From contig NC_011420.2 in the NCBI RefSeq assembly GCF_000016185.1, forward strand, positions 4,147,501-4,211,500: DNA of 64,000 nt, read 5' to 3'. Below, one piece after another: positions 1-64,000 of the stretch (positions within the stretch are counted from its first letter, which is position 1; the number at the start of each line of letters is the position of its first letter). The stretch is from Rhodospirillum centenum SW. Its GTDB lineage: Bacteria; Pseudomonadota; Alphaproteobacteria; Azospirillales; Azospirillaceae. A program made the position numbers and the translations under genes. A model generated the notes under the pieces. The model had not been told where the DNA came from. It did not search any database and saw only the letters and a list, made by a program, of their open reading frames with translations.

Positions 1-281
1 ATCACCGGCAGCCGCCGCTCCAGGTGCCAGTTCACGGCCAGCGCCGTGGCGGTGGCGGCCATGAAGACCGCCGTGCCCGCCATGATGCCCTGGAGATTGT
101 TGACGACGAAGAACACGGCCAGCGGCCCCGCCTCCAGCAGCAGGCGGAGGAGCGGCGGCAGCGGCCGGCGCGTGGGCAGCGTGCTGCCGGCCGCGCTCCC
201 GGTCGCGCCGGCGGCATGGCCGGAGTCGGGGGCGGAAACGGGCGTGTCGGCGGCGGGTGCGGCGGGGATCGTCTCGGACAT
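1..281 (-). CDS. yciB: Septation protein A / inner membrane protein YciB (3' end cut by window edge)
   Basis: Reading leftwards from an ATG at 281 (upstream purine-rich AGGGGC), the frame stays open to the window edge, so only the first 93 codons are visible. About 45 Ala/Pro-rich residues precede the recognisable part: a hydrophobic helix with LLLEAGPLAVFFVVNN, then an Ala-rich helix ending in NWHLERRLPV. This pattern (Leu-Glu-x-Gly-Pro, FFxxN, then LERRLP) is typical of the YciB/IspZ family, multipass inner-membrane proteins linked to septation and envelope maintenance. It is transcribed divergently from typA. The long N-terminal extension is unusual for YciB, and the true start could be further in. 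Family assignment is by motif memory only. Confidence 0.75.
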   Translation of the reverse strand, partial: MSETIPAAPAADTPVSAPDSGHAAGATGSAAGSTLPTRRPLPPLLRLLLEAGPLAVFFVVNNLQGIMAGTAVFMAATATALAVNWHLERRLPV

Positions 282-534
282 GCCCCTGATGTAGCGGTCC
301 CGTGCCCGGGCCGCCAGAGCCGATTTCCGCCCCCATCCCGACATCGCCGGGCGCGCCCACGGCCCGGACAGGGCACCCATGCCGGGGTTTGCGCTTCCCG
401 AAACGGGCTCAGGCCGCTATATATCCGCCCGACACCGCCCGGCCCCTGCCTGATGCATGGAGCCGGGCATTTTTCGTGCGCCGCTGCCGTCCCGGCCGGG
501 GACCGCCGCCGCGCCCTGCTTCGGGACGGACCCC

Positions 535-2358
535 ATGGAACTGCGCAATATCGCCATCATCGCGCACGTCGACCACGGCAAGACGACGCTGGTGGACATG
601 CTTCTCAAGCAGTCCGGCTCCTTCCGCGAGCACCAGCAGGTCGCGGAACGGGCCATGGACTCCAACGACCTGGAACGCGAGCGCGGCATCACCATCCTGG
701 CGAAGTGCACCAGCGTCGTCTGGGACGGCACCCGCATCAACATCGTGGACACGCCGGGCCACGCCGATTTCGGCGGCGAGGTCGAACGCATCCTGAACAT
801 GGTGGACGGTGTCTGCCTGCTCGTCGATGCGGCGGAAGGTCCCCTGCCGCAGACCAAGTTCGTGCTGGGCAAGGCGCTGAAGCTCGGCCTGCGTCCCATG
901 GTGGTCATCAACAAGGTGGACCGTCCCGACGCCCGCCCGGACGAGGTCCACAATGAGATCTTCGATCTGTTCGCCGCCCTGGACGCCAATGACGAACAGC
1001 TCGACTTCCCGACCCTGTTCGCCTCCGGCCGCAACGGCTGGGCGATCGAGCACCTGGACGACGAGCGCAAGGACCTGAAGCCCCTGTTCGATCTGGTCCG
1101 CCGCCATGTCCCGGCGCCCAAGGTGGTGGCCGACGCGCCCTTCACCATGCTGGCGACGACGCTGGAGGCGAACCCCTATCTCGGCCGCCTGCTGACGGGC
1201 CGCATCCAGTCGGGCAAGGTCCGCCCGAACATGGCGATCAAGGCGCTGACCCGCGATGGCAAGCTGATCGAGGCCGGCCGCGTCTCCAAGGTTCTGGCCT
1301 TCCGCGGGCTGGAGCGCGTCGGCATCGACGAGGCGGAGGCGGGCGACATCGTGGCGCTCGCCGGCCTGACCAAGGCGACCGTGGCCGACACCATCTGCGA
1401 CACCTCCGTCGAAGAGGCGCTGCCGGCACAGCCGATCGACCCGCCGACCCTGGCCATGACCTTCGGCGTCAACGACAGCCCGCTGGCGGGCCGCGAGGGC
1501 GACAAGGTCACCAGCCGCATGATCCGTGACCGCCTGATGCGCGAGGCGGAGGGCAACGTCGCCCTGCGCATCCGCGAGACGGAGAACACCGACGCCTATG
1601 AGGTGGCGGGCCGCGGCGAGCTTCAGCTCGGCATCCTGATCGAGACGATGCGCCGCGAAGGCTACGAGCTGTCCATCAGCCGTCCGCGTGTGCTGTTCAA
1701 GCCCGATCCCGCCACCGGCCAGCGGCTGGAGCCGATCGAGGAGGTGGTGATCGACGTGGACGAGGAATACTCGGGCGTCGTCGTCAACAAGCTGAACGAG
1801 CGCAAGGGCGAGATGCTGGAGATGCGTCCGTCCGGCGGCAACAAGGTCCGGCTGGTCTTCCACGTCCCCTCGCGCGGCCTGATCGGCTATCAGGGGGAAT
1901 TCCTGACCGACACCCGCGGCACCGGCGTGATGAACCGCCTGTTCCACGGCTATGCCCCGTACAAGGGGCCGATCCAGGGCCGGCGCAACGGCGTTCTGAT
2001 CGCCAACTCCGACGGCGAGGCGGTGGCCTATGCGCTGTGGAACCTGGAGGACCGCGGCCCGATGATGATCGAGCCGGGCTGGAAGGTGTACCGCGGCATG
2101 ATCGTGGGCGAGCACACCCGCGGCAACGACCTGGAAGTCAATGTGCTGAAGGGCAAGCAGCTCACCAACATCCGCACCACCTCGAAGGACGAGGCCGTGC
2201 GCCTGACCCCGCCGATCAACATGTCGCTGGAGAAGGCGCTCAGCTACATCGAGGATGACGAGCTGGTGGAGGTGACGCCGAAGTCCATCCGCCTGCGCAA
2301 GAAGCTGCTCGATCCGAACGACCGCAAGCGCGCCGAGAAGCAGGCCGAGGCGAGCTGA
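535..2358 (+). CDS. typA: Ribosome-associated translational GTPase TypA/BipA
   Basis: A 607-residue protein, the usual length for TypA/BipA. It opens with [18 protein letters not shown] (G1 loop at residues 10-18), followed by the switch I segment ERERGITI, the G3 [14 protein letters not shown] and the G4 NKVD. The C-terminal half has the BipA-type EF-G III/V-like domains, including [18 protein letters not shown] and a C-terminal domain ending in [16 protein letters not shown]. TypA is a cytoplasmic GTPase that binds the ribosome and supports subunit assembly and stress or low-temperature growth. The ATG at 535 was chosen over upstream in-frame codons because family homology starts exactly there. 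A classical terminator follows within 40 bp, so it is probably monocistronic. Confidence 0.97.
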
Positions 2359-2395
2359 GCCACGGGCTCCGGTCCGGTCCTGGGTCGGTCTCCGG

Positions 2396-2429
2396 AAAAA
2401 CCCCCGCCCTCACCGGGCGGGGGTTTTTT
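2396..2429 (+). terminator. Rho-independent terminator of typA
   Basis: Stem CCCCCGCCC (2401-2409) pairs perfectly with GGGCGGGGG (2415-2423) around a 5-nt loop. It is preceded by five A and followed by six T, a textbook intrinsic terminator just after the typA stop. Confidence 0.93.
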
Positions 2430-2558
2430 CATCGGGATCATGGTGTCGGATCGATCTCCGCTTCTGCTGTGGGAGAGGGGCTCGCATCTCCATTGAGTCG
2501 GCGGTCCGTTTCGGCCACTGTCTCGCGCGGGGATGGACCAGAGGGCGCGCGGACGGTC

Positions 2559-4064
2559 ATGGATGGACGTTTGCACGGGCGGCTCCTGGATACCGCCGGA
2601 ACGGTGGCGGAAGGCCTGATCGACTGCTTCCTGCCGTCGCCGGTCCGCGACGGCGGAGAGGAACGCGCGCTGGTCCGCTACCGGAGCTGGGTCCGCACGG
2701 CGCTGGTCATCATCCTTGTCTCCGCCGGCTTCGCCGTCGGTTCCCTGTTCTGGGGGGGAGAGTCCGGCTTCGCTGCCTTCCTGGGCTTCCTGCTGTTCAC
2801 CGTCGGCGTGATGGTCCAGCTTCTTGCCATCCGAGACGGCTGGCCGTTGACCCAGGTGCACCTGGCCGCCATCGCCACCATGTCCGTGCTGACCTGGCTG
2901 CTGTCGCAGACGGGCGGCGTCGCCTCACCCTTCACGGTCCTGATGCTGGTCGGGGCCCTGGTCATCAGCAATTTCGGCCGTCCGGGGCTGATCGCCCTGA
3001 TGTTCGGCGTCTTCACGGTCTATGTCCTGCTGGTCTACGCCCTGGGGCAGGCGGGCCTGCTGCCCGCGGCGCCGGAGGTGCAGAGCGACGCCTGGCATCT
3101 GGCGGCGCTGCTGGGGGCGGTCGCGGTCGGGCTGACCGGCAACATCTCCGCCCAGGCGGCCCGGCGTCAGGCCCGCAGCATGCTGCGGCAGGCCCGCGAC
3201 ACCGCGGAGGCCCGTCGCGCCCAGGCGGAGGAAGCCCACCGCGAGGCGGAGGCTGCCCTGGCCATCCTGCGCGCGGCACAGGAGCAGATCGTTCTGCAGG
3301 AGAAGCTCGCCTCCCTGGGCGGGCTGGTCGCCGGGGTGGCGCACGAGGTCAGCGCCCCCGTCGGCATCGTCATCACCGGCATCTCCCAGATCCGCGACGA
3401 GATCGCTGTCCTGCGCGACGCCCTGGCCCGCAACGCCATGACGCCCGCCGACCTGGAGGAATTCCTCAAGACATCGGACGAGCTGTGCCGGCTGATCCAG
3501 GCCAACGGGCGGCGCGCGGCCGACCTGATCGGCGCCTTCAAGGAGGTGGCGGCGGACCAGTCGAGCGAGGGCCGCCGCAGCTTCGACCTTGCCGCCTATG
3601 TCCGCGAGGTGCTGGCCAGCCTGTCGCCGAAGGTGCGGGAGGCCGGGCACCGGGTGGAGGTGGCGATCGAGGACGGGCTGGTGGTGGACAGCTATCCGGG
3701 GCCGCTCGCCCAGGTGCTGACGAACCTCGTGTTGAACTCCCTGTTGCATGGCTATGAGGACGGCAGCGCGGGAACCCTTCGGATCGAGGCGCGGCGGCGT
3801 GGCGGCGGCTGGGTCGAACTGGTCTACAGCGACGACGGCCGCGGTATCCCGCGCGCCCTGTGGCCGCGCATCTTCGAGCCCTTCTTCACCACCCGGCGCG
3901 ACCGGGGCGGCACCGGCATCGGCCTGCACCTGGTCTGGAGCATCGTCACCGGCACCCTGGGCGGTCAGGTGCAGGTGGGCGAGACGCCGACGGGCGGAGC
4001 GCGCTTCGTCGTCCGCTTCCCGTCCATCGCACCCGATCGGCATACGGCCAGTCCCGATCCCTGA
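2559..4064 (+). CDS. Membrane-bound sensor histidine kinase
   Basis: A 501-residue sensor kinase. Residues 45-195 hold about six hydrophobic segments without a large periplasmic loop. Residues 200-250 are an Ala/Arg/Glu-rich coiled coil. The dimerisation/phosphoacceptor box has [18 protein letters not shown], with the phosphorylatable His at 262. The ATPase domain shows an N box ([14 protein letters not shown], 385-398), G1 (DDGRGI, 425-430), F (PFFTT) and G2 (GGTGIGLHL, 450-458). All catalytic motifs are intact. No response regulator is adjacent, so it is an orphan whose signal is unknown. An in-frame GTG at 2469 would add 30 residues; ATG 2559 was preferred, but neither has a strong Shine-Dalgarno sequence. 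It ends in a long hairpin rather than leading into phaA. Confidence 0.88.
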
Positions 4065-4067
4065 TTC

Positions 4068-4124
4068 CCCCGATCACCGGAAGGGGCATGGGCGGGCCGC
4101 GGCTGCCCCTTCCGGCGATCGGGG
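4068..4124. terminator. 21-bp near-perfect inverted repeat after the histidine kinase
   Basis: Left arm 4068-4088 and right arm 4104-4124 pair over 21 bp with a single A-C mismatch, around a 15-nt GC-rich loop. It begins 4 nt after the kinase stop codon and ends 90 bp before phaA. There is no T-run on either side, so a factor-assisted or hairpin-only terminator (or RNA 3'-end protection) is more likely than a classical intrinsic one. Confidence 0.6.
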
Positions 4125-4213
4125 CGACGGCGCCTTGCGCAGCACAACCGGCACTCGTAATCTTGCCCCGGGACCGTCTCAACCATAAAGCAACCCACGG
4201 AGCGGAGGACTTA

Positions 4214-5389
<1,176 letters not shown>

Positions 5390-5467
5390 GCCTCACTCCC
5401 GGCGGGGCCGCGGTCCGCGGCCCGCTGTCCAGGTGTCAACCAACCGACCAATCGGGGGGAAACGAAG

Positions 5468-6190
5468 ATGGGACGCGTTGCATTGGTTACCGGCGGTACC
5501 CGCGGCATCGGCGAAGCGATCTCCGTGGCGCTCAAGGATGCCGGTTATTCGGTGGCCGCCAACTATGGCGGCAATGACGATGCCGCCCGCCAGTTCTCGC
5601 AGCGGACCGGCATCCCCGCCTACAGGTTCGACGTCTCGGACTTCGAGGCGGTGCAGGCCGGCGTCGCCCGCGTGGTCAGCGACCTCGGCCCGGTGGAGGT
5701 GCTGGTGAACAATGCGGGCATCACCCGCGACACCACCATCCACCGCATGACCTTCGAGCAGTGGGACGAGGTGATCCGCACCAACCTGACCTCCTGCTTC
5801 AACCTCTCCCGCGCCGTCATCGAGGGCATGCGCGAGCGCGGCTTCGGCCGCATCGTCAACATCGGCTCCGTCAACGGCCAGGCCGGGCAGTACGGCCAGG
5901 TCAACTACGCCGCCGCCAAGTCCGGCCTGCACGGCTTCACCAAGGCGCTGGCGCAGGAAGGGGCGGCCAAGGGCATCACGGTCAATGCCATAGCCCCCGG
6001 CTACATCGACACGGACATGGTCCGCTCGGTGCCGCCGAACGTGCTGGAGAAGATCGTCGCCCGCATCCCCGTCGGCCGCCTGGGCAAGGCGGAGGAGATC
6101 GCCCGCGGCGTGCTGTTCCTGGTCGGGGACGATGCCGGCTTCATCACCGGCAGCACCCTCTCCATCAACGGCGGCCAGCACATGTACTGA
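5468..6190 (+). CDS. phaB: Acetoacetyl-CoA reductase
   Basis: A 240-residue short-chain dehydrogenase that reduces acetoacetyl-CoA to (R)-3-hydroxybutyryl-CoA using NADPH. It has the cofactor loop TGGTRGIGEAI near the N terminus, NNAG at 81-84, and the catalytic tetrad N106, S134, Y147, K151 (YAAAK). It ends with the FabG/PhaB-type SINGGQHMY. GGGGGAAACGAAG upstream is a strong ribosome-binding site. Position directly behind phaA separates it from generic FabG ketoreductases and supports the PhaB call. A 15-bp hairpin follows. Confidence 0.93.
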   Translation: MGRVALVTGGTRGIGEAISVALKDAGYSVAANYGGNDDAARQFSQRTGIPAYRFDVSDFEAVQAGVARVVSDLGPVEVLVNNAGITRDTTIHRMTFEQWDEVIRTNLTSCFNLSRAVIEGMRERGFGRIVNIGSVNGQAGQYGQVNYAAAKSGLHGFTKALAQEGAAKGITVNAIAPGYIDTDMVRSVPPNVLEKIVARIPVGRLGKAEEIARGVLFLVGDDAGFITGSTLSINGGQHMY

Positions 6191-6216
6191 TCCGGCGGAC
6201 CCGTTCCCGCCCGGTC

Positions 6217-6249
6217 CGGACGGCCCCGGGAATTTCCCGGGGCCGTCCG
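6217..6249. terminator. 15-bp perfect hairpin after phaB
   Basis: Arms 6217-6231 and 6235-6249 are perfectly complementary with only a 3-nt loop (ATT). It lies 27 bp after the phaB stop. Only a short, interrupted T-rich stretch follows, so it is a likely but non-canonical terminator of the pha operon. Confidence 0.65.
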
Positions 6250-6299
6250 TCGTTCCGGTCGGTCTTGCGGCGTCCGGCCGGGGCGGCTACTCAGGGGCG

Positions 6300-6758
6300 A
6301 TGACCGCCCCGACGCTCACACTGCCCGTCCACGCCTTCCCCGACCAGCCGCGCGTCGGCGTCGGCTGCATCGTCTGGAAGGGTGACCGAATCCTGCTCGT
6401 CCGGCGCGGCAAGCCGCCGGGGGAGGGGGAGTGGAGCCTGCCCGGCGGCAGCCAGGAGCTGGGGGAGACCCTGGCCGATACCGCGGCCCGCGAGGTTCTG
6501 GAAGAGACAGGCATCGTCGCCCGTCCGACCGGCGTGCTGACGGCGGTGGACAGCATTCTGCGTGACCCGGACGGCCGCATCCGCTTCCACTTCACCATCG
6601 TCAACGTAGAGGCCGACTGGCTCTCGGGCGAGCCGGTTCCCGGCGACGACGCGCTGGAGGCGTGTTGGGCGACAGCCGAGGAGTGGCGGTCGCTGGTGGC
6701 CTGGCCTGCGCTGCTGGAGGTGCTCGATCTCGCACGGATGCGGCGGACGCAGGTCTGA
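6300..6758 (+). CDS. Nudix hydrolase
   Basis: A 152-residue protein with a complete Nudix box: G-x5-E-x7-REVLEETG, in the stretch GSQELGETLADTAAREV and on to LEETGIV. The enzyme hydrolyses a nucleoside diphosphate linked to another moiety, using Mg2+ held by the box glutamates. The start is ATG 6300, because the upstream reading frame runs through the phaB terminator. The fold and size resemble ADP-ribose or NUDIX-like 8-oxo-(d)GTP pyrophosphatases, but substrate cannot be read from the sequence. It is a stand-alone gene, 72 bp before the EamA transporter on the same strand. Confidence 0.88.
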   Translation: MTAPTLTLPVHAFPDQPRVGVGCIVWKGDRILLVRRGKPPGEGEWSLPGGSQELGETLADTAAREVLEETGIVARPTGVLTAVDSILRDPDGRIRFHFTIVNVEADWLSGEPVPGDDALEACWATAEEWRSLVAWPALLEVLDLARMRRTQV

Positions 6759-6830
6759 CCGGCCGGGCGACGGGGCGTTCCCTGTGCGCCCCCCCTTGCG
6801 GGTGTCGCGGTGCCCGCGTACCACCATGGC

Positions 6831-7736
6831 ATGTCCAGCCCCGCCGCCGTCCTCTCGCCCGCCGCCCCTGCCATCCGCCGCGCCACCCTGATCGGTGCGA
6901 CGGCCGTCCTGCTCTGGGCGACTCTCGCCACGCTCACCTCCTTTGCTGGCCCGGTGCCGCCGTTCCAGATGGTGGCGATGAGCTTCGGCATCGGCGGCAT
7001 CACGGGCCTTCTGGTCCAGATCGTCCGCCGCCGGCCTCTGTCGCAGGCGCTGTTCCAGCCGCTGCCGGTCTGGCTGCTGGGGGTGGGTGGTCTGTTCGGC
7101 TACCATTTCTTCTACTTCATCGCCATGCGTACTGCGCCGGCGGTGGAGGCGAACCTCATCAACTATCTCTGGCCGCTGTTCATCGTCCTGTTCTCCGGCC
7201 TGCTGCCGGGCGAGCGGTTGGGGCGCGCCGCGCTCGCGGGGGCTGCGGCCGGGCTGGCGGGCACGCTGCTGCTGGTCGGCGGCGGGGCCGAGGCGGGGGA
7301 GATGGGCGGCGGCCACTGGGCCGGGTACCTGTCGGCGCTGGCCTGCGCCCTGATCTGGTCGGCCTATTCCGTGGCGATGCGCCGGCACGGCGAGGTGCCG
7401 ACGGAGGCGGTGACCGGGTTCTGCCTCGGCACTTCGGTGCTGGCCGCCCTCTGCCACCTGCTGTTCGAGGTGACGGTGTGGCCGCAGGGGGCGGCCTGGC
7501 TGGTGGTGCTGGCGATGGGGCTGGGGCCGCTCGGCATCGCCTTCTTCGTCTGGGACTACGGCATCAAGCGTGGCGACATCCAGACCCTTGGGGCGCTCAG
7601 CTATGCCGCCCCGCTGCTCTCCACGGCACTGCTGATCGCGCTCGGCCGCGGCGAGCCGACGCCGACCCTGGGGCTGGCCTGCCTGCTGATCGTCGGTGGC
7701 GCCGTCATCGCCGGCCGCGGCCTCGCCCGCGGATAG
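6831..7736 (+). CDS. EamA/DMT-family exporter (YddG-like)
   Basis: A 301-residue, highly hydrophobic protein with about ten transmembrane helices in two EamA repeats. Features such as AVEANLINYLWPLFIVLFS and ALIWSAYSVAMRRHGEVPT resemble the aromatic amino acid/drug exporter YddG subgroup. It would act in the inner membrane to export a small metabolite. ATG 6831 is preferred to a GTG 21 bp upstream; neither has a clear Shine-Dalgarno sequence. Its stop codon sits inside a 16-bp palindrome, and it converges on the methyltransferase gene 24 bp away. Substrate is inference only. Confidence 0.82.
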   Translation: MSSPAAVLSPAAPAIRRATLIGATAVLLWATLATLTSFAGPVPPFQMVAMSFGIGGITGLLVQIVRRRPLSQALFQPLPVWLLGVGGLFGYHFFYFIAMRTAPAVEANLINYLWPLFIVLFSGLLPGERLGRAALAGAAAGLAGTLLLVGGGAEAGEMGGGHWAGYLSALACALIWSAYSVAMRRHGEVPTEAVTGFCLGTSVLAALCHLLFEVTVWPQGAAWLVVLAMGLGPLGIAFFVWDYGIKRGDIQTLGALSYAAPLLSTALLIALGRGEPTPTLGLACLLIVGGAVIAGRGLARG

Positions 7737-7745
7737 CGCTATCCG
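7730..7745. repeat. 16-bp perfect palindrome at convergent gene ends
   Basis: CGGATAGCGCTATCCG is self-complementary without a loop and contains the TAG stop of the exporter gene. It lies between two convergent genes, so a small shared 3'-end structure is the simplest reading. Confidence 0.5.
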
Positions 7746-7759
7746 GCCCGGGCGGGAGG

Positions 7760-8515
7760 CTATTCCTCCGGCTGGCGGTGGCTCGCACTGCGGCCGAAGA
7801 CCGGCCGGGCGGCGGGGGCCAGCAGGCGGCTGCGTTCCGGCGCCTTCACCCGGCCGGCCGAGGCGTAGATCTGTTTCGACGCCTCCACCACGATCACCCC
7901 GGCGAAAGCCTTGAACCAGCGCGCGCCGATCTCCTCCCAGGCGCCGGCGCCGGCCAGCAGGAAGCGCGACCGCGCCGGCGGCATGAACAGCGCGCAGCTT
8001 TCCTTCTCCGGGACGAACAGGTTGGCGCGCAGCGTCTTCTTGAGCTGGGAGGAGGAGTAGGGGGAGCCGTTGCCGAACGGCGTGCGGTCGGACCGGGCCC
8101 AGATGCTGCGCCGGTTCGGCACGATGGCGATCAGGCGGCCGCCGCCCGCCAGCACGCGCCAGACCTCACGCAGCATCGGGCGCAGATGCTCGGTGTATTC
8201 AAGCCCGTGGATCAGCAGCACCCGGTCCACCGACATGTCCGGCAGGGGCAGCTCCGCCTCGTCCGTCAGGGTCACCAGCCCCGGCCCCTCCTGCGGCCAG
8301 AACACCACGCCCTGGCTGGCCGGCATCATCGCCAGGACCCGCTCCGCCTCGTCGCGGAACGGTCGCAGATAGGGCGTGGCGTAGCCGATGCCCAGCACCC
8401 GCTGCCCGGTCACGTCCGGCCACAGCTCGCGGACGCGGCGGCGGATCAGCCGCCGCACCACCTGCCCCAGGCTGCCTTCGTAGAATTCGCGCAGATCGAC
8501 GACGTCGCTGTACAT
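7760..8515 (-). CDS. Class I SAM-dependent methyltransferase
   Basis: A 251-residue protein. An N-terminal MYSDVVDLREFYEG segment is followed by a SAM-binding loop QRVLGIGYATPYL (the usual G-x-G-x-G is slightly degenerate), an acidic LPLPDMSVDRVLLIHGLEY motif and LREVWRVLAGGGRLIAIVPN, a typical Methyltransf_11 post-I/motif IV arrangement. Proteins of this kind are common in Alphaproteobacteria, often near the glyoxalase II gene, which is absent here. Substrate is unknown. It is transcribed away from the radical SAM gene, with 112 bp between the two starts. Confidence 0.82.
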   Translation of the reverse strand: MYSDVVDLREFYEGSLGQVVRRLIRRRVRELWPDVTGQRVLGIGYATPYLRPFRDEAERVLAMMPASQGVVFWPQEGPGLVTLTDEAELPLPDMSVDRVLLIHGLEYTEHLRPMLREVWRVLAGGGRLIAIVPNRRSIWARSDRTPFGNGSPYSSSQLKKTLRANLFVPEKESCALFMPPARSRFLLAGAGAWEEIGARWFKAFAGVIVVEASKQIYASAGRVKAPERSRLLAPAARPVFGRSASHRQPEE

Positions 8516-8627
8516 GGCCGCACGCTAGCACGAACGGGTCCGGCCCGGGGAGTGTAAGCGGTCCCGCAACGGACTACCTTTCCCCGGGACTGCCCCTGCG
8601 GGGCCCGCAGCCGCTACGGAAGACCGC

Positions 8628-9602
8628 ATGACCGCCTCCGCCGCCCCCTCCTGCCCGACCGTTGCGACCACGCCGCTGGATCCGGCGAAGTTCCGCGATC
8701 CCGCCGTGACCGCGCGGGGGGAGCGGCGCGCCTGGGTGACATTGGCGGCGTTGCGTACCCTCTGGCTCAACACCGGAACGCTCTGCAACATCGCCTGCGC
8801 CAACTGCTACATCGAATCGAGCCCGCGCAACGACGCGCTGGTTTATCTCGCCCGGGCCGAGGCGAAGGCGTACCTGGACGAGATTGCCGCGGCCGGCTGG
8901 CCGACGCGGGAGATCGGGCTGACCGGCGGCGAGCCTTTCATGAACCGTGATGTCCCCGGCATCCTGGAGGACATTCTGGACGGCGGCTTCCGTGCCCTGG
9001 TCCTGACCAACGCCATGCGGCCGATGCAGCGGCACCGGGCAGCACTCCTGCGTCTGCGCGACCGGCACGGGGCGCGGCTGTCGCTGCGGGTCTCTCTCGA
9101 CCATTACGGCCGGGCCGTGCATGAGGCGGAGCGGGGACCGGGCTCCTGGGAGCCGGCGCTGCGCGGGCTGGTCTGGCTGGCCACCAACGGTTTCGACGTC
9201 TCCGTCGCCGGGCGCGATCTCCCGGGCGAAGGAGAGGACCGGCTCCGCGCCGGCTATGCCCGGCTGTTCGCGGATCTGGGACTCGGCATCGATGCCGCCG
9301 ATCCCGCCCGCCTCGTCCTCTTCCCCGAGATGGATGCCCGCCGCGACGTGCCGGAGATCACGGAAGCCTGCTGGGGCATCCTGGGGCGGAGCCCGGACCA
9401 GATGATGTGTGCCGGCAGCCGTATGGTCGTGAAGCGCAAGGGTACGGACCGGCCGACGGTCGTCGCCTGCACCCTGCTGCCCTACGATCCGCGCTTCGAT
9501 CTCGGCCCGACGCTGGCGGGGGCACACGGGCCGGTGGCGCTCAACCATCCCCATTGCGCCAGATTCTGCGTTCTGGGCGGAGCATCGTGCAGCGCCGGCT
9601 GA
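8628..9602 (+). CDS. Radical SAM protein of unknown function
   Basis: A 324-residue protein. The 4Fe-4S binding motif CNIACANC, of the CxxxCxxC type (residues ~49-56), is followed by GLTGGEPFMN (SAM amino-group contact) and a beta-barrel order typical of radical SAM enzymes. The C-terminal third carries additional Cys residues (ITEACWG, MMCAGS, VACTLL, then HCARFCVLGGASC), suggesting a second Fe-S cluster as in SPASM/Twitch enzymes. No precursor peptide, maturase partner or transporter lies beside it, so the substrate is unknown. It is divergent from the methyltransferase at 7760-8515. Start ATG 8628 was chosen from the upstream TAC GGAAGACCGC context. Confidence 0.85.
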   Translation: MTASAAPSCPTVATTPLDPAKFRDPAVTARGERRAWVTLAALRTLWLNTGTLCNIACANCYIESSPRNDALVYLARAEAKAYLDEIAAAGWPTREIGLTGGEPFMNRDVPGILEDILDGGFRALVLTNAMRPMQRHRAALLRLRDRHGARLSLRVSLDHYGRAVHEAERGPGSWEPALRGLVWLATNGFDVSVAGRDLPGEGEDRLRAGYARLFADLGLGIDAADPARLVLFPEMDARRDVPEITEACWGILGRSPDQMMCAGSRMVVKRKGTDRPTVVACTLLPYDPRFDLGPTLAGAHGPVALNHPHCARFCVLGGASCSAG

Positions 9603-9632
9603 GGTAACGCGCACGGGTTGCACACCTGCAAT

Positions 9633-9683
9633 CTGTGACATGCAAGTCATACTGTCATCAAATCGTCAATCCCCGGACATATT
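9633..9683 (+). promoter_or_regulatory. Pho-box-like direct repeats and -10 element before the porin
   Basis: CTGTGAC (9633-9639) and AAGTCAT (9644-9650) are 11 bp apart. CTGTCAT (9652-9658) and TCGTCAA (9663-9669) are also 11 bp apart. CTGTCAT-N4-CTGTCAT with 11-bp periodicity is the known PhoB-binding consensus; here the second copies are degenerate. CATATT at 9678-9683 lies 8 bp further on, about where a -10 box sits in PhoB-activated promoters. The downstream gene belongs to the phosphate-porin family, which supports the reading. Confidence 0.5.
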
Positions 9684-9773
9684 GGACTCGTCCGCCACGC
9701 GGTTTCGGTTACGCTTCTTCTGCATCCGCCCGTTCGGGCCACGGCCATAACAACGGTACAGAGGAGGAAGCGC

Positions 9774-11180
9774 ATGAGGTCTCTCCCAGGGCTCTTGGCG
9801 ACGACAGCGGCCGCGCTCGTGCTGGCGGCGGCGCCGGCAGCGGCGCAGGGCCAGCCGAGTCAGGCACAGATCGACGCCCTCAACCGGCAGATCCAGGCTC
9901 TTCAGAGCCAGCTCGAAACCCTGCGGGAGTCCGTCGAGAAGCAGATCCAGACGGTCGACAAGCGGACCGCCGACATGCCGACCGTCACGGTGAATGCCGG
10001 GCGGCCGCGCATCGTCTCCGCCGACAAGGCGTTCGACGTGGCGCTGCGCACGCGCTTCCACATCGACTATGGCAACTGGTTCCCCGATTCCGGTATCTCC
10101 GCGGACCTGCCGGACGGCTTCAATGTCCGCCGCGCCTTCTTCGGCATCGCCGGCACGGTCTACCGCGACTGGGCCTTCGAGTTCACGCTCGACGCCTCCA
10201 GCAGCCGCGGCACCAGCACCCGTCTGCAGGCGGCGAACATCGCCTATACCGGCGTTCCGGGCTGGCGTTTCGAGATCGGCCTGATGCAGCCGCCCTTCAC
10301 GCTGGATGACGCCACGGGCTCCAACGACATCCCGTTCATCGAGCGCTCGGCCATCACCAACACGATCACCAACATCGTGGCCAGCGAAAGCCGCGCCGCG
10401 GTCGGCGTCCGCAAGACCGGCTCCAACTACATGGTGGCGGCCTATCTGACGGGCGATCAGGCGGCGATCAGCCCCGTCGGCGGCGACGACCAGCTCGCTG
10501 CCATCGGCCGGGGCGCCTTCCTGGTCCATAGCGCGCAGAACCAGGAGGTGGCGATCGGCGCCTCCGTCGGTACGGTGATCACGCCGCGCCAGGGCACCGG
10601 ACCGGGGGCGGCCCGGCCCTACCTGTTCGCCGACCGGCCGGAGAACCGGATCGGCGGCGGCACCCTGCTGGTCAGCGGCGGCACGCTGGACCTGGAAGAC
10701 TACACGGTCTGGGGTGGCGACATCGGCGCCAGCTTCAACAATTTCTGGGCCGCAGCCGAGTACTATGCCCAGGATGTCGAGACACGGGACAGCCCCGCCA
10801 CCGTGGCGGACGAAGGGGCAGACCTGAGCTTCGAGGGCTATTACGTCTCGCTGGGCTACATTCTCACGGGCGAACACCGGAAGTACAACATCGGCACGGG
10901 TGGCTGGGCCGGTGTCGTGCCGTCGGCGCCGTTCAACTCCCAGGGCGGCATCGGTGCCTGGGAACTGGCGGTCCGCTACTCCGTCAACGATCTCCAGGAC
11001 CCCGATTACGTGACGCCGCTGGAAGGCAAGCAGACGGTCTGGACCTTCGGCGTCAACTGGTACGTCAACGCGGCCATCCGCTTCATGCTGAACTACCAGA
11101 TGATCGACATCGAACGGCCGGCTCCGCTGGTGGATGCCGACGCCGACGCCATCATCGGGCGCTTGCAGTTCCAGTTCTGA
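9774..11180 (+). CDS. Phosphate-selective porin O/P family outer-membrane protein
   Basis: A 468-residue outer-membrane protein. It has a signal peptide with an Ala-rich core ending at PAAAQG, a short coiled coil (QAQIDALNRQIQALQSQLET) that may trimerise at the periplasmic face, then a beta-barrel with alternating aromatic residues finishing in IIGRLQFQF (terminal Phe). FNVRRAFFGIAGTVYRDWAF is characteristic of the OprO/OprP (Porin_O_P) family. These porins pass phosphate or polyphosphate. The upstream repeats resemble a Pho box. It is monocistronic, with a good ribosome-binding site (AGAGGAGGAAGC) and a terminator 40 bp after the stop. The anion specificity is inferred from the family. Confidence 0.85.
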   Translation: MRSLPGLLATTAAALVLAAAPAAAQGQPSQAQIDALNRQIQALQSQLETLRESVEKQIQTVDKRTADMPTVTVNAGRPRIVSADKAFDVALRTRFHIDYGNWFPDSGISADLPDGFNVRRAFFGIAGTVYRDWAFEFTLDASSSRGTSTRLQAANIAYTGVPGWRFEIGLMQPPFTLDDATGSNDIPFIERSAITNTITNIVASESRAAVGVRKTGSNYMVAAYLTGDQAAISPVGGDDQLAAIGRGAFLVHSAQNQEVAIGASVGTVITPRQGTGPGAARPYLFADRPENRIGGGTLLVSGGTLDLEDYTVWGGDIGASFNNFWAAAEYYAQDVETRDSPATVADEGADLSFEGYYVSLGYILTGEHRKYNIGTGGWAGVVPSAPFNSQGGIGAWELAVRYSVNDLQDPDYVTPLEGKQTVWTFGVNWYVNAAIRFMLNYQMIDIERPAPLVDADADAIIGRLQFQF

Positions 11181-11218
11181 GTTCCGGTTCCGACTGTTCC
11201 TTTCGTCAGCCTCCTTGG

Positions 11219-11249
11219 CCCCGCACCCTCCCGGTGCGGGGCTTCTTTC
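11219..11249 (+). terminator. Rho-independent terminator of the porin gene
   Basis: CCCCGCACC (11219-11227) pairs with GGTGCGGGG (11233-11241) around a 5-nt loop and is followed by CTTCTTTCT. Confidence 0.85.
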
Positions 11250-11287
11250 TGCCCGCCCGCGTCTTCTGCCCGCCCGCGGCGCCCCGG

Positions 11288-11980
11288 CTACAGCAGGCGG
11301 CCTTGCCCCATCCCCATGCGGGCGGGTTCATCGCTCCTGCTCCGCCCGGCCAGCCGGTCGGCGATCCGGGCCAGGTCGTCCACGAAGCGTTCGTAGGCCG
11401 CCCGCTGCGTCTCCCGGTCCTCGATCCGCAACAATGACGACGGATGCACCGTCGCCGTGATCCAGCCCGCCAGCGGCGTGCGCAGGAACTGGCCGCGTTC
11501 CTCCGTCACCTTGAAGGTCCGGCCGATCAGGGCCTGCGCCGCCGTGGCGCCCAGGCAGACGATGCCCTCCGGTGCGATGGCGGCGATCTCGTTCTCCAGC
11601 CAGGGAAGACAGGCCAGGATCTCCAGCCGTCCGGGCTTCTCGTGCAGCCGGCGGTGGCCCCGCTGCACCCATTTGAAGTGCTTGACCGCGTTGGTGACGT
11701 AGATGCCGGTGCGGTCGATCCCGGCCGCGTTCAGGGCAAGGTCCATGAGCTGTCCTGCCGGACCGACGAAGGGGCGCCCCTGGGCGTCCTCCCGGTCGCC
11801 CGGCTGTTCCCCGACCAGCACCAGCCGCGCCCGCTCCGGCCCCTCCCCGAACACGGTCCGGGTGCCGGTCTCGTGCAGCGGACAGGCGGTGCAGCCCGCC
11901 GCGGCCTCGCGCAGGGCGGGGATGGTGCGGGCCGGCGGCAGGAAGCGGGCCGCTGTATCGGGCGGTGCGCGCGGCGGCAT
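11288..11980 (-). CDS. UdgX-type uracil-DNA glycosylase (family 4-like, Fe-S)
   Basis: A 230-residue member of the uracil-DNA glycosylase superfamily. Motif A is GEQPGDRED (57-65), with the GEQPG signature of UdgX rather than the GEAPG of family 4. Motif B is HPSSLLR (179-185). Four Cys (C30, C33, C124, C142) match the 4Fe-4S ligands of family 4/UdgX. The segment RGHRRLHEKP (107-116) corresponds to the UdgX-specific R-loop KRRIH, whose His (here H113) is known to form a covalent bond to the deoxyribose after uracil excision. The enzyme therefore probably binds uracil-containing DNA irreversibly. It is convergent with the porin gene and divergent from the SDR gene. Confidence 0.87.
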   Translation of the reverse strand: MPPRAPPDTAARFLPPARTIPALREAAAGCTACPLHETGTRTVFGEGPERARLVLVGEQPGDREDAQGRPFVGPAGQLMDLALNAAGIDRTGIYVTNAVKHFKWVQRGHRRLHEKPGRLEILACLPWLENEIAAIAPEGIVCLGATAAQALIGRTFKVTEERGQFLRTPLAGWITATVHPSSLLRIEDRETQRAAYERFVDDLARIADRLAGRSRSDEPARMGMGQGRLL

Positions 11981-12164
11981 GATCGCTTCTCCCTGACGGT
12001 TCCCGACCCGGTTGCGGACCCTTCCGGCTCAATTGCGCGAATCCGGGAAAGTTCCCGTTCCGCGGGCCGTCGTGCCGAATGACGCCGTTGCCTGTTGGGG
12101 CGCCAGGATCGGCTCCGGGGCGGGAAATGGCCCTGCGGGGCCGGAACCGGAGGAGGAGAAGGGC

Positions 12165-13142
12165 ATGCATGCAGCGCAGCGGGACGGACGCCTGGACGGT
12201 ACCACGGTGGTGATCGCGGGGGCGTCCAGCGGCATCGGGCGGGCTACCGCCCGGGCGTTCGCTGCCCAGGGCGCCCGGCTCGTGCTCGCGGCCCGGCGGC
12301 GCGACATGCTGGAGGACGCGGCGGCGGAGTGCCGGCGGGCCGGTGGGGAGGCCATCGCCGTGCCGGCGGACGTCACCAGCCCGTCCGACATGCGCCATCT
12401 GCTGGACGCGGCCACCGATCGCTTCGGCGGGGTCGATGTCTGGATCAACAATGCCGGCGTGGGTGCCGTCGGCTGGTTCGAGGATGTCCCGCTGGAGGCG
12501 CACCGCCGCACCATCGAAACCAACCTGCTGGGTCCGCTGAACGGCGCCCATGCCGTGCTGCCGCACTTCATCGACCGTGGCCGCGGCGTGCTCATCAACA
12601 CCAACTCCATCGGTGCCTGGGTCTATCCGCCCGGAGCGGTCGCCTATGCCGCCGCCAAAGCCGGCCTGCACGGCATGACCGAGGCGCTGCGCCACGAGAT
12701 GCGCCGGCATCCCGGCGTGCATGTCTGCGCGATCTATCCGTACTTCGTGGACACGCCGGGCCTTAAGCATGCCGGCAACTACACCGGCCGCACCCTGAAC
12801 CCGCGGGGACCGATGCAGTCCCCCGGGCGGATCGCGCGGCTCATGGTGGATCTCGCGGCCCACCCGCGGCGACGGGTGCCGGTGGGGCTGCCGACCCTGC
12901 TGGGGCGCGTCGCCTATGCCCTGGCGCCGGACCTCGTGGGCCGAGCCATGCTGGCGGGGGTGGAGATGGCGCTCGCCCGGGCGAGCCCGGGGCGGAACGG
13001 GTCGGGCAACCTGTTCGGCCCACCGGAGGACCGGATGGCGGTGCGGGGCGGCGGGCAGTCGCTGCTGCCCGTGGCGGTCGGCCTGGGGGCTGCGGGTCTG
13101 CTGGCGGCCGGGGCGCTGGCCGCCGGCCGGCGCGCTACCTGA
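12165..13142 (+). CDS. Short-chain dehydrogenase with C-terminal membrane anchor
   Basis: A 325-residue SDR. VIAGASSGIGRATA gives the nucleotide-binding loop, NNAG is intact, and the catalytic residues are in the TNSIG and YAAAK segments. After the ~260-residue catalytic domain come an RNG-rich linker and one hydrophobic helix (LLPVAVGLGAAGLLAAGALAAG) ending in GRRAT. That suggests a tail-anchored, membrane-associated oxidoreductase, as seen in SDRs acting on lipid or hydrophobic substrates. ATG 12165 follows a strong purine-rich AGGAGGAGAAGGGC. No operon partner is visible; substrate unknown. Confidence 0.85.
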   Translation: MHAAQRDGRLDGTTVVIAGASSGIGRATARAFAAQGARLVLAARRRDMLEDAAAECRRAGGEAIAVPADVTSPSDMRHLLDAATDRFGGVDVWINNAGVGAVGWFEDVPLEAHRRTIETNLLGPLNGAHAVLPHFIDRGRGVLINTNSIGAWVYPPGAVAYAAAKAGLHGMTEALRHEMRRHPGVHVCAIYPYFVDTPGLKHAGNYTGRTLNPRGPMQSPGRIARLMVDLAAHPRRRVPVGLPTLLGRVAYALAPDLVGRAMLAGVEMALARASPGRNGSGNLFGPPEDRMAVRGGGQSLLPVAVGLGAAGLLAAGALAAGRRAT

Positions 13143-13177
13143 CCCGACCGGACGGCGGCAGGTCCCGGCAAGCAGAA

Positions 13178-13203
13178 GGGCCGCGACGTTGCCGCCGCGG
13201 CCC
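13178..13203. terminator. Hairpin between convergent SDR and tctC genes
   Basis: GGGCCGCG (13178-13185) pairs with CGCGGCCC (13196-13203). On the minus strand it is followed by a pyrimidine-rich CTTCTGCTT, fitting termination of the tct operon. It probably serves both strands. Confidence 0.6.
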
Positions 13204-13227
13204 CTGCGTCCTTCGTGCGGGTGCGGG

Positions 13228-14214
13228 TCAGTCGGCGTAGGTGCCGGCGCGCTGGATGACGGGGCGCCAGCGCTCGATCTCCTCCTTCAGGAACGCGGCA
13301 TGGACGTCCGGCGTGGCGCGCTCCTGCGCCACGGGCGCGGTGCCCAGTTCGGCGAAGCGGGTCTTCACCAGATCGCTCTGCAGCGCCGTCTGCAAGGCGG
13401 CGGACAGCTTCTGCACCACCGCGTCGGGCGTGCCCTTGGGCGCATAGATGCCGTGCCAGACGGCGACCTGAACCTCCGGCAGCCCGGCCTCGACCGTCGT
13501 CGGCAGGTCCGGCAGGGAGGCGACGCGGTCCGGCGTCGTCACCGCATAGGCCTTGATCGCTCCGCCCTTGATCTGGCCGGTGGTGTTGGTGGTCTGGTCG
13601 CACAGGATGTCCACCTGCCCGCCGACCAGATCGTTGATGGCGGGGCCGGTGCCCTTGTAGGGCACGGTGTTCAGCGGCGTGCCCAGCGCCTCCTGGAACA
13701 GCATGCCGCACAGGTGCGAGGCGGCGCCGACGCCGGCATGGGCCATGTTGATCTTGTCGGCATTGGCCTTCACATGGGTGACCAGCCCCTTCAGGTCGTC
13801 GGCGGGGAAGTCCTTGCGCGCCACGATGGTCATCGGCACGTCGGTGACCAGGCCCACGGCGCGGAAGTCGGCCAGGGCGTCGAAGGGCAGCTTGCGGTAC
13901 AGCGTGGCCGAGGTGGCCATGCCGATATGATGCAGCAGCAGGGTGTAGCCGTCGGGCTCGGCCTTGGCCACCCGGGCCGCGCCGATGGTGCCGCCGGCGC
14001 CGCCGACATTCTCGATCACGACCTGCTGACCCAGCGCACCGCTCATCTCCTGCGCGACCAGCCGGGCGACGGTATCCGTCGGGCCGCCGGCGGAGAAGGG
14101 CACGACCATGGTGATCGGACGGGTCGGATAATCCTGGGCCGCGGCCGGCCCGGTCAGCACGCCCGCGGCCAGGACGGTCGCCGCGGCGGCGGCGATCACG
14201 GATGTAAGACGCAT
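13228..14214 (-). CDS. tctC: Tripartite tricarboxylate transporter, periplasmic binding protein (Bug/TctC)
   Basis: A 328-residue secreted binding protein. The signal peptide (VIAAAAATVLAAGVLTGPAAAQ) is followed directly by the Bug-family start DYPTRPITMVVPFSAGGPTD. Later come VENVGGAGG-type and PYKGTGPAINDLVGGQVD motifs that shape the carboxylate-binding cleft. It delivers a carboxylated organic acid to the TctAB membrane complex. It is the third gene of a tctB-tctA-tctC unit on the minus strand, 40 bp after tctA. Ligand identity (citrate or other) is not readable. Confidence 0.9.
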   Translation of the reverse strand: MRLTSVIAAAAATVLAAGVLTGPAAAQDYPTRPITMVVPFSAGGPTDTVARLVAQEMSGALGQQVVIENVGGAGGTIGAARVAKAEPDGYTLLLHHIGMATSATLYRKLPFDALADFRAVGLVTDVPMTIVARKDFPADDLKGLVTHVKANADKINMAHAGVGAASHLCGMLFQEALGTPLNTVPYKGTGPAINDLVGGQVDILCDQTTNTTGQIKGGAIKAYAVTTPDRVASLPDLPTTVEAGLPEVQVAVWHGIYAPKGTPDAVVQKLSAALQTALQSDLVKTRFAELGTAPVAQERATPDVHAAFLKEEIERWRPVIQRAGTYAD

Positions 14215-14254
14215 GGCTTCCCCCTTGTGGTCTGTCTGGTTGGTTGCACGCGAC

Positions 14255-15754
14255 TCATTCCCTGAAGGCCTCGTCGCGCTTGCGGCGCAGCGAGGGCATC
14301 AGCACGATCAGCAGCAGCCCGACCGCCATCAGGAGCAGGGCGAGGCTCAGCGGCCGCTCCACGAAGATCATCGGATCGCCGCGGGCGATCAGGAAGGACC
14401 GCCGCAGATTCTCCTCCATCAGCGGTCCCAGGACGAAGGCCAGCAGCAGCGGCGCCGGCTCGAAGCCCAGCTTCGCCAACCCGTAGCCGGCGAAGCCGAA
14501 TACCGACAGCATCAGCACGTCCACGTAAGAGCCGTTCACGGTGTAGACGCCGACGCAGCAGAACAGCAGGATCGCCGGATAGAGCAGCCGGTAGGGCATC
14601 CGCAGCAGTCGGACCCAGACGCCGACCAGGGGCAGATTGATGATGACCAGCATGGCGTTGCCGATCCACATGCTGGCGATCATGCCCCAGAACAGGCGGG
14701 GATTCTCGGTCATCACCTGCGGTCCGGGGATGATGCCCTGGATCGTCATGGCGCCGACCATCATCGCCATCACCGCGTTGGGCGGGATGCCCAGGGTCAG
14801 CAGCGGGATGAAGCTGGTCTGGGCGCCGGCGTTGTTGGCACTCTCCGGCCCGGCCACGCCCTCGATCGCGCCGCGGCCGAACCGGCCGGGATCACGGGCG
14901 AGCTTCTTCTCCAGCGTGTAGCTGGCATAGGGCGCCAGCACGGCGCCGTTGCCCGGCAGGATGCCCAGGACGGAGCCGATGCCGGTGCCCCGCAGCACGG
15001 CCGGGAAGGACTGGCGGATGTCAGCCCAGGTCGGCATCAGCCCCTTGATGGGCTTGTCCAGCACGCCGCGCTGTTCGGGGTTCTCCAGGTTGCGCAGAAT
15101 TTCCGCCACGCCGAACAGGCCGACCGCCAGCGTGGTGAAGTTGATGCCCTCGGCGAACTGCGCAATGCCGAAGGTCAGCCGCGGCGCTCCGGTTTCGATG
15201 TCCGATCCGATCGATCCCAGCAGCAGCCCGACCAGGATCATCGCCACCGCCTTCACGAAGGAACTGCTGGCCAGTACCGTGGCACCGACCAGACCGAACA
15301 GCATCAGGGCGAAATACTCCGGCGGGCCGAAGGCCTGGGCGGCCTGCGCCAGCAGCGGCCCGATCAGGGCCACCAGGAAGGTCGCCACGGTCCCCGCGAA
15401 GAACGACCCCAGGGCCGCGATCGCCAGCGCCGGGCCGGCGCGGCCCTGGCGCGCCATCTGGTGCCCGTCCAGCGTCGTCACCACGGCCGAGGTCTCGCCC
15501 GGCATGTTGACCAGGATCGCCGTGGTGGAGCCGCCGTACTGCGCCCCGTAATAGATGCCCGCCAGCATGATCAGCGCGCCCAGCGGGTCCAGGCTGAAGG
15601 TGATCGGCAGCAGGATGGCGATGGTGGCGATAGGGCCGAGGCCCGGCAGCACGCCGATCAGCGTGCCGACCAGAGCCCCTACGAAGCAGAGGCCCAGATT
15701 CATCGGCGAGAAGGCGGCACCGAAGCCCAGGGCCAGATTGGCGAAGATGTCCAT
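14255..15754 (-). CDS. tctA: Tripartite tricarboxylate transporter, large permease TctA
   Basis: A 499-residue inner-membrane protein with about a dozen transmembrane helices. Diagnostic TctA motifs are [17 protein letters not shown] near the N terminus, [19 protein letters not shown] and [16 protein letters not shown]. It is the main transport subunit, driven by an ion gradient and dependent on TctB and TctC. The start codon overlaps the tctB stop by one base (TGATG), so the two are translationally coupled. Confidence 0.93.
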
Positions 15755-16206
15755 CAGAAGCGCGGCCAGATCGAGAGCGGGAGCCCGAGCAGGATCGGGA
15801 ACAGGATGACGGCGAAGAGGATGAGCCCCGCCCCGAAGATCAGCGTGCCGCGCCAGCGGAAGTCGGGCGCTGCGACGGAGGTGACCAGCAGCAGTACCAC
15901 GCTCGCCAGGATCAGCCCGGCCGGCCGGATCAGAAGGCCGAACAGGGTGATCGCCAGCAGCACCGGCAGCAGCCGGCGCCAGCGGAACGGCGCGATCGTG
16001 TCACCGCGGACCCGCAGTCCGCGCAGCGCGATTCCGGCCCCGAACAGGGCGATCAGCCCCGACAGCACGGTGGGAAAGTAGCCCGGTCCCATACGGGAGG
16101 TCCGGCCCATGTCCAGATCCGCGGCCTGCCATGCCGCGACGGCTGCCAGGGCGACCAGGACCAGGCCGCCCGCCACATCCTGCGGACTGCGGATGCGCAG
16201 CGTCAT
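15754..16206 (-). CDS. tctB: Tripartite tricarboxylate transporter, small permease TctB
   Basis: A 150-residue protein with four hydrophobic helices. It contains the family start region [20 protein letters not shown] and the [13 protein letters not shown] motif typical of TctB. It is the small membrane subunit that partners TctA. ATG 16206 fits the usual family length; a longer reading frame from 16287 adds a non-hydrophobic leader that does not look like the family. It is the first gene of the tct operon, facing leuD across a 366-bp spacer. Confidence 0.88.
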
Positions 16207-16572
16207 CACGGCGCCGCTCTTCCGGTGATGGCGGTTGCACGGCTGGCCGCCATGGTGCCCGTTGCGGTATTGGCGGCGCCCAGGCACGACAACCGGCCCT
16301 GCCTGGCGGCGGAGCTTTTACCCATCCGGATTCCCCCGTTGCCCCCGTGTCGCCGCATCTGGTCGGCGGTGATCATGGTATCGACCATAGCTTGTACATA
16401 CTCGCCAGGAACCTTGCAATCGGCCAGCCAGGGCGGGCATCGTGACGGCCACACGGTCGGATTGCGAATGAAAGTTTCTGTCGGACGCATGCCAGGGCAA
16501 GCAAATTGCCGCTTCGCGGTTGCGCCCGTCTATGGCATGAAGTCACCCGTTCCCGTCACGCCAGAGGCCGTC
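16207..16572. other. Divergent intergenic region tctB / leuD
   Basis: This 366-bp spacer must hold promoters for both the tct operon and leuD. It has a lower-GC patch at about 16380-16480. I found no clear -35/-10 pair, no leucine-codon-rich leader peptide and no strong terminator/antiterminator pair that would indicate leucine attenuation. Confidence 0.5.
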
Positions 16573-17184
16573 ATGGAGAAGTTCACCGTTCTCACCGGGG
16601 TCGCCGCCCCCTTGCGCATCATGAACGTCGATACGGACATGATCATCCCCGCGCGCTACCTGAAGACGATCAAGCGCACGGGTCTGGGGGCCGGCCTCTT
16701 CTCCTCCCTGCGGTTCGACGATACCGGGGCCGAGCGGCCGGACTTCGTGCTGAACCAGCGCGCCTACCGCAACGCCACCATCCTGATCGCCGGCGACAAT
16801 TTCGGCTGCGGCTCCAGCCGCGAGCATGCGCCCTGGGCGTTGCTGGACTACGGCATCCGCTGCGTGATCGCGCCCAGCTTCGCGGACATCTTCTTCAACA
16901 ACTGCTTCAAGAACGGCATCCTGCCGATCGCCCTGCCCGAGCCGGTGGTGGAAAAGCTGATGGCGGCGGCCGACAACGGCGCCAACGCCACCTTCACCGT
17001 GGACCTGGAGGCGCAGCGGATCGCCATGCCGGACGGTGAGAGCATTCCCTTCGAGGTCGAGCCGTTTCGGCGCGAATGCCTGTTGAACGGCTGGGACGAC
17101 ATCGGCCTGACGCTGCGCCAGTCCGAGCGGATCGACGCCTACGAGGCGCGCCAGCGCACCGAGCAGCCCTGGGCGCTCGGCTGA
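16573..17184 (+). CDS. leuD: 3-isopropylmalate dehydratase small subunit
   Basis: A 203-residue LeuD. It starts [31 protein letters not shown] and carries the swivelling-domain signature [17 protein letters not shown], then [16 protein letters not shown]. With LeuC it isomerises 2-isopropylmalate to 3-isopropylmalate in leucine biosynthesis. An in-frame ATG at 16537 would add 12 residues; 16573 was chosen from family length (~201). leuC is not adjacent, but leuB follows 71 bp downstream on the same strand. Confidence 0.94.
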
Positions 17185-17255
17185 GGGGCTGCCCCTTTCC
17201 AGGCCCTGGCCGAGCGGCTAAGAAGAGACAACAAGAACACACCGGAGTAATCACC

Positions 17256-18368
17256 ATGGCTGGCACCCGTTCCCTGCTCCTGCTTCCCGGCGACGGCATC
17301 GGGCCGGAGGTGATGCGCCAGGTCCGGCGCTACATCGACTGGATGGCCCGCAAGCGCGGCATCGAGTTCACCGTGGAGGAGGGGCTGGTCGGCGGCGCCG
17401 CCATCGACGCCCAGGGCGTGCCCCTGACGGACGCCACGCTGGAGAAGGCGAAGGCGGCGGACGCCGTGCTGTTCGGCGCCGTCGGCGGGCCGAAGTGGGA
17501 CGGGCTCGGCTTCGACATGCGTCCGGAAGCCGGCCTGCTGCGCCTGCGCAAGGAGCTGGACCTGTTCGCCAACCTGCGCCCGGCCAAGGTGTTCGATGCC
17601 CTGGTGGACGCCTCCAGCCTGAAGCCGGACATCGTGCGCGGGCTGGACGTGATGATCGTGCGCGAGCTGACGGGCGGCATCTATTTCGGGGAGCCGCGCG
17701 GCATCGAGGACCTGGGCAACGGCCAGCGCCGCGGCGTGAACACCCAGGTCTACACGACGGCGGAGATCCACCGCGTCGCCCGCATCGCCTTCGAGCTGGC
17801 GCGCAAGCGCGGCAACAAGGTCTGCTCGGTTGAGAAGGGCAACGTCATGGAATCCGGCCTGCTCTGGCGGCAGGAGGTGACGGCCCTGCACCGCGCCGAA
17901 TACGGCGACGTGGAGCTGAGCCACATGCTGGCCGATGCCTGCTCCATGCAGCTCGTCCGTAATCCCGGCCAGTTCGACGTGATCGTCACCGACAACCTGT
18001 TCGGCGACATGCTCTCGGACGAGGCGGCGATGCTGACCGGCTCCATCGGCATGCTGCCCAGCGCCTCGCTCGGCGCGCCGGATGCGGACGGCAGGCGCCG
18101 CGCACTGTACGAGCCGGTCCACGGCTCCGCCCCGGACATCGCCGGGCGTGACATGGCGAACCCCATCGCCATGCTGCTGTCGCTGGGCATGGCGCTGCGC
18201 TGGTCGTTCGACCTGCATGCCGAGGCCGACATGCTGGAACAGGCGGTGCAGAACGTGCTGCGCACGGGCATGCGCACTTCCGACATCATGCAGCCGGGGA
18301 TGGCGCGCTGCTCCACCTCGGTGATGGCGGACACCATCCTGCGCGAACTGGACAAGCTTGCCGCCTGA
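17256..18368 (+). CDS. leuB: 3-isopropylmalate dehydrogenase
   Basis: A 370-residue enzyme, the exact typical length. It oxidatively decarboxylates 3-isopropylmalate with NAD+. [43 protein letters not shown] and the metal/substrate motif [20 protein letters not shown] are all intact, and [18 protein letters not shown] gives the cofactor site. Upstream CCGGAG places a Shine-Dalgarno sequence 8 bp before ATG 17256. It forms a leuDB unit; a GNAT gene follows almost without a gap. Confidence 0.97.
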
Positions 18369-18384
18369 TCCGGACGCCGATGCC

Positions 18385-18885
18385 GTGGACCGCCCGGACG
18401 GTCCCCGCCGGCCCCGCCCCCGGGTCCGTCCGGCCCGTCCGGAGGATGCGGAGGTGGCGGCGGCCATGATCGCCGCGCTGAGCAGCGAGGAGGGAATGCC
18501 CCCTGCCGCGCTGACGCCGGCGCTCTTCAGGCGCCAGGGCTTCGGCCCTGCGCGCCTGTTCCTGCCGCTCATCGCCGAACTGGACGGCCGCCCGGCGGGC
18601 GTCGCCCTGCTGACCCGCGGCTACGACAGCCAGTCGGCCCGCGCCGGCCTCGTCGTCGAAGACCTCTATGTGGACCCCTCGTCCCGCCGCTGCGGGGTGG
18701 CACGGGCGCTGATGGCCGAGGCCGCACGGCTGGCACAGGCGGACGGGGGCGCCTGGGTCGGCTGGCACGTCCGTCGCGGGAACCTGCGCGCCCAGCTCTT
18801 CTATCGCTCCCTCGGTGCCGTGGCGGAGACGGTGGACATCATGGGCCTCTCCGGGGAAGCCTTCGACGCCCTCGCGCGGGAGTGA
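18385..18885 (+). CDS. GNAT-family N-acetyltransferase
   Basis: About 166 residues. The acetyl-CoA binding core reads VVEDLYVDPSSRRCGVARALMAEA (motif A, with a partly degenerate Q/R-x-x-G-x-G/A loop), followed by NLRAQLFYRSLGAVAE (motif B). The predicted reaction is acetyl transfer to an amine; substrate is unknown. The start is uncertain: GTG 18385 is 16 bp after leuB, while an in-frame TTG at 18358 would overlap the leuB stop and suggest translational coupling. Upstream residues are Pro/Asp-rich and not conserved in the fold. Confidence 0.78.
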   Translation: MDRPDGPRRPRPRVRPARPEDAEVAAAMIAALSSEEGMPPAALTPALFRRQGFGPARLFLPLIAELDGRPAGVALLTRGYDSQSARAGLVVEDLYVDPSSRRCGVARALMAEAARLAQADGGAWVGWHVRRGNLRAQLFYRSLGAVAETVDIMGLSGEAFDALARE

Positions 18886-18933
18886 CTGCGGCGCGCAACC
18901 TGTGGTATTCTTCTGCCTTCGGGAGGGAACGCC

Positions 18934-19254
18934 ATGACCCTGACATGTCAGTTCGAGCCGACGGTCAAGGCCCGCGCCGATCGGGACCCGGAGTTCCGTC
19001 GGGCGCTGGTGGCCGAGGCCGTCAATTCCTTCGTGGAGGGTGACATCGCCACGATGAAGACCCTCCTGCGCGACTATATCAACGCGACGGACGGATTCGA
19101 TGCCGTGGCCGGGACCCTCGGGAAATCGAGCAAGAGCCTGATGCGCTCGCTGGGTCCCAAGGGCAATCCGCAGCTTGATACGCTCGCCCCGCTCATGGCC
19201 TACGCCGCGCGGCGCGAGCGTATCGGCGGCTTCACCGTGGTCGCCGCCGGGTAG
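18934..19254 (+). CDS. Solitary HigA-type antitoxin / HTH DNA-binding protein
   Basis: A 106-residue protein. The central segment GDIATMKTLLRDYINATDGF, then LGKSSKSLMRSLGPKGNPQLDTL, matches the probable addiction-module antidote family (lambda-repressor-like HTH with K-SL-R-LGPKGNP in the recognition region). In that family the gene normally sits directly behind a RelE/ParE-like toxin gene. Here the upstream neighbour is a GNAT gene and the downstream one is convergent gpmA, so no toxin is adjacent. It may be an orphan antitoxin or a transcription regulator. Upstream GGGAGGGAACGCC is a good ribosome-binding site. Confidence 0.75.
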   Translation: MTLTCQFEPTVKARADRDPEFRRALVAEAVNSFVEGDIATMKTLLRDYINATDGFDAVAGTLGKSSKSLMRSLGPKGNPQLDTLAPLMAYAARRERIGGFTVVAAG

Positions 19255-19256
19255 GG

Positions 19257-19287
19257 CCGTCCCCGCCGGCGAGCCCGGCAGGGACGG
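19257..19287. terminator. Bidirectional hairpin between HTH gene and gpmA
   Basis: Arms 19257-19269 and 19275-19287 pair over 13 positions with one mismatch around a 5-nt loop. On the plus side an AAAGACC follows; on the minus side no T-run is present. It is shared by two convergent genes. Confidence 0.6.
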
Positions 19288-19296
19288 AAAGACCGG

Positions 19297-19983
19297 CTAC
19301 AGGAAGAAGCGGTCGGTCGGCTTCAGGGCGTCGTCCAGCTCGTAGACCAGCGGACGCCCGGTCGGGATCTCGAAGCCGGTGATCTCCTCCTCGGACAGGC
19401 CGGAGAGGTACATGACCAGCCCGCGCAGGCTGTTGCCGTGGGCGGAGATCAGCACGCGCTGGCCGGCGCGGATCTGCGGCGCGATGCTCTCATGCCAGTA
19501 GGGCAGCACCCGCGCCACGCAGTCCTTCAGGCTCTCGGTGCGGGGAAGCTGCTCCTTGCTCAACCCCTTGTAGCGCCGGTCGCCGTCCGGCAGGCGCTCG
19601 TCGCCCTCGGGCAGCGGCGGCGGCGGGATGTCGTAGCTGCGGCGCCAGATGTGGACCTGCTCCTTGCCGTGCTGCGCGGCGGTCTGGGTCTTGTTCAGCC
19701 CCTGCAACCCGCCATAGTGCCGCTCGTTCAGGCGCCAGTCCTTCTGCACCGGCAGCCAGAGCCGGTCCATCGTCTCCAGCACCAGGTTCAGCGTCTTGAT
19801 GGCGCGCTTCAGCACGGACGTGTGGCAGGCGTCGAAGTCGTAGCCGGCCGCGAGCAGCTTCTCGCCCGCCGCCTTCGCCTCGGCCACGCCCTGCTCGGTC
19901 AGTTCCACGTCCGTCCAGCCGGTGAACAGATCCTGCTGGTTCCAGACGCTCTGGCCGTGGCGGATGAGGACGAGCTTGGTCAT
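19297..19983 (-). CDS. gpmA: 2,3-bisphosphoglycerate-dependent phosphoglycerate mutase
   Basis: A 228-residue glycolytic enzyme interconverting 3- and 2-phosphoglycerate. [20 protein letters not shown] carries the phospho-accepting His (H9 from this start) within [21 protein letters not shown] and [16 protein letters not shown] (second catalytic His) are all conserved. ATG 19983 matches the family N terminus; an upstream GTG-initiated extension is not conserved. It is monocistronic and ends 10 bp from the shared hairpin. Confidence 0.95.
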
Positions 19984-20245
19984 GGCGGTCTTTCCCTGGT
20001 TTCCCCGTGGCCGCGTCCTAGCACACCCGCCCCGTCGCACCAAGCCCCCGGAGGGCGTGCCGCCGCTCCGCAGCGGACTGTCGGGCTCCTCCGTCCTGCA
20101 CTATGGGGCCTGCGCTACGGGGCCTGCACTACGTAAAGGAAGATCGGCCTGCCGCCGAGAGCGGCCCGGCGGCGCGTGGAGCCGTGCGCAGGCCGGTTCA
20201 CAGAAGGGAGACAGGGGAGCGACGGGGAGGCCTGTGCGTGCAAGG

Positions 20246-21046
20246 TCAGGGATACGGCGCCGCGACGATGGCATCGCGGCTGCCGTCCGCTGCCATGCCG
20301 TCCAGCACCGCATCGAACCGGCCGACGGTGTCCGGCGTCACGCTGCGCCGGCTGAACAGGACATAGGCGTCGTTCGGCAGGGACAGCGGATGCGCCTCCA
20401 TCCCCCCGACCCGACCGCTGTCGAGCAGCCGTTGCAGCACCAGCGCCCCGTCGAAATAGCCGTCGATCCGGCCCCGTTGCAGCATGGCCCGGGCCGTCTC
20501 CACCGTGGGAACCTGGACCGCGACCCGGGCCAGCCGGCCGCTCAGCAGCATCATTTCGAACTCACGGCTCGGCATGGCGCCCAGGATGATGCCCAGGCGG
20601 AAGTCCAGGCCCGCCAGTTCCTCCAGGGTCCGGCAATGCCAGCGTCCGCTTTCGCCACGACGGACGACCAGCACGTTCGGTCCTTCCCGGTAGGGGTGGG
20701 AGTACAGGCCGAACACCGTGCGCTCATCCGTGCGGGCGAGGCCGGCAATGGCATCGATCCGGCCCTCGCGCAGCCGCGCCATCAGCCGGCTGCGGGGGCC
20801 TTCCTCCCACGCCAGGGCGCACCCCATGCGCCGGGCGGCCTCGGTCATCAGACGGAGGTCGATCCCGTCCAGACGGCCGTCCTCCGTGCGGTACTGGTAC
20901 GGCTCCCACGAGGTCCAGCCGAACGTCAGATGGCACGGGCTGTCCGCCCGCGCCACGGATGCGGCAAGGACATTCAGCAGCAGGCCGATCAGAAAGCCGC
21001 CCAGCCGGGCCGGAAAGGACGCGTTCAAATCCGGGTGTCTCAGCAT
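20246..21046 (-). CDS. Periplasmic solute-binding protein (amino-acid type, SBP_bac_3)
   Basis: A 266-residue protein with an N-terminal hydrophobic helix (LGGFLIGLLLNVLAASVARA) acting as signal peptide. A type-2 binding-protein domain follows: LTFGWTSWEPYQYRTEDGRLDGIDLRLM, the ERTVFGLYSHPYREG hinge region and RIDGYFDGALVLQRLL. Such proteins capture polar amino acids or feed sensor systems. No permease or ATPase gene lies nearby, so it is an orphan binding protein and could be a signalling receptor rather than a transporter component. Confidence 0.8.
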   Translation of the reverse strand: MLRHPDLNASFPARLGGFLIGLLLNVLAASVARADSPCHLTFGWTSWEPYQYRTEDGRLDGIDLRLMTEAARRMGCALAWEEGPRSRLMARLREGRIDAIAGLARTDERTVFGLYSHPYREGPNVLVVRRGESGRWHCRTLEELAGLDFRLGIILGAMPSREFEMMLLSGRLARVAVQVPTVETARAMLQRGRIDGYFDGALVLQRLLDSGRVGGMEAHPLSLPNDAYVLFSRRSVTPDTVGRFDAVLDGMAADGSRDAIVAAPYP

Positions 21047-21277
21047 CGCCGCTCAACCGATCGGACGACTCTGCCATCGCCGACCCGCACGGTTCAAGCG
21101 TGCTTGGTTAATCCGATGCGAACAGCCGTCGCAGGCGGTCGCCGGCACCGCTCCGCCGCCGCTCCGCTTGCGACCCCGTCCGGCCATCCGCTAAAGGAGG
21201 ACGCGGGGCGCCGCGACTCAGGGTCGGGCGGACGGCGCCCGTCTGCCGCCCCCGTTCCCCTTGCCGGAAGCCTGCCC

Positions 21278-22402
21278 ATGACCGAAGGACCGCTCGCTGC
21301 CTATCGTGCCCGTCGCGGCACGGGCACGCTGAAGGCCGATCCCTGCCAGGAGCTGGCGGCGGAAAAGCTCCAGAGCCTCTGGCATGCCCTGCGCGACTAC
21401 CGTCCGGCGCTGGGGCAGGGCGGCTGGCGGGCGCGCTTCGGCTTGACCCGCCGGCCCGATCCGGCGCCGCAGGGGCTCTACATCTACGGCGATGTCGGCC
21501 GCGGCAAGTCCATGCTGATGGACCTGTTCTTCGAGACCGCGCCGGTGGAACGCCGCCGTCGCGTCCACTTCCACGCCTTCATGCTGGAGGTGCATTCCCG
21601 GCTGCACGCGCTGCGCAGCGGCGGCGGAAGCGCCCGCCATGCGGACGAACTGCTGCCCGACCTCGCCCGCCAGATCGCGGAAGAGGCGTGGCTGCTCTGC
21701 TTCGACGAATTCCACGTCACCGACGTGGCCGATGCCATGATCCTCGGCCGCCTGTTCACGGCCCTGTTCGACCTGGGCGTCGTCGTCGTGGCGACCAGCA
21801 ACTGGGGACCCGACGACCTCTACAAGGACGGGCTCCAGCGCGACCGCTTCCTGCCCTTCATCGCCCTGCTGAAGGACCGGCTGGACGTGTTGCACCTCGC
21901 CGGGCGGACCGACTACCGGCTGTCCCGCATGCTGGGGGCGAAGGTCTTCCACTATCCGCCGGGGCCGGCGGCCGCTGCGGCGCTGTCCCGCGCCTTCGAC
22001 GATCTGGCCGAGGGGGCGGCCCCGCGCGCCTGCCATCTGCTCGTGCAGGGCCGGCGCGTGGAGGTGCCGAAGGAGGCGAACGGCGTCGCCTGGTTCCATT
22101 TCGACGCGCTGTGCCGGCAGCCGCTGGGGGCCGGCGACTACCTTGCCATCGCCACCCACTTCCATACCGTGATCGTGGAGGGCATTCCCCGCCTGCCGGC
22201 GGAGCAGCGCAACGAGGCCAAGCGGTTCATGACGCTGGTGGATGCGCTCTACGAACACAAGGTGAAGCTGATCGCCTCGTCGGAGGTGGCGCCGGAGCGC
22301 ATCTACGCCGACGGCGCCCACGCCTTCGAATTCCAGCGCACGGTGAGCCGCCTGATGGAGATGCAGAGCGAGGAGTATCTGCGGGTGCCGCACCTGACGT
22401 GA
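21278..22402 (+). CDS. zapE: Cell division protein ZapE / AFG1-family ATPase
   Basis: A 374-residue AFG1-like ATPase. Walker A is GDVGRGKSM (71-79), Walker B LLCFDE (139-144), followed by FHVTDVADAMIL and TSNWGPDDLYKDGLQRDRFLPFI, all ZapE/AFG1 hallmarks. ZapE acts at the constricting Z ring in E. coli; mitochondrial AFG1 relatives support respiratory complex turnover. The start at ATG 21278 matches the family (MTEGPLAAYRARRGTGTLK). It has only a weak ribosome-binding site and no evident operon partner. Confidence 0.93.
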   Translation: MTEGPLAAYRARRGTGTLKADPCQELAAEKLQSLWHALRDYRPALGQGGWRARFGLTRRPDPAPQGLYIYGDVGRGKSMLMDLFFETAPVERRRRVHFHAFMLEVHSRLHALRSGGGSARHADELLPDLARQIAEEAWLLCFDEFHVTDVADAMILGRLFTALFDLGVVVVATSNWGPDDLYKDGLQRDRFLPFIALLKDRLDVLHLAGRTDYRLSRMLGAKVFHYPPGPAAAAALSRAFDDLAEGAAPRACHLLVQGRRVEVPKEANGVAWFHFDALCRQPLGAGDYLAIATHFHTVIVEGIPRLPAEQRNEAKRFMTLVDALYEHKVKLIASSEVAPERIYADGAHAFEFQRTVSRLMEMQSEEYLRVPHLT

Positions 22403-22574
22403 CCCTGAAGCGGCCGGCTGAGACTGTGTCCCGCGGTGGCAATGCCAGGGGGCCTCGGCAAGAAGGCGTCGCGTCCACTGCCCATGACAGATGGCCATGG
22501 CATCAGCGATGCCGTGTCAGGATGTAATTCGGAAAAAGCGTGTCCGGGAGGATTTCCTGGATGAGTCCAGGCGG

Positions 22575-22648
22575 TGGCTGGGGGACTAGGATTCGAACCT
22601 AGACTGGCGGAGTCAGAGTCCGCTGTCCTACCGTTAGACGATCCCCCA
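22575..22648 (-). tRNA. tRNA-Gln (anticodon CTG)
   Basis: Read on the minus strand, acceptor TGGGGGA pairs with TCCCCCA. The D arm contains CTAACGGTAGGA. The anticodon stem GCGGA/TCCGC encloses loop CTCTGAC, giving anticodon CTG for Gln (codon CAG). The T arm is CTAGG-TTCGAAT-CCTAG, and the discriminator G plus CCA is encoded. Total 74 nt. Confidence 0.96.
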
Positions 22649-23010
22649 TCCGGGCCTTCGTCGGTGGCGGTGTTGCCAGCGACCGTCGAAGTGGGCGCGC
22701 TTCTAACACAGGGTTTCGGGCTTGTGAACCCCTTTCTTCATGTTCATCGCAAGATCGTGGGATCGGTACCGTTCCCCTGCTTCCGCCACGCGGTTCCCAG
22801 GCCCGACAGATCACATGTCAGCGACACTCTCCCTCCGTCGGGTTGGAGTTACGGGGGAATTGCGGCAGGATGGTCGTCCGAAGCCGGGAGCCGAAGGATG
22901 CAGCCGTCGCCCCAGTCGCCCGCCCCAGTCCCGCCGCCCCTTTCCGGGCGCGGTTCCGCCTGCCGTCCGGAGCGGCATTCCCCCGGTGCGGTCCCGCCCG
23001 GAGGGATGCC
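22649..23010. other. Spacer between tRNA-Gln and GNAT gene
   Basis: This spacer holds the tRNA promoter in its left third. The rest is GC-rich, with no recognisable gene or strong hairpin. Open frames running through it belong to the extended reading frame of the GNAT gene and lack conservation features. Confidence 0.5.
22700..22728 (-). promoter_or_regulatory. Candidate promoter of tRNA-Gln
   Basis: On the minus strand TTCACA (22728-22723) and TAGAAG (22705-22700) are separated by exactly 17 bp. This places the start of transcription about 45 nt before the tRNA 5' end. Confidence 0.5.
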
Positions 23011-23616
23011 ATGAGCGGCGACGCGCCGGACACCCCCCGCCGCGCCAGGCCGGGCGCGGGCATCCGACCGGCGATCCCGGCGGATGCCGCGGGCATCGCG
23101 CGGGTCCATGTCACGAGCTGGCGCTCCACCTATCCGGGGATGCTGCCCGACCGTTATCTGGTCGGGCTGTCGCCGCCCGCCTATGCCGCCCGCTGGCGCA
23201 CCATGCTGGCGGCCGAGGGGCGCGGCCGGCGCACCTTCGTCGCCGTCGATCCGGACGACCCGCACGCCCGCAACGGCGTCATCGGATTTGGCTCCTGCGG
23301 GCCGCAGCGCACCTCGCTGGAGGGGTATGGCGGGGAGTTCTACGCCCTTTACATGCTGGATCACATGCAGGGGATGGGCTGGGGCCGCCGCCTGATGGGC
23401 GCCATGGCGCAGGAACTGCTGGAGTGCGGCATGCGCTCCGCCGTCGTCTGGGTGCTGCGCGACAACCCCTCGCGCTGGTTCTATGAACGGATGGGCGGGA
23501 CGCGGCTGGCCGAACAGCCGATCAGCTTCGCCGGCGCCCGCCTGACGGAGATCGCCTACGGCTGGACCGATCTGGTCCCGCTGGCGCGGCAGGCCGCCGA
23601 TCCGCATGTGGGCTGA
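23011..23616 (+). CDS. GNAT-family N-acetyltransferase
   Basis: A 201-residue acetyltransferase. IRPAIPADAAGIARVHVTSWRSTYPGMLPD is the typical start of a GNAT domain. YALYMLDHMQGMGWGRRLMGAM contains the Q-G-x-G-x-G/R acetyl-CoA loop (Q-G-M-G-W-G). VVWVLRDNPSRWFYERMGGT is motif B. Substrate unknown; the N terminus is similar to ribosomal-protein-alanine or antibiotic acetyltransferase-like relatives. ATG 23011 follows GGAGGGATGCC. It sits upstream of, and on the same strand as, the thiC riboswitch, but is presumably a separate transcript. Confidence 0.85.
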   Translation: MSGDAPDTPRRARPGAGIRPAIPADAAGIARVHVTSWRSTYPGMLPDRYLVGLSPPAYAARWRTMLAAEGRGRRTFVAVDPDDPHARNGVIGFGSCGPQRTSLEGYGGEFYALYMLDHMQGMGWGRRLMGAMAQELLECGMRSAVVWVLRDNPSRWFYERMGGTRLAEQPISFAGARLTEIAYGWTDLVPLARQAADPHVG

Positions 23617-23742
23617 CCCCCCGTGATCTGATCGGCCCGGACCCCGATCCGGGCGGTGCGGTCCGTTCCCTTAGGCCGGAGGGAGCGCCGTCCCTTCCGC
23701 CCGGTTGACAGGGCGCGCGAAACGCCCCACCGTCCGCTGGTT

Positions 23743-25802
<2,060 letters not shown>

Positions 25803-25902
25803 CCGGAGACGGGGGCCGGGGGCGGCGCCCGGTGACGGGACGCACAGCACGGTGCGGCGGATGTGTTAGGATGACGCATCCGGAATTGCCGCAGCGTGCG
25901 CC

Positions 25903-26595
25903 ATGCCCTTCAGCCGCTTCCTGACGGTTCTTCGTACTGGTCTTCTCGCCGGCCTTCTCGCCGGACCGGTCCTGGCCGGTCCGGCGGCCGCCTTCGAGGT
26001 CCCCTACAAGGACTTCTATGACGAGCTGAAACGCTTCGAGCCCCGGCCGGGGACGGAGCGTCTGGCGCTGCGCACCTCGCTCCGCGCCAAGGACCGGAAC
26101 GCGGAGCTGGGGCCGGTGGAGATGCGAATCCTGACGGCGGACGGCCCGCAGCCCGTGCCCGTGGACGCGAAGAACGCCTTCGCCCTGCCGTTGAACCCCG
26201 CCTGGGTGGAGGAGGGGGCGCGGATCGAGCTGAACCAGGACCCGGAACGGTTCGAGATCCGGGTCCAGGTCGGCATGAAGCTCGACGATCCGACCCGCTT
26301 CTCCTATGCGGACGTGGTCGCCGCCTTCGGCCAGTTCGATGCCGTGATCGGGAAGGAGGCCGGGTTCTTCGCCTTCGCCGTGCCGTCGGCCAAGGTGCTG
26401 CGCGTCCAGTGCGGCACCGGCTGCACGGCCACCCTGGCAGGCCCCAAGGGCGAAAGCACGATCGCGGCCGACGACCGCGGCCGCGTGAACATCCCCAAGG
26501 AGCGGCGGCTGCTGAAGGAGAACCCGACCATCACCCTGTCGCGGCCCGCCCTCTGGACCTCCATCAGCACGAAGGACAGCGGGACCCGGGACTGA
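25903..26595 (+). CDS. Hypothetical secreted protein
   Basis: A 230-residue protein with a clear signal peptide ([22 protein letters not shown], cleavage near PAAAF). The mature part begins [18 protein letters not shown], includes a [15 protein letters not shown] strand region, a Cys pair in [11 protein letters not shown] that could form a disulfide, and no membrane segments. It is likely periplasmic. I do not recognise a characterised family. It lies between thiC and guaA on the same strand, with independent spacing on each side (100 bp and 176 bp), so context gives no function. Confidence 0.75.
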
Positions 26596-26771
26596 CGGTT
26601 GTCAGGCCGGGGGACCGTCAGGGGCGGCGGACGGGCGGGGGCGCCCTGCGCCGGGCGCGCTTGCGGCCCCCCGCCCCCTGGGATAGGTTGCGGCGCACTT
26701 TCCGCCGCCCATCCACGGCGCCGGTGTCCCCCTGCGGGGACGCGGGCGCCCCGCCGCAGGTCAGTGCATCC

Positions 26772-28349
<1,578 letters not shown>

Positions 28350-28409
28350 GGGGGCGGGGGCAGCGGTGATGCCGGCCTTCACGGGCCGGCCCCTGCCGTG
28401 AGAAGACGA

Positions 28410-28979
28410 ATGGATGCCATTGAGACCGACCGGCTTGTCCTGCGGAATTTCCGGAAAGACGATGCCGCCGATCTGTTCGCCTATCTGCGCGAGCCCGCGG
28501 CAAGCTGCTTCCTGTCCCTGAAGCTCGAAGACCTGCGGGCTGCGGAGGCCGAGGCGGAGAAGCGGAGCGGAAGCGACGAGTCCATCGCCGTCTGCCTGAA
28601 AGGGCCGGGCACGCTCATCGGCGATCTGTTCACCTTCACCGAGGAAGATACCGTCTCCGTCGGCTGGAACTTCAATCCGGCGTTCGGCGGAGCCGGATAC
28701 GCCACGGAAGCCGCGCGGGCCCTGTTCGCCCACCTGTTCACGACCGTCGGGGCCCGCCGTCTCTACGCCTATGTCGAGGACCACAACATCCCGTCCCGGC
28801 GCCTCTGCGAGAGGCTGGGAATGCGGCAGGAGGGGCTGTTCAAGGAGTTCATCTCGTTCAGGAACGACGAGAACGGGAAGCCGGTCTTCGAGAACACGAT
28901 GCAGTACGCGATCCTGCGGAAGGAATGGGAGGCCCGCCGGCAGGTGCCGGCGGCGCCTGCGTCCGGCGCGCAGGCCTGA
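28410..28979 (+). CDS. RimJ/RimL-type GNAT acetyltransferase
   Basis: A 189-residue protein of the Acetyltransf_3 type. ETDRLVLRNFRKDDAADLFAYL is the characteristic start; SVGWNFNPAFGGAGYATEAARALF has the acetyl-CoA loop; RLYAYVEDHNIPSRRLCERLGMR is the C-terminal motif. It probably acetylates an N-terminal or small-molecule amine. Codons in its middle are less GC-biased than those of neighbouring genes. ATG 28410 follows AGAAGACGA. It converges on the SDR at 28995-29759, 15 bp away. Confidence 0.86.
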   Translation: MDAIETDRLVLRNFRKDDAADLFAYLREPAASCFLSLKLEDLRAAEAEAEKRSGSDESIAVCLKGPGTLIGDLFTFTEEDTVSVGWNFNPAFGGAGYATEAARALFAHLFTTVGARRLYAYVEDHNIPSRRLCERLGMRQEGLFKEFISFRNDENGKPVFENTMQYAILRKEWEARRQVPAAPASGAQA

Positions 28980-28994
28980 CCCGGCGGGCTGTTC

Positions 28995-29759
28995 TCAAGC
29001 GGCCTGCTGGCCCTTGGTGATCGAGTTCCCGCCATCAGCCAGCAGTGCCGTTCCCGTGATGAACGACGCGGCGTCGGACAGCAGGAACACGGCGGCGCGG
29101 GCGATCTCCTCGGGCGCAGCCATGCGCTTCAGGGCATGCATGGCGCGCACGGCGTCGTGAAAGCCGGGATCGTCCCCGGCCATCGGCGTCAGTGTTCCGC
29201 CGGGAAGAAGGGCGTTCGCGCGCAGCCCTGCCGGCCCGTGCTCGGCGGCGAGCACCTGCACGAGACCGATGAGACCGGCCTTGGAGGCTGCGTAGGCCCC
29301 CATGCCCGGCAGGCCGATCGTATGGCCCACGAAGGAGGACGTGAACAGGATCGAGCCGCCCCCCCCGGAGAGCAGAGCCGGGACCTGATGCTTGGCGGCA
29401 TAGAAGGCCGACGTCAGATTGACGCCGATCACCTTGTGCCAGGTGGCGCTGTCCATCTCCGGGACGGGGCCGAGGTCTCCGGTGATACCGGCATTGTTGA
29501 AGGCGCCGTCGAGCCTCCCGAACCGCTCTATCGCGTGTTGCACCAGGGCGGCGTGATAGGCTTCCTGCTCCACATCCCCGGCCACGGCGAGAGCCGTGCC
29601 GCCTTCCGCCCTGATGCTGGCCACATGCTGGTCGAGCAGCCCGGCGCGGCGCGCCCCCAGCACCACGTTGGCCCCCTGCCGCGCAAGAAGCCTTGCGGCG
29701 GCCTCACCGATTCCGCTGCTGGCGCCGGTGACGATGACCGTCTTTCCCCGCATCTGCAT
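28995..29759 (-). CDS. Short-chain dehydrogenase/reductase
   Basis: About 254 residues. TVIVTGASSGIGEAAARLL, NNAGI, the Ser of FTSSFVGH and YAASK give a complete classical SDR active site, ending with LLADGGNSITKG. It resembles the 2-oxoacyl/alcohol dehydrogenase FabG-like group that uses NAD(P). Substrate unknown. ATG 29759 is preferred, with 29786 as alternative. The neighbouring ric gene, on the same strand, ends 160 bp upstream. Confidence 0.86.
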   Translation of the reverse strand: MQMRGKTVIVTGASSGIGEAAARLLARQGANVVLGARRAGLLDQHVASIRAEGGTALAVAGDVEQEAYHAALVQHAIERFGRLDGAFNNAGITGDLGPVPEMDSATWHKVIGVNLTSAFYAAKHQVPALLSGGGGSILFTSSFVGHTIGLPGMGAYAASKAGLIGLVQVLAAEHGPAGLRANALLPGGTLTPMAGDDPGFHDAVRAMHALKRMAAPEEIARAAVFLLSDAASFITGTALLADGGNSITKGQQAA

Positions 29760-29922
29760 GTCCGAAGATCCCTGTTGATGATGCAATGGCAGATACGGGA
29801 CCGACGCGGGCAGAACGACCCGATTGTTGCGCTGGAATCAGTGAGTGCCAACCCCGCCCGGGCCACATGCACGGATCTGCTGGTACGGGAAGCCGGTCGG
29901 GGAACCCGCCCCGATCGTGTGG

Positions 29923-30492
29923 TCATTTCATGAGCGGAACGCCATAGCGCGGGAACAGGATGTCGTTCTCCAGCAGGACGTGGTTGCGCGCCTCGGCCAC
30001 GAACCGGGCCAGCCGCTCGCACAGCGCCGTCCAGGTGCCGCAGGCGCCCGGCGGGGCGGTGCCGGCCATCTCCTCCAGCCGGTCGAGCTGCTCCAGGAAG
30101 TCGTCATGTTCCTCCACCATGCAGGCGATCGGCCCGGCGATGACCGGGGAACCGCCGACCAGCATCATGGGGAAGAGCACCTCCTCCTCCTTCTCCATGT
30201 GGGTCTCCAGCTCGTCCCGCACCGCCGCCAGCAGCTCGACCAGCCCCTCGGGGCAGGCGGCATGCCCGGCATGGGCCCGCTCCACCCGCCGGGCCAGCGG
30301 GATCAGCTCGGCCAGATCGCGCCGGTGCCCGGTATGGTGGCGGTCCAGGATGTGGCGGATCAGCTCCGGCGTCGCCAGGACCGCCGCCTCCGTTGCCGTC
30401 AGCCGGGGGGCGCCCCCGTCGTCCTCCCCGACCTCCGCGGGCCGCGGGGGGGCGTTCCGTGCCATGCCGAACCGTGAGAAATCGGCGACCAT
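29923..30492 (-). CDS. ric: Iron-sulfur cluster repair protein Ric (YtfE/ScdA-type hemerythrin)
   Basis: A 189-residue di-iron protein. Hemerythrin-type ligands are in order: LDRHHTGHRRDL, ERAHAGHAACPEG, ELETHMEKEEEVLFPMM, CMVEEHDDF and NHVLLENDILFPR, close to YtfE/ScdA. The N-terminal ScdA_N domain of E. coli Ric is missing; a short, poorly conserved leader replaces it. Ric repairs Fe-S clusters damaged by nitric oxide. Start ATG 30492 has a GGGAGCAGGAG ribosome-binding site. It is divergent from norZ and shares the TTGYSCGCSGACAAAGA element with it. Confidence 0.88.
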   Translation of the reverse strand: MVADFSRFGMARNAPPRPAEVGEDDGGAPRLTATEAAVLATPELIRHILDRHHTGHRRDLAELIPLARRVERAHAGHAACPEGLVELLAAVRDELETHMEKEEEVLFPMMLVGGSPVIAGPIACMVEEHDDFLEQLDRLEEMAGTAPPGACGTWTALCERLARFVAEARNHVLLENDILFPRYGVPLMK

Positions 30493-30570
30493 CTCCTGCT
30501 CCCTGACCGTTTCGCCGCCGCGCGCCGCGGCGGTCCCGGCGCACCAGGCCACAGGGAGGGGGCACGCTCT

Positions 30571-30584
30571 TTGTCGGCGCGCAA
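30571..30584 (-). promoter_or_regulatory. Crp/Fnr-type operator before ric
   Basis: On the minus strand the site reads TTGCGCGCCGACAA followed by AGA, the same 17-bp pattern (TTGYSCGCSGACAAAGA) as at norZ and nnrS. It lies about 80 bp before the ric start. The -10 region is not obvious. Confidence 0.6.
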
Positions 30585-30642
30585 ACCGGAACGCATCCGG
30601 CGGGTGATCTTTGCGGGCCCTCGGGTCCACCACGCTTTCCGG

Positions 30643-30685
30643 TTGTCCGCGGACAAAGAGCGCCGGCCGCCGCCGGCCCTAGGGT
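30643..30685 (+). promoter_or_regulatory. Crp/Fnr-type operator plus TAGGGT -10 element before norZ
   Basis: TTGTCCGCGGACAA (30643-30656) is a perfect 14-bp palindrome with TTG/CAA ends, the layout of Fnr/Dnr/NnrR sites. TAGGGT (30680-30685) is centred 33 bp further on. A site centred near -41.5 with a -10 box about 32 bp downstream is the class II activator arrangement. Confidence 0.7.
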
Positions 30686-30764
30686 CCGCGCATTCCGGCG
30701 GGCCGACCCGGCGCCGCCGGTCAGGCCGGGCGGCGGACGCCCGGACCCATGAGGAATTCCAACG

Positions 30765-33023
30765 ATGCAGACCAGAAGACTATGGCTGGTCCTGGCCCTG
30801 GTGATGGCGGCCTCCTTCGCCGCGCTCGGGCTGATGGGCCGGCAGATCCACCGCGAGGCTCCCCCCATGCCGGAGGCGGTCGTCCGTGCCGACGGCAGCG
30901 TCCTCTTCAGCCGCGACGACATCGAGCAGGGCCGTCTCGCCTGGCAGTCCATGGGCGGCATGCAGGTCGGCTCCATCTGGGGCCATGGCGGCTATCTCGC
31001 GCCGGACTGGTCGGCGGACTGGCTGCACCGTGAGGCGGTGGCGCTGCTGGACCTCTGGGCCGGGCGCGAGCGCGGCATGCCCTTCGCCTCGCTCGATGCC
31101 GAGGCGCAGGCCGCCCTGACCAGCCGGCTCACCCGCGAGATCCGCACGAACAGCTACGACCCGGCCGCCGGCAGCATCACCGTGTCCGACGACCGTGCCG
31201 CCGCCATCATGGCCGTGGCCGGGCACTATGAGCGCCTGCTGGGCGACGACCCGACGATGACGCCGCTGCGCGAGCAGTATGCCATCGCCGACAACGCCGT
31301 GCCCGACGCCGGGCGCCGCGCCGACATCGCCGCCTTCTATTTCTGGACGGCCTGGGCCGCCGGCACCGACCGCCCCGGCGACAGCGTCACCTATACGAAC
31401 AACTGGCCGCACGAGCCGCTGATCGGCAACACCGCCACCACCCCCAACGTGATGTGGTCGGTGCTGAGCGTCGTCCTGCTGGTGGCTGGCATCGGCGCGC
31501 TGGTCTGGCACCACGCCCGCACCCGGCAGGAGGACGCTCCCGTCCCGCCGACCGCGGACCCGCTGCTCTCGCTGCGGCCGACGCCCTCCATGCGCGCCAC
31601 GCGCAAGTACTTCGTGACCGTGATCGGCCTGTTCCTGGCCCAGGTGACCCTGGGGGCCCTGACCGCGCACTACGCGGTGGAAGGGCACGACTTCTACGGC
31701 ATCCCCCTGTCGCAGCTCCTGCCCTATGCGGTGACCCGCACCTGGCACACGCAGCTCGCCGTGTTCTGGATCGCCACCGCCTGGCTGGCCACGGGCCTCT
31801 ACATCGCCCCGGCCGTCTCCGGCCACGAGCCGCGCTTCCAGCGCCTCGGCGTCAACGTGCTGTGGGCCGCGCTGGTGCTGGTTGTCGTCGGCTCCCTTGC
31901 GGGCGAATGGCTGGGCGTGCAGCAGGCCTTCGACCTGGAGACCAACTGGTGGTTCGGGCACCAGGGCTGGGAGTATGTCGATCTCGGCCGCTTCTGGCAG
32001 ATCCTGCTGTTCGTCGGGCTGATGCTCTGGCTGGTGCTGGTCGGGCGCGCCCTCTGGCCGGCGCTGAAGGTGCCGTCGGAAAGCCGGCCGGTGCTGTGGA
32101 TCCTGTTCCTGTCCACGGTCGCCATCGGTCTGTTCTATGCGGCCGGCTTCATGTGGGGCAAGCACACCCACATCAGCATGGTCGAGTACTGGCGCTGGTG
32201 GGTGGTCCACCTGTGGGTGGAAGGCTTCTTCGAGGTCTTCGCCACGGCGGTCGTCTCCCTGATCTTCGTCCGCCTGGGCCTTGTCCGGGCCGCCACGGCC
32301 AACGCGGCCGTGCTGGCCGGGACCATCGTCTTCCTGACCGGCGGCGTGCTGGGCACGGCGCACCACTGGTACTTCTCCGGCACCCCGGTCTCGGTGATCG
32401 CGGTGGGCGCCGTCTTCTCCGCCCTGGAGGTGGTGCCGCTGGCGCTCGTGGGCGCCGAGGCGTTCGAGACCTACCGCCACACGAAGGCAGCCCCCTGGGT
32501 TCAGGCCTACCGCTGGCCGATCCTGTTCTTCGTGGCGGTGTCCTTCTGGAACCTGCTGGGGGCCGGCGTCTTCGGCTTCCTCATCAACCCGCCGATCTCG
32601 CTCTACTACGTGCAGGGCCTGAACCTGACGGCCAACCACGGCCATGCGGCGCTGTTCGGGGTGTACGGCATGCTGGGCATCGGGCTGATGCTGTTCTGCC
32701 TGCGCGGCCTGCTGCACCGTGGCTGGAGCGACGGGCTGCTGCGCACCGCCTTCTGGGCGCTGAACGCCGGGCTGGCGATGATGACCTTCCTGTCGCTGTT
32801 CCCGGCCGGGGCGGTGCAGGCCTGGGCCAGCATCTGCTACGGCCTCTGGTATGCCCGCTCGGCCGAGCTGGTCCATTCGCCCCTGATGGAGACCCTGGTC
32901 TGGATGCGGGTGCCCGGCGACATCGTGTTCAGTGCCGGCGCCCTCGTGCTGGCCCTGTTCGTCTGGCGGCTGATCCGCGGCGGCAGCCGGGCCGGGAAGG
33001 TCCAGGCCGTACCGGCGGAATGA
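30765..33023 (+). CDS. norZ: Quinol-dependent nitric oxide reductase (qNOR)
   Basis: A 752-residue single-subunit NorB/NorZ. The N-terminal extension typical of quinol NORs (IEQGRLAWQSMGGMQVGSIWGHGGYL) is followed by the catalytic heme-copper-oxidase-like core: TRTWHTQLAVFWIATAWL, HLWVEGFFEVFATAV, GTAHHWYFSGTP (metal-binding HH) and LTANHGHAALFGVYGM (heme ligands). About 14 transmembrane helices are expected. It reduces NO to N2O with quinol in the inner membrane. GAGGAATTCC precedes ATG 30765. It is divergent from ric and convergent with the Crp/Fnr regulator. With no nirK/nirS or nosZ nearby, the context favours NO detoxification over full denitrification. Confidence 0.96.
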   Translation: MQTRRLWLVLALVMAASFAALGLMGRQIHREAPPMPEAVVRADGSVLFSRDDIEQGRLAWQSMGGMQVGSIWGHGGYLAPDWSADWLHREAVALLDLWAGRERGMPFASLDAEAQAALTSRLTREIRTNSYDPAAGSITVSDDRAAAIMAVAGHYERLLGDDPTMTPLREQYAIADNAVPDAGRRADIAAFYFWTAWAAGTDRPGDSVTYTNNWPHEPLIGNTATTPNVMWSVLSVVLLVAGIGALVWHHARTRQEDAPVPPTADPLLSLRPTPSMRATRKYFVTVIGLFLAQVTLGALTAHYAVEGHDFYGIPLSQLLPYAVTRTWHTQLAVFWIATAWLATGLYIAPAVSGHEPRFQRLGVNVLWAALVLVVVGSLAGEWLGVQQAFDLETNWWFGHQGWEYVDLGRFWQILLFVGLMLWLVLVGRALWPALKVPSESRPVLWILFLSTVAIGLFYAAGFMWGKHTHISMVEYWRWWVVHLWVEGFFEVFATAVVSLIFVRLGLVRAATANAAVLAGTIVFLTGGVLGTAHHWYFSGTPVSVIAVGAVFSALEVVPLALVGAEAFETYRHTKAAPWVQAYRWPILFFVAVSFWNLLGAGVFGFLINPPISLYYVQGLNLTANHGHAALFGVYGMLGIGLMLFCLRGLLHRGWSDGLLRTAFWALNAGLAMMTFLSLFPAGAVQAWASICYGLWYARSAELVHSPLMETLVWMRVPGDIVFSAGALVLALFVWRLIRGGSRAGKVQAVPAE

Positions 33024-33045
33024 CGCCACCCTGGTCCGGCGTCGG

Positions 33046-33076
33046 AAGGGGGAGGGGCCTCGGCTCCTCCCCCTTT
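33046..33076. terminator. Hairpin between convergent norZ and Crp/Fnr genes
   Basis: AAGGGGGAGG (33046-33055) pairs with CCTCCCCCTT (33066-33075) around a 10-nt loop, with a TTT at the plus-strand end. It lies 23 bp after the norZ stop and 24 bp beyond the regulator's stop. Confidence 0.65.
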
Positions 33077-33099
33077 CCGTTGTGAACCGGGCGGTGCGG

Positions 33100-33825
33100 T
33101 CAGGACCGCTTCGGGGCGACGGGAAGGTCCTCGGCGATGGCGAGCAGCCGGTCGGGCCGGGCCACCACCACCTGCTGCCGGCCGCCTTCCACGATCCCTG
33201 CCGATTCCCAGCCGCTGACGATACGGCTGACGGTGTGCAGGGTCGTGCCCGTCATCTCCGCCAGGTCCTGGCGGCTCAGGGGGAAGTCGATCTCGACGCC
33301 CGCCTCCACCGGCTTGCCGGCCTGCTTCGCCAGCCGCAGGAGCGCGTGCGCCACCCGGCGCTCCACCCGCTGGGTGGACAGCTCGCGCAGCCGGGTCTGC
33401 AGGTCCTCCAGCCGGTTGCCCAGCATGCCCAGGGTGTTCAGGGCGATCTGCGGATGCTCCCGCATCAGCCGCAGCATGGCGTCTGCGGACCAGACGATCT
33501 CCACGCTGTCCGTCAGGGTGACGGCATCGCCGGGATAGCCGCTCTTCAGGAACATGGCGAGGGTGCCGTACATCTCGCCCGGCCCGACGAACTGGACCAC
33601 GACCTGCTGGCCGTCCGGTCCGGTCTGCTGGATCTTGATGCGGCCGTCCAGCAGCGCGTGGCAGGTCAGGGCCTTGGCCCCTTGCGTGAAGACGGTCGTG
33701 CCCTTCGGCACCAGCCGCGTCTGCCCGGCGGCGATCACCGCCTCCAGGGCCTCCAGCGGCAGCCCGTCGAACATCCTCATGCCGTTCAGGACGGCGGCAT
33801 CCGGCTTCAGCGGCGGCTTCGGCAT
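33100..33825 (-). CDS. Crp/Fnr-family regulator (NnrR/Dnr-like, probable NO sensor)
   Basis: A 241-residue activator. The cyclic-nucleotide-binding-like beta roll (residues ~15-125, with the MFDGLPLEALEAVIAAGQTR start) is followed by a long dimerisation helix and a winged HTH: LSRQDLAEMTGTTLHTVSRIVSGWES. The recognition segment TTLHTVSR has His where Fnr has Glu, as in NnrR-type regulators. There are no N-terminal Cys ligands, so it is not an oxygen-sensing Fnr; NO sensing via heme is the family-based guess. It sits between norZ and nnrS, both of which carry the shared operator, and is the obvious candidate regulator. Its own upstream region lacks a clear copy. Confidence 0.88.
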   Translation of the reverse strand: MPKPPLKPDAAVLNGMRMFDGLPLEALEAVIAAGQTRLVPKGTTVFTQGAKALTCHALLDGRIKIQQTGPDGQQVVVQFVGPGEMYGTLAMFLKSGYPGDAVTLTDSVEIVWSADAMLRLMREHPQIALNTLGMLGNRLEDLQTRLRELSTQRVERRVAHALLRLAKQAGKPVEAGVEIDFPLSRQDLAEMTGTTLHTVSRIVSGWESAGIVEGGRQQVVVARPDRLLAIAEDLPVAPKRS

Positions 33826-33996
33826 GGCCTCTCCTCCCCAGGTCCCGATGCAAACGGGTCCGACGGAAACCAGGGCACGGGCCCGAGGTCCCGTTCTTTT
33901 TCAAAGACAGAAAACGCCCCCCGTTTCCGGGAGGCGTCTGCTCCGGTCCCTGCCGTCCGGCGGGTCAGCCGGCCCGTCCGGATCAGCCCGGCGAGG

Positions 33997-35199
33997 TCAA
34001 CCCGGCCTGCCATCCGCCCGTGCCAGCAGCAGGATCGGTGCGTAGACGATGCAGTAGAGCACGAAGGCCGCCGTCCAGCACAGGCCGGACAGGGCGAACG
34101 CCGTCTGCGGGTCCGGCAGCAGCGGTGCCGCCAGACGCGACAGGGCCGCCAGGGTGATCAGGAGATAGGCCGCGGTCACCGGCCGGGCCACCACCAGCGC
34201 GCGCCCCGTGTGCCCCAGCGAGGCCCGCGACATCACCGCCAGGATCATGGTGGAGAAGGCGCCGATCGTCACCGCATGGGCCCAGGCGGCGCCGATCTCC
34301 AGCCCGCCCAGCAGCCACGCCGCCTGCAGCAGCAGCCCGGCCGGCACCCAGGCATAGCCCAGATGCAGCACCCACAGGATCGGCTGGTTCAGGGTGCGCA
34401 GCCCGTGCCAGCCGGACAGCCGCAGCGCGTGCGCCCCGGCCGCGGCGGCCGCGACCGCCCCCTCCAGCCGGGAGTCCGGGGCCAGCAGGCCGACCGGGAT
34501 CAGCAGGACCAGCAGCCCCAGGGCCGCCCGGTCCAGCCAGGGCCGCTGGGCGATCTCCACGGCGCTGCCGTCCCGCCGCAGGGCGCTTGAGGTGAAGGAC
34601 GGCACGATGCGGCCACCGATCAGCGCCACCATCAGCAGCACGATCCCCAGCGCAAGGCGCTTGCCCGCATCGCCCGCGCCGGCCAGCAGGCCCAGCCGTT
34701 CGGCATGGAACAGGGCGCAGCCGACTGTCAGCAGCGCCAGCATGCCGATGAAGACGTAGTTCCGCCGGTTGCCCGCCCGCACGATGGAGGGCAGGACCAG
34801 GGCGGCCAGGGCAGGCAGGAAGGCGGTGTCGATCAGCGCCGCCGCCAGGGGCGGGACCGGCAGGAAGGGGCTCATCGCCACCCGGCCCGCCAGCCACAGC
34901 GCGGCCAGCGCCGCCAGTGGCGGTCCGCCATGGCCCCGCGCCCCCGTCCAGTTCGGCACGGCGGTCAGCAGGAAGCCGGCGATGGCAGCCGCGACGAAGC
35001 CGTACAGCATCTCGTGCCGGTGCCAGGCGACGGGGTCCGCCGGCATCCAGGGCACCGCCCCCGCCATGACGGCCAGCCAGGTGGCGACGGAGGCGACGGC
35101 GTAGAGGCCGGCTCCCAGGAAGAAGGGGCGGAAGCCCGCGGCGAACAGGGCAAGTCCCCGTCGTCCGGGCAGCGGAAGGGTGTCTGCGGCGCTCGGCAT
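33997..35199 (-). CDS. nnrS: NnrS-family membrane protein
   Basis: A 400-residue protein with about 12 transmembrane helices. Signature NnrS features are FAAGFRPFFLGAGLYA, AWHRHEMLYGFVAAAIAGFLLTAVPNWTG and IGGRIVPSFTSSAL, with conserved His and Met in HRHEMLYG; FSTMILAVMSRASLGHTGR comes later. NnrS is a heme- and copper-containing membrane protein that lowers nitrosative stress; its biochemical reaction is unclear. It has its own promoter with the shared operator and a TAGGGT element in the 84-bp gap behind the thioredoxin-like gene. Confidence 0.94.
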   Translation of the reverse strand: MPSAADTLPLPGRRGLALFAAGFRPFFLGAGLYAVASVATWLAVMAGAVPWMPADPVAWHRHEMLYGFVAAAIAGFLLTAVPNWTGARGHGGPPLAALAALWLAGRVAMSPFLPVPPLAAALIDTAFLPALAALVLPSIVRAGNRRNYVFIGMLALLTVGCALFHAERLGLLAGAGDAGKRLALGIVLLMVALIGGRIVPSFTSSALRRDGSAVEIAQRPWLDRAALGLLVLLIPVGLLAPDSRLEGAVAAAAAGAHALRLSGWHGLRTLNQPILWVLHLGYAWVPAGLLLQAAWLLGGLEIGAAWAHAVTIGAFSTMILAVMSRASLGHTGRALVVARPVTAAYLLITLAALSRLAAPLLPDPQTAFALSGLCWTAAFVLYCIVYAPILLLARADGRPG

Positions 35200-35229
35200 G
35201 GTCCGGTGTCCCTGTCGGAATCTGTCCGG

Positions 35230-35271
35230 ACCCTAGCGGCCGGGGCCGCGCCGGTCTTTGTCCGCGGGCAA
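35230..35271 (-). promoter_or_regulatory. Crp/Fnr-type operator plus TAGGGT -10 element before nnrS
   Basis: On the minus strand TTGCCCGCGGACAA (35271-35258) is followed by AGA, and TAGGGT (35235-35230) is centred 32 bp downstream, then CCGG. The pair resembles the norZ promoter base for base. The -10 would give a leader of about 25 nt before ATG 35199. Confidence 0.7.
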
Positions 35272-35283
35272 GTCCGCGCCGGA

Positions 35284-35829
35284 TCAGGGCGCCGCCGTCA
35301 CCGCCGCGGCCAGGGACTCCAGCGCCCCACGTCCCTGAAGGCCGCGCCGCTCCCCGACGATGCGGCCGTCGGGGGCCACGGCGAACAGCCGTGGCGTCCC
35401 CTCCGGATCGCCCAGGGCCGTCAGCAGGGCCGGGCTGCCGCGGTAGGCCGGCACCCCGGCCCGCGCCCGGCGCAGCTCGGCCAGCAGGTCCGGGGTCCGA
35501 CCGTGCAGGGAGACGGCCGCGACGGCGATCTCCGGATGCGCGGCGGCGAACCCCTCCAGCTCCCGGAACTGCACGAGGCAGTGCGGGCAGTGCGGCTGGA
35601 ACAGCACCACCAGCGCCGGCCGGTCGCGCAACCGCTCGAAGGGGGGCGCCCCCTCCAGCGGCTGGGCGGGCAGGTCGAACAGGCCGGCGGCGGTCCGCGG
35701 CTGGGCCGGAACCTCGGCCACCGTGGCGGCCACCGCCGCCGGGCTGGACCCCGGCACCAGCAGGGCCGCCGCCAGCAGGAAAGCCGCCGCAGGCCCGCGG
35801 TGCTCAGAAGGAGAAGCGGGTGCCGGCAT
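35284..35829 (-). CDS. TlpA/ResA-like periplasmic thioredoxin-fold protein
   Basis: About 181 residues. It has a signal or anchor segment (PAAAFLLAAALLVPGSSPAAVAA) and a thioredoxin-like fold with the redox motif CPHC in VVLFQPHCPHCLVQFRELEG. A cis-Pro-like TPRLFAVAPDGRIVGERRG follows. It probably reduces or isomerises disulfides, or delivers metal, in the periplasm. ATG 35829 lies inside the end of the TonB receptor gene (26-bp overlap), so the two are coupled. A longer frame from 35880 has no signal-peptide logic. Confidence 0.82.
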   Translation of the reverse strand: MPAPASPSEHRGPAAAFLLAAALLVPGSSPAAVAATVAEVPAQPRTAAGLFDLPAQPLEGAPPFERLRDRPALVVLFQPHCPHCLVQFRELEGFAAAHPEIAVAAVSLHGRTPDLLAELRRARAGVPAYRGSPALLTALGDPEGTPRLFAVAPDGRIVGERRGLQGRGALESLAAAVTAAP

Positions 35830-37933
35830 AGAGTTCGCGTCCCCGCAGCGGGCCGTAGATGTAGGCGACGTCATAGCCACCGTCCGGCTTGAAGAAGAGC
35901 GGCGTCTCCTCGTCCTTCACCTGGGTGTAGTCCAACAGGTTGCGGCCGCCGACATAGAGGGCGATGTCCTCGGTGACAGCGTACTCGATGCGGGCGTCCA
36001 CGGTGACGAAGGCGTCCGCGTGGGTCGATTTCGGGATGGTCAGCCCGGCGTCCTCGTAGCCCTCATAGCCGTAGTCCGTCAGGTCGCGCGGCCCGATCCA
36101 GGTCATGTTCACGTCGATGTCCCAGGCGCCCGGATGCCATTCCAGGCCCAGGATCGCCCGTTCCTCGATCGGGGCCACGCCGAAGATCGAGCGCATCACG
36201 TCGTCATGCTCGAACTTCTCCAGCGTCAGCGACAGGTCCAGCGTGTCGGTCAGCTTGTAGCCGATGTCGATCGTGCCGCCATAGGCATGGCCGGTCTCGT
36301 CGCGCTGGGTCAGAACGGGGACCGCGTTGCCGTCGATCTCCACCTCGTCCAGCGCCGCCAGATTGTCGATGGCGGTCCAGGCCAGCGCCGCCGTCCAGTT
36401 CAGCCGTCCGCCCGTGTAGCTCAGCGCGTAGGTGAGGGAGGTGGAGGTCTCAAGCTCGTCCACCTCGATCAGGAAGCCCTGGCCGGCATCCAGGATGCCG
36501 TGGTCGGACTCGAAGAAGGACAGGGGCGCGCGGTAGCCGCGGCCTGCCGACACGCGCGAGGTCCACTGGTCGGAATGCTGGTAGCGCAGGTCGATCCGGG
36601 GCGAGACCATCGTCTCGTCGATGTCCGTGCCCGGCCGCTGGGCGTCGATGAAGTCGGCCTCGACCCAGTCCAGCCGCAGCGCCGTGGCGACCTCAAGCTC
36701 GCGCAGCGGTGTCCAGGTGTGCTGCACGAACAGGCCGTTGGTCAGATAGTCGAAGCTGTCCGAGATGTAGTTCGGGTTGCCCAGCGCCGCGTCGGAAGCC
36801 GAGCGCAGCGTCTCGTCGCGCCGGTCGCCGCCGACGGTCAGCAGGTGGTCGGCGTCGATCGACCAGTTCAGCCGTCCCGTCAGGTACAGCATCTTGTTGT
36901 CGGCACGGTAGTCGAAGCCCTCATAGAACGAGTCCTGCTCGTGCTTCGACCAGCTCACCCCCAGGTCGGCGTTCAGGTCGTCGGTCAGTTCCTGGAAGTA
37001 GCGGCCGGACAGTTCCTTGCGCTTTGTCTCGATCCACTCCGTGGTTTCCCACGGCTTGCCGATGTAGCGGTTGCGCACGTCATCGCCGGCGAACAGGCGG
37101 TCGGACGGGTCCGGCGAGGTCCTGAATCCGTCCAGGGTCGCGCCGATCGAGGCCGTGGTGTCGCCGATCACGGGGCCGCCGAACACCTCGGACCGGGTGT
37201 AGGCGCCGCGCAGCGAGACGGTGCTGCCCTGCGTCGGGTCGAAGGAGGCGCGGGCCGTGTAGTTGGTGTTCTCCAGGAACGGGTTTTCGCTGACCCCGTT
37301 GTCGTCGCCGTCCACCTGGTCGCGCTCGTCGTGCTGGGCGCTGAAGAGTGCACGGAACAGCCCGTCGTCGCTGGCATAGGTGGCGACGGCATCGCCCTGA
37401 CGGTAGCCGAAGCTGCCGCCGGCGGCGTTGACCGTCACCCCGGTGGAGGTCGGGTCCTGGGTGACGATGTTGATGGTGCCGCCGATCGCCTCCGGCGCGG
37501 TCAGCGAGGCGCCGGCGCCGCGGGCGATCTCGATCCGCTCGACGCCCGCCATGGACAGCGCGTCGGGACCGTAGAAGCCGGACACCAGGGTGTGCGCCGG
37601 CAGCCCGTCGATCAGGAAGGTCGTGTGCTGGCCGCCCAGGCCGTTGAGCATGACGCGCTTGACGGCGCACATGGAGCATTCGTTGTTGACGCGGACGCCG
37701 GGGCTGAACTGCAACGCCTCGGACAGCACGGCCGACTGGGTGGCCCGCAGCTCCCCCAGCCCGACCACCTCGGTCTGCTGGATCGTGTCCGCCAGCTTGC
37801 CCGCTTCCAGGGCCCGCGCCCGCGCGGTGATCACGATCTCCTCGACATCCGGCCGGGGAGCCTGAGCCTCGTGCGCCGCGGCGGCATCCGTCACCGCCAG
37901 GACGGCAAGGGCCGTCCCCATCCACTTCCGCAT
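35804..37933 (-). CDS. TonB-dependent outer-membrane receptor with CxxC plug motif
   Basis: A 709-residue receptor with a signal peptide (TALAVLAVTDAAAAHEA). A TonB-box-like VEEIVITA is followed by the plug, which contains NNECSMCAVKRVMLNG (C86, C89), then LIDGLPAHTLVSGFYGPDAL, and a 22-strand barrel ending in LYAGTRFSF with a terminal Phe. The plug resembles the group with a CxxC-x3-R-x-LNG motif rather than classical siderophore receptors; metal or heme-related ligands are possible. The start ATG 37933 follows GAGGCGAAGG. The gene is preceded by a Fur-like palindrome and coupled to a thioredoxin-fold gene. Substrate unproven. Confidence 0.88.
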   Translation of the reverse strand: MRKWMGTALAVLAVTDAAAAHEAQAPRPDVEEIVITARARALEAGKLADTIQQTEVVGLGELRATQSAVLSEALQFSPGVRVNNECSMCAVKRVMLNGLGGQHTTFLIDGLPAHTLVSGFYGPDALSMAGVERIEIARGAGASLTAPEAIGGTINIVTQDPTSTGVTVNAAGGSFGYRQGDAVATYASDDGLFRALFSAQHDERDQVDGDDNGVSENPFLENTNYTARASFDPTQGSTVSLRGAYTRSEVFGGPVIGDTTASIGATLDGFRTSPDPSDRLFAGDDVRNRYIGKPWETTEWIETKRKELSGRYFQELTDDLNADLGVSWSKHEQDSFYEGFDYRADNKMLYLTGRLNWSIDADHLLTVGGDRRDETLRSASDAALGNPNYISDSFDYLTNGLFVQHTWTPLRELEVATALRLDWVEADFIDAQRPGTDIDETMVSPRIDLRYQHSDQWTSRVSAGRGYRAPLSFFESDHGILDAGQGFLIEVDELETSTSLTYALSYTGGRLNWTAALAWTAIDNLAALDEVEIDGNAVPVLTQRDETGHAYGGTIDIGYKLTDTLDLSLTLEKFEHDDVMRSIFGVAPIEERAILGLEWHPGAWDIDVNMTWIGPRDLTDYGYEGYEDAGLTIPKSTHADAFVTVDARIEYAVTEDIALYVGGRNLLDYTQVKDEETPLFFKPDGGYDVAYIYGPLRGRELYAGTRFSF

Positions 37934-37984
37934 CCTTCGCCTCAACTCGACAGCGGTTGACCTGAGGCGCTGCTTATATGCAAA

Positions 37985-37999
37985 TGCGAGCGATTCGCA
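37985..37999 (-). promoter_or_regulatory. Fur-like palindrome in the TonB receptor promoter
   Basis: TGCGAGCGATTCGCA has TGCGA/TCGCA arms around a short core, close to alphaproteobacterial Fur-type sites. On the minus strand TTGCGA overlaps it and TATAAG follows 16 bp later, so repressor binding would cover the -35 box. Confidence 0.55.
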
Positions 38000-38211
38000 A
38001 TACTGGATGTGACGGATGCGACAGCCCCGACACCATCCCGATCGGAACGTCTCGGCTGCAAAGTGGGATGTCCCTCGGAAAATTCGCAGAAAAGTGGCGA
38101 AGAATCCCGATTTCGCCGGCGGGGCATTGGCCGGACATGCCGGTGCGACCCGGCGTCGCAGGGCGCCGCGGGACGCCGCGGAGATCGCTCCGTGCAGGGG
38201 GCGGAACGGCA

Positions 38212-38245
38212 AAGGGATGCAGCATCGGCCGATGCTGCATCCCTT
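38212..38245 (-). terminator. 34-bp perfect palindrome (probable terminator of the cytochrome gene)
   Basis: Both 17-bp arms match perfectly with no loop; the core is GATGCAGCATCGGCCGATGC. Read on the minus strand it lies 89 bp after the cytochrome stop and ends in CCCTTT. A terminator is the simplest reading; a cruciform or dimeric protein site is possible. Confidence 0.6.
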
Positions 38246-38333
38246 GCAGGCGACCCTGACGGGCCGCAGACCTCGCGGGGCCACGCCCTTCAGGACGTGC
38301 CCGGTCGTCCGGTTCTCGACAGGAGAGCGGACC

Positions 38334-38765
38334 TCAGTTGGAGAAGGTCTTCAGGTAGGCGACGACGTCCTTGCGCTCCTGCTCGTTCGGGAGCTTGAAG
38401 ACCATCTTCGTGGAGCCCTTGGCCGCTTCCGGATTGCCGGCGTCGGTCACGAACTTGCGCAGGAAGGCGTTCGGGTCCGGCAGGTAGGCCATGATGTTTT
38501 CGGCCGTCCAGTGCAGGCCGGCTTCACCCGCCGCATGGTTCAGGGCGGAATAGCTGAACCCCGGCGCAACGCCGGCCTGACGGCCGACGACACCGGTGAG
38601 GACCGGACCGACGAGGTTCTTGGCATCCGGGCCGATCCGGTGGCAGGCCATGCACTTCTTGAACACGGCTTCGCCCTTGACCGGATCGCCATCCTGAGCC
38701 AGCGCCCCGCTGGCGGAAAGCGCGACAAGCCCGGACAGGGCCAGGGTGGCGAACGACTTCTTCAC
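38334..38765 (-). CDS. Periplasmic cytochrome c2-like protein
   Basis: About 143 residues. The signal peptide is KKSFATLALSGLVALSASGALAQ. The heme-binding CMACH is in GEAVFKKCMACHRIG, and the axial Met is in GSTKMVFKLPN. The order is as in cytochrome c2/class I soluble cytochromes, with the C-terminal helix ERKDVVAYLKTFS. It carries electrons in the periplasm. GTG 38765 was chosen because it immediately precedes the signal peptide and has GGGAAGCAG upstream; an ATG at 38846 would add 27 residues that spoil the signal peptide. It probably ends at the 34-bp palindrome. Confidence 0.9.
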   Translation of the reverse strand: MKKSFATLALSGLVALSASGALAQDGDPVKGEAVFKKCMACHRIGPDAKNLVGPVLTGVVGRQAGVAPGFSYSALNHAAGEAGLHWTAENIMAYLPDPNAFLRKFVTDAGNPEAAKGSTKMVFKLPNEQERKDVVAYLKTFSN

Positions 38766-39067
38766 TGCTGCTTCCCTTCGCTCGGTTGACTGTTCGGGGG
38801 CCGCCCCCGGGAACGCGGCACTCTGGCGGTAGAATGACGTCCTCATCCTTTCGAGAGGATGAAAGCCAGTTCATGATTCCGTCATGCCGAGGTTCCGCTC
38901 CGGGACCTGCGGGCTCCGTCGGAAGGAGCCCGTCAACCGTTCTAGGCCGTCCGGTGCATCCTTCGCCCCTGGCCTCCGACACAAGGCCGGATGGCATGCC
39001 GTTCGATTTTCCGGCGCCATGACCGACATCCTGCGCATCGCCAATCCGGAACACGGACCCAGCCAGC
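38766..39067. other. Divergent spacer between cytochrome c and glycosyltransferase genes
   Basis: It contains a 7-bp inverted repeat TCATCCT / AGGATGA (38843-38862), 78 bp before the cytochrome start, which could be an operator. Otherwise I see no gene or structural RNA. Confidence 0.4.
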
Positions 39068-40150
39068 ATGTCCGAGACGGTCACCGCCCTTGTCGTGACG
39101 TACAACCGCTTCGAGCTGCTCCTGCTCACCCTCGGGGCGCTTCAGGCCCAGACGCGGCCGGTGGACCGCATCGTCCTGCTGGACAACGGCTCCACCGACG
39201 GCACCTTCGCGCGTCTTCTGGCGGCGGGGCTCGACCTGTCGCGTGTCGATTATGTCCGGCTCGATCCCAACCGCGGTCCGGCGCGCGGCTTCTGGCAGGG
39301 CATGTCCTATGCCGTCGCCGACGGGGCGGACTGGGTCTGGGTGATGGACGATGACGTGCTGCCCGATCCGGACTGCCTGGAGACCCTGCTGCGGGCGCTG
39401 GACAGGCTGCCGCCGCCCGCGGCCCTGGGCTATCTCCAGAGCCGCGTGGTGGGAGAGGACGGCCGTTCCCAGAACACGCCGGAGGTGGCATGGCGGACGG
39501 AGGACGGCAACTATCCTGACTGGGAGCGCCTGCTGAAGCACGGCATCGTCGCCACCAGCAAGGCGGCCCTGACCTCCACCCTGATCCCCCGCACGACGCT
39601 GGAACGGTTTCCGCCGCCCTCGCCGGACTTCTTCATGTGGGGGGAGGATTCGGACTTCACCCTGCGCGTCACGGCCGAACTGCCGGCCTTCCTGGTCGGG
39701 GCCAGCCGGGCCGTGCATCTGCGCAGGATCGCCCGGCCGGTGAACCCGCTGACGGAGACGGACCCGGTGCGGCTGCGCTACATGCGCTACAAGTGCCGCA
39801 ACAACGTCTACATCCGGCGGCGCTACTACGGCTTCTGGCCCATGATGGACTGCCTCTGGGGGGCCGGCAGCCAGTTCGTGCGCGCGCTGGCCCGCGGTAA
39901 CCTGTCGGCCGCCAGGGCGCTCGCGTTCGGCACCCTGTCCGCCTTCCGGTTCCGGCCGCGCCTGACGCCGACCGCCGCCCCCGCCCTGATGGCGGAGCAC
40001 CGGGTGCTGCTGCGCCGGGGCCAGCGGGTCGGCCGCCCGGACAGCGCGCGCCTGGACGGGGCCGCCGCCCCGGGGCCGGTGCCGGGCTATGCGCCGGCCG
40101 CGGCAGCCCCGGCCGCTGCCCCGGTAGACGCGGCGGCCCTGTCGTCCTGA
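39068..40150 (+). CDS. Family 2 glycosyltransferase (rhamnosyl/galactofuranosyl type)
   Basis: A 360-residue GT-A enzyme. [21 protein letters not shown] is the nucleotide-sugar-binding start. [11 protein letters not shown] and [16 protein letters not shown] give the metal-binding acidic cluster. [14 protein letters not shown] and RYYGFWPMM follow, a layout close to GlfT2/rhamnosyltransferase-like GT2 enzymes. It would add a sugar to a lipid-linked surface glycan. The C terminus is Ala/Pro-rich and overlaps the convergent oxidoreductase gene by 64 bp. First gene at the left edge of the glycan region. Confidence 0.85.
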
Positions 40151-41274
40151 GTTCCATCGGACGCGGCCTCCGGGGCCAGCAGCAGGGCGGCGACCATCCG
40201 GCCGATGGCGGGGGAGGCCGTCAGGCCGGGGGACTCGATCCCGTAGAGGTTCACGAGGCCCGGCACCCCGTGCCGGCGCGGCCCCTGGATCACGAAGTCG
40301 GCGTCGGGCTCTCCCGGTCCCACCACCTTGGGCCTTATGCCGGCATAGCCCGGCTGCAACGCCCCGTCGGGCAGGCCCGGCCAGTAGCGCCGGACGGCGG
40401 CGTAGAAGCGGTCGCCGCGGGCCGGTTCCACCCTGTAGTCGATGTGATCGACCCATTCCACGTCGGGGCCGAAGCGCACCTGTCCGCCCAGGTCCAGCGT
40501 GGCGTGGACGCCCAGGCCACCCGGTTCCGGCACCGGGTAGACCAGGTGGCTGAACGGGTGCCGTCCGGCCAGGGAGAAGTAGCTGCCCTTCGCCATCCAG
40601 CGCCGTGGGATCGTCTCCGGCGGCAGGCCGCGCAGCCGTGCCGCCACCGCCTGCGCCTGAAGCCCGGCGGCGTTGACCAGCAGCGATGCCATGACCCGGC
40701 AGGGCTCCGCCCCGCCGACGGTCAGGACGAAGCCGTCCTCCGTCACCCCCCCGGCCTCCAGGGGGCTGGCCGGTACCACGGCCGCCCCGTGCCTCTCCGC
40801 CTCGTGGCGGTAGGCCAGCATCAGGGCGTGGCTGTCGATGATGCCCGACGACGGCGACCAGAGGGCGGCCGTACAGACGACCTCCGGTTCCAGGTCGCGC
40901 ACCCGGTCCGGGCCGATCAGCTCCAGGTCCGTCACCCCGTTGGCCTCGGCACGGGCGCGGATCGCCGCCAGCCGGTCCGCCTGGGCGGGGGAGGTGGCGA
41001 CGATCAGCTTGCCGCAGGCCCGGTGCGGCACGTCCCGCTCGCGGCAGAAGGCGTAGAGCGCCTGCCGGCCCTCGACGCAGAGGCGCGCCTTCAGCGACCC
41101 CGGCGGGTAGTAGAGGCCGGCATGGATCACCTCGCTGCTGCGCGAGCTGGTGCCGGTGCCGACCGTCGGCTCCGCTTCCAGCACGATCACCTCGCGCCCC
41201 GCCAGGGCCAGGGCGCGGGCGACGGCCAGCCCGACCACGCCCGCCCCGACCACCACCGCGTCCACCCGCTCCAT
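40087..41274 (-). CDS. FAD-dependent oxidoreductase (L-2-hydroxyglutarate dehydrogenase-like)
   Basis: A 395-residue DAO-family flavoprotein. The FAD-binding loop [17 protein letters not shown] lies at the N terminus. [23 protein letters not shown], then RACGKLIVA, and IDSHALM match LhgO-type enzymes. [12 protein letters not shown] and [17 protein letters not shown] come near the C terminus. Known relatives oxidise L-2-hydroxyglutarate to 2-oxoglutarate. Its position as last gene of a sugar-modifying operon is unusual; it could act on a 2-hydroxy acid or a sugar acid. It ends in an Ala-rich tail overlapping the glycosyltransferase gene. Confidence 0.84.
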
Positions 41275-41311
41275 GGGCAGCCTCCCGCTTCTTCCCGGCG
41301 CGCTCGCGCCG

Positions 41312-42583
41312 TCAGCCGGCCAGCGCGCCGATCTTGACGGCGGCCGGGGCCGTGCCGTCGGTCACCGTCGGCGTCGGCACCGGCAGGATGAAGCGGCCGC
41401 CGGCCTCGGCAAAGGCCCTTTGCTGCGCCATGATCTCCCGCCCGAAGTTCCAGGCCAGGATCAGGAGATAGTCCGGCCGGTCGTTCTCCAGCGCCTCCAC
41501 GGGGCGGATGGGCAGCCCCAGCCCCGGCATATGGCGGCCCACCTTGTGCGGGTTGCGGTCCACCACATACGCCAGGGCCGTGTGGTCCAGCCCGGCATAG
41601 TTCAGCAGCGTGGCACCCTTGGCCGCGGCGCCGTAGGCGGCGATGCGGGCCCCCTGCGACCGCAGCTCCCCCACCAGGGCACGCAGGTCCTCGCGCACGC
41701 GGGCCACCCGCCCGGCGAAGTCGGCATAGAAGGGCAGCCGGTCCATGCCCAGCCGCCGTTCCTCCGCCATCAGGGCGGCCAGCCGCGGCGAGGCACCCGG
41801 CCGCCGGCTGACCGTCAGCCGCAGCGAGCCGCCGTGGATGTCCAGCCGCTCCACCTCGTTCAGGTACAGCCCGTGACGGCCGAACAGGGGCTCCAGCGCC
41901 GTCAGCGAATAGTAGAAGACGTGCTCGTGGTAGATGGTGTCGAAGGCGCAGCTCTCCACCAGATCCAGCAGATAGGGGAATTCGAATTCGGCGATGCCGT
42001 CGTCCTTCAGCAGGACGGCGAAGCCCTCGACGAAGCCGTTGATCCCCTCCACATGCGCCAGCACGTTGTTCGCCAGGATCACGTCGGCCTGCTTCCCCTC
42101 GGCCGCCAGCCGGCGGGCCAGATCGGCGCCGAAGAAGTCCCCGACCGTCGGCACGCCGATCTCCCGCGCCGCCGCGGCGGGACCGGCAGCCGGGTCGATG
42201 CCCAGGACGGGAATGCCGGCTGCCACGAAGTTGCGCAGCAGATAGCCGTCGTTGCTGGCGACCTCCACCACCAGACTGTCCGGCCCCAGCCGGCGGTCGC
42301 CGATCAGGCGCAGGGCATGGTCGCGGCTGTGCGCCAGCAGGAAGGGCGAGACGGAAGAGTAGTAGGGATAGTCGCGGCCGAACAGCTCCGCCGGCGGGAT
42401 CGTCTCCGTCACCTGCACCAGGGCGCAGGCGCCGCAGAAGGCGACCTCCAGCGGGAAGCGGGGTTCCGGCCCGCCGATCCGCTCCGGCTCGACGAGCGCG
42501 TTGGCGATCGGCTGCATCCCGAGGTCCAGGATGGGGGTCAGGTCGGTGCTGCCGCAGGATCGGCACTGGTGAAGCTGGCTCAT
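41312..42583 (-). CDS. SAM-dependent C-methyltransferase-like protein (glycan module A)
   Basis: A 423-residue protein. It starts with a zinc-binding CRSCGSTDL and a second Cys pair (CGACALVQ), a Methyltransf_13-type N terminus. SAM-binding [15 protein letters not shown] follows, then [31 protein letters not shown] and the C-terminal C-methyltransferase domain ([31 protein letters not shown]). The architecture is that of NDP-hexose 3-C-methyltransferases that methylate 4-keto-6-deoxy sugars. It lies in the minus-strand operon with rfbF, rfbC-like and SDR genes. Confidence 0.85.
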
Positions 42584-42626
42584 CGGAAGGACGCTCCTGG
42601 CGTGCGGGTGACGTGGCTGGAAGGGA

Positions 42627-43376
42627 TCAGGCGGCGGCCGGCCCGGCGGCGGGCAAGGGATCGGGCGGGCGGCCCAGGGGGCGGATGGTGATGTCCGAAA
42701 CCTCCGCGGTGCGCGGCAGCACCAGGGCCGCCATCACCATGGCGGCGATGTCGTCGGGCCGGATGAAGGTGTCCGGATCGTAAGGATGGCCCTTTGTTTC
42801 CTGGATCGCCCGTTGCATCGGCGTGTCGGTCGAACCGGGGTAGACGGACAGCACGCGGATGCCGCTGCCCTGGACCTCCAGCCGCAGCGTGTCGGCCAGC
42901 GCCCGCAGCGCGTGCTTGGAGGCGGCGTAGGGCCCGACATGCTCGGCCACGTCCAGCCCGCGGGTCGAGTTCAGGAACACGACCATGCCCTGCGTCGCCC
43001 GCAGCCGCGGCAGCAGCCGCCGGGTCAGCAGGGTCGGCGCCTCGACATTGACGGCCAGCAGGGACCGCAACGTCGCGTCCTCCGTCGTCTCCCAGGGGCC
43101 GCTGTCATGCACGCCCGCGGCATGCACGATCAGGTCGATCCGGGGCAGGGCGAGCGCCGCGTCCGCCAGACGGCCGGCATCCCGGGCAAGGTCGCAGGCG
43201 TGATGGCGGGTCCGCCCCGGCGGCAGCGTCGCGGCCAGCGCCGCCAGCGCCGCGTCGGATCGGGCGGAGAGCAGAAGATCCATGCCGGATTCCGCCAGCC
43301 GGCGCACCAGCGCGCGGCCGATGCCGCCGGTGGCTCCGGTGACCAGCGCCAGCGACCGCTCTTCCGCAGCGACCAT
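42627..43376 (-). CDS. Short-chain dehydrogenase in glycan operon
   Basis: A 249-residue SDR. ALVTGATGGIGRALVRRLAE, then VHAAGVHDS (NNAG replaced by HAAG), LNSTRG and YAASKHALRAL are present. It is a probable NADP-dependent reductase, possibly of a keto-sugar given its place directly after the DUF4910 gene with no spacer (stop 43377, start 43376). Gene-level evidence for the sugar substrate is contextual only. Confidence 0.83.
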   Translation of the reverse strand: MVAAEERSLALVTGATGGIGRALVRRLAESGMDLLLSARSDAALAALAATLPPGRTRHHACDLARDAGRLADAALALPRIDLIVHAAGVHDSGPWETTEDATLRSLLAVNVEAPTLLTRRLLPRLRATQGMVVFLNSTRGLDVAEHVGPYAASKHALRALADTLRLEVQGSGIRVLSVYPGSTDTPMQRAIQETKGHPYDPDTFIRPDDIAAMVMAALVLPRTAEVSDITIRPLGRPPDPLPAAGPAAA

Positions 43377-44702
43377 TCAGGTCGCCTCCACGATCAGTCC
43401 GGCCTCTGCGGCGAGGACGGCCGCGTCGCGCAGCTCGCGGAAGCTCAGGCCGGTATGCTCCGCCATGTCGAGCAGCGAGCGCGTGCCGTCGGCAAGGTTC
43501 AGGACCCAGAGCAGCGAGTCCTGGCAGGCCACCCCCTGCTGCGCGCTGAGCAGACGGTAGAGGCCGCGCCGGCCGAGCTGCGGCTCGCCGCGGCCGTCCA
43601 CGCGCCGCCAGACGCGGTTCGCTTCCAGCAGGTCCAGCACCTCGCCCAGCACCTCGTAGCTTTCCTCCAGCGCCTCGGGGCGCACCAGGTCAAGGTTGTC
43701 GGCGGAGGTGTGGTACTCGGGGAAGCCGCGGTCGGGAGAGCGCATGAAGCAGCCCACCGGCAGGTCGAAGCCGGGAGACCCGTACTGGCGCTCGTCATAG
43801 CCCATGGGCCTGAACGGCCTGACCTCAAGGGAGGCGCCGCGGTCGCGGCAGACCTGGGCGACGGCGCGGTCGATCACGGCATCGCCGCGCCGGCTGCGCT
43901 TGTAGTGGAAGCCGCCGGGGTCGCCGACGCAGGTCAGCACCAGCCCGTGCCGGATGTGGTGCAGCGTCGGCTCGTTGCGGGCCAGCCAGGTGATGGCGCC
44001 GATGGTGGCCGGCACGAAGACGAAGCGGTAGCTCAGCCGCCGCGGTCGCTCCCGCCCCCCCTGGGCCAGCACCCGCCGGGCCAGCCATGTCGCCACGGCG
44101 ATGCCGGACAGGTTGTCGTTGGCGAGGCTCGGGTGGCAGCAATGGGCATGGATCAGCACCTCGTCCGTGCTCTCCCCCGGCACCAGCAGATCGCCGTAGG
44201 TCAGGCTGCCGGGAGCGAGGGTGCTGTCGATCACCACGCGGTAGGCTTCGTCCGTCATGGACTCCCATTGCCGGTGGCTGACGCAGAAGCCCCAGGAGTT
44301 GGCGAAGTAGCCGGTGTGGTAGGGGATCAGGTCCGGCTTGTCCGGCAGGGTGTGGACATGCCGGGCCAGCTCCCCGCGCGGCAGCACGGCGTCCACGGGC
44401 CGGCTGTAGCCGACGACGTGCAGGGTGCTGTCGCGGAAGTCCACCAGAGTGCGCCCGTCCAGACTCTCGATCCGGGCGCCGCGGATCGTCCATTCGTCCG
44501 GCACCGTCCAGTCCAGCACGTCGGTGCCGCTCGGCACCTCGTGGACCTGAAGGGGAATCCGGCCGGCGATCCGTTGGATCGTCTCGCGCAGGCCCGGCCC
44601 CGTGATGCTGCGGCAGAGCGGGAACAGCTCCCGCATGAAGGCGTGCATGGCGTCGCCGGGCGACAGCTCCGGGCGCGTCTCGCTGGGAACGGCGATGTCC
44701 AT
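43377..44702 (-). CDS. DUF4910 aminopeptidase-like protein
   Basis: A 441-residue protein of a family with an M28-like zinc-peptidase fold and winged-helix tail, recurrent in polysaccharide clusters. It starts with MHAFMRELFPLCRSITGPG. LIHAHCCHPSLANDNLSGIA is the metal-binding-type stretch (H-x-D-N), and GFDLPVGCFMRS and FPEYHTSADNLDLV are two further peptidase-like motifs. The C-terminal ~70 residues (DMAEHTGLSFRELRDAAVLA) look like a winged helix. Reaction unproven; it may hydrolyse an amide on a sugar or carrier. Coupled directly to the SDR gene and 9 bp after the rfbC-like gene. Confidence 0.8.
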   Translation of the reverse strand: MDIAVPSETRPELSPGDAMHAFMRELFPLCRSITGPGLRETIQRIAGRIPLQVHEVPSGTDVLDWTVPDEWTIRGARIESLDGRTLVDFRDSTLHVVGYSRPVDAVLPRGELARHVHTLPDKPDLIPYHTGYFANSWGFCVSHRQWESMTDEAYRVVIDSTLAPGSLTYGDLLVPGESTDEVLIHAHCCHPSLANDNLSGIAVATWLARRVLAQGGRERPRRLSYRFVFVPATIGAITWLARNEPTLHHIRHGLVLTCVGDPGGFHYKRSRRGDAVIDRAVAQVCRDRGASLEVRPFRPMGYDERQYGSPGFDLPVGCFMRSPDRGFPEYHTSADNLDLVRPEALEESYEVLGEVLDLLEANRVWRRVDGRGEPQLGRRGLYRLLSAQQGVACQDSLLWVLNLADGTRSLLDMAEHTGLSFRELRDAAVLAAEAGLIVEAT

Positions 44703-44711
44703 GGTCGGGCC

Positions 44712-45317
44712 TCAGAGAGCAGGGGTGGCCGGAGCGGGAGCCGCCGCCGGCAGCAGCCAGGGGAAGCGTTGCGCCAGCGGCGGCCAGGACAGGTCCTTGT
44801 CGGAGACCGGACCCGGCGGCAGCGGCCAGCGGATGGCCACGGCGGGGTCGTCGTGGCGGAAGCCGTCGTAGTACTCCGGCCGGTAGGGCTCGCCGCCCAT
44901 GAAGTACTCGACCGTCACGTCGTCGGTCAGGGTCTGGAAGCCGTGGGCGACGCCGGCCGGGATGTAGAGCATGGTATCGTCGCCCTCGCCCAGCTCCAGG
45001 CTGTGCAGCCGCCCGCGGGTGGGGGAGCCCGCGCGCAGGTCCACGATCACGTCATGGACCCGCCCGCGGGTGATGCGGACCAGCTTGGATTCCGCGTGCG
45101 GCGCGCGCTGGAAGTGCATGCCGCGGACGGTGCCGCGGCTGCGGGTGACCGACCAGTTCGCCTGCACGAAGTCGAAGTCGATGCCGGCGTCGGCAAAAGT
45201 CTGCCGGCACCAGGTCCGGGCGAAGGCGCCGCGGTCGTCGCGGTGCGCCTTCAGGCGGACGAGGCGGGCCTCGGCGATGGCGGTGGGCTCGAACCTCATG
45301 GGGGCCTCGGCCGTCAC
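44712..45317 (-). CDS. dTDP-4-dehydrorhamnose 3,5-epimerase family protein
   Basis: A 201-residue cupin of the RfbC type. DDRGAFARTWCRQTFADAGI, then VQANWSVTRSRGTVRGMHFQ with the catalytic-type His in RGMHFQ. RGRVHDVIVDLRAGSPT and PAGVAHGFQTLTDDVTVEYF follow. It epimerises or isomerises a keto-deoxysugar. In this operon it sits with a CDP-glucose-type nucleotidyltransferase rather than RmlA/B, so the substrate may be a CDP-sugar. GTG start 45317 overlaps the rfbF stop (GTGA). An ATG 18 bp downstream is the alternative. Confidence 0.85.
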   Translation of the reverse strand: MTAEAPMRFEPTAIAEARLVRLKAHRDDRGAFARTWCRQTFADAGIDFDFVQANWSVTRSRGTVRGMHFQRAPHAESKLVRITRGRVHDVIVDLRAGSPTRGRLHSLELGEGDDTMLYIPAGVAHGFQTLTDDVTVEYFMGGEPYRPEYYDGFRHDDPAVAIRWPLPPGPVSDKDLSWPPLAQRFPWLLPAAAPAPATPAL

Positions 45318-46135
45318 ACGGCGCGGAGCTTCGCGGGGGTCGCGGCGCCGGTCGCCGGCTCCCGGTCCCAGACCCGCCAGGGGGCCCGGCCGTTCTTCCA
45401 GAGATCCTCCAGCACCATCTTGTCGCGCAGCGTGTCCATCGGCTGCCAGAAGCCGGTGTGGCGGAAGGCCTGGAGCTGGTTCGCCGCGACCAGCCGCTCC
45501 ATCGGTTCGCGCTCCCAGACGCTGTGATCGCCGTCGATGAAGTCCACGACCGACGGTTCCAGCACGAAGAAGCCGCCGTTGATGAAGCCGCCATCCTCCG
45601 GCCCCTTCTCGCGGAAGCCCTGCACCCGCGGTTCGCCGGGTTGCAGGTGCAGCGCGCCGAAGCGGCCGGGCTGGGTGACGGCCGTGACCGTCGCCAGCAG
45701 CCCGCTTTCCTGGTGCTGCGCGATCAGGGCGGCGATGTCCACATCGCCGACGCCGTCGCCGTAGGTCATGCAGAAGGTGCCGTCCAGCAGATGCGCCACC
45801 CGGCGCAGGCGGCCGCCGGTCATCGTCTCCAGCCCGGTATCGACCAGGGTGACCCGCCAGGGCTCCACCTCCCGCGGGGCGATCTGCATCGACTGCCGCG
45901 CCAGATCGAAGGTCACGTCCCCGTTGGAAAGCATGAAGTCGCGGAAATAGATCTTCAGAAGTTCGCTCTTGTAGCCGCAGCAGACAATGAAGTCGCGCAG
46001 CCCGTAGTGCGAATATATCTTCATGATATGCCAGATGATCGGCTTGCCACCGATCTCGACCAGCGGCTTCGGACGCACGTTGCTTTCTTCGCTGATGCGG
46101 GTTCCGTATCCGCCCGCGAGGATGACGACCTTCAT
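45314..46135 (-). CDS. rfbF: Glucose-1-phosphate cytidylyltransferase (glycan module A)
   Basis: A 273-residue nucleotidyltransferase. ILAGGYGTRISEESNVRPKP is the substrate-binding loop with the standard GG-x-GTR. VEIGGKPIIWHIMKIYSHYG, VCCGYKSELLKIYF, MTYGDGVGDVD and FINGGFFVLEP all match RfbF. It makes CDP-glucose from CTP and glucose-1-phosphate. Strong functional call. A typical partner, CDP-glucose 4,6-dehydratase (RfbG), is not obvious in the window. First of a tightly packed minus-strand unit: rfbF, rfbC-like, DUF4910, SDR, methyltransferase, oxidoreductase. Confidence 0.94.
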   Translation of the reverse strand: MKVVILAGGYGTRISEESNVRPKPLVEIGGKPIIWHIMKIYSHYGLRDFIVCCGYKSELLKIYFRDFMLSNGDVTFDLARQSMQIAPREVEPWRVTLVDTGLETMTGGRLRRVAHLLDGTFCMTYGDGVGDVDIAALIAQHQESGLLATVTAVTQPGRFGALHLQPGEPRVQGFREKGPEDGGFINGGFFVLEPSVVDFIDGDHSVWEREPMERLVAANQLQAFRHTGFWQPMDTLRDKMVLEDLWKNGRAPWRVWDREPATGAATPAKLRAV

Positions 46136-46310
46136 GACATCTCCCGAAAGAATGGGTCTGCCAGCCGCGTCTCTGGCCCGTCTCGGAACGCTTTGCGCGG
46201 CATCCAGGGTCGGCGCCATTCCGGCTGAGCGCCCCGGATTCGGGGGTGCGGCCTCGGGGAAGGCAGCGCCCCCCGCCGGAGAGGTGGCGTCGCTTCCGAG
46301 GAACCGCTTC

Positions 46311-46320
46311 GGGGGGGGGG
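46311..46320. repeat. Homopolymeric G10 tract
   Basis: Ten consecutive G in the spacer between rfbF and the flippase, 18 bp beyond the flippase stop. It is non-coding in the annotated frames. Confidence 0.7.
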
Positions 46321-46338
46321 CGGCGACGGAAGCGGGCG

Positions 46339-47895
46339 TCAGTCCCCGGCCGGAACGGCGGTGGCCGGGCCAGTCTCCCGCGTCTTCCCGTTGCTGCGGC
46401 CCAGCGCCAGCCCGATCAGGTCCAGGCAGGTGCGCAGACTGCGCCGGCCGACCGTCAGCAGCACCAGGGCATAGGCCAGCACGCCGGCAGTGGCGGCCAG
46501 CGGTTCCGCCAGCAGCCGGTGCGGCAGGGTCAGGTGCAGGCCGGCGACCGTCTGCCAGGCGGCGACGAACGCGGCGGAAGCCAGCAGCACCGGCCCCAGC
46601 CGCCGCAGCACCTGGAGCGGCGGAATGCCGATCGCCCGGTGCAGCGCCAGCAGGTCCAGCGGCAGGAAGCAGCACTGCCGGACCACCAGGGCCGCGGCCA
46701 GGGCGACAAGGCCGCGGTCGATCAGCAGCGCGATCAGCAGCAGGTTGCAGGCCGCCCCCAGCCCGATCAGCAGCATGAAGCGCCCGGCATGCCCGACGCC
46801 GCGCAGCACGGTGCCCGACATGCTGCCGATGATGGTGGGGATGCCGCCCAGCGCCAGCCAGCGCAGAACCTCCCCGGCGGTCCGCCAGTCCGACCCGAAG
46901 GCGAGTTCCACCAGCGCCGGCGCCACCGCCGACAGGCCCAGCAACAGCACGGAGGACACCGCCAGCACCGCCTCCGTCAACAGCAGGAAGGTCGAGCCGA
47001 GCCGGACCCTGTCCTGCTGCACACGGGAGAACAGGGGAAAGGCAACCTGCGTCGTGGTCCGGGACAGCAGGGTGATGACCGTCTCCTGGATCCGCTGTGC
47101 CAGCACATAGAACCCCAGCACCACAGGGCTGGCCAGCAGGCCGACCAGCAGCTTGTCGGCCTGGCTGTAGGCGAACATCAGCAGCCGTGTGCCGGCGGTC
47201 TTGAGCGTGAAGGGCAGCAGTTCGGCGACATGCGGGCGGGAGAAGCGCAGCCGTGGCCGCCACGCCACCGCCCGCCAGAGCATCAGCGTGCCGACCAGCC
47301 TCTCCACGGTGAACTGCCCGACCAGCGCCCACACACCGGCCCCGGCCACCGCCAGGGCGATGCCGGTGATCCCGCCGGCGACGATGCCGGCCAGGGTCCG
47401 TACCGCGATGGCGCGGAAGGCCATGCGCCGGAACAGCAGCGCCTGATGGACGGCGCCGCTCGATCCCACCACCAGCACCGCGGCCCCGACCCAGATCAGC
47501 GGCGCCAGCTCCGGCGTGTCGTAGGCCTGCTGGATGGCCGGGGCCGCGACGGCACCGGCTCCTGCCAGCAGGAGCGAGAGGCCGAGATTGAGCCAGAAGA
47601 CGCCGTCCAGGTGCTCGTCCGCCAGCGCCGGACGCTGGATCAGGGCCTCGCCCAGACCATCGTCCAGGATCGCCTGGGCGAAGGCCACCAGCACGACGAT
47701 CACGGCGAAGCTGCCGAAGTCGTGCGGGGTCAGCAGGCGGGCCAGCACCAGCATGACCAGCAGCGAGATGATCTGCCGGCCCCAGTTGTTCGCCATCGAC
47801 CAGAGGGCCCCCTTGGCCGCCTGCCGGCCGAGCCCCGCGGCCTCTCCCGGCGTCTGCCCTTCCGGCAGGGTGGTCTCGGTCTTCAGATCCGGCAT
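46339..47895 (-). CDS. Wzx-type polysaccharide flippase (MOP/PST family)
   Basis: A 518-residue protein with about 12-14 transmembrane helices. The N terminus GRQAAKGALWSMANNWGRQI and LARLLTPHDFGSFAVIVVLVAFAQ are typical of WzxC-like lipopolysaccharide biosynthesis flippases. ADKLLVGLLASPVVLGFY is the conserved central motif. It exports an undecaprenyl-linked oligosaccharide across the inner membrane. Located upstream of rfbF on the minus strand. A second flippase of the same subfamily occurs at 57920-59380. Confidence 0.87.
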   Translation of the reverse strand: MPDLKTETTLPEGQTPGEAAGLGRQAAKGALWSMANNWGRQIISLLVMLVLARLLTPHDFGSFAVIVVLVAFAQAILDDGLGEALIQRPALADEHLDGVFWLNLGLSLLLAGAGAVAAPAIQQAYDTPELAPLIWVGAAVLVVGSSGAVHQALLFRRMAFRAIAVRTLAGIVAGGITGIALAVAGAGVWALVGQFTVERLVGTLMLWRAVAWRPRLRFSRPHVAELLPFTLKTAGTRLLMFAYSQADKLLVGLLASPVVLGFYVLAQRIQETVITLLSRTTTQVAFPLFSRVQQDRVRLGSTFLLLTEAVLAVSSVLLLGLSAVAPALVELAFGSDWRTAGEVLRWLALGGIPTIIGSMSGTVLRGVGHAGRFMLLIGLGAACNLLLIALLIDRGLVALAAALVVRQCCFLPLDLLALHRAIGIPPLQVLRRLGPVLLASAAFVAAWQTVAGLHLTLPHRLLAEPLAATAGVLAYALVLLTVGRRSLRTCLDLIGLALGRSNGKTRETGPATAVPAGD

Positions 47896-48085
47896 GGGGT
47901 GACAGGCCCGCGTGAGTTCCCGAACGGGGACTCCAACGCGGCACCGGAGCCGCCGGGCAGGGGGATGGCCGGTTTAGTCGCGTCGTTCCGGTTGCGTGCC
48001 ACGGACGTCGCCGCGAGGGGCATGGCGGGGTAACCCTCTCCGACACCGTGGCCGGGAGGGGGAAACCGCCGTCGGATGCGACGGG

Positions 48086-49111
48086 TCAGCCGGCGCGGGC
48101 CAGGGGCGGATGCTTCTCTGCCGGCGATTCCCTCTCCAGATGCTCCCGGTAGTGCCCGATCGTGCGGGTCAGGCCCTCGGCCAGCGTCGTCGTCGGGCGC
48201 CAGCCGAGCCGCTCCAGCGCCGGGCCGGTGTCGGCCGCGCGGATCATCTCCAGCGGCCGGTCGGGCAGAGCCCCGAAGTGCAGCAGGTCGCTCCGCCCCA
48301 GCATCTCCCCCGCGAGCGTCAGGCAGTCGCGCAGCGTCACCAGCCGGCCGGTGCCGATGTCGATGGAGTCCGCTCCGGTATAGGGGGCGAGGCCGGCACG
48401 CAGGAAGGCATCGGTCACGTCGTCCACGAACACCCAGTCCACCGGCCGCAGTCCACTGCCCAGCCGTGCCGGCTCGCCCCGCAGCAGCGCCAGGAGGGAG
48501 GCCGGGATGACCTTGTACTCCTTCTGTCCCGGCCCGTAGGTCATCATCAGCCGCAGCACCGTCACCGGCAGCCCGTGCAGCGCCGCCATCATCCGGGCAT
48601 AGCCGGCCGTGGTCCATTTCGCGGCGGCATAGGGGGAAGACGGGACGGCCTCACCGGCCTCGCCGGTCGGCTCCTCCAGCGACGCCGCCAGCACCAGCCG
48701 GTCCACGCCGCGGCGGGTCGCCTCCACCAGCACGTTGACGGTGGCGATCACGTCGTTGCGGATGCTCTCCCCGATCAGATCGACCTCGCGCCCGCCGCGG
48801 CTGTCGCTGGTCAGGTGGTAGACGATCTCCGGCCGGATGTGGGCGAAGGCTTCGGCCAGCCGCTCGGGGACGCTGGCATCGCAGGGCCACCAGCCGGCGG
48901 GTTCCGCCGGCAGGCCCGGGCGCCAGGGGCTGCGCGACATGCCCCAGACCTGCGCCCCCAGCCGGCCCAGACGGGTCACCAGATGCGCGCCCAGGAAGCC
49001 ACTGGCCCCGATCACCAGCACCCGTCGGCCCCGCAGGGCGCTGACATCGATCGACGGTGGGGTGACCGCCGATGGGGGGCGCAGCGACGAGGGGGGCGGT
49101 GTCGCGGGCAT
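48086..49111 (-). CDS. NAD-dependent epimerase/dehydratase
   Basis: A 341-residue extended SDR. VLVIGASGFLGAHLVTRLG is the Rossmann loop. PYAAAKWTTAGY carries the catalytic Y-x3-K, and MMTYGPGQKEYKVIPASLLA is a typical substrate-loop motif. DWVFVDDVTDAFLRAG and RLGWRPTTTLAEGL complete the fold. It acts on a nucleotide sugar (epimerisation, reduction or dehydration); which one is not decided. First gene of the long minus-strand set, divergent from another epimerase at 49519. Confidence 0.85.
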   Translation of the reverse strand: MPATPPPSSLRPPSAVTPPSIDVSALRGRRVLVIGASGFLGAHLVTRLGRLGAQVWGMSRSPWRPGLPAEPAGWWPCDASVPERLAEAFAHIRPEIVYHLTSDSRGGREVDLIGESIRNDVIATVNVLVEATRRGVDRLVLAASLEEPTGEAGEAVPSSPYAAAKWTTAGYARMMAALHGLPVTVLRLMMTYGPGQKEYKVIPASLLALLRGEPARLGSGLRPVDWVFVDDVTDAFLRAGLAPYTGADSIDIGTGRLVTLRDCLTLAGEMLGRSDLLHFGALPDRPLEMIRAADTGPALERLGWRPTTTLAEGLTRTIGHYREHLERESPAEKHPPLARAG

Positions 49112-49518
49112 GGGACCTCCGCTTTCCGGTGGGGGGAATCCCGGCGGGGATGCATGGGCGGGCTCTGAACGTGGTTCACTTTAGGATCGGAAACCGAAAG
49201 AGGATCGACCCTGCCAGACGGCGGAGCCTGCCGGCGCCGGACCTATGGCCTTGGGAAGGGGGCAGGCCGAGGGCCGGCCTGCTCCCTGCCAAGTTCCTGC
49301 AGCGCCATGGCAAGGGCGAAAGCGGGTGATCCCCGCGGCGTCGGGGGCCTCCCCGCCCGGCGGGGCGGCATCCCCGTACCGTACATGCGGGGGCGGCGGA
49401 GTACTCCCCCTGCCTGCCGTGCCGCGCTGCACCCTGCCCGCCACAGCCCCCGTTTAACAGGCGATCCGCCGGACCGATCTGGCCGGCGCCGACACTGGCA
49501 GACGAAGGATTCACCGCG
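49112..49518. other. Divergent promoter region of the two epimerase genes
   Basis: A 407-bp spacer that must drive glycan genes in both directions. It contains a 7-bp inverted repeat GCAGGCC / GGCCTGC (49262-49282) and a GGAGTACTCC palindrome near 49400. GAAGGATTCACC before ATG 49519 is the right-hand ribosome-binding site. No gene or RNA structure is supported. Confidence 0.5.
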
Positions 49519-50619
49519 ATGAAGGTGCTGGTTACCGGGTCGGAAGGATACATCGGGTCCGTCCTCGGCCCGTACCTGATCGCCCGTGGGCATCGGGTTA
49601 CCGGGCTGGACACCGGCTTCTACACGGCCGGACTGCTCTATCAGGACGCCAAGGAGCGGCCGCCGCTGGTGGCGCGCGACATCCGCGATGTCGGGCCCGA
49701 GGACCTCCAGGGCTTCGACGCCGTCGTGCATCTGGCCGAACTGTCGAACGATCCGCTCGGCGCGCATGACCGCGACACCACCATGGACATCAACTGGAAC
49801 GGCTCGCGCTCGCTGGCCGAGGCCGCGCGGCGGGCCGGGGTGCGCCGCTTCGTCTACGCCTCCTCCTGCTCCGTCTACGGTGTCGGCAACGAGGGCGAGG
49901 TGAAGGACGAGACCTCCGAACCCGATCCGCGCACGGCCTATGCCGAGTGCAAGGTGCTGTGCGAGCGGCACCTCGCCACGGTGAACGATCCAGACCGCTT
50001 CGCCACCACCTGCCTGCGCAACGCCACGGCCTTCGGCGCGTCGCCGCGCATGCGTTTCGACATCGTGCTGAACAACCTCGCCGGGCTGGCCTGGACCACC
50101 GGCCGCATCGCCATGTCCAGCGACGGTACGCCGTGGCGGCCACTGGTCCACGTCCTGGACATCTGCCGCGCCGTGGAGCTGACGCTGGCGGCGCCGTCGG
50201 AGCGGGTGGCCGGGCAGATCTTCAATGTCGGCGCCGATGACCAGAACTACCGCGTGCGGGAGATCGCCGGCATCGTCGGCGAGGTCTTCACCGGATCGGA
50301 GGTGACCTTCGGCGAGCCCGGCGCGGACAACCGCAGCTACCGCGTCTCCTTCGCCCGGATCCGGGAGCATCTGCCGGATTTCCGCTGCGACTGGTCGGCC
50401 CGGGCGGGAGCGGTGCAGCTCCACAGCCTGTTCCGCGCCATCGCCCTCTCGGGGGAGGATTTCGAGGCACCGCCCTTCACCCGGCTGAAGGAGTTGCGGC
50501 GTCTGCTCGACCTGGGACGGCTCGACGGCCGCTTCCGCTGGCACGGGCTGGACATCGACGAGCCGCACACCGGCACGCAGGCAGGCGGTGCCGCGCCGCA
50601 GGCCCGGGCCGTCGCCTGA
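49519..50619 (+). CDS. NAD-dependent epimerase/dehydratase
   Basis: A 366-residue extended SDR. MKVLVTGSEGYIGSVLGPYL is a clean Rossmann start. VYASSCSVYG, AYAECKVLCER (Y-x3-K) and LRNATAFGASPRMRFD are the substrate-side motifs. It resembles UDP-glucose 4-epimerase-like enzymes and SDRs that reduce or epimerise 4-keto sugars. It could supply the missing 4,6-dehydratase or a reductase step, but the characteristic dehydratase TGTD-type loop is not seen. It is the start of a plus-strand run with VanZ-like and glycosyltransferase genes. Confidence 0.85.
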   Translation: MKVLVTGSEGYIGSVLGPYLIARGHRVTGLDTGFYTAGLLYQDAKERPPLVARDIRDVGPEDLQGFDAVVHLAELSNDPLGAHDRDTTMDINWNGSRSLAEAARRAGVRRFVYASSCSVYGVGNEGEVKDETSEPDPRTAYAECKVLCERHLATVNDPDRFATTCLRNATAFGASPRMRFDIVLNNLAGLAWTTGRIAMSSDGTPWRPLVHVLDICRAVELTLAAPSERVAGQIFNVGADDQNYRVREIAGIVGEVFTGSEVTFGEPGADNRSYRVSFARIREHLPDFRCDWSARAGAVQLHSLFRAIALSGEDFEAPPFTRLKELRRLLDLGRLDGRFRWHGLDIDEPHTGTQAGGAAPQARAVA

Positions 50620-50632
50620 GACCGTCGCGGCC

Positions 50633-51832
50633 GTGATCCTGCCCCTGCGGCTTCCGGCAGCGGCGGCGGCGCTGGTCTGCCTCGCCGCCGTTCTCTACGG
50701 CTCCCTCCATCCGTTCCGCTTCGCCTGGCCGGAGACGGGAGCGGCGTCGGCATGGCTGTCCGCCGGGTCGGAGGGCAGCCACGCGGCGGAGATGCTGGTA
50801 AACCTGCTGCTCTATGCGCCGACGGCGGCCCTGGCCGTCGCGGCCCGGGGCGGGGTGTCGATGCGCCGCGCGGCCCTGCTGGCCGGGTTCGGGGGCTTTC
50901 TCCTGTCCCTGGGGGTGGAGACGGCGCAGACTGTGATGCCCGACCGCACCTCCAGTCTGCTGGATCTGGGCCTCAACACCCTCGGCGCCGCGCTGGGTGG
51001 GGCGATGGGGGCGGTCGTGGCGCCGCGTCTGGTCCGGGGACTGTCCCTGCGCCGGGTGGTGGCACAGCCCTTCGTGCTGCTGCTGCTGGCGGCGGTCGCC
51101 GGCTACCGTCTCTATCCCTATGTGCCCTCGCTCGACCCCGACCATGTCTGGGCGGGCTTCTACTACGCCTTCGACCTGCACACGGCACCGCCCCTGACGG
51201 TGCTGCGCGGTACCGTCACCTGGCTGACCCTTGCGGTGCTGGTGGAGGCCTTGTCGGGGCGCCGGCTGGCGCGGCTGGCGGCGCCGCTCGCCATCGCCCT
51301 GCTGCTGGTGGCCGAGGTGACGCTGGACCGTAACCGGCTCTATGCCTCCGATCTGCTGTCGGCGCTGCTGGGGGGGATGCTCTGGGCCGTCGTGCCCTGG
51401 CGGCGCGGGCCCTGGCGCTGGCTGCTGGCCGGGCTGGCGGTCGCGGCCGTCGTCGCCGGGCGTCTGCGTGCCGGCGACGCCCTGACCGATCCGCTGGCGG
51501 GGCTGGTTCCCTTCGCGGAACTGCACGGGCGCCATCTGACGGCTGTCTTCCTGGCCCTGTTCGAAAAGACCTTCCGCCTGGGATCCGTGCTCTGGCTGCT
51601 CTGGTCGGCCGGGCTGGACCGGCGGCGGGCGGCCCTGGGTTTCGCAGGACTGCTGCTGCTGGGGGAGGTGGTCCGGACGGTGCTTGGGGGCGTGCCGCTG
51701 ACGACGGATGTGGCCCTCGTCCTGATCCTGGCGGCCGTCTGGCGGCTGCTGGAACCGGCACGGCCTCCACCGCCGGCCGTGCCGGGTCGCAGCTGTGGTA
51801 CCGGGGACACGCTCCCGTCCCGGTCGCTGTGA
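50633..51832 (+). CDS. VanZ-like family membrane protein
   Basis: About 399 residues with roughly ten hydrophobic helices. The VanZ core is HAAEMLVNLLLYAPTAALAV, followed by LLSLGVETAQTVMPDRTSSLLDLGLNTLGAALG with its conserved ETxQ and R-x-x-S-x-x-D-x-x-x-N residues. VanZ proteins are short; here a second half of further helices follows. In this glycan region it may have a polymerase or membrane scaffolding role, but that is a guess. The start is uncertain (GTG 50633; the frame is open from GTG 50588, overlapping the epimerase end). Confidence 0.75.
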   Translation: MILPLRLPAAAAALVCLAAVLYGSLHPFRFAWPETGAASAWLSAGSEGSHAAEMLVNLLLYAPTAALAVAARGGVSMRRAALLAGFGGFLLSLGVETAQTVMPDRTSSLLDLGLNTLGAALGGAMGAVVAPRLVRGLSLRRVVAQPFVLLLLAAVAGYRLYPYVPSLDPDHVWAGFYYAFDLHTAPPLTVLRGTVTWLTLAVLVEALSGRRLARLAAPLAIALLLVAEVTLDRNRLYASDLLSALLGGMLWAVVPWRRGPWRWLLAGLAVAAVVAGRLRAGDALTDPLAGLVPFAELHGRHLTAVFLALFEKTFRLGSVLWLLWSAGLDRRRAALGFAGLLLLGEVVRTVLGGVPLTTDVALVLILAAVWRLLEPARPPPPAVPGRSCGTGDTLPSRSL

Positions 51833-52048
51833 CCTCTCCTCCGGGACGAAACCAAACCGTGTCCCGCATCGTTTCTGAACCTGAGAAGCCGGATTCAGCC
51901 CAGGGCGTGGAAGATGACCCGGGCGTCGGAGAGTCCGGACGCGGCCGCACCGCAAGCCCGACCCGGCGCGGCCTGTGACAAAAAGGGGGAATCCCGTGCC
52001 GGTCGTTTCCACCACCCTCGTTCCCGCGGCACAGCCGGGGAGGTCCTG

Positions 52049-52951
52049 ATGCCCCTGGTCTCCATCGGTCTGCCGGTCTTCAACGGCGAGCGCTACCTGG
52101 CCCGGGCGATCGAGACGATCCTCGGCCAGAGCTTCCGGGACTTCGAACTGATCGTCTGCGACAACGCCTCGACGGACCGGACCCCGGCGATCCTGGCCGA
52201 GGCGGCCCGCCACGATGACCGCATCCGCTATGTCCGCAACAACGCCAACATCGGCGCGGCGCCGAACTGGAACCGGGTCTTCTCCATGGCGACCGGCGTG
52301 CTGTTCAAGTGGGCGTCGCACGATGACCTTCATGCCCCCACCTATCTGGAACGCTGCGTTGCCGCCATGCAGGCCGATCCGGGCCTGGTGCTCTGCCACA
52401 CCGCCACCACGCTGGTGGACGAGGACGAGGCGGAACTGCCCCGCGACCCGCTCGACGGCACCTACCGGGACCGGGCGGGCAACCTGCGCTTCGGGGCTCC
52501 GCCCCCGACCCGGGCGCAGAGTCCCGACCCCGTGCAGCGCTTCCGCGATATCCATGTGGACATGATCCGCTGCTTCGACATCTTCGGGCTGATGCGCAGC
52601 GACGTGCTCCGGCGCACTGCGTTGCACCGCTCCTATTACGGGTCGGACAAGGCGCTGCTGGTGGAACTGGCGTTGCTGGGGCGTTTCTCCGAGGTGCCGG
52701 AGCCGCTGTTCCTGAAGCGCGACCATGCCGAGACATCGCTGACCCTCTCGGCGGCGGAGAAGGCGCGCTGGATCGACCCGGCCTGCCGGCCCCCGAAGCT
52801 GCTGCCGCGTCGCCTCTACTACGCCCAGGTGCTCGACGCGCTGGGGCGCAGCGGGCTGTCACCGGCGGAGAAGGCGCGCTGTCTGGGCATCATCGCGGCG
52901 AACGTGAAATGGCGCGGCCTGCTGCGTCGGGCGCTGCCGCACCAGAGCTGA
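52049..52951 (+). CDS. Family 2 glycosyltransferase
   Basis: A 300-residue GT-A enzyme. VSIGLPVFNGERYLARAIET is the donor-binding start. LIVCDNASTDRTP and FKWASHDDLHAP follow, the latter carrying the Asp-Asp metal site. SYYGSDKALLVELALLG contains the likely catalytic-base Asp. It transfers a sugar in glycan assembly. GGGGAGGTCCTG lies just upstream of ATG 52049. Its stop codon is built into the left arm of a 21-bp inverted repeat. Confidence 0.87.
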   Translation: MPLVSIGLPVFNGERYLARAIETILGQSFRDFELIVCDNASTDRTPAILAEAARHDDRIRYVRNNANIGAAPNWNRVFSMATGVLFKWASHDDLHAPTYLERCVAAMQADPGLVLCHTATTLVDEDEAELPRDPLDGTYRDRAGNLRFGAPPPTRAQSPDPVQRFRDIHVDMIRCFDIFGLMRSDVLRRTALHRSYYGSDKALLVELALLGRFSEVPEPLFLKRDHAETSLTLSAAEKARWIDPACRPPKLLPRRLYYAQVLDALGRSGLSPAEKARCLGIIAANVKWRGLLRRALPHQS

Positions 52952-52997
52952 CCGTGCGGGATCGTTTCCACGTCGCGGAAACGATCCCGCACGGTCA
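52949..52997. terminator. 21-bp perfect inverted repeat overlapping the glycosyltransferase stop
   Basis: Arms 52949-52969 and 52977-52997 are fully complementary with a 7-nt loop (ACGTCGC). The left arm starts with the TGA stop. It lies between convergent genes, so it could end both transcripts, though neither side has a T-tract. Confidence 0.7.
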
Positions 52998-53023
52998 TGC
53001 GTCCCGCGGCGGGAAGAAGAATC

Positions 53024-53677
53024 TTAAAGACACAATTTGCAGGCGTGGAAGCCCTCGGCATAGCCCTCCGGGGCCGCCGACTGGATGCCGCGCAGCCGCA
53101 TCAGTCCCAGGAAGGTCTCCGGCGTGAACCAGGAGCGGGCGCGCTGGCTGCCGAAATGCTGCATCAGCAGGCCGGCCTTGCGCTCCGCCGCAGCGCGGGT
53201 CAGGGGCACATACAGGTTGGGGTTGCCGGTGTCGCCGTCGTATTTCGGGATCTCGTATTCCAGGACCAGGTGGTTGCGGAAGCTGTTCCAGGTCAGATCC
53301 GCCAGTGTGCGGTGATCCTGGTGCCGGTCCTCGCGGTGATGGGTCAGGACCAGATCAGGTTGTCCGCTCCGTTTCAGGGCTTCGAAGCACTGCTTGATCT
53401 CCGTGAACTGTGCGGGGAAGAAGCCGTCGCGGAAGGTGTGGACGTCGATCCGGCTGCGGGCCGCCCCGTGCAGGAAGTCCGCGGCGCTGTCCCGCGCCTC
53501 GGCGGCCCGGACATCGTCGGCGGCGAAGACGACCCAGTGGACGCTGCTGCCGGGATGGCGTTCCAGCAGGGTCAGCAGGGTGCCGCCACAGCCGATCTCC
53601 ACATCGTCGGAATGGGCGCCCAGGCACAGGATGTCGAGCGGCGTGCCGGGGCCGCGGCCGAGGGAGAGGGTCAGCAT
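53024..53677 (-). CDS. PIG-L family deacetylase
   Basis: A 217-residue zinc-dependent LmbE/PIG-L enzyme. ILCLGAHSDDVEIGCGGTLL carries the metal-binding AH-x-DD. LTHHREDRHQDHRTLADLTW holds the second metal-binding region (H-x-D-H). It removes an N-acetyl group from an amino sugar or related substrate. ATG 53677 matches the family start, with upstream in-frame codons rejected as Pro/Arg-rich. It is the last gene of a minus-strand set with the module B nucleotidyltransferase and methyltransferase. Confidence 0.9.
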   Translation of the reverse strand: MLTLSLGRGPGTPLDILCLGAHSDDVEIGCGGTLLTLLERHPGSSVHWVVFAADDVRAAEARDSAADFLHGAARSRIDVHTFRDGFFPAQFTEIKQCFEALKRSGQPDLVLTHHREDRHQDHRTLADLTWNSFRNHLVLEYEIPKYDGDTGNPNLYVPLTRAAAERKAGLLMQHFGSQRARSWFTPETFLGLMRLRGIQSAAPEGYAEGFHACKLCL

Positions 53678-53684
53678 GGCGCCC

Positions 53685-54524
53685 TCACGCGGCGGCGAAG
53701 CCGACGGCACGCGGCGTCGGGGCGCTGTTGTCCTGGGGCTGGTCCTGCGGGTCGCGCCAGACCTCCCAGGGGGCAGGACCGGGGGACAGGGCCGCTTCCA
53801 GCGTCTGAAGATCCTTGAAGGTGTCGCAGCCGCGCCAGAAGCCGGTATGTTCATGCACCAGCAGCCGGCGGGCGTCGATCAGGCGCTGGAAGGGCTCCTC
53901 CACCAGTTCCTCGCCGGGCACGATGTAGTCGAAGATCTCCTGTCGGAACGCGAAGTAGCCCGCATTCACCCAGAGATCCGCGTCCTCCACATTGTCCACC
54001 CGTGTCACCCGTCCCGCCGTGTCATGGCGGACGAAGTGGAAGCTGGTGTTCGGCCGCGCCGCCATGAAGGCGGCCGTCGCGTTGCTGGCCGCCAGCCTGT
54101 CCGTGATCTCCGGCAACGGGCAGTCGGTCAGCCCGTCGCTGTAGTTGGCCAGGAACATCTCCTCGTCGCGCAGGAAGCGGCGGACGGCCAGCAGGCGCTG
54201 GCCGATGTTGCTGGCGGTGCCCGTGTCCACGAAGGTGATACGCCAGTCGTCGATGTCGCGGCGCAGCAGTTCCAGCCGCTTCGCCCCTTCCGACAGCACG
54301 AAGTCGTTGGACACGCACTCATCGTACTTCAGGAAGAAGTCCTTGATGACGTGTCCCTTGTGGCCCAGGCACAGAATGAAGTCCTTGTGCCCGTAATGGG
54401 CGTAGTAGCGCATCAGGTGCCACAGGATCGGCCGGGTGCCGATCGGCACCATCGGCTTCGGCAAGGCGTCGGAATAATCGCGCATGCGGAGTCCGAGGCC
54501 GCCGCAGAACAGGACCACTTTCAT
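53685..54524 (-). CDS. Divergent sugar nucleotidyltransferase (glycan module B)
   Basis: A 279-residue NTP-transferase of the RfbF/GalU superfamily. The loop reads FCGGLGLRMRDYSDALPKPM, where the standard AGGxGTR is altered to CGGLGLR. IGTRPILWHLMRYYAHYGHKD, LCLGHKGHVIKDFF and NAGYFAFRQEIFDYI follow the same order as RfbF. It probably makes a nucleotide sugar, likely CDP- or another NDP-sugar, but altered active-site residues suggest a different donor or sugar. Its stop and the next gene's start are 7 bp apart; its start overlaps the methyltransferase stop (ATGA). Confidence 0.82.
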   Translation of the reverse strand: MKVVLFCGGLGLRMRDYSDALPKPMVPIGTRPILWHLMRYYAHYGHKDFILCLGHKGHVIKDFFLKYDECVSNDFVLSEGAKRLELLRRDIDDWRITFVDTGTASNIGQRLLAVRRFLRDEEMFLANYSDGLTDCPLPEITDRLAASNATAAFMAARPNTSFHFVRHDTAGRVTRVDNVEDADLWVNAGYFAFRQEIFDYIVPGEELVEEPFQRLIDARRLLVHEHTGFWRGCDTFKDLQTLEAALSPGPAPWEVWRDPQDQPQDNSAPTPRAVGFAAA

Positions 54525-55837
54525 GGCGCGGTTCCCTTCGAGAGATCGGCGGGGTCGATGATGACGGGTTCGGGGATCGGCACGATGAAGCGGCCGCCCC
54601 AGTCGGCGATGGGGGCGAGCTGACGCATGATCTCGTCCTTCAGGTTCCAGGGCAGGATCAGCACGCAGTCCGGCCGCGTCCGGTCGATCCGATCGGGCGG
54701 GTGGATCGGGATGCGGGTACCGGGCAGCAGGCGCCCGTGCTTGTAGGGGTTGCGGTCCACCGTGTAGTCCAGCAGGTCGGTGCGGATGCCGCAGTAGTTC
54801 AACAGCGTGTTGCCCTTGCCCGGGGCGCCGTAGCCGACGACGCTCAGCCCCTGGTCACGCAGGTCCGACAGCAGCCGGAGCAGCCGCCGCTTGGTCCGGC
54901 GCACCCGGGCGTCGAAGGCGCGATAGGTCGCCATGTCCTCCAGCCCCCGCTCGCGCTCGGTGGCGCAGAGCGCCTCCACCGCCGGCATCGTCGGGTGCGC
55001 GGCTCCCTCATGGCAGGCGTAGATGCGCAGGGAGCCGCCATGGGTCCACAGCTCCTCCACATCGAACACCCGCAGCCCGTGTCCCGCCAGCAGGCGGCGC
55101 ACCGTGCCCAGGGAGAAGTAGGAGAAATGCTCGTGGTAGATCGTGTCGAACTGGTTCTCCTCGATCAGCCGCAGCAGATGGGGGAATTCCAGGGTCAGCA
55201 CGCCTTCCGGCTTCAGCAGCACCGGGAAGCCGCCGACAAAGGCGTGCAGGTCCGGCACCTGTGCCAGCACATTGTTGCCGGCGATCAGGTCGGCCTGTCT
55301 GCCCTCGGCCGCCAGTTCCCGTGCCAGAGCGGCATCGAAGAAGCGGACCAGGGTCGGCACACCCGCTTCCTCTGCCACGCGCGCGACATTTGCGGCGGGC
55401 TCGATGCCCAGGCAGGGGATGCCGCGCTCGACCGCGTTGCGCAGCAGGTAGCCGTCATTGCTCGCCACCTCGACGACGAAGCTGTTCCGGCCCAGGCCGA
55501 AGCGTGCCGTCATCGCCGCCACATAGTCGGCGGCATGCGCCAGCCATGCCCGGGAGAAGGAGGAGAAGTAGGCGTACTCGCCGAAGATGTCGTCCGGCGG
55601 CACATATTCGCCGAGCTGCACCAGCCAGCAGTGCGGGCAGACCTTGACGTCCAGCGGGTAGAACATCTCCCCTTCGTCGGCCCGCTCCGGCGGGACGAAG
55701 CTCTCGCACAGGGGGGAGAGGCCCAGATCGACGAAGGGCTCCAGGCCGTGGCTGCAGGCGCGGCAGGTCGTATGCCCGCGGCTGCGGGCGGCGGTGTCGC
55801 CCTGGGGGGCGCCGTGGGTCAGGACGGAGGCGTCCAT
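54521..55837 (-). CDS. SAM-dependent C-methyltransferase-like protein (glycan module B)
   Basis: A 438-residue paralogue of the protein at 41312-42583, with the same domain order: N-terminal zinc-binding CRACSHGLEPFVDLG and CPHCWLVQ, SAM loop [34 protein letters not shown] and C-terminal VVGYGAPGKGNTLLNY plus VDRNPYKHGRLLPG. It probably methylates a keto-sugar nucleotide. Overlaps the module B nucleotidyltransferase by 4 bp, so the pair is made together. Confidence 0.85.
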   Translation of the reverse strand: MDASVLTHGAPQGDTAARSRGHTTCRACSHGLEPFVDLGLSPLCESFVPPERADEGEMFYPLDVKVCPHCWLVQLGEYVPPDDIFGEYAYFSSFSRAWLAHAADYVAAMTARFGLGRNSFVVEVASNDGYLLRNAVERGIPCLGIEPAANVARVAEEAGVPTLVRFFDAALARELAAEGRQADLIAGNNVLAQVPDLHAFVGGFPVLLKPEGVLTLEFPHLLRLIEENQFDTIYHEHFSYFSLGTVRRLLAGHGLRVFDVEELWTHGGSLRIYACHEGAAHPTMPAVEALCATERERGLEDMATYRAFDARVRRTKRRLLRLLSDLRDQGLSVVGYGAPGKGNTLLNYCGIRTDLLDYTVDRNPYKHGRLLPGTRIPIHPPDRIDRTRPDCVLILPWNLKDEIMRQLAPIADWGGRFIVPIPEPVIIDPADLSKGTAP

Positions 55838-56018
55838 GGTGGCTCCGGGTCGGGTCAGAGAAGCTCCCGGGGAAGAACCCGTGGCCGCGGCACTCGGCCC
55901 GGGGTTTCTGGTGGCGCCCCGCCTGGGGAGGCCCCTACGGCGGAGGGGGCATCAAGTGTCCAGGCGGAGGATCGCCGGGCCTTCCGGGGGAGGGGAGAGC
56001 CGAAGGGCGGAGCGCCCC

Positions 56019-56822
56019 TCATTCCTGGTCGGCGGGGGGCCCCAGCCGGGCCGCCAGCGCGAAGAGGACACGGGGGCGGTCGGGGTGGATGAACAGGAAG
56101 TTGTGGATGTAGGCGTCGCTGTAGGAGGCGCCGACCCGCTTGGCGTTCTCCGGCCGCTGCAGGATTTCCGGGCGGAAACGTCCGAGCGGATGCAGGCGCC
56201 CCTCATGCAGGAAGAAGCCCCGGTAGCCCAGACCCGCCAGCATCGTCTCGATCCGCTGGCGGGCTCCGGGGACGTGCCTGTCCTCGCTGCCGACCAGGAT
56301 CGTGGGGCGGTCGCGGGCAATGCACTGCCGCCCGCCCTCCAGGATCGGGTATTCGTGCCCTTCGGCATGCACCTTGAGAAAGCCGAGATCGCGCAGACCC
56401 AGCCCGTCCAGGGTGCGGAGAGGAACCTCAAGGGTGCGGCGCTCGAACTCCCGGTTCACCGCCTCCTCGATGGTGGCGCGGGAGGCCAGCTCCCCTGCCG
56501 CCGTCAGGGGGATGGCGAGGCGGGCGGTGCCCTCCTGATCCGACAGGGCGCAGGCCAGCACCTCGACATTGCGGCCGGTTCCGCGCCGCAGCTTCGCAGC
56601 CAGCGCCGGGTTCGGTTCCACCGCCACGGTCCGGGCGGAGGCACGGGCGATGTGCCAGGTGTAGACCCCGACATTGGCCCCGACATCGACCGACGTTCCG
56701 TCGGGGTCGCAGAGCAGGGGAACCAGGGGCAGCTCCATCTCGCCGGCTGTCAGTCCGCGACGGGCGCGCAGCCGCAGCTTCGCACTCTCCGGCACGACCT
56801 GTCGCAACAGGGTCCCAAGCAT
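56019..56822 (-). CDS. FkbM-family methyltransferase
   Basis: About 267 residues. SVDVGANVGVYTWHIAR is the SAM-binding loop, AVEPNPALAAKLRR the acidic post-I motif, and FLKVHAEGHEYPILEGG the FkbM signature (D/H-x-E-G-H/Y variant, with His replacing Asp in KVHAEG). Such enzymes O-methylate sugars in surface glycans. ATG 56822 with GCGGAG upstream is preferred; the frame is open to 56870. Located upstream of module B on the same strand with a 181-bp gap. Confidence 0.84.
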   Translation of the reverse strand: MLGTLLRQVVPESAKLRLRARRGLTAGEMELPLVPLLCDPDGTSVDVGANVGVYTWHIARASARTVAVEPNPALAAKLRRGTGRNVEVLACALSDQEGTARLAIPLTAAGELASRATIEEAVNREFERRTLEVPLRTLDGLGLRDLGFLKVHAEGHEYPILEGGRQCIARDRPTILVGSEDRHVPGARQRIETMLAGLGYRGFFLHEGRLHPLGRFRPEILQRPENAKRVGASYSDAYIHNFLFIHPDRPRVLFALAARLGPPADQE

Positions 56823-57079
56823 GTGATCGAACTCCGCAGTCGGTTCCGAGGGGCAGGCGCGGGATGGCAACCGTTCCGGTCCATGCCGTCCACAGGCGCG
56901 TTACCTTGCTAAACAGAGTTCCTGCCTGGCCGGACAGCGGTAACAGGTGTCTTCCCCAATTCCCGCCGCCTCTACCGAAGGAAGGAATCGGCAGCATGCA
57001 GACGCCCTACCTCGGAAGAGGGCGGGAGCTTTTGCCGCGTGTGCGCTTTCTTCGCCGTGTGACACAGACGGGGACAGTA

Positions 57080-57754
57080 ATGGGTAACGAGAACGTCCGG
57101 AGGGAAGCGGTTCCGTTGGTGGAAGTCTTGACCTCCGACGCGGACACCATGACGGCGACACTGCTTCCGGGGGCCGTCCATCATGCCGCGCTGGGCGGCA
57201 TGGTTTCCCTTGCCAAGTCGCTGGAGGCCGAAATCCGGGCGATCCGCGACCCCGTGGCCCGGGCCGCCCTGGACGGGGCCCGCTCGCGGGTCGTGGCGCT
57301 GGCCCAGGCGCAGCGTGTCCTGGCCGACCTGGGGGAGACCTGTGCCGCCGATCTCGGGACGGCCTTGCGCGAACTGGGATCGGCGCTGCTCCTGGCGCAC
57401 CAGGTCGATGGACGGAGCCTCCGGTTCGAGGTGCGCTGCTGGGGAGTGCCGCTGCTGCCCCGCTCCCTGGCGTTTCCCCTGGGGCTTGCTGCCAACGAGC
57501 TGATCGGCAATGCCCTGCGCTATGCCTTCCGCCGCCGCAGCAGCGGCCGCATCGAGGTGGATCTCCGCTGCGCCGGAGGCCGGCTCGTCCTGTGTGTCGC
57601 CGACGACGGGGAGGGGATCTCCGACCGGACCCTGTCCAGCGGCAGCACCGGCCTGTGGCTGGTCCGCGCCATCGCCGGGCAGCTCGGCGGCCATGTCGAT
57701 GTGGACCGGCGTGAGGGCACCGCGATCAGCCTCGTCCTTCCCCATCTCCCCTGA
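57080..57754 (+). CDS. Small cytosolic histidine-kinase-like protein
   Basis: About 224 residues with no transmembrane segment. An N-terminal helical pair (HHAALGGMVSLAKSLEAEIRA, candidate phospho-His at 34-35) resembles a degenerate HisKA_2 domain: the usual R-x-K-N-N after the His is replaced by AALGG. The ATPase domain is intact: NELIGNALRYAF (N box), VADDGEGIS (G1), TGLWLVRAIAGQLGGHV (G2). It may be an autonomous kinase or a phosphotransfer/anti-sigma-like ATPase. A start at ATG 56996 would add 28 residues. Between FkbM and flippase genes, so it might regulate the glycan cluster. Confidence 0.72.
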   Translation: MGNENVRREAVPLVEVLTSDADTMTATLLPGAVHHAALGGMVSLAKSLEAEIRAIRDPVARAALDGARSRVVALAQAQRVLADLGETCAADLGTALRELGSALLLAHQVDGRSLRFEVRCWGVPLLPRSLAFPLGLAANELIGNALRYAFRRRSSGRIEVDLRCAGGRLVLCVADDGEGISDRTLSSGSTGLWLVRAIAGQLGGHVDVDRREGTAISLVLPHLP

Positions 57755-57919
57755 GCCCCCGCCGCAGCGGATCGGCCGGACGGGCGAAGGGTGGGGCCCT
57801 GTCTATGCCCAAGGCCCCATGGGCAACCCTTCCGATCGCGTGCTTGATCGGGGCCGCAGCGCGCCGCCGTCCGCCGGTCCGGCCGCATCCCCGATCCCCC
57901 GTGCAAGGTCCGCATCCCC

Positions 57920-59380
57920 ATGAATCTGCGCCGGCTCGCCCTGGAAGGCGCGTTCTGGTCCTCCGCGGAGGGCTGGAGCCGCCAGCTCGCATCGCTCGTC
58001 ATCTTCGTCGCCGTCGCGCGCCTGCTGTCGCCGGCGGAGATCGGCCTGTTCGCCATGGTCGTGATCGTTCTGGCGGCGGTCCAGACGGTTCTCGACGAAG
58101 GACTGAACGAGGTGCTGATCCAGCGGGAGCCGCTGGACGATCTCCACCTGGATTCTGCCTTCTGGTGCAATGTCCTCCTCACCGGCGGCGTCTGTGGCGC
58201 GCTTGTGCTGGCGGCACCGCTGCTGGCCCGTCTCTTCGACGAGCCTGGCCTCGCACCGCTGCTCCAGGTCGTGGCGCTGGCGCCGCTGCTGGTCGGTCTC
58301 TGCGGTGTGCAGCAGGCGCTGCTGCGCCGGCAGCTCCGCTACAGACTGCTGGTCGTCCGCTCGCTGGCGGGCATCGCGGCCGGCGGGGTCGTCGGTATCC
58401 TGCTGGCCGTGCAGGGGTACGGCGCCTGGGCCCTGGTGGCGCAGCAGGTGGTGGACCGGGCGGTCGGGGCGGCCGTGCTGTGGGCCGGCGCCGGCTGGAC
58501 GCCGCGGGCACGCTTCTCCCTGTCCCACGCCCGCGACCTGATGCCGTACAGCGCCTTCCTCACAGCCACCCGGATCGTCAATTTCTGTAGCAAGCATGTC
58601 GACCGCTATCTGGTCGGGCTGCTGATGGGGCCGGCGGCGCTGGGTGTCTATACCCTGGCCTACCGTGTGCACGATACGCTGAGCTTCCTGATCGTTCAGG
58701 GCGTCGCCAATGTCGGCATGAGCACCTTCGCCCGGCTTCAGGCCGAACGCGAGCGCATGCGGCGGGCGCTCTATGCCGCGGTCGAGCTTGGCGGCCTGCT
58801 GGCCACGCCCGTCTTCCTCGGCGTTTCCGCGGTGGCGTCCAATCTGGTCGTCACCTTCTTCGGCGAGGGCTGGCGGGAGAGCGGCACCATCCTGGCCGTC
58901 ATCGCCCTGCTGGGCGTGCCGGGTCTGGTCAGCAACTTCGCCGGTGCCGTGATCCGCGCCACCGGCAGCGCCGGTCTGCTGCTGGCCCTGCTGACCGCCA
59001 GCGCCGTCGCCAACGTGGCCGTGGTGCTGGTCAGTGTGCAGTACGGGCTGGTCGTCATCTCCATCGCCATCCTGCTGCGCAATCTCGCCTTCGTGCCGGT
59101 CTATCTCTGGATCATGCGCCGGCTGATCGGTGTCCGTCCGGGCGATTACCTTGCCTGCTTCATGCCCGGTTTCCTCGCGGCAGCGGGCATGGCCGTGATC
59201 GTTCATGGTGTCGGGCTCGTGCTGGCACCCTCTCTGACCGCCCCCGCGGCGCTGGGGGTACAGGTGGCGGTGGGGCTTGTCGCCTATGCGGTCCTGCTGC
59301 GGCTGTTCGCGCCGACGGCGCTGGCCCGCGCGCTGGCCGTCCTGCGGCACTACCGCCAGCTCCGCTCGGTGGAGGCATGA
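57920..59380 (+). CDS. Second Wzx-type polysaccharide flippase
   Basis: A 486-residue MOP-family protein with about 12-14 membrane helices. LALEGAFWSSAEGWSRQLASL and VARLLSPAEIGLFAMVVIVLAAVQ resemble WzxC. SKHVDRYLVGLLMGPAALGVY is the central motif, and GVRPGDYLACFMPGFLAA comes near the C terminus. It is a paralogue of 46339-47895 with the same helix plan. Two flippases plus two sugar modules in one region suggest two glycan assembly lines or two repeat-unit types. It ends 171 bp before the RTX gene. Confidence 0.86.
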   Translation: MNLRRLALEGAFWSSAEGWSRQLASLVIFVAVARLLSPAEIGLFAMVVIVLAAVQTVLDEGLNEVLIQREPLDDLHLDSAFWCNVLLTGGVCGALVLAAPLLARLFDEPGLAPLLQVVALAPLLVGLCGVQQALLRRQLRYRLLVVRSLAGIAAGGVVGILLAVQGYGAWALVAQQVVDRAVGAAVLWAGAGWTPRARFSLSHARDLMPYSAFLTATRIVNFCSKHVDRYLVGLLMGPAALGVYTLAYRVHDTLSFLIVQGVANVGMSTFARLQAERERMRRALYAAVELGGLLATPVFLGVSAVASNLVVTFFGEGWRESGTILAVIALLGVPGLVSNFAGAVIRATGSAGLLLALLTASAVANVAVVLVSVQYGLVVISIAILLRNLAFVPVYLWIMRRLIGVRPGDYLACFMPGFLAAAGMAVIVHGVGLVLAPSLTAPAALGVQVAVGLVAYAVLLRLFAPTALARALAVLRHYRQLRSVEA

Positions 59381-59435
59381 TCCAGGCTGCCTTTTCCCGT
59401 GCCTGGAAACTGTTTCCTTCCCTTTTGAGCGATTC

Positions 59436-59477
59436 TATAAATTAACAAGCTCTGACCATATCGGCATGCCGGTTGCC
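59436..59477 (+). promoter_or_regulatory. AT-rich promoter region before the RTX metalloprotease gene
   Basis: TATAAA (59436-59441) in an AT-rich pocket could be a -10 box; no good -35 is seen. GG-N10-GC at 59463-59476 (CGGCATGCCGGTTGCC) partly resembles a sigma-54 -24/-12 element. Both are tentative. Confidence 0.35.
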
Positions 59478-59551
59478 GGATCGATCAGGTTGATCCGAGT
59501 TGCCTGGATTTTAATGTCGTGAATTTCTGGGAAGAATCGGGAAAGGACGCG

Positions 59552-62500
59552 ATGTCGGTCTCCAGCGTTTCTGTCAGCCTGACGGGTGATGGCAATGTCG
59601 ATACTCTGCTCTATGGCAGGAAGTGGGGTTCAAACTCAATCACTTACAGCTTCCCGGCCGACGCGTCTGACCTTTCTGATTACCCGGCCGGCACTGCGAT
59701 CGATTCTTCTTATTTTTCTGCCCTTACCGCAGCCCAGCAGACGGCCGTCCGGGCCGCCCTGAATGCCTGGTCGGAGGTCAGCGGGCTGAGCTTCACCCAG
59801 GCCGCGACACCGGCGCAGGGCGACATCCGCCTCTACTGGTATCTCAGCCCGGACAATCTGACGGCCCGTATCGTCGATTACCCGTCCGACCAGCCCGAAG
59901 GCGGGGATCTGCAGCTTGGCAGTGCCGCCGGCGTGGCCAGTTGGGACCCCGGCAGTTACGCCTATTTCCTGCTGCTGCACGAACTGGGGCATGCCCTCGG
60001 GCTGAAGCATCCGCACGATTCGGTCAACGGTTTCCCGGCCGCGGATTCATCGCAGGACTGGGTCGGCCTCTCCGTGATGAGCTACCGCAGCCAGGCCGGC
60101 GGCCCGGTTGAAGGCTATTCACTCGCGGCGGGTAGCTATCCGTTCAGGCCGATGCTGAACGACATCGCCGCCATCCAGGCCCTGTATGGCCCGAACTGGA
60201 GCACCAACGCGGGCGATACGACGTACTCCTTCGATCCGACCGCTCCGGTCATCTTCATGACGCTCTGGGACGGCGGCGGCGACGATACGTACAATTTCGC
60301 GAGCTACGCCACGGACCTGACGGTATCGCTGTTGCCGGGCGAATGGATCAGCCTGGGCGGGCAACAGGCCATCCTGGACACGGGCAGCGGTGTGCGGGCA
60401 CCGGGCAACATCGCCAACCCTTATCTGTACCAGGGCGACCAGCGGTCCCTGATCGAGAATGCGATCGGCGGTTCGGGGCATGACCGCATCACCGGCAACG
60501 TCGCCGACAACAGGCTGGAGGGCCGTGACGGGAACGACACGCTGACCGGCGGTGACGGCAACGACACGCTCATCGGCGGGAACGGCAACGACAGCCTTCT
60601 CGGCGGGAACGGCTCCGATTCCCTCAGCGGGGGCGCCGACAACGACACGCTGGAGGGCGGGGCCGGCGACGACACCCTGGAAGGCGGGAGCGGTGCCGAT
60701 GTCTTCGTCTTCCAGTCGGGAGTCGACGCCGGCATCGACCGGATCGCGGATTTCTCGGCCGACGACAGTATTCTCGTGCCCGTCACACTCTCGGGCACGG
60801 TCACGGCCGGTAACGGGGCCGGGCTCGGTGCGGGCGATGTCCAGGTGGAGGGGGCGGCGGGCGTCTCACGCCTCCATATCGGGCTGGACGGCATCCCGGG
60901 GGCTGATCTGGTGATCGACCTCACGGGCCCCTTCTCCAAGGACAATTTCGTCCTGACGGGCCAGGAGATCGCATATACGTCCGATACCGTCCTGCCGGCC
61001 GTCGCAGGCATCGTGCTCATGGGCTCTCCCGGGGCCAACGCCACCTCCGTCACGTACCGGGTCAGCTTCGACGAAAGCGTCCTGGGCGTCACGGCGGGGG
61101 ATTTCCTCCTGACGACGACGGGAACGGCTTCGGGCAGCATCAGTGGCGTGACGGCGGTCTCCGGCTTCCAGTACGATGTCACGGTGACCGGGATCACGGG
61201 GGCGGGCACGCTGCGCCTGGATCTGGCCGGCGCCAGCGATATCACCGACCTTGCCGGCAATGGAAACGGCACCAACGGCAGTGTCCCCCTCTTCGCTGGC
61301 GGCGATGTCCACACGATCGACGCCACCGCGCCGCTGGTCACCAGCATCGTGCGGCAGTCGCCGTCCGCCGCCACCACGAACGCCGACAGTCTGACCTTCC
61401 GCATCACCTTCAACGAGGCGGTGAGCAACCTCGACGCCGCCGACTTCGCTGTCGCCGGGACGACGGGCACGGTGACGGCCGTGACTTCCGCCGGGAGCAA
61501 CGCCTTCGATGTGACGGTCAGCGGCGGAGACCTCGCGTCCCTGAACGGAACCGTGACGCTGTCCTTCGCCGGCGGTCAGAACATCACGGACACGGCCGGC
61601 AACGCCCTGGTCTCGACGACGCCCACGGGGACGAACGAGAACAGCTATATCCTGGACAACACCGGGGTCACCCCCGTCATTACCGGCATCGCGTCCGATA
61701 CCGGCCTGTCGGACAGCGACGGGATCACCAGTGAGACCCGGCTGGTCTTCGGCGGGACGGCCGAGGCCGGCAACACGGTGACGCTCCGGCTCGACGGTTC
61801 GGAGATCGGGACGGTGACGGCCGACGGGAGCGGGCACTGGAGCATCGACCATCGCGGCACGCTCCTTGCGGATGGCAACCACACGGCCGTCGCCACCGCG
61901 ATCGACGACGCCGGAAACGAAACCACCTCGACCGCTTTCTCCCTGCGCGTGGACAGTGCGGCCCCGACCTTCACTTCAGGACCCGGCAGCATCGCGGAAG
62001 GGGCCGCCGCCGGGACACTGGCGCTCCAGCTTGCCGTGACGGATGCCAGCCCGGTCAGCTACAGCCTGCTCGGCGGCACCGGCGTGGAACTCTTCGATCT
62101 CGATCCGGCGACCGGACGGATCACGCTCGCCCAGGATGTCGGGCTCGATCATGACGGGACGAGCAGCTACACCCTCACGGTGCGGGCAAGCGACGTTGCC
62201 GGCAACAGCCGCGACCAGAGTTTCACGATTGCCGTGACGAACGTGGCGCCCACGGTGCCCGTCGATACGAACACGGCGCCGGACAGGGTTGTCGAAGGGG
62301 CGTCGGCAGGGACGCGGGTGGGGATCACGGCGATGGCCACCGACCCGGGCGGCGGGACGGTAAGCTGGAGCCTGACGGACGATGCCGGCGGGCGGTTCCG
62401 GATCGACGCGGCGACAGGTGTCGTGATGGTGCGGGACGGCGGCCTGATCAACTACGGGGCAGCGACCAGCCACACCATCGTCGTGACCGCGACGGACGCC

Positions 62501-64000
62501 GGCGGGCTGACCGCCTCGCAGAACTTCACGATCGCGGTGACCCAGGCCCCCGATCCGGAGCCGCCGCCTCCACCACCACCACCACCGCCTGTGGTGGTGA
62601 TCCCGCCGTCGCCGCCAGGGCCGCCGCTGCCGCCGGCGCCGCCGGGACCACCGGCCGCCCCGCCGCCGCCGCCGGTGGTTCCGACGACGGTGACGGCGAC
62701 GGAGGACGGGGTGTCGGTGGGGCGCGGCAGCGGCAGCGACAGCCTGACCGGGCGGCCGGTGGAGCAGGTCGTGGTGGCGCCGGTTCCGACCAGCCGCCAG
62801 GATGCCGGCGGCACGCCGACGGCGAACGCGGACATCCGGCTGGGCGGCAGCAGCAGTGTGCCTGTCCTGGTGGCGACGCTGCCGGTGGGGGTCGGGCTGC
62901 AGGCCTCGGGGGCGACGACGCTGACCCTGGCGGAACTCTCCGCAGCGGCGGGGGTGGAGGCCGGGCGCATCCAGGCGGCCGGCACGGTATCGACCGGCAC
63001 GGTCGATCTGGCGGGCCTGTCGACGCTGCTGCCCGGGAGCACGCCGGTGACGCTGCGGACGGTGACGCCGACGCTGACGGCGGGCAGCACGACACCGCCC
63101 GGTCAGCCGATCCTCCTCTCGGTGCCGACCTCGACCGACACGTCGGGGATGGTCACGGCGGTGGTGATCGACGGCCGCTCGCTGCCGTCGGGGACGAACA
63201 TCGAACTGCGCGACGTTGACTATGCGGTTGTGACGGGCAGCGTGTTCGTGACCGGGGGCACCGGGTCGAACGTGGTGATCGGGGACGATGCGCGGCAGTA
63301 CATCCGGCTCGGCCCGGACGACGACACGCTGCGCGGCGGCGGCGGCGACGACACGGTGGGGTCGGGGGAGGGCCGCGACCTGCTCTACGGCGACGAGGGC
63401 AATGACAGCGTGTTCGGCGGGGAGGGGTATGACCGTCTCTCCGGCGGGGCGGGGGACGACACGATCGACGGCGGCTCGGGGGTCGATGTCGTCCGCATCG
63501 AGGCGGCGCGCTCGGCGGTGACGCTGGAGGCGACGGGCCCCTGGGGCGTGCGGCTGAGCGGGGCGGCGACGGGCACGGACGTGGCCAGCGGGGTCGAACT
63601 GATCCGGTTCGACGACCAGGTGGTCTATGTCACCCTGCCGGTGCGCTTCGAGGCGGTGCAGCCGGACGGCGGCGGGGCGTTCGACGAGGCCTTCTACCTC
63701 GCCCAGTGGGCGGACGTGCGGGCCGCGGTGGCGGACGGCCGGTTCCAGAGCGGCCTGGAGCACTATCTGGCGTTCGGTCAGGCCGAGGGGCGCGACCCGA
63801 CCCCGCTGTTCGACGAGGAGGCGTACCTGGCCCGCTGGGCCGACGTGCGCGTCGCGGTGGAGGCCGGGCAGTTCCACTCGGGCTACGAGCACTATCTTGC
63901 GTTCGGCTGGCGCGAGGACCGCGATCCCTCCGCCTGGTTCGACCTGTCGGCCTATCTGCAGCGCAACTCCGATGTCGCCGACGCCGGCATCGATCCCCTG
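59552..64000 (+). CDS. RTX-type M10 metalloprotease / calcium-binding adhesin (3' end outside window)
   Basis: One frame open for at least 1,483 codons from ATG 59552 (GGGAAAGGACGCG upstream). There is no N-terminal signal peptide, as expected for type I secretion. Residues 1-200 form a serralysin-like domain: HELGHALGLKHP carries the zinc ligands H143, H147, H153 and catalytic E144; SVMSYR (M176, Y178) is the Met-turn. Residues ~315-390 are RTX nonapeptides (GGDGNDTL type), so the domain is Ca2+-dependent. Then come Ig-like and cadherin-like domains, a proline-rich linker (~1003-1046), more RTX repeats (~1245-1310) and 43-residue repeats at the right edge. Probably a secreted or surface-bound adhesin-protease. 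Type I secretion genes are not in the window. Confidence 0.92.
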   Translation, partial: MSVSSVSVSLTGDGNVDTLLYGRKWGSNSITYSFPADASDLSDYPAGTAIDSSYFSALTAAQQTAVRAALNAWSEVSGLSFTQAATPAQGDIRLYWYLSPDNLTARIVDYPSDQPEGGDLQLGSAAGVASWDPGSYAYFLLLHELGHALGLKHPHDSVNGFPAADSSQDWVGLSVMSYRSQAGGPVEGYSLAAGSYPFRPMLNDIAAIQALYGPNWSTNAGDTTYSFDPTAPVIFMTLWDGGGDDTYNFASYATDLTVSLLPGEWISLGGQQAILDTGSGVRAPGNIANPYLYQGDQRSLIENAIGGSGHDRITGNVADNRLEGRDGNDTLTGGDGNDTLIGGNGNDSLLGGNGSDSLSGGADNDTLEGGAGDDTLEGGSGADVFVFQSGVDAGIDRIADFSADDSILVPVTLSGTVTAGNGAGLGAGDVQVEGAAGVSRLHIGLDGIPGADLVIDLTGPFSKDNFVLTGQEIAYTSDTVLPAVAGIVLMGSPGANATSVTYRVSFDESVLGVTAGDFLLTTTGTASGSISGVTAVSGFQYDVTVTGITGAGTLRLDLAGASDITDLAGNGNGTNGSVPLFAGGDVHTIDATAPLVTSIVRQSPSAATTNADSLTFRITFNEAVSNLDAADFAVAGTTGTVTAVTSAGSNAFDVTVSGGDLASLNGTVTLSFAGGQNITDTAGNALVSTTPTGTNENSYILDNTGVTPVITGIASDTGLSDSDGITSETRLVFGGTAEAGNTVTLRLDGSEIGTVTADGSGHWSIDHRGTLLADGNHTAVATAIDDAGNETTSTAFSLRVDSAAPTFTSGPGSIAEGAAAGTLALQLAVTDASPVSYSLLGGTGVELFDLDPATGRITLAQDVGLDHDGTSSYTLTVRASDVAGNSRDQSFTIAVTNVAPTVPVDTNTAPDRVVEGASAGTRVGITAMATDPGGGTVSWSLTDDAGGRFRIDAATGVVMVRDGGLINYGAATSHTIVVTATDAGGLTASQNFTIAVTQAPDPEPPPPPPPPPPVVVIPPSPPGPPLPPAPPGPPAAPPPPPVVPTTVTATEDGVSVGRGSGSDSLTGRPVEQVVVAPVPTSRQDAGGTPTANADIRLGGSSSVPVLVATLPVGVGLQASGATTLTLAELSAAAGVEAGRIQAAGTVSTGTVDLAGLSTLLPGSTPVTLRTVTPTLTAGSTTPPGQPILLSVPTSTDTSGMVTAVVIDGRSLPSGTNIELRDVDYAVVTGSVFVTGGTGSNVVIGDDARQYIRLGPDDDTLRGGGGDDTVGSGEGRDLLYGDEGNDSVFGGEGYDRLSGGAGDDTIDGGSGVDVVRIEAARSAVTLEATGPWGVRLSGAATGTDVASGVELIRFDDQVVYVTLPVRFEAVQPDGGGAFDEAFYLAQWADVRAAVADGRFQSGLEHYLAFGQAEGRDPTPLFDEEAYLARWADVRVAVEAGQFHSGYEHYLAFGWREDRDPSAWFDLSAYLQRNSDVADAGIDPL
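63680..64000 (+). repeat. Tandem 129-bp (43-residue) repeats in the RTX gene
   Basis: Copies begin at 63680, 63809 and 63938, each starting with FD and then YL (FDEAFYL, FDEEAYL, FDLSAYL). Copies 1 and 2 share EHYLAFG at the same position. The period is exactly 129 bp. The third copy is cut by the window edge. Confidence 0.85.

Follow-up and report, generated by a model that had tools for sequence, protein, structure and literature searches.

The window analysed in this study, a stretch of 64,000 nucleotides, covers positions 4,147,501-4,211,500 of the chromosome of Rhodospirillum centenum SW, a closed genome of 4,355,543 bases. The gene considered here, udgX, lies on the reverse strand between a porin gene and a gene for a short-chain oxidoreductase of the SDR type. 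The features of the locus are as follows, in window coordinates.

9774..11180 (+), porin gene (Porin_O_P), convergent neighbour, outside the system
11288..11980 (-), udgX coding sequence, 230 aa, ATG start; TIGR03914 / PF03167
11426..11446 (-), motif B HPSSLLR, residues 179-185, identical to HPSSLLR 178-184 of Mycobacterium smegmatis UdgX
11609..11893 (-), span with the predicted Fe-S ligands C30, C33, H101 and C124, in columns conserved across 116 Cys-bearing UdgX
11642..11656 (-), R-loop HRRLH, residues 109-113 (R111; H113 the predicted covalent nucleophile), aligned to M. smegmatis KRRIH 105-109
11786..11812 (-), motif A GEQPGDRED, residues 57-65 (E58, Q59, D62, D65), position taken from the ORF, aligned to M. 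smegmatis E52, Q53, D56 and D59
12031..12055 (-), promoter-like element GGAACTTTCCCGGATTCGCGCAATT, GGAACTT-N13-CAATT, upstream of udgX, similar in 3 of 4 related loci
12168..13142 (+), SDR oxidoreductase gene (PRK06139-like), divergent and conserved neighbour

Assignment of the product to UdgX

The 230-aa protein scored 267.6 bits (E = 8.8e-80) against TIGR03914, the NCBIfam model for UdgX, whose curated cut-off is 189.95 bits. In the PDB, every top match was a structure of M. smegmatis UdgX, at 196 bits, whereas the highest-scoring family-4 UDG reached 111, and the protein is 50% identical to the M. smegmatis enzyme over 198 aligned residues (E about 6e-57). Orthologues with the same start occur in 4 related genomes at about 70-75% identity. 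Judged from its sequence, the ORF at 11288-11980 is a UdgX and a member of an established family, the chemistry and structures of which are already known.

Alignment with the characterised M. smegmatis enzyme (PDB 6ail, 6ajo, 6iod and others) showed common motifs A and B, the R and H of the R-loop, the N, K and D residues, and three Cys and one His at the Fe-S positions. All 14 positions tested (C30, C33, E58, Q59, D62, D65, N97, K100, H101, R111, H113, C124, H179 and R185) are as in M. smegmatis UdgX. Motif A of UdgX, i.e., GEQPG together with Q53, D56 and D59 in M. smegmatis, is found as G57 E58 Q59 P60 G61, D62 and D65, the R-loop residues R107 and H109 are found as R111 and H113, and HPSSLLR fits the family pattern of motif B, HPS(S/A)(L/V)(L/V)R. 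C30, C33, C124 and H101 are likely Fe-S ligands, a role assigned by alignment with family-4 UDGs. The protein differs from M. smegmatis UdgX in having HRRLH in place of KRRIH and a segment before the R-loop that is two residues shorter. Most UdgX (116 of 135) have this shorter form, with 9 residues, and the R-loop occurs in 19 spellings in the UdgX set, HRRLH among them; in these, R111 (the second R) and H113 are invariant and the first position varies. Neither difference gives grounds for assuming a different chemistry.

Family-4 UDGs, such as the Thermus enzyme (1ui0) and the copy at locus L001 of the same genome, share the superfamily, the fold and the GExPG of motif A with udgX, but have A for Q in motif A, no R-loop, and PPGN instead of R and H. 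The 15 family-4 sequences compared carry GEAPG and PPGN or PPAN without an R-loop, and none of them has the Q or the R-loop residues. The features of family 4, i.e., GE(A/G)PG, P and N in the loop and no R-loop, were not those of the udgX product, which has Q59, R111 and H113 instead. In a maximum-likelihood tree built with the Q59 and R-loop columns masked, UdgX and family 4 were split at support 100, and the protein fell within UdgX, beside its nearest orthologues from related genomes. Since those columns had been removed, the family label could not drive the placement.

The AF2 model of the product (mean pLDDT 84, pTM 0.82) points in the same direction, and the predicted fold is closest to the UdgX crystal structures, with TM 0.85-0.90 by target and an rmsd of about 2.4, as against an rmsd of about 3.7 for the family-4 structures (Thermus). 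Within the core, model confidence is lower around the R-loop and in motif A (residues 61-70), where block means are 55 to 78.

A search of the whole genome by family models and sequence patterns revealed three genes of the UDG superfamily: udgX, one family-4 gene (L001 1120-2016 (+), genome C1:3276340; 202.6 bits with TIGR00758) and one family-5-like gene. The last has the motif GLAPG...NRTGRPF and only weak matches to family-4 models, and was assigned by eye. Family-1 Ung, TIGR03915 and TIGR03916 were absent in the family search of the whole genome, in which the controls were detected. The family-4 UDG of this genome and all 15 family-4 sequences from the class lack at least two of the usual Fe-S ligand positions; they have F for the first Cys and W in the NxxxWRPPGN stretch, and the one at L142 lacks all of these positions.

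An earlier note, made from the sequence of the window, had proposed a UdgX-type glycosylase at this ORF, and the TIGR03914 score, the tree, the diagnostic residues and the predicted fold bear this out. Its motif claims also held, including the positions of GEQPGDRED and HRRLH and the numbering of H113. The alignment with characterised UdgX that it proposed gave matches at every diagnostic position, the phylogeny that would have placed the protein in ordinary family 4 did not occur, and its question of a separate Udg elsewhere in the genome is answered by the family-4 and family-5-like genes.

Distribution of UdgX and a cysteine-free clade

The UdgX family is widespread but patchy. Of 289 genomes sampled from the class, 24 exceeded the UdgX cut-off, as did 47 of 82 from the family, and in a survey of species genomes at least 581 stretches, from Actinomycetota to Verrucomicrobiota, encode relatives; the published description of the distribution is "limited and scattered" (PMC10776899). 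Close standalone UdgX, at 73-75% identity in one of the searches, is present in 4 other genomes of the family. A phage origin of udgX was considered and rejected: the phage matches were below 42% identity and included annotated family-4 UDGs or DNA polymerases. A close relative was found on only one viral contig.

Among the relatives, 19 UdgX sequences form a clade in which GEQPGD and the R and H of the R-loop are intact and HPS is mostly kept, while the CxxC is gone and the third Cys is replaced by Y. The clade received a support of 100 for the 9 of its 19 members included in the tree. No Cys is present anywhere in the domain in 17 of the 19, whereas the other 116 UdgX have at least three. 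The members are encoded at most of the loci L020-L033 and at L039, L047, L048, L051, L156, L160 and L171; the L051 sequence may have a frameshift close to its end. TIGR03915 is fused in front of the domain in three members checked, and a TIGR03916 gene adjoins one. The L048 member, a protein of 224 aa, consists of the UdgX domain only and is unfused; its model still matches UdgX structures best, though less closely, with an rmsd of about 3 to 4. As the Fe-S cysteines are lacking, the usual mode of 4Fe-4S cluster binding is hardly possible for these proteins. No mention of such a clade was found in the literature searched, which misses most subscription journals. The clade, seen in relatives only, is more unusual than the udgX of this genome.

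Neighbourhood and upstream region

The gene is monocistronic, with the porin gene convergent and the SDR gene divergent. The earlier note had described it as standing alone beside unrelated genes. This was right as far as an operon is concerned, but the divergent SDR gene adjoins udgX in all five genomes of the subgroup, including a case where udgX is on a second replicon (plasmid record), and genes for a radical SAM (rSAM) protein, a methyltransferase and an EamA protein are also found in the vicinity in three to four of the five.

Fusions of TIGR03915 and UdgX, found beside a TIGR03916 radical SAM gene, share the UdgX domain and the active-site residues with udgX, but the udgX studied here is unfused and its genome lacks both partners. 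The rSAM gene at 8628-9602 (+) was considered as a TIGR03916 partner and ruled out, not being TIGR03916. Its product is only weakly similar to the Rv1681-type model, with 88 bits where the cut-off is 380, and such a gene is also found near udgX at L034 and L037. In a survey of about 100 udgX loci, standalone UdgX had no partner that was kept outside close relatives. Only one cluster of partner genes was seen repeatedly in distant taxa, and it accompanies fused UdgX, with TIGR03916 confirmed at L047.

Upstream of udgX, GGAACTT-N13-15-CRATT is present in four of the five subgroup genomes; in one of these four, a small ORF stands between the element, which is further upstream, and udgX. The pattern GGAACTTN13-15CRATT has a single match in the 4.36 Mb genome, the one at udgX, where about 0.3 would be expected by chance according to a rough estimate from base composition. 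The element is similar to alternative-sigma promoters in their -35 part and does not match the -10 of EcfG, and it is treated here as a conserved footprint.

Two known types of control were considered and rejected. For SOS control, no GTTC-N7-GTTC or GAAC-N7-GAAC was present, with one mismatch allowed, in the 250 bases upstream of udgX, either here or in the 4 nearest orthologues. For EcfG-type general stress control, the element ends in CAATT or CGATT and not in CGTT, and it was therefore not assigned as EcfG. The genome does have GGAAC...CGTT sites close to two loci with ECF sigma genes, and the matches in a NepR search were weak and below the cut-off. The two loci, L184 1529 (+) and L183 4720 (-), have ECF-type sigma genes, weak NepR-like matches and GGAAC-N16-17-CGTT sites, one of which is upstream of a short membrane-protein ORF; they possibly represent a general stress system.

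Proposed reaction and cellular role

When uracil departs in the M. smegmatis enzyme, a bond forms between H109 and C1' of the deoxyribose; H109 is activated by E52, the loop is shaped by Q53, and R107 is held in place by D56 and D59. Each of these residues has mutational support, and when H109 is changed ordinary glycosylase activity is restored (PMC10359453, PMC10776899). UdgX activity is also reported, in work cited in PMC10359453, for Bradyrhizobium diazoefficiens, likewise an alphaproteobacterium. Since all functional residues of the M. smegmatis enzyme are present, trapping linked to H113 is the expected reaction, and by analogy covalent trapping of uracil DNA through H113 is very likely. 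By the same analogy, uracil, best in single-stranded DNA, would be flipped into the pocket, and N97, E58 and H179 would assist its departure. H113, activated by E58 and held via salt bridges of R111 with D62 and D65, would attack C1' of the deoxyribose, and the product would stay covalently bound without turnover. More tentatively, UdgX may cap uracil sites in the cell against the family-4 and family-5-like UDGs, which could prevent the free abasic sites or breaks that those two enzymes would make. Recombination or proteolysis might later clear the adduct, a proposal made in PMC10359453. Overall, the best explanation, to which a probability of about 0.93 is given, is a standalone chromosomal UdgX that would trap uracil as the M. 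smegmatis enzyme does and may, with less certainty, have the capping role.

Three other explanations were weighed against this one. It is very improbable that the product is a family-4 UDG with an incidental UdgX-like loop and plain turnover. It does pass the TIGR00758 family-4 cut-off (135 bits against 125.3), as most UdgX do, but its score with the UdgX model is twice as high, the masked tree sets it apart from family 4 at support 100, and the genome encodes its family-4 UDG in a separate gene, which has GEAPGE and no R-loop. Equally improbable is a decayed or silent UdgX, functionless in this strain. The lack of an operon and of the known partners TIGR03915 and TIGR03916 could be read in this way; on the other hand, M. 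smegmatis UdgX likewise aligns as a single UDG domain, and the catalytic residues are all intact despite an identity of only about 70-75% to the nearest relatives, as would be seen under selection.

A competent UdgX that is paired with the divergent SDR in a response to stress, and does not serve general uracil repair, is unlikely, though less so than either of the above. It would agree with the SDR beside udgX in all five genomes, the second-replicon case included, and with the element before udgX in four of five and only once in this genome. However, the neighbours are conserved inside one family, for which common descent may be explanation enough; the element does not end in CGTT, as the sites near the genome's own ECF sigma genes do, and a pattern with one match in the genome argues against a regulon. 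The more specific proposal, in which stress would control udgX and the divergent SDR as a small pair, with the udgX side under an alternative-sigma-factor promoter (GGAACTT ... CRATTG), is slightly less probable still. If it were true, uracil trapping would be a stress-time capping of damage and not routine repair.

Read as a standalone UdgX, this copy is a clean alphaproteobacterial example that leaves knowledge of the family unchanged, and its background of one family-4 UDG, one family-5-like UDG and no Ung is simple for a knockout. UdgX enzymes serve as detectors of uracil in DNA (PMC10359453, PMC8070346), and the Cys-free relatives could matter more than the udgX of this genome, both for the mechanism and as cluster-free uracil probes.
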